This document shows positions 1 to 32,510 of a stretch of DNA of 32,510 bases, piece after piece; within the stretch, counting starts at the first letter, position 1; the number at the start of each line of letters is the position of its first letter. A program made the position numbers and the translations under genes. Under the pieces are notes generated by a model, which saw only the letters and a program-made list of their open reading frames with translations, did no database searches and was not told the origin of the DNA. The DNA comes from Candidatus Bipolaricaulota bacterium (GTDB taxonomy: Bacteria; Bipolaricaulota; Bipolaricaulia; Bipolaricaulales; Bipolaricaulaceae). Where the stretch lies: positions 1 to 32,510 of the forward strand of contig JACIWI010000002.1 of assembly GCA_014361055.1 (NCBI GenBank), given 5' to 3'.

Positions 1-412
1 CGGCGAGGAACGCCCCATCCACTCGGGCATCGGCGTCGAGGAGGAGGACGATGTCCTCGGTCACGTGGTCCAAGGCCAGGTTCAGGGCGGCCGGCTTCCC
101 CCGTACCTGGGGGTCGGACAGGAGTTCCAGGTTGGGGAACTCCAGGGTAAGCCGGCGCAGGATCTCCGGGGTGGCGTCGGTGGACTCGTCCACCACCAGC
201 ACGCGGACGCCGGGCGGGGCGGTGGTGAGGAGGGTGCGGAGGGTATTCTCGATGACGTTCTCCTCGTTCCGGGTGGCGATGACCACGGCCACGCTGGCGT
301 CGTCTCGGCCGCGGAGGCGCGTCAGGCGTCGGGTGGCCCACCGCGTCTTGAGGTATCCGAGTCCCGCGAGCAGGAATCCGACCCCGATCCCGAGGGTGAC
401 GCCTGCGAGCAT
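1..412 (-). CDS. Glycosyltransferase family 2 protein (C-terminal part outside window)
   Basis: The visible 137 residues begin with a hydrophobic segment (about residues 2-20, rich in G, L and V), probably a membrane anchor. A GT-A nucleotide-sugar binding fold follows: an AVVIATRNEE strand-loop near residue 42, a VLVVDESTD motif near 70, and a LLLDADARVD motif near 125. The last carries the DxD-type metal-binding acidic pair typical of GT2 enzymes. It would transfer a sugar from an activated donor at the cytoplasmic face of the membrane; donor and acceptor cannot be told. The start was chosen at ATG 412 because a GGAG sequence lies about eight bases upstream. It is the last gene of the minus-strand run, 45 bases after leuS. 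The 3' end is cut by the window edge. Confidence 0.85.
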   Translation of the reverse strand, partial: MLAGVTLGIGVGFLLAGLGYLKTRWATRRLTRLRGRDDASVAVVIATRNEENVIENTLRTLLTTAPPGVRVLVVDESTDATPEILRRLTLEFPNLELLSDPQVRGKPAALNLALDHVTEDIVLLLDADARVDGAFLA

Positions 413-457
413 CGCTTCATCCTCCGTTCGCGTGGGGAGTGAGCGCTGGGCCCCGCC

Positions 458-3361
458 TCATCGCACCACGATGGACACGAGCTTCCCGGGGACGGCGATC
501 ACCCGGTCCACCTCGTGGCCGCGCAGGCGCTCCTGGACCGTGGGATCCCCTAGCGCCATTGCCTTCAGGGCTTCCGCGTCCGCGGCATCGCGGGCGGGAA
601 GGCGGACGCGGGCCCGAACCCGGCCGTTGATCTGGACCGGGATCTCCACCTCTCCCTCGGACAGGGCCGCCGGGTCGTAGCCGGGCCATGGGGTCTCCAG
701 GATGGGCTTCTCCTCGCCCAGGCGGTGCCACAGCTCCTCGCACACGAACGGGACGAACGGGGCGAGGAGGAGGACCACGGTGCGGATCGTCTGGCGGATC
801 AGCGTAAGGTCGGCATCGGAGCGCTCCACGTACGCAGAAAGCTCGTTCGTGAGCTCCATGATCGCGGCCACGGCCGTGTTCAAGCCGAGCCGGCCCTCGA
901 GCTCCTCGGTCACCTTCTGGACGGTGGCGTGGAGCTTGCGCCATAGGGCGAGCGCTGCGGCATCGAACCTCGCGGGATCGGGCTCCCTGCGTACGGCGGC
1001 GATCCGGGGGAGCTCCCCGATCACGAGCTGCCAGAACCGGTTCAGGAACCGCCATGCCCCCCGGATCCCCTCCTCGGACCACTCGATGTCCCGCTCCGGG
1101 GGCCCCATGAACAGAGTGTAGAGGCGCTCCGTGTCCGCGCCGTATCTCTCGATCAGCTCGTCCGGAGGGACCACGTTCTTCTTGGACTTGGACATCGCCA
1201 GCACGGATACCTCGAGCGGGGCCCCGCACTTCGGGCACCGGTCCCCCTCCCTGACCTCCCGCGGGGAGATCCAGTGGTGGGTGGGGCACCAATAAGCGGG
1301 GTAGGTGATCATCCCCTGGGTGAAGAGCCGCCTAAACGGCTCGTCGAAGGCCAGGAGCCCAAGGTCGTGGAGGAACTTGGTGATGAACCGGGAGTAGAGG
1401 AGGTGCAGGATCGCGTGCTCCACCCCGCCCACGTACAGGTCCACGGGAAGCCAGCGGTTGGCGAGCTCCGGGTCGAACGGGCGTTTCCCGTCGCTAGGGG
1501 ACACGTACCGCAGGAAGTACCAGGAGGAGTCGACGAAGGTGTCCATGGTGTCGGTGTCCCGTCGGGCCTCCCCGCCGCAGCGCGGACAGCGGGTGAGGAT
1601 GAACTCCGGGATATCGGCGAGCCCTTGCTTGCCCAGGGTGGGCACGTCCGGCAGGAGCACCGGCAGGTCCTCCTCGGGCACCGGGACCTCCCCGCACTCC
1701 GGGCAGTGCACGATGGGGATCGGCGCCCCCCAGTACCGTTGGCGGGAGACCAGCCAGTCCCGCAACCGCCAATGCACGGCAGCCTTGCCCACCCCGCGTT
1801 CCTCCAGCCAGCGGATGGTGGTCGCCACCGCCGCCTCGCCGGGCGTCCCGGTGAGGGGGCCGGAGTGGATCATCGTCCCGTGCTCGGCATGGAACAGGAC
1901 GTCGCGGTAGAAGTCGAGGCCGGCGAGCATCTCCATCACCGTGCGCTTGTCCCCTACCTTCGGCTCCAGCTCCTTGCACCGGGCGAGGATCTTCCGGTCG
2001 GCGGCCACGCTGTCGAACGGGACCACGCCGTCGTCGAAGACGAACGCCCACCGCGCCCCCACCACCTCGCACCACGATCCAGGCTGGAGGTGGGCGCGCA
2101 CGAGGTCGATGTACCGGTCGATCTCGGCTTCGCCGCGCAGGGTGACGTAGAGAGCCTCGCCCCGATCGCGGTGGGGGCCGGCGGTGAACGCGATGTTCGC
2201 CCGCGCAAGCGCCTCGGCTAGCCCAGATCGGACCGAGCCCGGGAACACGAAGCTCTTGGCGAGCCCGTCGGGGCGGGCGATGACGGGGATGATGGGGAGG
2301 CCGTGCTTCAGGGCGAACGCGAAGTCCCGCTCGTCGTGGGCGGGGACGGCCATGATCGCTCCCGTCCCGTAGGTCATCATCACGTAGTCGGCGATCCAAA
2401 TCGGGATCCGCTCCCCATTGGCTGGGTTCACCGCGTGGGCCCCGGTGGGGACACCGGTCTTGTCCAAGGCCTTCGCCGTCCGCTCCATCTCCGTCTTGGC
2501 CGTGGCCGCTTCCCGGTACGCGGCGACCGCGTCCCGGTGAGCGGGGTGGGTCAGCGCGTCCACCAAGGGGTGCTCCGGGGCGAGCACCAGGAACGTCGCC
2601 CCCCACAGGGTGTCGGGGCGAGTGGTGAACACCACGATGTCCTGGCCGTCCTCGGCCTTGAACGTCACCTCCGCCCCCTCCGACCGGCCGATCCAGTTCT
2701 CCTGCATCCTCTTCACGTGCTCAGGCCAGTCGAGCTTCTCAAGGTCCCGAAGGAGCCGGTCGGCGTAGGCCGTGATCTTGAAGTACCACTGGGCGAGCTC
2801 CCGCTTCTCCACCTCCGCGCCGCACCGCCAGCACCGGCCGCCGATCACCTGCTCGTTGGCCAGGACCACCTCGCAGTGGGGGCAATGGTTGACCTTCCCC
2901 TGGGCCCGGTAGGCCAGTCCCCGCTCGTAGAGCTTGAGGAACAGCCACTGCGTCCACTTGTAGTAGTCGGGCTCGCAGGTGGCGATCTCCCGATCCCAGT
3001 CGTATTCCACCCCCCAGGCCCGGAACTGGCGCTTGAACTCCCGGATGTTCGCCCAGGTCCAGTCCCGGGGGTGGATCCCCTGCTCGATGGCGGCGTTCTC
3101 CGCGGGAAGGCCGAACGCGTCCCACCCCATGGGGTTGAGGACGTTCCACCCGCGCATGATGAGGAACCGGACGATGGCGTCGCCGAGGATGTAGTTCCGG
3201 CCGTGGCCGGCGTGGAGCTTCCCCGAGGGGTAGGGGAACATGTTGAGGTAGTAGAACTTGCGGGAGGTGTCGTGGATGCGGGCCTTGAAGAACCCCCGCT
3301 TGTGCCAAAAATCCCGCCACCGGTCCTCGATCGCGTGAGGGTCGTAGGGTTCGCCTTTCAC
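458..3361 (-). CDS. leuS: Leucyl-tRNA synthetase with an enlarged editing-domain insertion
   Basis: Class I aminoacyl-tRNA synthetase that charges tRNA-Leu in the cytoplasm; 967 residues, somewhat long for a bacterial LeuRS. Motifs in order: HIGH-type signature HAGH at 50-53; zinc-binding cysteine pairs at about 160-163 and 177-180; the threonine-rich editing loop TTRPDT at 246-251; the editing loop [15 protein letters not shown] at 332-346; further Cys pairs near 553-556; and the KMSKS region, which reads AMSKS at 722-726 (first Lys is Ala, second Lys kept). A C-terminal tRNA-binding domain follows. Between the editing-domain strands ending near 361 and starting near 492 lie about 130 residues where E. 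coli LeuRS has about 20. The GTG start at 3361 was chosen because it gives a four-base GTGA overlap with the upstream mutase stop and the normal N-terminus; the longer open frame upstream is out-of-gene. Confidence 0.96.
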
Positions 3362-4821
3362 AGGAGCCCCCCCTTCACCAACTGCTCCGCCGCGTCCAGC
3401 ACATGGTGGACCCCGTCCGGGGAGTCCATCTCGCAGTACAGGCGGAGAATAGGCTCGGTGCCCGACGCCCGGAAAAGGAGCCACCCCCGGTCGAACCGGA
3501 GCTTCAAGCCGTCCAGGGTCTCCACCGCCACCACCCGCTGGCCGGCCAGCTCATCCGGGGGCCGGGCCTGGAGGCGGTCCACGATCTCCACCCGCCCTAC
3601 CAGGTTCAGGTCCCGCCGCGCGTAGTGGTGCGGGCCCACCCGTTGGAACAGGTGGTGCACCAGGGTCGAAAGCCTTTCCCCGGTGGCGGCCACCAGCTCG
3701 AGGAGGAACAAGTCGGAGAGAATCCCATCCCGCTCCGGGATGTGCCACTGGTACCCGTAGCCGCCAGATTCCTCGCCGGCGAACGCGGCGGTGCCGGTGA
3801 CGAGCGCTTCCACCGCCCACTTGAAGCCGATCTTGATCTCCTGGCAGGGAAGGCCGGCCTCCTGGGCCAGCTTCTGGATCATGTCCGTGAGGGCGAACGA
3901 CTTGAGCACCCGCCCCTGGAGCCCCCGGTGGCGGATGAGGTGCCACAGGAGCAGGGCGGCCATGCGGTGGGTGTCGAGGAAGCTTCCGTTCTCGTCCATT
4001 GCTGCGGCCCGATCCCCGTCCCCGTCGGTGATGAGCCCAACCACGATCCGCCCCCGGCTCCGGGCACGCAGGGAGCGGATCACCGCCCGCAACGGGACTA
4101 CGTTCTCGGCGAGCGGCTCCGGTCTCTTCCCCCCAAACAGGGGGTCCACGGTGGACCGGATGGCGAGGTGGGGCAGGCGGATCTCCCGGAACAGAACCGG
4201 GAGGTACCCCTGGGCCGAGCCGTACATGGCGTCCACTACCGCGTAGATCGGGGCGCGGGCGATGGCCCGGAGGTCCACGAGCTTCCGCAGCCGGTCCAGG
4301 TAGTCGGCCTGGATCGCCACCGACTCCAGTTCCGCCGCCTCGTCCACCGCGGGCGGGTGGGCAGGGAGGAGGGCCTCGATCCGGGCGGTGACGTCGGCAG
4401 TGGCCGACCCCCCATACTCCGGCTTGACCTTGACCCCGCTCCAGTAAGACGGGTTGTGGGAGGCGGTGATCATCACCCCCCCGGCGAGCCCGCGGTCCAC
4501 CACGGCCGCGGACAGGGCCGGGGTGGGCACGGGGGAAGACGTGATCTGCACCGGAATCCCGGCCTTGGCCACCGTCCGACCGAGGTGGACGGCGAACGCA
4601 TCGGACAGGAACCGGGTGTCGTAGCCGACGATCAGTCCAGCCGTGGCCGGCCGGTACGGCGCCCCCCACGCCCGGTAGATCGCCATCCCGCTCCGGCCCG
4701 GGTCGTCGAGGTAGGCGGCGATGGCCGCCCCCACCCGGGCCACGTTGGCGAACGTGAAATCGTCGGCAATTACCCCCCGCCAGCCATCGGTCCCGAACTG
4801 GATGCTACCTTTTTCGCCCAT
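3358..4821 (-). CDS. Phosphoglucomutase/phosphomannomutase family protein
   Basis: Alpha-D-phosphohexomutase superfamily enzyme of 487 residues, full length for the family. It should interconvert hexose-1- and hexose-6-phosphates, feeding nucleotide-sugar and polysaccharide synthesis. Four signature regions are intact: N-terminal FGTDGWRG at 9-16; the phosphoserine loop TASHNP at 119-124 with catalytic Ser121; the metal-binding loop DGDGDR at 266-271; and the sugar-specificity loop GEESGG at 349-354. The C-terminal phosphate-binding RASGTEP is at 451-457. The EESGG-type loop fits glucose/mannose enzymes and argues against phosphoglucosamine mutase, but the substrate cannot be fixed from sequence alone. 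It overlaps the small upstream gene by 17 bases and leuS by 4, so translational coupling is likely. A weak AAAGG precedes the ATG. Confidence 0.92.
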
Positions 4822-5059
4822 GCCGTGCCTTTCGACGCCTCCGGCCCTGGTTCAGGTCCACCCGCTCCACGTACGGTGGGATCTTGACGCCATTCCCCTG
4901 CAGCAGTTCGGCGATGAGGTCCATGGGAAGCGAGGTCTCCAGCCAGAGATCCCGGATGGACACCACCCCATTCCGCACCGGAACGCGCTCAAACGCCCGC
5001 TCAATGGCCCGCCGGTACCCGTCTTCCAGGCGGGACAGATCCTGTTCCATCTCCGCCAT
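4805..5059 (-). CDS. Small basic protein of unknown function, possible helix-turn-helix
   Basis: An 84-residue protein I do not recognise. Residues 1-25 are charged and helical-looking. Residues 31-52 (VVSIRDLWLETSLPMDLIAELL) have the spacing of a winged-helix or helix-turn-helix segment. The C-terminus (residues 73-84) is almost entirely Arg, Lys and His, which suggests nucleic-acid binding. It lies between the DUF4139 gene (14-base gap) and the phosphohexomutase gene (17-base overlap) and is surely cotranscribed with them. The start is uncertain: ATG 5059 was preferred because it follows the upstream stop, but it lacks a good Shine-Dalgarno sequence. ATG 5050 and an upstream GTG overlapping the DUF4139 gene are alternatives. 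Confidence 0.6.
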   Translation of the reverse strand: MAEMEQDLSRLEDGYRRAIERAFERVPVRNGVVSIRDLWLETSLPMDLIAELLQGNGVKIPPYVERVDLNQGRRRRKARHGRKR

Positions 5060-5073
5060 GTATCTTAGATCGA

Positions 5074-6300
5074 TCAGTACCGCCACTCCACCGTGTACCG
5101 CACCTCGGCGCTCCCGAAGGCCGGGACCACCACCCGGAACCGCACGCGCTGCGCATCCACCTGCTCGTACGGGAAACTGCTCTCGGTGATGGTCCACGTG
5201 CCGGGGAGGGTCTCCACCACCTCCACCTCCACCGGTTCCCCCTTGGCGGAGCGGAGGGCGATGCGCCAGGTATCCCGGTAGAGGTCCTCGGCCAGACGCC
5301 GCCGCGCCTCCTGAACGCGCTCCCCGGTGAGGTCGAACGCCGCGCCCACGGCCAGCTCCACCTTCTCCCCTACAGGGGTGTGTCCGATGGGCGCTGCCCC
5401 CACGAACAGCCGGCCGCCCTCGTCGAACGTGCGGACCTCTCCCGCCGGCAAGGGCAGGGCGGTGTTCTCAAACCGCACCAGCACCTCCACTGGCCCACCG
5501 GTGAACCGGTAGGCCCGCGTGTACGCGAGCGTGGCCCTCACCAGCGGGACGAGGGCCGTCCCGTGGGGGAGATCGACCGGGCCGGGAAGATCGTACCGGT
5601 GGTATTCGGCGGCCGGGGCCACCGCCACATCCGCCGGGGCCATGGCCAGCGCCCGCACCAGTCCTTCCCCCGCTCCTTTCGAGGAAGGACGGTACACGTC
5701 CCCGGCCACCAGGGTCACCTGGGCACCGGGGAAATCCACCCCGGTGCGGTTGATCAGGGTCGCCATGCCTACCAGGACGAGCCCGTCTTCGCCCAGGACC
5801 GCGGTGTAGCTGGCCCGCCAGGCGAGGCCGTCGGCCAGGTAGCGGAGGGTGATCGCCCCCGGGCCCGGGGTGGCCCCGCGGTACCCCAACCGCACCGCCT
5901 GCTGCTCGGGCAGCTGGGCCAGGACGCGATCGTAGCTCGCCAGGAACAGGAGGCCATCGGCGGTGGCGAGGACGAGCCCGTCGGTCACCCCGACGAGGCG
6001 CCCCTCCAGGCACTCCCCGTGGGCGAACACCTGCACCGTCTCCCCCACCAGCCCCGCGAGATCGGGCCCGCCCGACCAACGGGGCTCAACCCAGGTCAGG
6101 GAAAGGCCGTCGATGGTGAGGCTATCCAGGAGGATGGTATGGGGGAGGTCGCCCAGGGCGAGCTCGCCTTCCCGGGCCAGGGTCACGGTCCGCGTCTCCA
6201 GAACGAGCCCGAAGCCGCCGGAGTAGAGGACAAGCTCAGGGGCGGAAAGCCCGACCATCGCCCACAGTAAAAGGGCCGTAAAAGCAAACATCTTGCGCAC
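5074..6300 (-). CDS. Exported DUF4139-domain protein
   Basis: A 408-residue protein with an N-terminal signal peptide: Arg-Lys, then a hydrophobic core, ending near the Ser-Ala-Pro at residues 18-20. The mature part has the DUF4139 architecture. It opens with ELVLYSGGFGLVLETRTVTL, then a LGDLPHTILLDSLTIDGL strand pattern, a middle beta-rich region with WRASYTAVL, and a C-terminal beta-sandwich ending in VRYTVEWRY. The family is widespread and without firm biochemical function; a surface or periplasmic role is the usual inference. The start was set at GTG 6300 because the 15 bases starting 24 bases upstream (AAAGGCGGGTGATCC) match the extended anti-16S sequence almost perfectly, with suitable spacing; ATG 6291 is an alternative. 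It appears to have its own promoter. Confidence 0.83.
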   Translation of the reverse strand: MRKMFAFTALLLWAMVGLSAPELVLYSGGFGLVLETRTVTLAREGELALGDLPHTILLDSLTIDGLSLTWVEPRWSGGPDLAGLVGETVQVFAHGECLEGRLVGVTDGLVLATADGLLFLASYDRVLAQLPEQQAVRLGYRGATPGPGAITLRYLADGLAWRASYTAVLGEDGLVLVGMATLINRTGVDFPGAQVTLVAGDVYRPSSKGAGEGLVRALAMAPADVAVAPAAEYHRYDLPGPVDLPHGTALVPLVRATLAYTRAYRFTGGPVEVLVRFENTALPLPAGEVRTFDEGGRLFVGAAPIGHTPVGEKVELAVGAAFDLTGERVQEARRRLAEDLYRDTWRIALRSAKGEPVEVEVVETLPGTWTITESSFPYEQVDAQRVRFRVVVPAFGSAEVRYTVEWRY

Positions 6301-6322
6301 AGGGATCACCCGCCTTTGCCGC

Positions 6323-6351
6323 ATGTTATCCGGCGCGCGAGGCCGGGTAAA
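6323..6351 (-). promoter_or_regulatory. Putative sigma70-type promoter of the DUF4139 gene
   Basis: On the minus strand TTTACC (6351-6346) and TAACAT (6328-6323) are separated by 17 bases. The predicted transcript would begin near 6316, just before the Shine-Dalgarno sequence of the gene starting at 6300. The rest of the 116-base gap (6301-6416) shows only a GC-rich dyad (GCCGA/TCGGC) without a T-run. Confidence 0.5.
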
Positions 6352-6416
6352 GCCGCGCCGAACGCCGTCGGCCGCCTTGGCCCCCAACCCTTTCAAGGTG
6401 TTGTTCGCAGTGCGGT

Positions 6417-6722
6417 TCAGGGCTTCCGCCACGCCGCCCGTTGGGCGGCGAGCCACGCCGCGGTGCCCCGGGCCGCCCGGTCCCGCAGGTTTTCGATGTG
6501 GTAACCCGGCGGGCACCCGGGCCGATCGTCGGGCACGAACTCCCGAAGCTCCCGACATGGGAAGTCCGGACAGAGACCACAGTGCTCGATGTCCCGGGCG
6601 AGGCAGCACCGCACAAACGGGCAGTCCAGGTGCTGGAGGGGGATGCAGCCCGGACACTTCCGCGAAAAGTGTGGGCACTTCCCACACCAATCCCCGCATG
6701 CGCCCGCCTCACGGTGGCCCAT
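6417..6722 (-). CDS. DUF3795 family cysteine-rich protein
   Basis: A 101-residue soluble protein with the cysteine pattern of DUF3795: CGDWCGKCPHF near residues 9-19, CPGC near 24-27, a Cys-Pro near 34, CC at about 39-40, and CGLCPDFPC near 48-56. About a dozen cysteines in 60 residues suggest zinc or iron-sulfur binding. No enzymatic role is established for the family. It lies 45 bases after hflX and 116 bases before the DUF4139 gene. The start at ATG 6722 gives the normal family N-terminus; the Shine-Dalgarno sequence is poor. Confidence 0.82.
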   Translation of the reverse strand: MGHREAGACGDWCGKCPHFSRKCPGCIPLQHLDCPFVRCCLARDIEHCGLCPDFPCRELREFVPDDRPGCPPGYHIENLRDRAARGTAAWLAAQRAAWRKP

Positions 6723-6767
6723 CGCCCGGTAGGGTAACGGCTTTCGCCCTGGTCGACCAGCCAGCGC

Positions 6768-7961
6768 CTACCGACCGAGGTGAGCCCGCGCCACGGCCTG
6801 GCCGGCGAGCAAGGCCGCAAGCGCCCGTTTCAGGGCGGGCACGTTGTCCCCGGTCTTGGCGGAGATGCAGATGTGGGGGATCGCCTCGAGCTGGAGCGCC
6901 GCAAGCCGCGCTTGTTGCGCTTCGCTCTTCACGAGGTCGATCTTGTTGAGCACGTGCAGGATGGGGGGATGGGGTTCCCCGGGCCGAAGGATCTCCTCGG
7001 CGACCACCCGCCGCACAACCCGGAGGTGATCCGGCGCGGACGGGGAGGAGGCATCGAGGACGAGAAGCAGGAGGTCTGCGTCGCGCACGCTCTCCAGGGT
7101 GGCTTGGAACGCAGGGACAAGCTGATGGGGCAGGTCCCGGATGAACCCCACCGTGTCCGTCACTACTACCACCCCGCCTCCGGGGAGGGGGGCCCTCCGG
7201 ACACGGGTGTCCAGGGTGGCAAACAGCTTGTCCTCTACGAGCACGTCGCTTTGGGTGAGCTGGTTGAACAGGGTGGACTTGCCGGAGTTGGTGTACCCGA
7301 CGATGACCATCTCGGGCGGGCCGACCTTGCGGCGGCGACGGCGGCGGATGTCCCGGGCCTGGTGGGCCCGCGCGAGTTCCCCACGGATGACCTGGATCCG
7401 CCGCCGCACGGCGCGCCGGCCCTGCTCGAGGCGCGTTTCCCCAGGGCCACGGGTGCCGATCCCCCCGCCGGGATCGGTGAGGGCCTGCCCCCATCCCCGG
7501 AGGCGCGGGAGGAGGTACTCGAGCTGCGCCAGCTCCACGGCCAGGGCCGCTTCCTTGGTCCCGGCGCGCTGCGCGAAGATGTCCAGGATGAGCTGGGAGC
7601 GATCCACCACCTTGAGGCGGGTCGCCTCCTCCAGGTTGCGGGCCTGGGCCGGGGAGATCGCGGCCCCCACGATGAGCGTGTCTGCCCCCAACTCTGCGGC
7701 CAGGTCCCGGATCTCCCCGGCCTTGCCCCAGCCGAGGAACGTCGCCGGATCGGGGCGTGCTCGCCGCTGCACGAGTTGGGCCATCACCACCACCCGGGCC
7801 GTGCGCGCCAGGGCGGCCAGCTCCGCCATCCGCTCGTCGGGGTCGACCTCGGGTTGAGGAGATAGGACGTCGGCCAGGATCGCCCGTTCCTGCCCATAGA
7901 CCCGGGCCCGCCGGCCGAGGTAGTCCTCGATGGCCGGGATCAGGGTTCGCTTGCCTCCCAT
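6768..7961 (-). CDS. hflX: Ribosome-associated GTPase HflX
   Basis: A 397-residue Obg-like GTPase. HflX binds the large ribosomal subunit and can split stalled 70S ribosomes under stress. The N-terminal HflX domain includes FLGWGKAGEI (75-84) and the diagnostic GGGIGTRGPGETRLE (165-179). A basic helical linker with a run of six arginines (206-211) follows. The G domain has G1 GYTNSGKST (222-230), a switch I Thr in FATLDTRVRR, G3 DTVGF (269-273), G4 NKID, and G5 SAKTG near the C-terminus. All nucleotide-binding motifs are intact. The ATG at 7961 lies inside the end of murA (22-base overlap), so expression is probably coupled to the murA-containing transcript. Confidence 0.95.
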   Translation of the reverse strand: MGGKRTLIPAIEDYLGRRARVYGQERAILADVLSPQPEVDPDERMAELAALARTARVVVMAQLVQRRARPDPATFLGWGKAGEIRDLAAELGADTLIVGAAISPAQARNLEEATRLKVVDRSQLILDIFAQRAGTKEAALAVELAQLEYLLPRLRGWGQALTDPGGGIGTRGPGETRLEQGRRAVRRRIQVIRGELARAHQARDIRRRRRRKVGPPEMVIVGYTNSGKSTLFNQLTQSDVLVEDKLFATLDTRVRRAPLPGGGVVVVTDTVGFIRDLPHQLVPAFQATLESVRDADLLLLVLDASSPSAPDHLRVVRRVVAEEILRPGEPHPPILHVLNKIDLVKSEAQQARLAALQLEAIPHICISAKTGDNVPALKRALAALLAGQAVARAHLGR

Positions 7962-9187
7962 ACCGTTGCCCCCAACCCCCGAAGTTTCCCCACAAAGTCC
8001 TCGTAGCCGCGGGCGAGGTGGCTTCCCCCGCGGATCTCAGTGCGCCCGTGGGCGGCTAGGGCAGCCAGCACCACCGCCGCCCCGGCCCGGATGTCGGTGG
8101 CCTGCACCGCTGCCCCGTGGAGCCCGCTCACGCCTTCGGTGATCGCCGTGTTCCCGGAAACGCGGACCCTCGCCCCCATGCGCACGAGCGCCTCCACCTG
8201 GCCGAACCGGGATTCGAACACGGTCTCCGTCACCGTGGCCTGTCCTTCGGCCAGGCACAGGAACGCCACCACCGGGGGCTGGAGGTCGGTGGGGAACCCG
8301 GGATAGGGACCGGTCTGCACGTTCACCGCATGAGGACGGGCCGACGCTGCGACCCGCACCGCCGCCTCCTCTACCGCCACCTCCACCCCGGCCTGGGAGA
8401 TCTTGGCGAGCAGCGCATCCAGGTGGTCCGGCCGCACTCCGGTCACGGTCACCGTCCCCCGGGTGATCGCCCCGGCGAGGAGGTAGGTTCCGGCCTCGAT
8501 CCGGTCGGGGATCAGCCGGTGCGTGGCCCCGCCCAGCTCCAGCCGCCCACGGATGACCACCCGGTCCATGTGCCACACCACGTCCGCCCCCATCGCGGAG
8601 AGGAGGCGGGTCAGGTCCACCACTTCCGGCTCCCGGGCTGGGTTGACCACCACCGTCTCCCCCTCGGCCAGCGCCCCGGCCAGGAGGACTTGCTCCGTGG
8701 CCCCCACCGACGGGTAGTCGAGGTACACCGTGGACCCCCGAAGCTGGCGGGCCTTGGCGTGGACGACACCGCCGTCCACAGCGATCTCCGCCCCCAGGCA
8801 GGCCAGCCCCCGCAGGTGGAGGTCCACCGGCCGTGGGCCGATGGCGCACCCGCCGGGAAGCGGCATCCACACCTCGCCGGTGCGGGCGAGAAGGGGCCCC
8901 AGGGCGAGGAACGAGGCGCGCATGCGCTGGACGAGGGCATCCGGGGCGACTTGGGCAAGCTCATCCCCCCCGCAGAGCCGGACCGTGCCCCCCTCTTGCC
9001 CCACCTCCTTCCCCAGGGTGCGGGCCAGGGTGAGGGCGGTGTCCATGTCCAGGAGGCGCGGGGCATTCTCGATGACCACCGGGTCCGTGGTGAGGAGCGA
9101 GGCCATCACCGCAGGCAAGGCGGCGTTCTTGGCCCCGGACGCTCGCACCGTGCCGACCAGGGGACGGCCGCCGTCGACGACGATCAC
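7940..9187 (-). CDS. murA: UDP-N-acetylglucosamine 1-carboxyvinyltransferase (MurA)
   Basis: First committed enzyme of peptidoglycan synthesis: it transfers enolpyruvate from phosphoenolpyruvate to UDP-GlcNAc in the cytoplasm. The 415 residues match the family length. The N-terminal SGAKNAALP carries substrate-binding Lys20 and Asn21. The active-site loop PLPGGCAIGPRPVDLH has Cys114, the residue whose presence predicts fosfomycin sensitivity (an Asp there gives resistance). PGFPTDLQP contains the catalytic Asp. GTG 9187 was chosen because it overlaps the upstream M23 gene stop in a GTGA junction and gives the usual N-terminus; a longer frame reading back into the M23 gene is not real. The pairing with a LysM/M23 hydrolase puts two cell-wall genes side by side. 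Confidence 0.96.
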   Translation of the reverse strand: MIVVDGGRPLVGTVRASGAKNAALPAVMASLLTTDPVVIENAPRLLDMDTALTLARTLGKEVGQEGGTVRLCGGDELAQVAPDALVQRMRASFLALGPLLARTGEVWMPLPGGCAIGPRPVDLHLRGLACLGAEIAVDGGVVHAKARQLRGSTVYLDYPSVGATEQVLLAGALAEGETVVVNPAREPEVVDLTRLLSAMGADVVWHMDRVVIRGRLELGGATHRLIPDRIEAGTYLLAGAITRGTVTVTGVRPDHLDALLAKISQAGVEVAVEEAAVRVAASARPHAVNVQTGPYPGFPTDLQPPVVAFLCLAEGQATVTETVFESRFGQVEALVRMGARVRVSGNTAITEGVSGLHGAAVQATDIRAGAAVVLAALAAHGRTEIRGGSHLARGYEDFVGKLRGLGATVWEASEP

Positions 9188-10029
9188 GGGAGCAGGGGTA
9201 ACGGGTCCACCGGGTTGTCCCCCTGGCGAACCTCGAAGTGGAGGTGAGGACCAGTCGAAAGCCCGGTGTTCCCGGACCGGGCGATGGGTTGCCCTGCTTC
9301 CACGAACTGGCCTGGGAACACCAACAACCGCGACAGGTGGCCGTAATAGGTGGTGTACCCGTTCCCATGATCGATGACCACGAGCAAGCCATAGCCCCCA
9401 TGCCAGTCGGCCTCCACCACCCGTCCCGGGGCGGCGGCGTACACCGTGGTCCCCTCGGGAAGGGCGATGTCCACCCCGGAGTGGAACGAGGGTACCCGGT
9501 AGATGGGGTGAACGCGGGGGCCGAACGGGGACGAGATCGGTCCTCGCGCCGGCCACACGAACAGGCTGCTCCGCCCCTGGCCGAGCTCGACCGCGGTGGC
9601 CTGGGGCACCGTCCCCGGGGCGGGCACGAGGAGCCGCGCTCCTGGTGACGGCTCGCCGACAAGGTTATTGGCGCTGCGGATCGCGTCCTCGGCCACGTCG
9701 TAGGTCTTGGCGATGTCGGCCACGGTCTGCCCTGGCTTCACCGTGTGCAGCACCCCCCCTTGGGGGATGTAGAGGAGCTGGCCCGGGCGTACCAGCGACG
9801 GGTCGGTGATCCCGTTGCTCGCCACGAGGTACGCAAGGGGGACGCCGTACCGGTCGGCGATTCCGGACAAGGTATCCCCCGGGCGGACCACGTAGGTCGG
9901 AGAAGCGGAGGTGGTCGCCGGCGGCGAGGCCACCGGCCCCCCCGCCTGGGGGCTCGGGAGGAACGGGACCAGGAGGAGCGGGAGGAACAGGAGGGCGATG
10001 GCCACCGCCAGGATCGGGTTGTCACTCAC
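9184..10029 (-). CDS. LysM-repeat M23 family metallopeptidase (peptidoglycan hydrolase or EnvC/NlpD-type activator)
   Basis: A 281-residue envelope protein. Residues 5-24 form a hydrophobic signal or anchor segment, followed by a Pro/Ser/Thr-rich linker. Two LysM repeats follow (about 45-89, starting YVVRPGDTLSGIA; and about 94-136, starting HTVKPGQTVADIA), then an M23 lysostaphin-type domain (about 155-275). Zinc and catalytic residues are intact: His183 and Asp187 in HSGVD, His231 in YGHLS, His262 and His264 in GPHLHFE. It should therefore be an active endopeptidase cutting peptidoglycan cross-bridges, unlike degenerate activators of the NlpD type. The start is GTG 10029, overlapping the rho stop by 8 bases; the stop overlaps the murA start by 4. 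Confidence 0.92.
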   Translation of the reverse strand: MSDNPILAVAIALLFLPLLLVPFLPSPQAGGPVASPPATTSASPTYVVRPGDTLSGIADRYGVPLAYLVASNGITDPSLVRPGQLLYIPQGGVLHTVKPGQTVADIAKTYDVAEDAIRSANNLVGEPSPGARLLVPAPGTVPQATAVELGQGRSSLFVWPARGPISSPFGPRVHPIYRVPSFHSGVDIALPEGTTVYAAAPGRVVEADWHGGYGLLVVIDHGNGYTTYYGHLSRLLVFPGQFVEAGQPIARSGNTGLSTGPHLHFEVRQGDNPVDPLPLLP

Positions 10030-11269
10030 TGTTCATCAGCTCCAGGACCTGCTTGTTCGTCCGTGTCTGTTCCATCTTCTGCTTGATGAACTCCAGGGCG
10101 CTTCCTGGATCCGGCATCTCGGACAGGAGCTTACGCAGGATCCACACCCGGCGAAGGACATCTGGCTTGAGGAGAAGTTCCTCTTTTCTCGTGCCCGATT
10201 GGATGAGGTCGATGGCCGGGAAGAGCCGCCGGTTGGCAAGATCCCTGTTCAGAACAAGCTCCATGTTTCCGGTGCCCTTGAACTCCTCGAACACCACCTG
10301 ATCGAGGCGCGACCCGGTGTCGATGAGGGCGGTGGCGATGATCGTAAGCGATCCTCCTTCCTCGATGTTCCGGGCGGCGCCGAAGAACTCCTTCGGCTTG
10401 TAGAGGGCGGTGGGGTCGATCCCACCGGAGAGGAGCTTCCCGGACGGGGTGATGGACAGGTTGTAGGCCCGGGCCAGGCGGGTCAGGGAGTCCATGAGGA
10501 TCACCACGTCGTATCCCACCTCCACCAGGCGCTTGGCCTCGGCCGTGGCCAGCTCCGCCACCCGGGTGTGGTGCTGGGGCTCCATGTCGAACGTGGCCGC
10601 GATCACCTCGGCCCGTGTCACCGAGCGCCGGAAGTCCGTTACCTCCTCCGGCCGCTCGTCCACGAGCAGGATGAGGAGGCGCATGTCCGGGTAATTGGCC
10701 TCCAGGCCTTGGGCGATGTGCTTGAGGAGGGTGGTTTTACCGGCCTTGGGCGGGGACACGATGAGCCCGCGCTGCCCCTTGCCGATAGGGGAAAACAGGT
10801 CGATCATCCGCGTGGAGAGCTCCTCGGCGTTGTGTTCCAGGACGAGCTGCTCGTTCGGGTGGAGGGGGGTCAGGTGCTGGAAGTCCGCCCGCTTGCGCAC
10901 GGCCTCGGGGTCCATCCCGTCCACCTGGTCCACCTTGAGCAGGGCGAAGTAGCGCTCCCCTTCCCGGGGCGGGCGGACCAGGCCCTGCACGATGTCCCCG
11001 TCCCTGAGAGCAAACCGCTTGATCTGGGACGGGGACACGTACACGTCGTATCGGCTGGGGAGGCAGGACCTCTCCCGGAGGAACCCGTAGCCGTCGGGCA
11101 TGATCTCCAGCACGCCCTCGGTCACCAACTCCTGGCGTTCGGCCAGGATGCGCATCGTGGCGAGCTCCAGCTCGGCCGGAGCGAGCTCGCCGAAGCCGTT
11201 GACCCCAAGGTTTTGCGCGAGCTCCTGGAGCTTCTCCGGGCCAAGTGCGCGTACCTCGGTCATCTGCAT
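10022..11269 (-). CDS. rho: Transcription termination factor Rho
   Basis: A 415-residue hexameric RNA-dependent ATPase that ends transcription at Rho-dependent sites. The N-terminal Rho domain and cold-shock-like RNA-binding domain ([15 protein letters not shown], about 51-65; [12 protein letters not shown], about 75-86) precede the RecA-type core. Walker A is SPPKAGKTT near 172-180, Walker B is in the ILMDSL segment, and the Q/R-loop region includes [22 protein letters not shown]. No large N-terminal insertion is present. ATG 11269 was chosen over the in-frame TTG 11287 because GAGGTGATC lies eight bases upstream, an almost perfect Shine-Dalgarno sequence. The upstream 150-base gap may hold autoregulatory signals, as is known for rho leaders in several bacteria. 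Confidence 0.96.
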
Positions 11270-11317
11270 GCCGATCACCTCACGCAAGACAGGTAACGCT
11301 CAGGCGGATCAGGCCAC

Positions 11318-11332
11318 TGTCCCCATGGGACA
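11318..11332. repeat. Perfect 6-bp inverted repeat in the rho leader
   Basis: TGTCCC and GGGACA flank a three-base centre about 50 bases before the rho start codon. It could form a small RNA hairpin or serve as a protein-binding dyad. It lacks a T-run, so it is not a simple terminator. The remainder of the gap 11270-11419 shows no gene; I could not identify a convincing rho promoter in it. Confidence 0.4.
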
Positions 11333-11419
11333 CGGCCGGTATGGGTGTGGGGATCCCTCGGGTTGGGAGATGAGGTACCATCGAACCGCCCCCTTTGCCG
11401 TGATGAAACGCTTTCTAGT

Positions 11420-12055
11420 TTAAATCTTCTTGAAAAAGGACTTGAGGACATCCCAATACATGGCCATGCGATCGACCATCCCCGCCCAAAACCCGCGTTT
11501 CTCTTCCTTGCGCACGTGGCTTACCCCGCACAGGACCACTTTTTTTTGGCGCCATCCTTCCTTCAACGCTAGCTTGGTCAGGGCGGCTTCGATCCCGAAC
11601 TCCGTGTCCTCCACCGCCCCACTGGCCCGCTCCCAGTTCTTGCGGGACATCACCCGCTGGCCGGACAGGAAGGACGCGATCCGTTGGGAAAGGTCGGTGG
11701 CCATACGCCCCTCCCGGAACACGCCGATCACCACGTCCGCATCCCCCTCCGCATAGGCGCGGATCATGTCCTCCACGTGGTGGACGCGGAGGCCGGTGAG
11801 GTCCGCATCAAGAAACAGGAGCACATCACCTTGGGCGTTCGCGACCCCGGCCGCCATCGCCGCGGCCTTGCCGCGATTGACCGGGAGACGCACCACATGC
11901 ACCCCGTAACCATCCGCCACTTCCGCAGTGCCATCGGTAGATCCATCGTCCACAACGACAATCTCGCCCACCGAGGGCGCAGAGAGCAACGGTTCCAGGA
12001 CAGCTCCAATCCTTTCCGCTTCGTTGTACGCCGGGATGATGACTGAGACTTTCAT
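11420..12055 (-). CDS. Glycosyltransferase family 2 protein (dolichol-phosphate-mannose-synthase-like fold)
   Basis: A 211-residue GT-A fold enzyme. The start KVSVIIPAYNEAERIG is the canonical GT2 N-terminal strand and nucleotide loop. EIVVVDDGSTDGT (31-43) binds the nucleotide, and LLFLDADLTGL (79-89) carries the metal-binding DxD. FREGRMATDLSQ (about 113-124) and a CGVSHVRKEEKRGF stretch near the C-terminus fit short soluble GT2 proteins. It lacks transmembrane segments, although the last 20 residues are amphipathic and basic (KSFFKKI), compatible with peripheral membrane attachment. Donor and acceptor are not predictable. It has its own promoter between proS and itself, and no evident Shine-Dalgarno sequence before ATG 12055. 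The 150-base gap after it separates it from rho. Confidence 0.87.
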   Translation of the reverse strand: MKVSVIIPAYNEAERIGAVLEPLLSAPSVGEIVVVDDGSTDGTAEVADGYGVHVVRLPVNRGKAAAMAAGVANAQGDVLLFLDADLTGLRVHHVEDMIRAYAEGDADVVIGVFREGRMATDLSQRIASFLSGQRVMSRKNWERASGAVEDTEFGIEAALTKLALKEGWRQKKVVLCGVSHVRKEEKRGFWAGMVDRMAMYWDVLKSFFKKI

Positions 12056-12089
12056 CGGCTGGTCAACCGGTCAAGCGATGTATATAGCC

Positions 12090-12118
12090 AGTATAGCGCG
12101 GGACGGGCTCCTGATCAA
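12090..12118 (-). promoter_or_regulatory. Sigma70-type promoter upstream of the glycosyltransferase gene
   Basis: On the minus strand TTGATC (12118-12113) and TATACT (12095-12090) are spaced by exactly 17 bases. The -35 box overlaps the proS stop codon. The short leader (about 27 bases) holds two direct TTGACC hexamers, at about 12074-12069 and 12066-12061, which could be an operator. No Shine-Dalgarno sequence is visible. Confidence 0.65.
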
Positions 12119-13842
12119 CTGGACTCGGCACGGAGGAGGTCGTACACGCCATGGGCCAAGGCGTCGGGTTCGGCCGGGACCTTCCGCCGCGCCCCGTCCC
12201 GGCGCCGCTCCAGGTCCACCTCGCCCTGGGCCAACGCCCGCGGCCCGATCACCACGAGCACCGGGATCCCGAGGAGCTTGGCGTCGTGGAACTTCTCCCC
12301 GGCCGTTCTCTCCCGGTCGTCCACCAGCACCTCCAACCCGGCTCGGTCCAGGCATTCGGCGACCCGGACGGCGAACGTGGCATGGTCCGGACGGTCCGGA
12401 TTGAGCACGGCAACGAACACGTGGAACGGGGCCACGGAGGCCGGCCAGATGATGCCCTGGTCGTCGTGATGGCGCTCGATCACCGCGGCGAGGAGCCGCC
12501 CTGTCCCGATCCCGTAGCAGCCCATGATCAGGGGCCGCGGCCTTCCTTCGCGGTCCAGGAACGTCGCCCCCAGCGCCTCGGAGTACTTGGTCCCCAGCTT
12601 GAAGATGTGCCCGAGCTCGATCCCTCGCTTGACGCGGAGCGTCCCCCCGCAGCGGGGACAACGGTCGCCGTCCCGGGCCATCGCCACGTCCGCCACGATG
12701 TCGGCGGAGAAATCACGGGGGAAATTGACGTTCCTCAAGTGCCACCCCTCCCGGTTCGCCCCGGCCACGAGGTTGCGGGCCTTGGGGATGGAATCGTCCA
12801 CCACTACCTTGACCCCATCCCCCCTGATGCCGATGGGCGAGGCATAGCCGGGGACCGCGCCCACCGCGGCGATGTCGGCCTCGGTGGCCGGGGCGAGGTC
12901 CGTGGTCCCCACGGCCCGGGCGAGCTTGGTCTCGTTCACCTCGAGATCCCCACGGATCACCACGAACACGAGCTCGCCCTTGCCCCGGTAGAACACGGCC
13001 TTGGCCGTCTTCCGCTTGGGGACCCCGAGGAAGCTCGCCACCGCGTCGATCGTGTAGCAGTTCGGGGTAGCCACCTTCTCCAGCGGGCGCTCCCGTTCCC
13101 CCTCGTCGGCATCCTTGACCGCCACCGCCCCCTCTCGGTTGGCCGCATAATCGCCGCGCTCGCACTGGACGAGGGTGTCCTCACCGTGTTCGTTCAGGAG
13201 CATGAACTCGTGGGACCCCGAGCCGCCCATCAGTCCGGGATCGGCCTCCACCGGGAGAGGCGCGAGGCCACAGCGCCGGAAGATGTTCAGGTAGGCCTGG
13301 TACACCTGGGGGTAGTAGCGGTCCAGATCCTCGAAGCTCTCGTGGAAGCTGTAGGCGTCCTTCATCGTGAACTCCCGCACCCGAACGAGGCCGCCGCGGG
13401 AGCGGGGCTCGTCGCGGAACTTCGTCTGGATTTGGTAGAGCATCAGGGGAAGCTGGCGCCAGGACTGGATCTCCCGCCGGGCGAGGTCGGTCACCACCTC
13501 CTCGTGGGTGGGGCCGAGGACCATGTCCCGCCCGGCGCGGTCCCGGAATCGTACAAGCTGGGGCCCGAAATCCAAAAGCCTCCCGGTCTTGGCCCACAGT
13601 TCCGCCGGATGGACCATGGGCATATGGATCTCACACCCGCCAATGGCGTCCATCTCCTCGCGGATGATGGCCTCGATCTTCCGCAGCGCCCGCCACGCCA
13701 GCGGGAGGTAGGTGTAGATCCCGGCAGCAAGGGGACGGATCATCCCCGCCCGCAACATCAGGCGATGGCTGGGGATGTCCGCATCGGCAGGGTCTTCCTT
13801 CCACGTGGGGAGCAGATATTGACTGGCACGGACGTAGGCCAT
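12115..13842 (-). CDS. proS: Prolyl-tRNA synthetase, bacterial type with editing insertion
   Basis: Class II synthetase of 575 residues that charges tRNA-Pro. The N-terminal part has SQYLLPTWKEDPADADIPSH and the catalytic core motifs LGPTHEE, FRDEPRSRGGLVRVREFTMKD (motif 2) and GCYGIGTGR (motif 3). Between them lies the INS/YbaK-like editing domain, which clears mischarged Ala-tRNA-Pro; its catalytic-type Lys sits in VPKRKTAKAV, with DLEVNETKLARAV after it. The CPRCGGTLRVKRGIELGHIFKLGTKYS segment carries a Cys pair. A C-terminal anticodon-binding domain closes the protein. ATG 13842 gives the normal family start, 13 bases after the helicase stop; the longer open frame upstream reads through that stop region in another frame and was rejected. 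Confidence 0.96.
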   Translation of the reverse strand: MAYVRASQYLLPTWKEDPADADIPSHRLMLRAGMIRPLAAGIYTYLPLAWRALRKIEAIIREEMDAIGGCEIHMPMVHPAELWAKTGRLLDFGPQLVRFRDRAGRDMVLGPTHEEVVTDLARREIQSWRQLPLMLYQIQTKFRDEPRSRGGLVRVREFTMKDAYSFHESFEDLDRYYPQVYQAYLNIFRRCGLAPLPVEADPGLMGGSGSHEFMLLNEHGEDTLVQCERGDYAANREGAVAVKDADEGERERPLEKVATPNCYTIDAVASFLGVPKRKTAKAVFYRGKGELVFVVIRGDLEVNETKLARAVGTTDLAPATEADIAAVGAVPGYASPIGIRGDGVKVVVDDSIPKARNLVAGANREGWHLRNVNFPRDFSADIVADVAMARDGDRCPRCGGTLRVKRGIELGHIFKLGTKYSEALGATFLDREGRPRPLIMGCYGIGTGRLLAAVIERHHDDQGIIWPASVAPFHVFVAVLNPDRPDHATFAVRVAECLDRAGLEVLVDDRERTAGEKFHDAKLLGIPVLVVIGPRALAQGEVDLERRRDGARRKVPAEPDALAHGVYDLLRAESS

Positions 13843-13855
13843 CGTGGCCCCAAGG

Positions 13856-16303
13856 TTAGCGGAAAAGGTCCCGCAGGGCAACGGCCAGCTCGTCCGGTCC
13901 ATCGACCATCGTCGCCGGGACGGGGAGCGCGGCCAGGAAGTGTCCGCCATACGACTGGGTCGCGATCCGGGGGTCGGCGAGCACCACCGCCCCGCGGTCG
14001 AGCGGGGTGCGCACAAGGCGGCCTACGCCCTGGCGCAGCTTGAGCACCGCCCGCGGCAGGAACAGCTCGTGAAACGGGCTGCCGCCCCTGGCCTGGACCC
14101 GTTCCGCTTCCGCCTCGGCCACCGGGTCGGTGGGTACGGGGAACGGGAGGCGGACGATCACGAGGAGCTCCAGCTCCTCGCCGGGGAGGTCGATCCCCTC
14201 CCACAGCGTGTCCAACCCGAGGAGGAGGACCGGCGGTGGGTGGCGGCGGAATCGGGCCACCAACTGGTCGCGCTCCCCATCGCGGCCCTGGACGAGGATG
14301 GGTACCTCGGGGAGATGCTCGGCGGTGGCGAGGAGCAGGCGGCGGGACGTGAACAGGACAAGGCCCTTGCGGGGGGCAGCGGCCAGCGCCTTCCCCAGGG
14401 ATTGGGCCAGGGCCGCTGGATAGCCCGGATCGTCGGGGTGGGGAAGGTAACGGAGGACGAACGCCCGGACGCGGCGGTAGGAAAAGGGCGAAGGCCAGGA
14501 GCAAAACGGGGTGTGGTCCGGGTCCAGGCCGAGCTCACGGGCGATGGCGGTGGCGTCGTCCCCCACGGCCAAGGTGGCCGAGGTCAACACCCCGGCCTGG
14601 ATCTCCGCCCACAACCGCTCGGCCAGCGTCTCCCCCACTTCCACCGGGGAAGCGGTGAGAACGAGGCCGGTGGGCCCACACGCATACCAGAACACGAACC
14701 CCTCCTCGTCCGGAGCGAGGAGGAACCGGACCAGCGCCGCCAGCCGGCCAGCCTCGGCGGCCATGGCCGAGGCTTGCTCCGCCTCCTCCTCCGGGAGATC
14801 CCGGGCCAGATCGGCCAGGGTTTCGGCCAGTTCGGCCACGGCCTGGGCCAACGCCGTCCCGGCCGGGGAAAGGGGGCGCACATTGTCTAGCTCGTAGCGC
14901 CCGATCTCCCGTTCGAACGTGGCGGAAGCCGCCCTCCAAAACGCCCGGTGCGTGGCCACTGCCCGCTCCCAGACGCGGATTGCGGTCTCCACACCGGCAA
15001 GCTCTCCCCAGCCGGCAAGGAGCCCGGCCGGGCCGCGGCGCAGCTCCCCGAGGAGCCGGGGGATCACGGTCGGGGTGAGGCTCAGGCTCAGCGCCTCACG
15101 CATCGCTCCGGGAAAGCCGTGGGCCTCGTCCACCACCAGGAACCGGTACGGGCCGAGGAGCTTCCCCTCGCTGGCGAGGTCGGCGCCGAGGAGGGCGTGG
15201 TTGACCACCACCAACCGGGCCGCCCGCGCCCGGTCCCGGGCCGCCCGGGACGGGCAGCGGCCCCACCACGGGCAGGCCGCCCCGCCGCACCGGTACGGGA
15301 TGTCCCTGAGCTCGGCGAGGAGCGACGGACCCCCGGGGACGGACCGCAGCGCCGCCAGCTCGTCCAAGTCGCCGCTCGCGGTGCGCTCGGCCCAGGCGAG
15401 GAGAGGGACGAGGATCTCCGGAGGCAGGAGCCGCCGGCGTGCGTCCTCCAGCCGGCGGGGGCACAGGTAGTTCTCCCGGCCCTTGAGGAGGGCGCACGGG
15501 ACGTTCACCCCCAGCTCCGCAATCAGGAAGGGGAGGTCCCGCTGCCAGAGCTGCTCCTGGAGAGCGCGGGTGCGGGTGGCCACCACCGCCCGCTCCCGCC
15601 CCCCCGCCAGGGCGAGGAGGAGGGGGACGAGATAGCCAAACGTCTTGCCCGTGCCCGGACCGGCCTCCAGTAGCCACACGCCCCCTTGCTCCAGCGCCAC
15701 GTGCACGGCCTGGGCATACGCCCGTTGCTGGGGGCGCCGGTGGAGGCGGCCCTGCGCCTCCAGGCGGGCGAACGCCTCGTCCACCCCTGGGGGCGGCGAC
15801 CGGGCCTTGGCCGGGCGGGGAGGCGGAGGGTTCCGGGGGACGAGCCAGCCCGGATCCGGGAGGAGCCCCTGGATCATGGCCTGCGCGCCAGGAGGAAGTG
15901 CGCCCACTGCCGCCAGCGCCGCCAGGAACACGCGCCCCGTGGCCTCAGCCTCGGCCGCGACGTCCCCGGCAGCGGGCACGGGCAGGCCCAACCTGTGGAT
16001 CAGGACGGGGAGGGTATGGTCGGCCTCGCCCGGCCACACCGCGCGGGACAGGACCAACGTGTCCACCCACCGCGCCTCGGGGAGCCGGTCAAACGCCTCG
16101 GCTAGTGCGGCCCGCAGGCGGGGCACGTCGTGGGCGACGAAGGGGAACCCGGCGAGTTGGGCCAAGCGCTCGTCCCGTCCGAGGATCCCACCGGGTTCAC
16201 CCCGACCACCGCAGGAGACCCGCACGGTCTCCTTGGGCTTCCCGTCGCGGAACCGCACCAGCGCAAGTGCGTTTTTGCCCAGTGCGACGGCGACGAACTC
16301 CAC
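13856..16303 (-). CDS. dinG: DinG/XPD-like iron-sulfur helicase with a degenerate exonuclease-like N-terminus
   Basis: An 815-residue superfamily 2 helicase. The core has Walker A EAGPGTGKT (213-221), DEAH (392-395), and motif VI QGVGRLVR (about 758-765). Four cysteines at 281, 339, 344 and 350 are spaced as in XPD/DinG iron-sulfur domains. DinG enzymes unwind 5'-overhang duplexes, R-loops and D-loops. The N-terminal 135 residues resemble the DnaQ-type exonuclease domain of Gram-positive DinG: AHDVPRLRAAL near 57-67, WVDTLVLSRAVWP near 79-91, EAEATGRVFLAAL near 118-130. The acidic residues of ExoI (DxE) are absent and those of ExoII and ExoIII are replaced, so nuclease activity is unlikely. 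The start is GTG 16303, five bases after the CBS gene stop. Confidence 0.88.
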   Translation of the reverse strand: MEFVAVALGKNALALVRFRDGKPKETVRVSCGGRGEPGGILGRDERLAQLAGFPFVAHDVPRLRAALAEAFDRLPEARWVDTLVLSRAVWPGEADHTLPVLIHRLGLPVPAAGDVAAEAEATGRVFLAALAAVGALPPGAQAMIQGLLPDPGWLVPRNPPPPRPAKARSPPPGVDEAFARLEAQGRLHRRPQQRAYAQAVHVALEQGGVWLLEAGPGTGKTFGYLVPLLLALAGGRERAVVATRTRALQEQLWQRDLPFLIAELGVNVPCALLKGRENYLCPRRLEDARRRLLPPEILVPLLAWAERTASGDLDELAALRSVPGGPSLLAELRDIPYRCGGAACPWWGRCPSRAARDRARAARLVVVNHALLGADLASEGKLLGPYRFLVVDEAHGFPGAMREALSLSLTPTVIPRLLGELRRGPAGLLAGWGELAGVETAIRVWERAVATHRAFWRAASATFEREIGRYELDNVRPLSPAGTALAQAVAELAETLADLARDLPEEEAEQASAMAAEAGRLAALVRFLLAPDEEGFVFWYACGPTGLVLTASPVEVGETLAERLWAEIQAGVLTSATLAVGDDATAIARELGLDPDHTPFCSWPSPFSYRRVRAFVLRYLPHPDDPGYPAALAQSLGKALAAAPRKGLVLFTSRRLLLATAEHLPEVPILVQGRDGERDQLVARFRRHPPPVLLLGLDTLWEGIDLPGEELELLVIVRLPFPVPTDPVAEAEAERVQARGGSPFHELFLPRAVLKLRQGVGRLVRTPLDRGAVVLADPRIATQSYGGHFLAALPVPATMVDGPDELAVALRDLFR

Positions 16304-16308
16304 TGCGG

Positions 16309-16746
16309 TTACGGCTTCAGCCGGTGCAAGAGGTCGATGCGGCGCACCACCCCTACCAGGTGCCCGTCCGCGTCCACCACCGGGATCTGCTTGAGTCCCT
16401 TACGGATCATGATGTCCGCGATGTGAAAGTCGCCATCGTCAGGACGCACGGTGACCACCTCCCGGGTCATGAACTTGGCGATGGGTTCGTGCGCGATCTC
16501 CCCGAGCCTCCGGGCGAGTTGGTTCACGCTGGGGAGGAAGGACGCCGACTGCAGCATGTCCAGGTATCCCGGCAGGGCGGCCCGGATGAGGTCGCGTTCG
16601 GACACGATGCCCACCACCCGTCCCTCCTCGTCCACCACCGGAAGCGAGGTCAGCCCGGATTGGTCCATGAGGTAGATGACCCGGGTGACCGGGGTGTCCA
16701 GGTCCACCGCGGTCAGGTCCCGGCGCATCAGCTCATGGGCCTTCAT
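16309..16746 (-). CDS. Two-CBS-domain protein
   Basis: A 145-residue stand-alone Bateman module. CBS1 covers about residues 1-58 (MKAHELMRRDLTAV, then LTSLPVVDEEGRVVGIVSERDL). CBS2 covers about 89-143 (IAKFMTREVVTVRPDD, then LKQIPVVDADGHLVGVVRRIDLL). Such pairs bind adenine nucleotides or similar ligands and usually act as regulatory sensors of partner proteins; no partner is evident. It overlaps the upstream PfkB-type kinase gene by four bases (ATGA) and lies five bases before the helicase gene. Regulation of the kinase by nucleotide sensing is a possible but untested link. The start ATG 16746 was chosen because it begins the family domain; the long upstream frame lies antisense to no function and out of frame with the kinase. 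Confidence 0.88.
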   Translation of the reverse strand: MKAHELMRRDLTAVDLDTPVTRVIYLMDQSGLTSLPVVDEEGRVVGIVSERDLIRAALPGYLDMLQSASFLPSVNQLARRLGEIAHEPIAKFMTREVVTVRPDDGDFHIADIMIRKGLKQIPVVDADGHLVGVVRRIDLLHRLKP

Positions 16747-17711
16747 CCGCCCCCCTTGGGCCGGATCACCACGTGGTCGAGCTCCCGTTCGATAGCCGCT
16801 TTGTCTAGGCACAGCTTTTCCTCGACCTCGGCCGTGGCCACCGCCGCCGCCATCCCATACTTGACGGCATCGAGGAGAGCGGCCCCACGCGTGAGTTCCA
16901 CGAGGATCCCGCCCACCAACGCGTCGTCGGCCCCCACCAGGTTCTTGAACGTGGTCAGGGGGACCTTGGCCTCCAGTTCCCACACCCCATCCGAGGTGAT
17001 CAGGATGTCCCCGGTCACGTGATGGGAGATGAGGCAGGCCTTGACCCCACACTCCACGGCCCGCCTGCCGGCCCGGATGATCTCCTCTTCCGTGCGGAGG
17101 GGCATGTCCCCAAACCGGAGCTCCTCCCGCACGTCGGGCTTGACCAGGTACGGCCCTTCCTGGACCGCCTCCACCAGCGGATCGCCGCCGGTGTGGAGCA
17201 CTGTGGGCACACCCCGCAGCTTGGCCGACTGGACCAGCGTGCGGTAGAAGTCGTCCGGGATTCCCGGGGGCAGGGCCCCGGCCAGCACCACGTATCCCGC
17301 CCGCGCCAGCATGCGCTCGTACTTGCGGAGGAAGACGTCCACCGCGGGGTGCGGGACCTCCGGCCCCTCCTCGTGGATTCGGACCGGGTGGTACTCCTTG
17401 CCTTGTTCGAGGATGGTGACGTTGGTCCGGCTTTCCCCCTCGATCCACACGAAGTTCGCGGTCACATCCCGGCTCAAAAGATCCCGGAGGATGATCTGCC
17501 CGGTGTGGCCAGCGAGGAACCCCATCGCCACCGTGTCCACCCCATGGGCAGCGAGGAAGATGGAGACGTTGATCCCCTTCCCGCCCGCGGAAGTGCTGGA
17601 CTTGAGAGCACGGATCACGATCTCCTCCTCCACCCGCTCCAGGGACAGGGGGAGGTGATCCACCCAGTAGAACTTGTCCAGGGTCGGGTTGAGGGTGACG
17701 GTGAGGATCAT
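16743..17711 (-). CDS. PfkB-family sugar kinase, 1-phosphofructokinase/tagatose-6-phosphate kinase type
   Basis: A 322-residue ribokinase-fold kinase. The N-terminal MILTVTLNPTLDKFYWVD and the glycine-rich SAGGKGINVSIFLAAHG (41-57) are typical of the FruK/LacC subgroup. ALPPGIPDDFY (146-156) and the KPDVREEL motif (191-198) follow. The C-terminal ATP/anion-hole motif reads VGADDALVGG (259-268) where the family normally has GAGD: the catalytic Asp263 is kept but the preceding Gly is Asp262. Expected role: phosphorylation of a hexose phosphate to a bisphosphate. Substrate is uncertain, and the altered motif lowers confidence in full activity. It overlaps miaB (ATGA) and the CBS gene (ATGA), a tightly coupled trio. 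Confidence 0.87.
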   Translation of the reverse strand: MILTVTLNPTLDKFYWVDHLPLSLERVEEEIVIRALKSSTSAGGKGINVSIFLAAHGVDTVAMGFLAGHTGQIILRDLLSRDVTANFVWIEGESRTNVTILEQGKEYHPVRIHEEGPEVPHPAVDVFLRKYERMLARAGYVVLAGALPPGIPDDFYRTLVQSAKLRGVPTVLHTGGDPLVEAVQEGPYLVKPDVREELRFGDMPLRTEEEIIRAGRRAVECGVKACLISHHVTGDILITSDGVWELEAKVPLTTFKNLVGADDALVGGILVELTRGAALLDAVKYGMAAAVATAEVEEKLCLDKAAIERELDHVVIRPKGGG

Positions 17712-19009
17712 CGCCCCCGCTCCTCCACCTGGCCGATCATCGCCCCTGCGGTCGCCCCCTCCACCGCCACCTCCACCAGTTTCCCGATCATACTCGTATC
17801 TCCCGGGAAGAGCACGGTGCGGAAGTCCCGCGTTTTGCCCATCACCAAGCCCTTGTCGGAGAGGTAGGCCTCGGCCAGCACCTCCACCGTGGCCCCGATG
17901 CGCTCCCGATGGAGCTCCCGGGCGATCCGGCGGGTAACGGCGAGCACCTCCGCCAGGCGCCGCCGCTTCTCCGCGGGGGGGACGGAGTCGGGGAGGGCGG
18001 CGGCCCGGGTCCCCGGCCGCGGCGAGTACGCGGCCACGTACACCGTGCCGAAGCGCACCTCGTCGATCAGGGATAGGGTGTCCCGGAAGTCGGCCTCCTC
18101 CTCTCCGGGGAAGCCGACGATGACGTCGGTGGTGATGTTCACGCTCGGGATCCGCTCCCGGAGCCGGCGGACGAGCTCGAGGTACTGGGCGCGGGTGTAG
18201 CCGCGCCCCATCGCCCTGAGGACCCGGTCGCTCCCGGACTGGACGGCAAGGTGCACGTGCTCGCAGATGTTATCCCCTTCGGCGATGGCGGCGATGGCCT
18301 CCTCGGTCATGTACGCGGGGTGGGAGCTGGTGAACCGGATGCGGGGTATCGGCACGCGGGCGACGGCACGGAGGAGTCGGGCAAAGTCCATGCCCCCTCC
18401 CAGGTCGCGCCCGTACGCGTCCACGTTCTGCCCGAGCAGGGTTACCTCCTGGTACCCCTGCATGGCCAGGTCCTGGAGCTCGTCCATAACCGCAGCAAGC
18501 GGGCGGGAGCGCAGGGGCCCCCGCACCCCGGGCACGACGCAATAGGCGCAGGCATGGGAGCACCCTTCGGCAATGGTCACGTACGCCTGGAATCGGCTCC
18601 GGCGGAGGACGGGCAAGGCTTCAACGCCGTCGGGGTCCGGCAGGAACGCGAACCGCTCCCCTCGCCTCGCCCGCTCGATGAGGCGGGGCAGCTCCGCGAT
18701 GCGGGCCGTGCCGAACGCGAAGTCCGCCCCGGGACAGATGCGGAAGATCGCGTCCCGCCGCCCCTGGGGCATGCATCCCCCCACGCCGATCACGAGCGGG
18801 CGCTCCCGGCGCAGGCGCTCGAGCTCCCCCACCCGCCCGGCGGCCTTGTCCTCGGCCCGCTGGCGGACCATGCACGTGTTCAGGATCACCACGTCCGCCT
18901 CCGCGGGCTGGGCGACGAGGGCATACCCCGCCGCGGCGAGCACCCCCGCGATCTCCTCCGAGCGGTGTTCGTTGAGCTGACAGCCCCACGTAAGCACACA
19001 CGCCTTCAT
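17708..19009 (-). CDS. miaB: tRNA-2-methylthio-N6-dimethylallyladenosine synthase MiaB
   Basis: A 433-residue radical SAM methylthiotransferase that adds the methylthio group at A37 of tRNAs reading UNN codons. The N-terminal domain has the three cluster-binding cysteines: Cys10 in WGCQLNEHRSE, Cys46 in NTCMVRQRAE and Cys79 in GGCMPQ. The radical SAM triad CxxxCxxC is at 150, 154 and 157 (GCSHACAYCVVP). The GQNVDAYG, SSHP and HLAVQSGSDRVL motifs follow. A C-terminal TRAM domain covers roughly the last 65 residues. The GCQLNEHRSE and NTCMVR spelling favours MiaB over RimO or MtaB. ATG 19009 has no Shine-Dalgarno sequence but sits ten bases after a -10 box, suggesting a near-leaderless transcript. 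Confidence 0.94.
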   Translation of the reverse strand: MKACVLTWGCQLNEHRSEEIAGVLAAAGYALVAQPAEADVVILNTCMVRQRAEDKAAGRVGELERLRRERPLVIGVGGCMPQGRRDAIFRICPGADFAFGTARIAELPRLIERARRGERFAFLPDPDGVEALPVLRRSRFQAYVTIAEGCSHACAYCVVPGVRGPLRSRPLAAVMDELQDLAMQGYQEVTLLGQNVDAYGRDLGGGMDFARLLRAVARVPIPRIRFTSSHPAYMTEEAIAAIAEGDNICEHVHLAVQSGSDRVLRAMGRGYTRAQYLELVRRLRERIPSVNITTDVIVGFPGEEEADFRDTLSLIDEVRFGTVYVAAYSPRPGTRAAALPDSVPPAEKRRRLAEVLAVTRRIARELHRERIGATVEVLAEAYLSDKGLVMGKTRDFRTVLFPGDTSMIGKLVEVAVEGATAGAMIGQVEERGR

Positions 19010-19019
19010 GTGCGGGAAA

Positions 19020-19048
19020 AGATAACCGACTTATCCCGGCGTGCTCAA
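19020..19048 (-). promoter_or_regulatory. Promoter of the miaB-led minus-strand run
   Basis: On the minus strand TTGAGC (19048-19043) and TTATCT (19025-19020) are 17 bases apart. The -10 box ends ten bases before the miaB start codon, leaving almost no leader. It is divergent from the start signal of the 19090 gene. Confidence 0.5.
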
Positions 19049-19078
19049 CCGCGGTGGGAGAGGGACGGGATCACCGGT

Positions 19079-19084
19079 TATGAT
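19079..19084 (+). promoter_or_regulatory. Putative -10 box (TATGAT) for the permease-barrel gene
   Basis: TATGAT ends five bases before GTG 19090, so the predicted transcript start coincides with the start codon. No good -35 hexamer is seen 16-18 bases upstream, and no Shine-Dalgarno sequence is present. Confidence 0.4.
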
Positions 19085-19089
19085 CGGAC

Positions 19090-22044
19090 GTGCAGCGCCG
19101 GGTGGATCGGTACCTCGCGCGGGAGATCGTGCCACCGTTTGGGGTGGCCCTGCTCGCGTTCCTGGTGTTCATCGGCCTGGAGCTCGTGATCTCCCTGTCC
19201 GATGCCGTGTTCGCCCGGGGGGCGGGGGCCGCGGAGATGCTGCGCCTCCTCCTCTACAAGCTCCCGAGCCTCCTTACCTTCGCCATCCCCGCCGGAGCCC
19301 TCCTCGCCACCTTCCTCGCGTTCGGTCGCCTGGCCGCGGACCGGGAGCTCCTCGCCTTTCAAGCCCTTGGGTACTCCCTGCGGCGCCTGACCGTGCCGTT
19401 CCTCGTGTTCGGGGTCGCGGCGAGCGCGCTTTCCTTCTCGCTCGGGGAGTTCGGCGCCCCCCCGGCCGAGGCCGCCTACCGTCGGGAGCTCATGGCGATC
19501 CTGTACCGGGGGTCGGTGCCGACCATCCAGGAGGACGTGTTCTTCCGTGGGGCGGAGGGGGAGCTCTACTACGTGGAACGGTACGACGGGCAACGGGTGA
19601 TGGGGGTGGTGGTGTACGACCTCCGCGGAAGGCTGTACCCCCAGGACGGGCCGTTCCCCAACGTGATCACCGCCCGTGAGGGCTGGTTCCGCGGGGGGAC
19701 GCTGGAGCTCCACGGCGGGCGGGTGCTGCGGTTCGCCTCGGACGGGGGGCTGGAGGAGCTGGTGCGGTTCGAACGCTTGTCCCTGGAGGTGGGGGAGGAC
19801 GTGCAGCGGGCGGTGCTGGGCGGCAAGACCCCGAGCGAAATGTCCCTGCGCGAGCTTGCGGAGCGCATCGACCTCTTGCGCCGGAGCGGGCTCGATCCCC
19901 GGGCGCTGGTGGTGGAGTACCACGGGAAGCTCGCGATCTCCGTGGCGGCGTTCGTGTTCGTGCTGTTCGGCGCCCCGCTGGGGGCGCTCCTCGGGCGACG
20001 CGGCCGGGCCACCGGCGCCATCGCCGGGTTCCTCCTCGCCGCCGCCGCCCAGGCCTTGTTCGTCTGGGCCCGCACAATGGCCCGCCGCGGCGTGCTTCCG
20101 GCGTTCCTCGGGGGGTGGCTCCCCCACATCGCGTTCGGTCTGCTCGGACTGGTGCTGTTCCTGGCGGTGGACCGGCTCCGCCTGCGGGGGACCCTGGCGT
20201 TCCTGTTCCTCCTGGCGATGATCGGGGTGGGCGCGGGTGCTGTCCCTCCGTTCGCCGAGTTGTGGGCGGACGAGCTCGTGTTGGATTCCGCGGGCACGGT
20301 CCTCACCGGGACCGGGGTCCGCGCCCACTTCCAAGGGTACACGCTCGTCGCCGCGTACCTGGTGGCGAGGGAAGAGGAGGGGTGGACGGTGGAGGCGACC
20401 CAGGCCTCCCTAACCGGTTCCGACGGCGAGCTCCAGGCCGAGCACCTCACCGTGCGCTTCACCCCCGACGGGGAGCTGGCCGGGGCGGTGGCCACGGGCT
20501 TCACCGGCCGGTCCACGTTCCGTGGCCCAGAGAAGGAGGAGACGCTCCTCTTCTCCGGGGCATGGGGGGAAGCCGAACTTGCGGGCGGGGAACTGGTGCG
20601 GCTCGAGGCGCGGTCGGTGCGGTTCACCACCTGCCCCTGTTTCCCTCACGCCCCCTACCTCGTACGCGCCGATCGGTTCGTGCTCCGGCCCGCGAAGTGG
20701 CTGTTCGCCGAAGGGGTGACGGTGGAGTCGTTCGGCGTTGCCGTGGGTTGGCTTCCGTTCTACGCGGCCCGCCTGGGGGAGGAGGCATCGCCCCTGTTCC
20801 CCGAGGTGGGCCGGGCCGGGGCGGATTGGTTCTTGCGGTGGTCCTTCCCCTGGGCCCTCGGGGAAGGGGTGGCGGGGGCGGCAGATCTCACCTGGTACGT
20901 GGGGACGGGACGGGTCGACCCGGCCATCCAGGCGGTGTGGGATACGGGGGGGATCTGGGCTAGCCCTACCGAGCTGCAGTTGCGTGCGGAAGGACGGTGG
21001 GAGGGCGAGCCGTGGCGGGCGGCGCTGCGGGTGACCGGGGACCAGCTCTCCGCGGACCTGTCCGGGGACCTGGCGGGGTGGGCATGGTCCCTGTCCGCGG
21101 GCCAGGTGGAGCGAGACGACAGCGTGTACGAGCGCTACCCTGAGTTCGCGCTCGCCCGGCCGCAGATGGCCTGGCTGGAAGGGACGCTGACGGTTCGGTT
21201 GGCCGGCGGCCGCTTCCGCGAGGGGCAGACGGAGAGCTGGCGGGCCGGGGTGGACCTCTCCTGGTCCCGCCGATGGGTCATGGGGCCGGCCGTCGTGGAC
21301 GTTCCGTGGCAGTTGGGGGTTGATCAGTACCGGGACGCAGGGCGCGCCTTCTTCTCGCTGTCCCCCCGGCTGACGGTGGGGGGGCTGTCCCTTGGGTACC
21401 AGGGGCGGTGGGAGATCGGCCGGTCGCCGTTCGATTTCGACGCCACTCCGCCCCTGAGTCAGCTCGCGGTGGAGCTTTCCACCCGCGCCGGAGGGTGGCA
21501 GGAACGGCTGTCCCTCGGGTGGGACCTGGCCGCGGGGGCGGCGCTCCCAGCGAGGTGGAATCTCTCCCGGCCCGGGCTGTCCTGGGAGGTCACGTTCCTC
21601 CCGGCCCCCTTCGCCCTGCACGGGGGCAAGTGGTCCCTGAGCTGGAAGGACACGGGGGTGGCGGTCACCGTGGTCGGCGGGTTCAGTGCCTCCCCGTGGC
21701 GGTGGGAGGACACACTCGTCAAGGGACACTGGTCGGGAGAGGCCTTCTCCCTGTCCGGCGGGGCACGGGTGGCGGCTTCCCCGGTGCGGGTGACCAGGGT
21801 CGCGCTCGCCGGGGAATGGCGGCCGGTCCCGGAGTGGGGCCTCGGGCTCGCGCTGGAATTCGACGGCCCGACGGCGCGCCTCGTGCAGCTCGAGGGGAGC
21901 GTGGTCCGTGTGTTCGCCGGGTGTCTGCGGGTGGGGGTGGTCGCCACCCTCACCGGGATCCGGTTCACCGTGGAGGTGCCCGCGTTCCCCCAGGCCAAGA
22001 TCCGGTTCGCCCCGCTGGACGAGGGCCTGCAGATCGGGGAGTAG
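19090..22044 (+). CDS. Apparent fusion: LptF/LptG-type permease plus OstA/LptD-like domain and beta-barrel-like region
   Basis: One open frame of 984 residues. Residues 1-365 look like an LptF/LptG (YjgP/YjgQ) permease: RYLAREIVPPF start, membrane segments near 17-37, 57-78 and 100-118, a periplasmic beta-rich domain about 120-275, then segments near 281-302, 308-327 and 337-360. Residues 361-384 (basic DRLRLRG, hydrophobic core, then GVGAGA) resemble an internal signal peptide or a seventh membrane segment. Residues 390-560 read like OstA/LptA-type beta strands (ELVLDSAGTVLTGTGVRAHF; EHLTVRFTPDGELAGAVATG). Residues 580-984 are alternating Trp/Tyr-rich strands as in LptD barrels, with FTVEVPAFPQAKIRFAP near the C-terminus. 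Known roles: LptFG extracts LPS from the inner membrane and LptD inserts it at the outer surface. Start GTG 19090; no Shine-Dalgarno sequence. Confidence 0.82.
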   Translation: MQRRVDRYLAREIVPPFGVALLAFLVFIGLELVISLSDAVFARGAGAAEMLRLLLYKLPSLLTFAIPAGALLATFLAFGRLAADRELLAFQALGYSLRRLTVPFLVFGVAASALSFSLGEFGAPPAEAAYRRELMAILYRGSVPTIQEDVFFRGAEGELYYVERYDGQRVMGVVVYDLRGRLYPQDGPFPNVITAREGWFRGGTLELHGGRVLRFASDGGLEELVRFERLSLEVGEDVQRAVLGGKTPSEMSLRELAERIDLLRRSGLDPRALVVEYHGKLAISVAAFVFVLFGAPLGALLGRRGRATGAIAGFLLAAAAQALFVWARTMARRGVLPAFLGGWLPHIAFGLLGLVLFLAVDRLRLRGTLAFLFLLAMIGVGAGAVPPFAELWADELVLDSAGTVLTGTGVRAHFQGYTLVAAYLVAREEEGWTVEATQASLTGSDGELQAEHLTVRFTPDGELAGAVATGFTGRSTFRGPEKEETLLFSGAWGEAELAGGELVRLEARSVRFTTCPCFPHAPYLVRADRFVLRPAKWLFAEGVTVESFGVAVGWLPFYAARLGEEASPLFPEVGRAGADWFLRWSFPWALGEGVAGAADLTWYVGTGRVDPAIQAVWDTGGIWASPTELQLRAEGRWEGEPWRAALRVTGDQLSADLSGDLAGWAWSLSAGQVERDDSVYERYPEFALARPQMAWLEGTLTVRLAGGRFREGQTESWRAGVDLSWSRRWVMGPAVVDVPWQLGVDQYRDAGRAFFSLSPRLTVGGLSLGYQGRWEIGRSPFDFDATPPLSQLAVELSTRAGGWQERLSLGWDLAAGAALPARWNLSRPGLSWEVTFLPAPFALHGGKWSLSWKDTGVAVTVVGGFSASPWRWEDTLVKGHWSGEAFSLSGGARVAASPVRVTRVALAGEWRPVPEWGLGLALEFDGPTARLVQLEGSVVRVFAGCLRVGVVATLTGIRFTVEVPAFPQAKIRFAPLDEGLQIGE

Positions 22045-22050
22045 TATAAT
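22045..22050 (+). promoter_or_regulatory. Perfect -10 hexamer TATAAT before the phosphatidyltransferase gene
   Basis: TATAAT starts directly after the stop codon of the preceding gene and ends nine bases before ATG 22060. The -35 region lies in the coding end of the upstream gene and is not conserved. No Shine-Dalgarno sequence follows, so the transcript is probably leaderless or nearly so. Confidence 0.5.
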
Positions 22051-22059
22051 TAAGTACGT

Positions 22060-22605
22060 ATGACCAGGAGGAAGAGGATCCCTGACTGGCTTACGGCGAG
22101 CCGGGTCCTGATCGCCCTGGCCATCTTGGCCCTGATCCCAGCCGGTCCCCAGGCCCTGCGCGCGGTGGCCTGGCTCCTCCTCGTGGGGTGGACCACCGAC
22201 ATCGTGGACGGGCGTCTCGCCCGCCGGTGGGAGAAGGAACCCAGTTGGATCGGAGAGCACGATTTCCAGATCGACATGCTCATGGTGCTCGCCAGCGCGG
22301 TGTACCTGGTGGCCACCGGCCTCGTGCCCCGCGGCGTGGGCATCGTGTACCTCGCGGCGGGGCTCCTGGTCGCCCTGGCCGTGCACAGCCGCTCCGCTCA
22401 GTTCCTGCGGTTCAAAGCGGTGACGATGCTGATCGCCTTCCCCTGGGTGTTCCTCCCGTTCGTGGTGGCCTACTTCTATGATCCGTTGGCTGCCTACGTG
22501 GGGCTGGCGTGGACGGCGGGCGCCCTCCTCGTGGACCGGCGCCGGTTCTTCGGGGTGGTGGGGGACTTCCTGTCCGGGGCACGGGCGTTCTTGCGCCGAC
22601 CGTGA
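22060..22605 (+). CDS. CDP-alcohol phosphatidyltransferase family protein
   Basis: A 181-residue integral membrane enzyme, with about five or six hydrophobic segments. The CDP-alcohol phosphotransferase signature is present at 47-72: DIVDGRLAR, then GEHDFQID. It carries the four aspartates of the D(x2)DG(x2)AR...D(x3)D pattern; the usual Gly before the third Asp is shifted by one position (IG rather than GX). Members join a CDP-linked lipid or alcohol to a second alcohol, for example phosphatidylglycerolphosphate synthase. The N-terminal RRKRIPDWLTASRVLIALAI is typical of PgsA-like proteins, but the rest is too divergent to assign substrates. It lies 15 bases after the permease-barrel gene and converges with ruvB (7-base gap). 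Confidence 0.85.
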   Translation: MTRRKRIPDWLTASRVLIALAILALIPAGPQALRAVAWLLLVGWTTDIVDGRLARRWEKEPSWIGEHDFQIDMLMVLASAVYLVATGLVPRGVGIVYLAAGLLVALAVHSRSAQFLRFKAVTMLIAFPWVFLPFVVAYFYDPLAAYVGLAWTAGALLVDRRRFFGVVGDFLSGARAFLRRP

Positions 22606-22612
22606 GCCCCTG

Positions 22613-23614
22613 TTAGAGGAGCCGGCTCGGGGTCCGTTCGAGGTGGGCGTAGGCCTTGTCCGTGGCCAGCCGTCCCTGGGGGGTACGGCGAATGAACCCC
22701 AACGCGATCAGATAAGGTTCGTAGAGCTCGGCGATCGTGTCCGGGTCCTCCCCCAGGGCCGCGGCCAACGTCTCCAACCCCACCGGTCCCCCGTCGAACC
22801 GATCGATGACGACCTCCAGGATCTTGCGATCCAACCCGTCCAGTCCCTTCCCGTCGATGCCCAGCATGGACAGGGTTTCCTCGGCCACGGCCAGGCTCAC
22901 CGTATTGGCCCCGGCCACCTGTGCCACGTCGCGGGCCCGGCGGAGGAGGCGGAGGGCGATGCGGGGCGTGCCCCGGGCCCGGCTGGCCAGCTCCCAGGCC
23001 GCCCGTTCCTCCACGTCCACCCCCAGCCGGGGCGCGGCCCGGCGGATGATCTCGGCCAGCTCCTCCGGCCGGTAGAAGTCGAGGCGGAACACGACCTCGA
23101 ACCGATCCCGAAGGGGGGCGGTGAGGAGCCCCTCCCGGGTCGTGGCCCCGACCAGGGTGAACGGGGCGAGGTCCAGGCGGATGGAACGGGCGTGGGGGCC
23201 TTCCCCGAGGACGATGTCCAGCTTGTACTCCTCCATCGCCGGGTACAGGATTTCCTCCACCTGGGGCCGCAGGCGATGGATCTCGTCCACGAAGAGCACA
23301 TCGCCCGGGGAGAGGTGGGTGAGGATCGCCGCCAGGTCCCCCGGCCGTTCGATGGCCGGGCCGGAGGAGACCTTGATGTGCCCCCCGATCTCGTGGGCGA
23401 TGATGTAGGCGAGGGTGGTCTTCCCAAGGCCAGGGGGGGAGAGGAGGAGGACGTGGTCCAGGGGCTCGTTCCGCGCTCTGGCCGCCTGGATGTAGACCTG
23501 GAGGCGCTCCTTGATCTCCGTTTGCCCGACGAACTCGGCCAGGGTGCGAGGACGCAGGGCCCGCAGGGGCTGATCCGTGTCCTGCCGTTCCGCGCCGAGG
23601 TCCCGTTCAGCCAT
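22613..23614 (-). CDS. ruvB: Holliday junction branch-migration ATPase RuvB
   Basis: A 333-residue AAA+ motor that drives Holliday junction migration with RuvA. Motifs: [12 protein letters not shown] (20-31); Walker A SPPGLGKT (59-66), where the usual first Gly is Ser; Walker [11 protein letters not shown]; sensor GATTREG; arginine-finger region [16 protein letters not shown]. The C-terminal winged helix has [20 protein letters not shown] and [14 protein letters not shown]. Length is normal. ATG 23614 was chosen as the family start; the longer open frame upstream lies antisense to the next gene. A TACAAT box ends eight bases before the ATG and there is no Shine-Dalgarno sequence. No ruvA or ruvC is in the window. 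Confidence 0.96.
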
Positions 23615-23622
23615 CGTGGGCC

Positions 23623-23652
23623 ATTGTAGCCCGCCCGCGCGGGGATGGGCAA
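23623..23652 (-). promoter_or_regulatory. Putative ruvB promoter
   Basis: On the minus strand TTGCCC (23652-23647) and TACAAT (23628-23623) are 18 bases apart. The -10 box ends eight bases before the ruvB start, giving a leader of at most one or two bases. It lies back to back with the promoter of the 23696 gene. Confidence 0.5.
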
Positions 23653-23657
23653 CGGGT

Positions 23658-23686
23658 TTGTCACCGCGTGCGTCCGTCCCTAAAAT
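23658..23686 (+). promoter_or_regulatory. Sigma70-type promoter of the beta-propeller gene
   Basis: TTGTCA (23658-23663) and TAAAAT (23681-23686) are separated by 17 bases. The -10 box ends nine bases before ATG 23696 and no Shine-Dalgarno sequence intervenes. This is the best-formed of the putative leaderless promoters in the window. Confidence 0.65.
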
Positions 23687-23695
23687 GGGCGTGCA

Positions 23696-24523
23696 ATGCG
23701 CTGGATCCTGGGGGTGTTCGTGGGGTTCCTGGTCCCGCTCGGCGCCGGGGGGGGGTTCCTCGCCCTGACCTCCCTCGACTGGTCCGTCGACGGCCAGTTC
23801 GTCCTGTTCTGCGAGGCCGGTGATCTGTACATCGGCCTTGCCCCAAGCGGCCGGGAAGCGCGCCCGCTCACGACCGGTGCCGGCACGGATTGGGGACGCT
23901 TCGGCCCCGGGGATTGGTTCGTGTACGCGACCCCGGTGGAGGGAGGGTACACCCTGTGGCGGGGCCGGCTGTCCGGGGAGGAGCCGGAGGAACTGTTGTT
24001 CCTGCCGGCCCTCATCGCCCGACCCACGGTGTCCCCGGATGGAAGGCGGATCGCGTTCGTATCCAACCGCGACGGCCCCCGGGATCTGTACCTCCTGGAT
24101 CTGGAGACGCGTCAGGTCAAACGCCTGACCGAGACGGATCCGGAGTGGCTTGAGGACACCCCTGACTTCTCCCCCGATGGCCGGTTTCTCATGTTCGTCG
24201 GGCTGTGGGGTACCGGCCTGGAGAGGAGCTGGGACATTTTCATCCTCGATCTCTTGTCCGGTGGGGTGGAACAGTTGACCGAGGACCCGTTCTTCGATTG
24301 GTGTCCCCGTTTCTCCCCGGATGGGGAATGGATCGCGTTCGAGTCCAACCGACGCGGGCCTTCGGACATCTACTTCATGCGCCGCGACGGCCGGAACCTG
24401 ACCCCGTTCACCCAAGACGCGTGGCGAGATGCCTTCCCCTGCTGGTCGCCCGCCGGAGATCAGATCGGCTACGCCTCGTTGCGCGTCGGCGGGTGGGTCC
24501 TCCTCGCCGAGGGGACCTACTGA
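23696..24523 (+). CDS. Exported TolB-like (PD40/WD40-type) beta-propeller protein
   Basis: A 275-residue protein. The N-terminal [24 protein letters not shown] is a signal peptide or anchor. The rest consists of repeated PD40 blades, each with a variant of [24 protein letters not shown]. Clear copies are at about 113-133 (SPDGRRIAF), 160-168 (SPDGRFLMF), 207-230 ([22 protein letters not shown]) and 251-260 ([10 protein letters not shown]). The family includes TolB and the propellers of prolyl oligopeptidases; here no peptidase domain is attached, so a protein-interaction role in the periplasm or at the membrane is inferred. It has its own promoter and is followed by ribF after 26 bases. Confidence 0.83.
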
Positions 24524-24549
24524 CCCTGACCGTTCCTCCTGAACCTGCC

Positions 24550-25446
24550 ATGGGCGACCGCGTGGGGATGGGGCGGCTGGTGGCGGTGGGACGGTTCGAC
24601 GGTGTCCACCTTGGCCATCAGGCGTTGTTCGCCGAAGGGCGGCGCTTGGCCCAGGAGCGTGGCCTCATCCTCACCGCGTACACCTTCCCCCCGCGGGGAC
24701 CATCGCTCCTCACGCTCGCGGCCAAGGAACGGCTGCTTGGGGCATTGGCCGACGAAGTGACGGTGGTGCGGTGGGAACAAGTGCAGGACATGGCTCCGGA
24801 CGTGTTCCTTCGGGAAGAGTTGGTGGGGCGGCTGGGGGCGCGCGGCGTGGTGCTGGGGCCCGATCACCGGTTCGGTCGTGGCCGGGCCGGCGATGTGGAG
24901 CTCCTGCGGCGCCTGTCCGGCAAGCTCGGCCTGTCCGTGCACGTGGTGGAGCCGCTCGAGGTGGATGGGGGGGCGGTGAGTTCAGCGCGCATCCGGGACC
25001 TCCTGCGCTGCGGCGAGGTGGCCGCGGCGGCGCGGCTCCTCGGCCGCCCCCCGTGCGTGGTCGGCCAACCGGTGCCCGGGGTCGCCCTGGCACGACGGAT
25101 CGGGTTCCCTACGGTCAACCTGGAGCTCGCGCCCGAGCTCCTGCGGCCGCGGGAGGGGGTGTACGCGGCGTGGGCCCATTGGCCAGGAGGAGACGGAGGG
25201 GCGTTGTTCTACATTGGCAGGCGCCCCACCTTCCCCGGACTTCCCCCGTCGGCCGAAGTCCACCTCCTGGCCCCTCCGGCTGGGAAGGTGCCCGGCCCGG
25301 TGGAGGTCCACCTCCTCCGGTTCCTGCGGGGGGATGAGCGGTTTTCCGATCCGGAGGCCCTCACCCGCCGGATCGCCCGGGATCGCGAGGAGGCGGAGAC
25401 GGTCGTACGCGCGACCCGGCCCCCTGCCCCGCTTCTGGTCGGGTGA
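24550..25446 (+). CDS. ribF: Bifunctional riboflavin kinase/FAD synthetase RibF
   Basis: A 298-residue enzyme that converts riboflavin to FMN and FAD. The FAD synthetase (nucleotidyltransferase) half has [15 protein letters not shown] (about 13-27), [12 protein letters not shown] (about 103-114) and [14 protein letters not shown] (about 143-156). The riboflavin kinase half begins [25 protein letters not shown] (about 168-192) with the GFPT-N flavin/ATP motif, followed by GVYAAWA. The N-terminus is about ten residues shorter than usual. ATG 24550 was taken as start; GTG 24562 and ATG 24568 are possible and none has a clear Shine-Dalgarno sequence. It lies in a plus-strand row between the propeller gene and tsaB. 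Confidence 0.93.
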
Positions 25447-25461
25447 GCGGGAGAACGGCGG

Positions 25462-25491
25462 TTGCGCACGTGGGCCGAGAGCCTCTATCAT
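25462..25491 (+). promoter_or_regulatory. Putative tsaB promoter
   Basis: TTGCGC (25462-25467) and TATCAT (25486-25491) are 18 bases apart. The -10 box ends five bases before ATG 25497, predicting a leaderless transcript; no Shine-Dalgarno sequence is present before tsaB. Confidence 0.45.
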
Positions 25492-25496
25492 CGTCC

Positions 25497-26150
25497 ATGC
25501 GGGTTTTAGGGATCGAGACGGCCGGCGAGCAGGGCGGAGTAGCCCTTGTCGACGAGGAGGGCCCGGGATACGTGATGATGTTCCCCACCGGCCGTGGCCA
25601 GGGCGAGCTCCTCGCGCCCGCGGCGCGGGCGGTGCTGGACTTGGCCGGAGTGCGGCCGAGGGAACTCGGCCTGATCGCGGTGGATGTGGGCCCAGGATCG
25701 TTCACCGGCCTTCGGATAGGACTCGCGTTCGCCAAAGGATTGGCCCAAGCCTTGGGGGTGCCCGTGGTGGGCGTGCGGCAGACCGAGGTGGTGGGGAAGC
25801 CGCTGGCGCGGTGGTGGCCGGGGCGGGTCGCGGTATGGGTCCACGACCGACGGGAGTTCGTGTACATGGCCTGGGTGGACGCGCACCGGGCGGGGAGTGA
25901 GATCGTGCTCCCGTGGCCGGACGCCCTGGCCAGGATCGGCGATCGGGCAGGGGTGCTCCTCACGGGCTCAGGGGCAGTCCGGTTTGGAGAAGCGGTCCGG
26001 GCGCAGGCGCCGGGGGTGACGGTGGTCGATCCCCGGTGGGCCTGGCCGAGTCCGCTGGAGGTGGCGCGACAAGGTCGGGCCAGGTTCCGCGAACTGGGGC
26101 CGGACGATGTGCTGCGGCTTGAGCCGCACTACGTACAGAAGGAGGGGTGA
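25497..26150 (+). CDS. tsaB: tRNA threonylcarbamoyladenosine biosynthesis protein TsaB
   Basis: A 217-residue ASKHA-fold protein that, with TsaD and TsaE, transfers threonylcarbamoyl to A37 of ANN-reading tRNAs. The N-terminal RVLGIETAGEQGGVALVDEEG is the first nucleotide-fold strand. DVGPGSFTGLRIGLAFAKGLA (about 62-82) is the diagnostic TsaB signature. The C-terminus ends LEPHYVQKEG, matching the family's Pro-x-Tyr-hydrophobic ending. Its role is mainly structural, as TsaD's partner. ATG 25497 was chosen over an upstream in-frame ATG because it starts the conserved fold and follows the -10 box. Its stop TGA overlaps the rpmB ATG by one base (TGATG). With miaB this makes two A37-modification genes in the window. 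Confidence 0.92.
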   Translation: MRVLGIETAGEQGGVALVDEEGPGYVMMFPTGRGQGELLAPAARAVLDLAGVRPRELGLIAVDVGPGSFTGLRIGLAFAKGLAQALGVPVVGVRQTEVVGKPLARWWPGRVAVWVHDRREFVYMAWVDAHRAGSEIVLPWPDALARIGDRAGVLLTGSGAVRFGEAVRAQAPGVTVVDPRWAWPSPLEVARQGRARFRELGPDDVLRLEPHYVQKEG

Positions 26151-26338
26151 TGGGCAGGGTATGCGAGGTCTGCGGGCGGGGGCCGGAATACGGGACACAG
26201 GTGAGCCATTCTGGGCACCACAGTCGGCGGGTCAGGCTCCCCAACCTGCAGTACGTGCGGGCGGTGTACCACGGGCGCCGGCGGCGGATGCGCGTATGTG
26301 CTCGCTGCATCAAGGCGGGCAAGATCGGGAAGGCGTGA
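26150..26338 (+). CDS. rpmB: 50S ribosomal protein L28
   Basis: A 62-residue ribosomal protein with the zinc-ribbon form of L28: Cys5 and Cys8 in CEVCGRGP, and CARC in the second half. GTQVSHSGHHSRRVRLPNLQYVR is the typical L28 core, followed by a basic RRRRMRVCARCIKAGKIGKA tail. ATG 26150 was chosen over GTG 26147 because AAGGAGG lies four bases upstream. This is a strong Shine-Dalgarno sequence, in contrast to tsaB. Confidence 0.95.
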   Translation: MGRVCEVCGRGPEYGTQVSHSGHHSRRVRLPNLQYVRAVYHGRRRRMRVCARCIKAGKIGKA

Positions 26339-26348
26339 GGGGCTTGCC

Positions 26349-26373
26349 CTCCCGCCTCCCCAGTGGGCGGGGG
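26349..26373 (+). terminator. GC-rich hairpin after rpmB
   Basis: CCCGCC (26351-26356) pairs with GGCGGG (26366-26371) around a nine-base loop in the 60-base gap after rpmB. No run of T follows (only CCTTTGGTT), so it is at best an attenuator or RNA-stabilising hairpin. Confidence 0.25.
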
Positions 26374-26399
26374 CCCGTTCCTTTGGTTGAGGAGGGATG

Positions 26400-26843
26400 A
26401 TGCAGTTCAAGGTCGGTGACCTCAGCCTGGGCAAGGTCTTGGAGATCCACCCCAACGGGGCCCTGATCGGCCTTGCCGAAGGAGAGGCCGGGTTTCTCCA
26501 CCTCACGGAGATCGCCGAGGAGCCGGTGGGGCGGGTGGAGGACTACCTCACCGAGGGCCAGCAGGTGCTGGTGAAGGTGATCGGGTACGACCGCCTCGGC
26601 CGGCCATCCCTGTCGTTGCGGCGGGTCACCGACCGGGATCGGGAGGCGGCCGAGTTCCATCGCGAGGCCATCGAGTTCCGATCCGTGCTGGCCAACCGCT
26701 CGATCAGCGTTCCGCTTCCTGAGCGGCCGGAGGAACGGCTGGAGTGGCGGCTTTCCCGGTGGCTGGACGAGGCGGAGGCCGCCTTGGCCAGGCTGCGGAA
26801 ACACCGTGCCGGCCGGCTCTCGGAGAAGTTCTACACCGACTGA
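26400..26843 (+). CDS. S1 RNA-binding domain protein
   Basis: A 147-residue protein. Residues 3-72 form an S1 OB fold: FKVGDLSLGKVLEIHPNGALIGLAEGEAGFLHLTEIAEEP, then VEDYLTEGQQVLVKVIGYDRLGRPSLSLRRV. This layout is that of RNA-binding S1 domains in polynucleotide phosphorylase and general stress protein 13. The rest is charged and helical (about residues 75-147), with several Arg/Glu-rich turns. A role in translation or RNA turnover is inferred, in line with the rpmB neighbour. Two tandem ATGs at 26397 and 26400 follow GAGGAGG; the second has better spacing (four bases against one). Confidence 0.82.
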   Translation: MQFKVGDLSLGKVLEIHPNGALIGLAEGEAGFLHLTEIAEEPVGRVEDYLTEGQQVLVKVIGYDRLGRPSLSLRRVTDRDREAAEFHREAIEFRSVLANRSISVPLPERPEERLEWRLSRWLDEAEAALARLRKHRAGRLSEKFYTD

Positions 26844-26853
26844 AGGGGGAGGG

Positions 26854-27093
26854 ATGCCCAAGGGAATGGCGCTCATCGACCGAGAACGGTGCAAGGGCTG
26901 TGGGCTGTGCATCGCCGCTTGCCCGTTCGGGGTGCTGGGGTTCTCCGACGAGTACAATAGCTCCGGGTACAACGTGGCCGCCATGGTCCACCCGGAGAAG
27001 TGCACCGGGTGCATAACCTGCGCCCAGGTGTGTCCGGATGTGGCCATCGAGGTGTACCTCTTCCGTCCGGCCCCGGTGCGGGAGGCGCGATGA
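26854..27093 (+). CDS. 2-oxoacid:ferredoxin oxidoreductase, delta (ferredoxin-like) subunit
   Basis: A 79-residue two-cluster ferredoxin. The first motif is CKGCGLCIAAC (Cys13, 16, 19, 23) followed by Pro. The second is CTGCITCAQVC, again followed by Pro. Each binds one [4Fe-4S] cluster. In four-subunit 2-oxoacid oxidoreductases this subunit passes electrons from the TPP site to soluble ferredoxin. It is the first gene of the operon, preceded by a GGGGGAGGG Shine-Dalgarno sequence, and overlaps the alpha gene by four bases (ATGA). The name korD or vorD would apply depending on substrate. Confidence 0.92.
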   Translation: MPKGMALIDRERCKGCGLCIAACPFGVLGFSDEYNSSGYNVAAMVHPEKCTGCITCAQVCPDVAIEVYLFRPAPVREAR

Positions 27094-28139
27094 GGGTGCT
27101 GATGCGCGGCAACGAGGCCATCGCCGAAGCGGCGATCCGCGCCGGGTGCAAGTGCTATTTTTGCTATCCCATCACCCCGCAAGGGGAACTGGTGGAGTAC
27201 ATGGCCCGCCACCTCCCGCAGCAGGGTGGGGTGTTCCTGCAAGCCGAAAGCGAGGTGGCCGCGATCAACATGGTGTACGGCGCATCCGCAGCCGGGGTGC
27301 GCACGATGACCTCCTCCTCCTCGCCCGGGATCAGCTTGAAGATGGAGGGCATCTCCTACCTCGCCGGGTCGCGCCTGCCCGCGGTGATCGTGAACGTGAT
27401 GCGGGGAGGGCCCGGCCTCGGGAACATCGCTCCGGCCCAAGGGGACTACTTCCAGGCCACCAAGGGCGGAGGGCACGGGGACTACCGCCTGATCGTGCTC
27501 GCCCCGTCCACCGTCCAGGAGGCAGCGGAGCTGGTGATGCTGGCGTTCGATCTTTCTGACCACTATCGGGTCCCCGCCATGATCCTCGCCGACGGGATGC
27601 TCGGGCAGATGATGGAGCCCGTGGAGCTCCCGGAGCCGGTGGACGAGGGCACGATCTTGGAGAAGCCGTGGGCCCTCACCGGGGCCGAGGGGCGGGAGCC
27701 CCGTGTGGTGCTGAGCTTCGATCTCGATCCGCAAGGGCTCAAGGAGATGAACCTCACCCTTCAACGTACGTACCGGGAGATCGAGGCCCACGAGGTGCGG
27801 TGGGAGGAGGTGGACACCGCGGACGCGGAGATCCTCCTCGTGGCGTACGGGACGATGGGCCGGATCGCCAAGACCGTGGTCCGCCTTGCCCGGGCGGAGG
27901 GGATCCGTGCCGGGCTTCTCAGGCCGATCAGCCTGTGGCCGTTTCCGTACGAGCCGATCCGCGCGCTCGCCGAGCGCATCCCGGTGGTACTCACCGTGGA
28001 GCTCTCCGCGGGCCAGATGTGGGAGGACGTGCGGCTGGCGGTGGAAGGACGGGCCGCGACCCCGTTCTACGGGGAGCTCGGCGGGGTGGTGCCCACTCCT
28101 AAGGAGATCCTGAGCGAGGTGAAAAAGCATGCTCGCTGA
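27090..28139 (+). CDS. vorB: 2-oxoacid:ferredoxin oxidoreductase, alpha subunit (VorB/KorA type)
   Basis: A 349-residue subunit carrying pyrimidine-binding and core transketolase-like domains. Signatures are [16 protein letters not shown], then [18 protein letters not shown], then [38 protein letters not shown] and [20 protein letters not shown]. These match the branched-chain 2-oxoacid (VorB) subgroup in my knowledge of the family; 2-oxoglutarate is the main alternative. The complex oxidatively decarboxylates a 2-oxoacid to acyl-CoA with ferredoxin as acceptor, an anaerobic reaction, and can run in reverse. The cysteine cluster CKCYFC at 15-20 is unusual next to the more common form with Phe/Gly in the last positions. 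The gene overlaps delta by 4 bases and beta by 11. Confidence 0.92.
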
Positions 28140-28899
28140 CGCGAAGATCCCGGAGGGCTATGTGCGCGTGTTCAGGCGACCGGATTCCATGTCCGATGCC
28201 CCGTACACCTACTGCCCCGGCTGCCACCACGGGGTCATCGGGCGGCTGGTGGCGGAGGCGATCGATGAACTGGGGATCCGCGGGCGCACGGTGGGGATCG
28301 CTCCGGTGGGGTGTGCCGTGTTCCTGTACCGGTTCTACCGCTGCGACTTCGTCCAGGCCGCCCACGGCCGGGCGTGCGCGGTGGCTACCGGCCTCAAGCG
28401 GGCCAATCCCGATCTCATCGTGTTCTCCTACCAGGGGGACGGGGACCTCGCTGCCATCGGCACCGCGGAGACCGTCCACGCCGCCAACCGCGGGGAGAAC
28501 ATCACCGTGATCTTCGTGAACAACCAGATCTACGGGATGACCGGGGGGGAGATGGCCCCCACCACCTTGCCTGGCCAGCGCACCGTGACCACCCCGGAAG
28601 GGCGGGACGTCCGGGCCACCGGCTACCCCCTCAAGATCTCGGAGATGTTGGCCCAGCTCGATGGCCCGGCGTACATCACCCGCCAGGCCGTGTACGACGT
28701 GCGCCACGTGCAGATGGCCCGCCGGGCCATCCTCCAGGCCTTCCGCAACCAACTGGAGGGGAAGGGGTTCTCCATGGTGGAGGTGGTGGCCGCGTGCCCC
28801 ACCAACCTCAAGGTGTCCCCAGTGGACGGGAACAAGTGGGTGACCGAGCAGGCGCTCCGGTACTTCCCTTTGGGTGACCTCAAGGTCCGTGATCGGTGA
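28129..28899 (+). CDS. 2-oxoacid:ferredoxin oxidoreductase, beta (TPP-binding) subunit
   Basis: A 256-residue thiamine-diphosphate subunit. YCPGCHHG (28-35) provides cluster/TPP cysteines of the beta family. The TPP/Mg motif [30 protein letters not shown] (about 104-133) has the GDG start and NN end. [15 protein letters not shown] follows, as in the beta subunits of Kor/Vor enzymes. ATG 28129 follows GAGGTG and overlaps the alpha gene by 11 bases. The last codons and the stop (28887-28899) coincide with the first copy of a 13-bp direct repeat, so the natural C-terminus may have been altered by that element. Confidence 0.92.
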
Positions 28900-28970
28900 A
28901 CCGTAAACCGTGATCGGTGATGGACGGTTTCAGGCAGCGTCGGCACGGCCCGCGGTCCTCACCGTTTACG
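28887..28970. repeat. Small repeat element between beta and gamma subunit genes
   Basis: CCGTGATCGGTGA occurs twice, at 28887-28899 and 28908-28920, separated by eight bases. CGTAAACCGTGA (28902-28913) is also inverted at 28959-28970 with 11 of 12 matches, enclosing about 45 bases. The first direct copy supplies the last codons and stop of the beta gene. The element fills the only gap inside an otherwise overlapping operon. It resembles intergenic palindromic elements or a very short MITE; the family is not known to me. Confidence 0.6.
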
Positions 28971-28985
28971 CGTCACGGAGGTGAC

Positions 28986-29537
28986 ATGGAGACTGGGGTG
29001 ATCTTCGCTGGGTTTGGCGGACAGGGGATCCTCCTTGCCGGGAAGGTGCTGGCCCGGGCGGGGATGGACCAGGGGCTCGAGGTGACGTGGCTTCCTTCCT
29101 ATGGTCCGGAGATGCGCGGGGGGACCGCCAACTGCACGGTGATCCTCGCCGACGAGCCCGTGGGGTCGCCGATCGTGGACGCCCCGCGGGCGCTGGTGGC
29201 GCTGAACGGGCCGTCGCTGGATCGATTCGAGCCCAAGGTCGCCCCGGGCGGAGCGGTGGTGGTCAACAGCTCCCTCGTCCCGCGGCCGGTGCGCCGCAAG
29301 GACGTGCGGGAGATCCCGGTGCCGGTGAACGACATCGCCCGGGAGCTCGGGGAGCCGCGGACGATCAACATGGTCGCGTTGGGGGCGGCGGTGCGGGCGC
29401 TCGGGATCCTGCCGCTCCAGGCCGTGATCCAGGCCATGGTCGAGGAGCTGGGGGAGCGGGGCCGCAAGCGGCTGGTGGAGGTCAACCGGGAGGCGCTCGC
29501 GCGGGGGTACGCCGAGGCCGGGAGGTTCTTGGCATGA
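28986..29537 (+). CDS. 2-oxoacid:ferredoxin oxidoreductase, gamma subunit
   Basis: A 183-residue subunit of the pyruvate/ketoisovalerate oxidoreductase gamma family. Signatures are GVIFAGFGGQGILLAGKVLARAG (5-27), SYGPEMRGGTANCTVILAD (37-55), a LVALNGPSLDRF segment, and NMVALGAAVRALGILPLQAV near the C-terminal third. It completes the delta-alpha-beta-gamma complex. ATG 28986 follows a perfect GGAGGTGAC, so the longer frame upstream, which would read through the repeat element, was rejected. Its last 13 codons (from 29500) are part of a segment duplicated 1155 bp downstream, where only the tail survives. Confidence 0.93.
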   Translation: METGVIFAGFGGQGILLAGKVLARAGMDQGLEVTWLPSYGPEMRGGTANCTVILADEPVGSPIVDAPRALVALNGPSLDRFEPKVAPGGAVVVNSSLVPRPVRRKDVREIPVPVNDIARELGEPRTINMVALGAAVRALGILPLQAVIQAMVEELGERGRKRLVEVNREALARGYAEAGRFLA

Positions 29538-29566
29538 GATGATGGGCACGGTGCTCCCGTTTGCTG

Positions 29567-29588
29567 TGCCAAAATGGCATTCTTTTTT
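29567..29588 (+). terminator. Short hairpin with T-run after the oxidoreductase operon (copy 1)
   Basis: TGCCA-AAA-TGGCA (29567-29579) is followed by TTCTTTTTT. The stem has five pairs, three of them GC, so it is a modest intrinsic terminator. It lies inside the long direct repeat, 30 bases after the gamma stop. Confidence 0.5.
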
Positions 29589-29605
29589 GTTCTCTTCCAC
29601 CGGCC

Positions 29606-29634
29606 TTGACACGACCTTGTGCCCCCGGTAACAT
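29606..29634 (+). promoter_or_regulatory. Strong sigma70-type promoter, copy 1 (Cys-rich cassette)
   Basis: A consensus -35 TTGACA (29606-29611) and TAACAT (29629-29634) are spaced by 17 bases. Predicted start near 29641, giving a leader of about 98 bases to ATG 29739. It is the duplicate of the promoter at 30761-30789, which serves the transporter binding protein. Confidence 0.75.
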
Positions 29635-29738
29635 CGATTTTGCAACATCCTTGCCTTCAGGGGGTGGTGCTCGGGACACAAGCCCACGAGGAAACCTCTC
29701 AGGAAACCAACACCAAACCGCGATAAGACGGGTGAATC

Positions 29739-30194
29739 ATGAGAGTGAGGCCGTGCTGGACGCTTGCGGTTGTGGTCCTGGCAGGGGCCATGGGGCTGAT
29801 CGCGGAAGCCTCTGGACTAGGGCAAAGTAGGTTCACACACGACGTACAACCACAGACGGCATGTATTCCCTGTGCCAAAATGGCGGTTGGTATGTCCAGC
29901 ACAACATGCTGGTGGGAGGAAGTAGGGGACCAGGTCTGCTACTACTGTGCTGAGTCTTTTTGCTCCAGAGAAGGTTTAAACCCTGTGTGCTATTACTCGT
30001 GTCTCCCCGCATGTGCGACCGGGTGTCTAGGGGCCGGTTGGTGGAAGGGTTTCTGGTGCGGCTTGGGCTGCTACTATATCTGTCAGGAGTTGTGTTGGGG
30101 GTGTGCGGAGTGGGGCTACAGAACGGTGTGTTACCACTGCACCGATCCTGGCGTGCCTTGGCCCACGGGTAAGCCGTTTGTGCTTCTCAAATAG
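29739..30194 (+). CDS. Exported cysteine-rich protein of unknown function (17 Cys in mature part)
   Basis: A 151-residue protein I do not recognise. Residues 1-24 are a signal peptide nearly the same as that of the binding protein at 30896 (MRVRxCWxLAVVVL, then LAGAMGL). The mature part has 17 cysteines between 42 and 134. Cys84, 88, 92, 96 and Cys107, 111, 115, 119 form two series with a period of exactly four. CxxC pairs sit at 42/45, 67/70, 119/122 and 131/134. Aromatics follow Cys repeatedly (CYYC, CYYSC, CYYIC, CYHC, CWW), and residues 66-96 and 110-134 look like rough internal repeats. Candidate roles are a disulfide-rich secreted peptide (bacteriocin-like) or a periplasmic metal binder; neither is shown. 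Codon use is less GC-rich than neighbours. The Shine-Dalgarno sequence is degraded relative to the other copy (AAGACGGG). Confidence 0.72.
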   Translation: MRVRPCWTLAVVVLAGAMGLIAEASGLGQSRFTHDVQPQTACIPCAKMAVGMSSTTCWWEEVGDQVCYYCAESFCSREGLNPVCYYSCLPACATGCLGAGWWKGFWCGLGCYYICQELCWGCAEWGYRTVCYHCTDPGVPWPTGKPFVLLK

Positions 30195-30216
30195 GTCTTG
30201 AACGGAGGCGAACTAC

Positions 30217-30651
30217 GTGCACTGGAAGAAGAACGAGGCCTGGACCGAAGTTCTCTTGATCGGTATGTGGGTGGGCTTATTGTTCCTCGCTCGCTCCCAA
30301 CCGGCTGTCCTGCTCTGGTATACCTGCTTGGCCACATCGTTCATGGCCCTACGTGGTGCCGCAGCGGTGGAGGTGCTCCTACCCAACCGATGGGCCCGTG
30401 GGCTCATCTCCCTTGGGTTCGCCGGCGCGCTCGCTTGGTTCACGGCCTCAGGCACCTGGGGTAGGTGGACCACGGACATGATCTGGGAGCACTTGAAGCC
30501 CGGGCACCTCGTGTTGGCCGCCGTGGCCACGTTGGTGACCGTTCTTGTGGTTGCGTCCCTCCTGCCGACTCGCCTGCGCACACGCGTGTTTGGTCACAGC
30601 ATGCTCACGGGTGCGCGGTCGGAGGGCACAACCAAACCCGACAGGAAGTGA
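30217..30651 (+). CDS. Small membrane protein with four predicted segments, unknown function
   Basis: A 144-residue protein with no recognised family. Hydrophobic segments are near 11-25, 29-49, 61-78 and 97-115, with a charged C-terminal tail (119-144) rich in Arg, Thr and Lys. One Cys only (residue 37). GTG 30217 was chosen because GGAGG lies eight bases upstream. It begins 22 bases after the Cys-rich gene, with no promoter or terminator between, so the two are probably cotranscribed. The gene ends three bases before the second copy of the long repeat, so it is wholly unique to the inserted segment. By position it could be an export, immunity or membrane partner of the Cys-rich protein; this is inference only. 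Confidence 0.68.
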   Translation: MHWKKNEAWTEVLLIGMWVGLLFLARSQPAVLLWYTCLATSFMALRGAAAVEVLLPNRWARGLISLGFAGALAWFTASGTWGRWTTDMIWEHLKPGHLVLAAVATLVTVLVVASLLPTRLRTRVFGHSMLTGARSEGTTKPDRK

Positions 30652-30721
30652 GTACGCGGGGGTACGCCGAGGCCGGGAGGTTCTTGGCATGAGATGATGG
30701 GCACGGTGCTCCCGTTTGCTG

Positions 30722-30743
30722 TGCCAAAATGGCATTCTTTTTT
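30722..30743 (+). terminator. Short hairpin with T-run (copy 2), after the membrane-protein gene
   Basis: Same TGCCA-AAA-TGGCA stem and T-run as copy 1. Here it would end the cassette transcript, since it follows the membrane-protein stop by about 70 bases. Confidence 0.45.
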
Positions 30744-30760
30744 GTTCTCTTCCATCGACC

Positions 30761-30789
30761 TTGACACGACCTTGTGCCCCCGGTAGCAT
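30761..30789 (+). promoter_or_regulatory. Strong sigma70-type promoter, copy 2 (binding protein)
   Basis: TTGACA (30761-30766) and TAGCAT (30784-30789) are 17 bases apart. The -10 differs from copy 1 in one base (TAGCAT against TAACAT), so copy 1 should be slightly stronger. Leader of about 100 bases to ATG 30896. Confidence 0.7.
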
Positions 30790-30895
30790 CGATTTTGCAA
30801 CATCCTTGCCTTCAGGGGGTGGTGCTCGGGACACAAGCCCACGAGGAAACCTCTTAGGAAAGCAACACCAAACTGCGATTCAAGGAGGGTGAACC

Positions 30896-32510
30896 ATGAG
30901 AGTCAGGTGGTGCTGGGCGCTTGCGGTCGTGGTCCTGTTCCTGGCAGGGGCCATGGGGCTGGCTCAGGGCAAGACGTTCATCATCGGGACCACCCAGGAG
31001 CCGGATGAGTTCTCGCCGTTCTCCACCATGGCCACTACAACCCAAATCGATGGGATGATGAGCGCGGGGATCTACTTCCGCACCGACACTTGGGACACGA
31101 TTCCTTATACAGTCAAAGCCCTTCCGTCGTTTGACGCAGGGACATGGCAAGTATTCGAACCCGGAACGGGGCCCAAGGTGGTGGACGAGTGGACGGGCGA
31201 GCTCGTGGATGTGGTAATGATCACCGAGTACGAGCTGTGGCCCAACATCCGCTGGCATGATGGGACTCCGTTCACCGCTTCGGATTACCTGTTCGGCCGT
31301 CAGTTCTACCTCAACAAGAACGTCCCTGTGGTGACCCGAACGGTGGCCGAAAAGGTGGCCTTGCTTCAGGCGGTCGGCCCCTACAAGTTGGTGGCCTATT
31401 GGAAGGAGAAGTACCCGTTCGCCAACCTCACCTTCGGTTCCGGGGCCTATCCGGAGCACGTCCTCGGGGTTGCCTACAAGCAGGGCGTGGAGACCGGGGA
31501 TTACAAGGCCCTCATCCACCACCGTTACTGGACCGTGGACTACTTCAGCAACGGCCCGTACAAGCTCGCGGAGTGGGTCCGCGGGTCGCACATCAAGCTC
31601 GTGCGCAACGACGACTTCTTCCTGACCAAGCTCAACCCCGAGGATTACGCGTACCTGAAGCAGTTCTACACGTGGGTCGATGGTCCAATCGGCCCCGAGT
31701 ACTTCCGCCCCAAGTTCGACGAGATCGTGTGGCGGTTCATCGAGGACACGATGACCCTGGAGGTCATGCTCCGCACCGGAGAGCTGGACGCCAACCTGGG
31801 GGTGACGATCCCGTTCGACCAGGCCCTCGCCCTGTTCAAGGACGTGCAGGCGGGGAAGGTGGCCGCGGACATCTTCGTGGGGTTCGTGGAGGCGGTGGTC
31901 TGGGAGCACATCGACATCAACAAGGCCGACGACGCCTACTACCAGGAGCGTGGGCTGGACATCCCCAAGTACGGGTACATGCGGGAGGCGTTCCGCGATG
32001 TGCGCGTGCGGCAGGCCTTGGTCCACGCCATCGACCGTGAGGCCATCACCGAGGTCATGTTCGAGGGGCGCCAGAAGGTGTCCCACGCCCCGCTGCAGAT
32101 GAAGCACCCCCTCATGTCCCCCGAGGCCGAGGCGGTCATGACCGTCTACGAGTACGATCCGGCGAAGGCCAGGGAGCTCCTGGCTGCGGCGGGGTGGACG
32201 CTGGGCCCTGACGGGATCCTCCGCGACGCCCAGGGGCGGAAGTTCGTGGTGAACATCCGCACCACGGCCGGGAACACCACCCGGGAGCAGATCCAGCTCC
32301 TCATCGCGGACTACTGGAAGAAGGTCGGCATCGAAACCGAGATCGACAACATGCCCGCGAGCGCCCTGTTCTCCAAGGAGCACATGTACGAGTTGCAGTT
32401 CCCCGGGGCGATCATGTTCGCTTGGGTCTCGTACCCAACGAGCCTGGGCGACACGCTGTGGCAGTCGAAGCAGATCCCGCCCAAGGGCCAGAACGTGGCG
32501 TTCTACGTGA
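30896..32510 (+). CDS. ABC transporter substrate-binding protein, peptide/opine/nickel type (family 5), C-terminus outside window
   Basis: The visible 538 residues start with a signal peptide (MRVRWCWALAVVVLFLAGAMGLAQG). The mature part matches the SBP_bac_5 family of dipeptide/oligopeptide binding proteins: FIIGTTQEPDEFSPFST at the start, LWPNIRWHDGTPFTASDYLFGRQFY (about 112-136), FSNGPYKLAEWVRGSHIKLVRND near 214-236, VRVRQALVHAIDREAITEVMF near 367-387, and YDPAKARELLAAAGWTL near 419-435. It binds a ligand outside the inner membrane and hands it to a two-permease, two-ATPase importer, presumably encoded just downstream. No lipobox is seen, fitting a free periplasmic protein. A strong Shine-Dalgarno AAGGAGGGTGA precedes ATG 30896. 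No stop occurs before the window end. Confidence 0.93.
   Translation, partial: MRVRWCWALAVVVLFLAGAMGLAQGKTFIIGTTQEPDEFSPFSTMATTTQIDGMMSAGIYFRTDTWDTIPYTVKALPSFDAGTWQVFEPGTGPKVVDEWTGELVDVVMITEYELWPNIRWHDGTPFTASDYLFGRQFYLNKNVPVVTRTVAEKVALLQAVGPYKLVAYWKEKYPFANLTFGSGAYPEHVLGVAYKQGVETGDYKALIHHRYWTVDYFSNGPYKLAEWVRGSHIKLVRNDDFFLTKLNPEDYAYLKQFYTWVDGPIGPEYFRPKFDEIVWRFIEDTMTLEVMLRTGELDANLGVTIPFDQALALFKDVQAGKVAADIFVGFVEAVVWEHIDINKADDAYYQERGLDIPKYGYMREAFRDVRVRQALVHAIDREAITEVMFEGRQKVSHAPLQMKHPLMSPEAEAVMTVYEYDPAKARELLAAAGWTLGPDGILRDAQGRKFVVNIRTTAGNTTREQIQLLIADYWKKVGIETEIDNMPASALFSKEHMYELQFPGAIMFAWVSYPTSLGDTLWQSKQIPPKGQNVAFYV

Follow-up and report, generated by a model that had tools for sequence, protein, structure and literature searches.

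The gene for the gamma subunit of a 2-oxoacid:ferredoxin oxidoreductase (gamma) is followed, on the same strand, by open reading frames coding for a Cys-rich precursor (CysR), a membrane protein (MemP) and a family-5 peptide-binding protein of an ABC transporter (SBP). The locus lies at the end of the window, that is, the whole stretch of 32,510 nucleotides analyzed, and its features are collected in Table 1. Gamma shows 92% amino acid identity to a same-genus genome (G001), and its C-terminal end is similar to several other members of the family. Among genome contigs, 21 of the 28 stretches matching the SBP pattern were confirmed, with 26-33% identity, all of them from Thermus, Meiothermus or other Thermaceae. 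A binding protein of the G001 type was not found in the window's own genome at E 1e-20, in a search run without a positive control.

Table 1. Features of the gamma-SBP locus (positions in the window)
Feature	Coordinates	Strand	Remarks
Gamma subunit gene, 2-oxoacid:ferredoxin oxidoreductase	28986..29537	+	Pfam POR, E 2e-44; left end of copy 1 lies in its last codons
Repeat copy 1	29500..29798	+	Gamma tail, hairpin, promoter, leader, weaker Shine-Dalgarno, CysR signal-peptide codons
Hairpin and T-run, candidate gamma terminator (copy 1)	29566..29590	+	-6.4 kcal/mol
Sigma-70-like promoter of CysR-MemP	29606..29634	+	TTGACA-17-TAACAT, consensus match
CysR, 151-aa precursor, 18 Cys	29739..30194	+	Signal peptide common to SBP
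856-nt insert	29799..30654	+	CysR mature part and MemP; ends 3 nt past the MemP stop codon; atypical composition
Third copy of hairpin word CTGTGCCAAAATGGC	29870..29884	+	Within the CysR coding sequence
Mirror-symmetric Cys core (CX3)3C-X10-C(X3C)3	29988..30095	+	Residues 84-119
MemP, 144-aa membrane protein	30217..30651	+	Three strongly hydrophobic stretches
Repeat copy 2	30655..30961	+	Gamma-tail remnant, hairpin behind MemP, promoter, leader, stronger Shine-Dalgarno, SBP signal-peptide codons
Same hairpin and T-run (copy 2)	30721..30745	+	Starts 70 nt downstream of the MemP stop codon
Sigma-70-like promoter of SBP	30761..30789	+	TTGACA-17-TAGCAT, consensus match
SBP, family-5 peptide-binding protein of ABC transporter	30896..32510	+	Pfam SBP_bac_5, E 2e-54; contig end cuts the gene

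CysR and MemP are bracketed by a direct repeat. An earlier note on this DNA had reported that segment 29500-29798 recurs at 30655-30961, and our alignment of the copies gave the same coordinates, with 14 substitutions in 299 aligned bases, one 2-nt gap 5' of the start codon and one 6-nt gap, equivalent to two codons, within the signal peptide. The note had also put the divergence outside the start-codon region at about six substitutions in 226 bases; we counted six differences in 225 (29500-29724 against 30655-30879), and the longest exact run in this block is 100 nt. The next 56 nt (29725-29780 against 30882-30937) are 86% identical, with eight differences, and no difference was found in the final 18 nt (29781-29798 against 30944-30961). 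The earlier note had taken the near identity as a sign of a recent event or ongoing gene conversion; the distribution of the differences is uneven (none in the first 100 nt and 11 in 167 further nt; p = 0.008), which is compatible with conversion, selection or chance. In the whole genome, the two copies themselves were the only strong matches to the segment (E 1e-154 and 2e-128), a similarity far beyond chance; two other matches covered 24 and 27 nt (E 0.009 and 0.06). Beyond 29798/30961, no significant similarity was found at the DNA level, where 209, 188 and 416 of 500 shuffles did as well as the real sequences in three tests, or at the protein level, where 42 of 500 did so. We thus dropped the idea of a homology between CysR and SBP that reaches into the mature part: by these shuffle tests, the similarity ends with the signal-peptide codons.

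Each copy runs from the tail of the gamma gene through a weak terminator-like hairpin, a sigma-70-like promoter and a leader to signal-peptide codons, in line with the earlier description except that what was called the terminator is a hairpin (-6.4 kcal/mol) no rarer than chance: a scan for hairpins with a T-run found two against 1.4 expected. A consensus scan for sigma-70-like promoters found two sites in the region against 0.3 expected. A duplicated host promoter, as recognized by consensus, thus lies directly 5' of a gene foreign to the locus. The Shine-Dalgarno sequence is AAGGAGG in the SBP copy (duplex of -13.5 kcal/mol) and AAGACGG in the CysR copy (-10.5 kcal/mol), and no Rfam family matched positions 29400-31100 up to E 5. 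That the promoter and leader might be common to the gamma-linked transporter operons of relatives was weakly backed by shuffling. Against the operon in G005, copy 2 was equalled by one of 300 shuffles and copy 1 by six; 55 and 98 of 300 shuffles equalled the comparison with the G001 operon, and 192 and 197 of 300 those of copy 1 with G018 and G012.

The insert differs in composition from its surroundings. CysR has a G+C content of 57% and a third-position G+C of 0.64, and the corresponding values are 63% and 0.79 for MemP, 63% and 0.90 for SBP and 68% and 0.91 for the gene for the beta subunit (POR). The codon composition of CysR and MemP is atypical, whereas the third-position G+C of SBP is native. 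The overall G+C of SBP is as low as that of MemP. As the earlier note had stated for the window, the two intervening genes have no second copy: CysR and MemP each matched a single place, their own locus, in their own genome. CysR was found in one of 59 other genomes (two of 60 counting its own) and MemP in none of the 59.

No family in Pfam, NCBIfam (also queried up to E 10) or PHROGs matched CysR above cut-off, and no PDB sequence matched it up to E 1. The Cys core is predicted to form a disulfide-laddered helix pair: a structural model of low confidence (pLDDT 54) places helices at residues 82-99 and 105-120. With this poor model as the query, the best match by fold (E 2.0) was meaningless. 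A likeness to halocin C8 was supported by no hit. Scans of plasmids, phages and viral contigs and a first scan of genome contigs detected no relative of the Cys core; in two of these, 42 and 87 stretches matched the peptide pattern and none was confirmed. A DNA form of the Cys ladder matched at least 120 stretches of viral contigs, and 131 ladder matches lay within the 80 stretches examined (L114-L193). Because the 60 least repetitive among the matches listed were mostly CX3-repeat proteins, Cys spacing alone is not diagnostic.

MemP is a candidate immunity or partner protein. Pfam, NCBIfam and PHROGs gave no match to it above cut-off (one NCBIfam match lay far below, at E 0.003), and the same libraries returned no transposase or integrase family for the two genes of the insert. 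Two inverted pairs, 71-74% complementary, were found, and neither bounds the insert. Insertion sequences, integron cassettes and other mobile cassettes likewise place a short gene unit at different chromosomal positions, and direct repeats edge the unit in the window. In contrast to these, however, the repeat consists of about 300 bp of host sequence, and the insert has no recognized recombination site and codes for no recognized transposase or integrase.

Two other genomes, G015 and, as a weaker match, G064, contain a CysR-like core with a small membrane gene behind it. A search with a second profile matched 9 of 100 genomes at E 0.05; from its ten rows we kept G000, G015 and G064, whereas the other seven, short and weak and in six cases containing stop codons, were discarded. 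The assignment of G064 relies on Cys spacing and a weak profile hit (E 9e-4), and its precursor has no clear signal peptide. A second match in G064 (L052) was dropped as what we read as another reading frame of a permease-like gene. Cys-rich proteins easily match one another. The N-terminus differs in each of the three cassettes, and those of G015 and G064 are, like the window's, lower in G+C or third-position G+C than their surroundings. The membrane protein of G015 has no similarity to MemP (BLAST E 0.34). The Cys-rich precursors of G015 and of a further genome, G034, carry a DGSVPWP leader, which CysR lacks, and in both a redoxin-like gene adjoins the cassette (below cut-off: AhpC-TSA in Pfam, E 8e-5; dsbE in NCBIfam, E 0.0075). 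Such a neighbor would fit a disulfide-rich product. The G015 cassette lies in an island that is cleanly absent from a sister genome, G020, whose flanks are 95-96% identical. In the island, a redoxin end and the leader precede the cassette and a C-terminal redoxin piece follows it, an order opposite to that in G034. These out-of-order pieces are suggestive, though not proof, of a second case of capture; since the two flanking pieces do not overlap, a duplication is deduced from their order only, and a leader-bearing fragment inserted from another island would also fit.

The earlier note had read the locus as the capture of a promoter and a signal peptide by CysR; beyond what it described, copy 2 also places the terminator-like hairpin behind MemP. 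The anatomy of the repeat supports capture; its direction, from SBP to CysR, is supported indirectly, in that composition, the quality of the Shine-Dalgarno sequences and the other leaders of CysR relatives favor the start region having been taken from SBP. Probably, then, a foreign, leaderless two-gene cassette (the mature domain of CysR plus MemP) was fused in frame to the signal-peptide codons of a resident SBP. In the same one or two events, about 300 bp from the gamma tail to the end of those codons would have been duplicated. The stretch from the gamma tail to the start of SBP may first have been duplicated locally, one SBP body then being replaced illegitimately, or template switching may have brought about a duplicative insertion in one step; one or the other seems the most likely route. 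Copy 1 would now drive and export CysR, and copy 2 would keep SBP intact, with its hairpin ending the CysR-MemP unit and insulating SBP, so that the insertion would come without cost to the neighbor. CysR, secreted by the Sec pathway and folded in an oxidizing compartment into a helix pair with up to four disulfide rungs, predicted between residues 84 and 119, 88 and 115, 92 and 111, and 96 and 107, may act on other cells in a bacteriocin-like manner, with MemP as an immunity or helper protein. Homologous recombination between the repeats should delete or amplify the 1,155-bp unit, deletion leaving an intact gamma-SBP locus.

The layout is formally symmetric, and the reverse history would have CysR-MemP settled first behind gamma, with its promoter and signal peptide, and SBP arriving later and taking a copy of the start region. 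None of the relatives searched has a close homologue of SBP, which is also why a cassette-free locus with gamma directly followed by SBP was not found among them. The hydrophobic core of the signal peptide is, by eye, as short in CysR as in its G015 relative, which would fit CysR as the donor. We nevertheless consider this order unlikely: native third-position G+C and the better Shine-Dalgarno sequence are on the side of SBP, the DGSVPWP leader of the G015 and G034 precursors is missing from CysR, and in 4 of the 17 relatives read gamma is followed by a transporter operon that is led by a promoter and includes a binding protein. A quite unlikely alternative is a Campbell-type integration, in which an excised circle carrying the segment and CysR-MemP recombined into a single-copy locus. 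This would yield exactly the observed order of segment, cassette and segment, and the present repeats would permit a circle of 1,155 bp. However, a circle carrying the segment would carry the native gamma tail with it and must therefore stem from this locus in the same or a very near strain; the first joining of cassette and segment is then left unexplained, and the circle is not needed.

Could the arrangement have been created by the assembly? Short reads from two strains might have been merged, or a swap made inside the shared run, in which case the chromosome would read gamma-segment-SBP and MemP-segment-CysR would be a separate circle or tandem. The genome is a draft of 150 contigs, and this contig breaks off within SBP. 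The copies have the 100-nt exact run in common, and MemP directly abuts its edge. Still, we judge an artefact very improbable, as the 14 differing sites and two gaps mean that neither copy is an assembler echo and as common read lengths and large k-mers exceed 100 nt. A different question is what CysR does. It is possible, though less likely than not, that CysR is a structural or signaling secreted protein, for instance of the cell envelope, with MemP as its envelope partner, which would leave the history of the locus unchanged. No toxin, bacteriocin or immunity family was matched, and 151-156 aa is long for a bacteriocin. The patchy distribution (two of 60 genomes), the atypical composition, the differing N-termini and the coupled small membrane gene, on the other hand, fit a mobile pair of peptide and immunity genes better than they fit a housekeeping protein.

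Bacteriocin and immunity genes form a general class of gene pairs, which CysR-MemP resembles in that a secreted Cys-rich precursor is directly followed by a small membrane protein, as well as in its patchy distribution and atypical composition. Both an export signal on CysR and an adjacent small membrane gene are present, by sequence and hydropathy, and the same gene order recurs in G015 and G064; CysR-MemP differs from the class in matching no family above cut-off in the libraries used. The core of CysR also recalls the alpha-hairpinins, whose motif is CX3C...CX3C: this CX3C-Xn-CX3C spacing is present in CysR, the helical hairpin coming from the low-confidence model. Alpha-hairpinins are described as plant defense peptides that adopt a helix-loop-helix fold and contain a four-Cys motif (PMC7191063, PMC11591084). 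They share with CysR mirror-spaced CX3C segments, a short loop and two helices, predicted in CysR, but have four cysteines instead of eight ladder cysteines (six in G015). CysR is, moreover, bacterial and larger, with extra cysteines outside the core; the likeness is one of spacing and predicted helices.

Promoter capture by duplication is already known. PMC11111574 describes such capture through tandem duplications that arise by illegitimate recombination, with Cit+ in the E. coli long-term experiment, the his genes in Salmonella and silent transferred genes in E. coli as cases. As in the cases described there, a silent or foreign gene would have gained a host promoter while the donor kept a copy. 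The capture proposed here, however, adds to those cases a leader, a ribosome site, in-frame signal-peptide codons and, through copy 2, a terminator-like hairpin. Moreover, since one repeat unit contains CysR-MemP and the other SBP, this is not a plain tandem duplication. Keyword searches of one open-access library listed no bacterial signal-peptide capture of this kind, in which a leader-swapping cassette obtains promoter, signal peptide and terminator at once; given that scope, this is no proof that such capture is undescribed.

Gains of expression and secretion by transferred genes are usually studied through laboratory selection, and the locus offers a natural case in which one duplicated segment appears to have supplied promoter, leader, ribosome site, signal peptide and terminator with the donor gene unharmed. 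It is doubtful, but conceivable, that leaderless and promoterless cassettes of this kind recurrently enter behind resident signal-peptide codons, duplicating the segment from gene tail to leader and exchanging the N-terminus at each site. If so, each insertion would yield a new secreted peptide that is controlled locally and would leave the resident gene whole, a route by which secreted bacterial peptides may acquire new precursors, and would point to an undescribed family of Cys-ladder peptides.

Alignment of the two copies of the repeat bore out the claim of an earlier note that the segment at the end of and directly behind gamma, which Pfam POR identified as a 2-oxoacid:ferredoxin oxidoreductase subunit gene, recurs ahead of SBP, the gene for a family-5 peptide-binding protein of an ABC transporter. 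The source genome is a draft (1.56 Mb, 150 contigs, 92% complete). The note's count of about six substitutions in 226 bases outside the start-codon region also agrees with the alignment, in which 6 sites differ in the first 225 nt. No differences were found in the final 18 nt, and two gaps separate the copies, one of 2 nt ahead of the start codon and one of 6 nt within the signal-peptide codons. The first 100 nt are identical, and the differences are unevenly spread (0 in 100 nt versus 11 in 167 further nt, made up of 125 nt from the first block and 42 from the signal-peptide codons; p = 0.008). This pattern fits recency, gene conversion or selection alike. The gamma tail in copy 2, which is part of the identical 100 nt, has no evident function there. 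The copies diverge most near the Shine-Dalgarno site and at the start of the signal-peptide codons, where 8 of 56 sites differ (29725-29780 versus 30882-30937), as though expression of SBP and of CysR, the Cys-rich protein behind copy 1, had been tuned apart. Beyond the repeat, the mature parts of CysR and SBP showed no significant continued similarity in DNA (209, 188 and 416 of 500 shuffles equalled the score) or in protein (42 of 500).

Features of the repeat-bracketed locus and mirrored cysteines of the related cores
Feature	Position	Place	Description
gamma	28986-29537 (+)		oxidoreductase subunit gene
Copy 1	29500-29798		repeat
CysR	29739-30194 (+)	behind copy 1	151 aa, 18 Cys
Third hairpin word	29870-29884	inside CysR coding sequence	CTGTGCCAAAATGGC, 15 nt
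MemP	30217-30651 (+)	behind CysR	membrane protein, 144 aa; hydrophobic stretches 7-25, 37-55, 98-116
Copy 2	30655-30961		repeat
SBP	30896-32510 (+)	behind copy 2	SBP_bac_5 binding protein, truncated by contig end
Window CysR core Cys	84, 88, 92, 96 / 107, 111, 115, 119		each pair sums to 203
G064 core Cys	186, 190, 194, 198 / 209, 213, 217, 221		pair sum 407
G015 core Cys	91, 99, 103 / 115, 119, 127		pair sum 218; exactly one mirrored pair missing

Each copy begins with the last gamma codons and stop codon. Both contain a hairpin of 6 base pairs and a T-run (-6.4 kcal/mol) as well as a leader of about 100 nt; a Shine-Dalgarno region comes next, then the signal-peptide codons, which number 20 or 22. 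Such hairpin sites are not rarer than chance in the region (2 found, 1.4 expected); for the promoter-like sequence of the copies, TTGACA-17-TAACAT or TAGCAT, 2 were found and 0.3 expected. Copy 2 begins 3 nt beyond the MemP stop codon, and its gamma-type hairpin lies 70 nt behind MemP, with the SBP promoter coming after it. Since copy 2 thus places a hairpin behind MemP and retains the SBP promoter, the duplication could, judging from sequence, have supplied both the front and the back of one transcription unit.

The two units differ in content, which rules out a single tandem duplication as the sole route. A duplication in which one SBP body was then replaced and a one-step duplicative insertion through template switching would both accord with the layout. 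Integration of a circle also fits, but the circle would have to originate from this very gamma-SBP locus. The hairpin word CTGTGCCAAAATGGC is present a third time about 70 nt past the junction. The genome holds just three matches to the 14-nt core of this word at ≤1 mismatch, all of them at this locus (backward control, 1 match). When the insert was shuffled, 1 of 1000 trials gave a word that long in common with the repeat, and 0 of 139 other contig stretches had one. This copy, noticed after the fact, could be a scrap templated during the event or could have arisen by chance.

The question of which gene acquired its start region from the other was approached through sequence features and relatives. 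Third-position G+C is 0.91 in the POR beta gene, 0.90 in SBP, 0.79 in MemP and 0.64 in CysR; overall G+C of SBP (63%) is as low as that of MemP. The Shine-Dalgarno sequence is AAGGAGG in the SBP copy and AAGACGG in the CysR copy (duplexes with the 16S tail of -13.5 and -10.5 kcal/mol). Among 60 genomes searched, CysR had matches in two, its own and G015 (37% identity, E 1e-4), and MemP in its own only. The repeat was absent from 35 other genomes, whose matches at E ≤ 0.1 were of 21-42 nt with E 0.002 or worse. The region behind gamma, read in 17 relatives with genes labeled from sequence rather than by family search, is highly variable within the family: a transporter operon along with a promoter and a small secreted protein in four (G001, G005, G012, G018), a NUDIX-like gene in eight, a cation-efflux-like gene in two and other genes in three. 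The binding protein of this operon was read directly in G001; in G005 and G012 it was deduced from the permeases behind, its frame being hidden by an antisense ORF. In the same-genus G001 (locus L006), the C-terminus of gamma is unusual, and the transporter operon that follows is a different one. Among 23 other genomes, SBP had no close homologue at E 1e-60; at E 1e-10 it matched proteins of 34-39% identity in 6 of 11 other genomes (own-genome paralogue, 30%), and its homologues in Thermaceae share 26-33%. As SBP has no close homologue in the relatives searched, the empty site that the earlier note proposed seeking in related genomes, gamma followed directly by SBP, was not seen there, and we can only infer the direction of start-region capture between CysR and SBP.

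A profile of the CysR cores of the window and G015, searched against 100 genomes of the phylum (E 0.01), matched in three, the window's own, G015 and, weakly, G064 (E 9e-4). The cysteines of all three proteins are mirrored about a 10- or 11-residue loop, and a low-confidence structure model of CysR has helices at 82-99 and 105-120; we read the pairs as up to four putative disulfide rungs joining two helices. CX3 spacing is frequent in repetitive proteins of viral contigs, so that Cys spacing alone is no proof of kinship. Frames of 326-513 codons with long CX3-repeat runs and 31-60 Cys, found via the Cys-spacing pattern, occur at viral loci L123, L132, L157, L176 and L186. The CysR-like genes of G015 and G064 are each followed directly by a gene for a small hydrophobic protein, and both genes of the pair fall below their surroundings in G+C or third-position G+C; MemP and the G015 protein, the pair compared, have no detectable sequence similarity. 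The N-termini differ: that of the window CysR is the SBP signal peptide, the G015 relative has a leader with GDGSVPWP, and the G064 precursor, whose start codon is uncertain, has about 170-185 residues ahead of the core and lacks a clear signal peptide. At the DNA level, a different Cys-rich gene of G034 shares the G015 leader (71% over 129 nt, E 2e-12, 0 of 500 shuffles). The G034 peptide keeps this leader with the core exchanged.

An island of 3,174 bp holds the G015 cassette; it is flanked by genes that we take, from sequence, to be ScpB and DUF1385. In the sister genome G020, which lacks the island, flanking blocks 95-96% identical to those of G015 meet with 2 bp between them. The two genes have neither redoxin nor CysR between them in 12 of 15 genomes, within the stretch examined; of the other three, G018 has no DUF1385 match in that stretch, and G015 and G034 carry islands. 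The G034 island (L250, minus strand) holds a full redoxin-like gene, then the Cys-rich gene, and sequence read as transposase-like in its left part. The redoxin-like gene of G015 is interrupted by the CysR core and membrane gene (L070:6587-8420): its N-terminal 206 residues (84% identical) are followed by the redoxin end and leader, the CysR core, the membrane gene, a piece of the redoxin C-terminus (63 nt, 81%, E 7e-12; 25 residues, 56%) and, fused to that piece, a second Cys-rich core without a leader. The piece thus stands ahead of the leader in G034 and behind the cassette in G015. This order would be explained by an eroded duplication of tail and leader around the cassette, as in the window, which makes G015 a possible second case, or else by insertion of a leader-bearing fragment out of a different island. 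The stretches of G015 and G064 that were searched retain no repeat of at least 25 nt.

Tandem duplication without classical homology is a documented means of promoter capture (PMC11111574, citing other work). A keyword search of one open-access library returned no capture of a whole front end, including signal peptide and terminator, by a cassette that has a different N-terminus at each site. The functions of CysR and MemP may be surmised from their architecture alone. We rate the window locus as an extension of known promoter capture that holds an undescribed peptide family.
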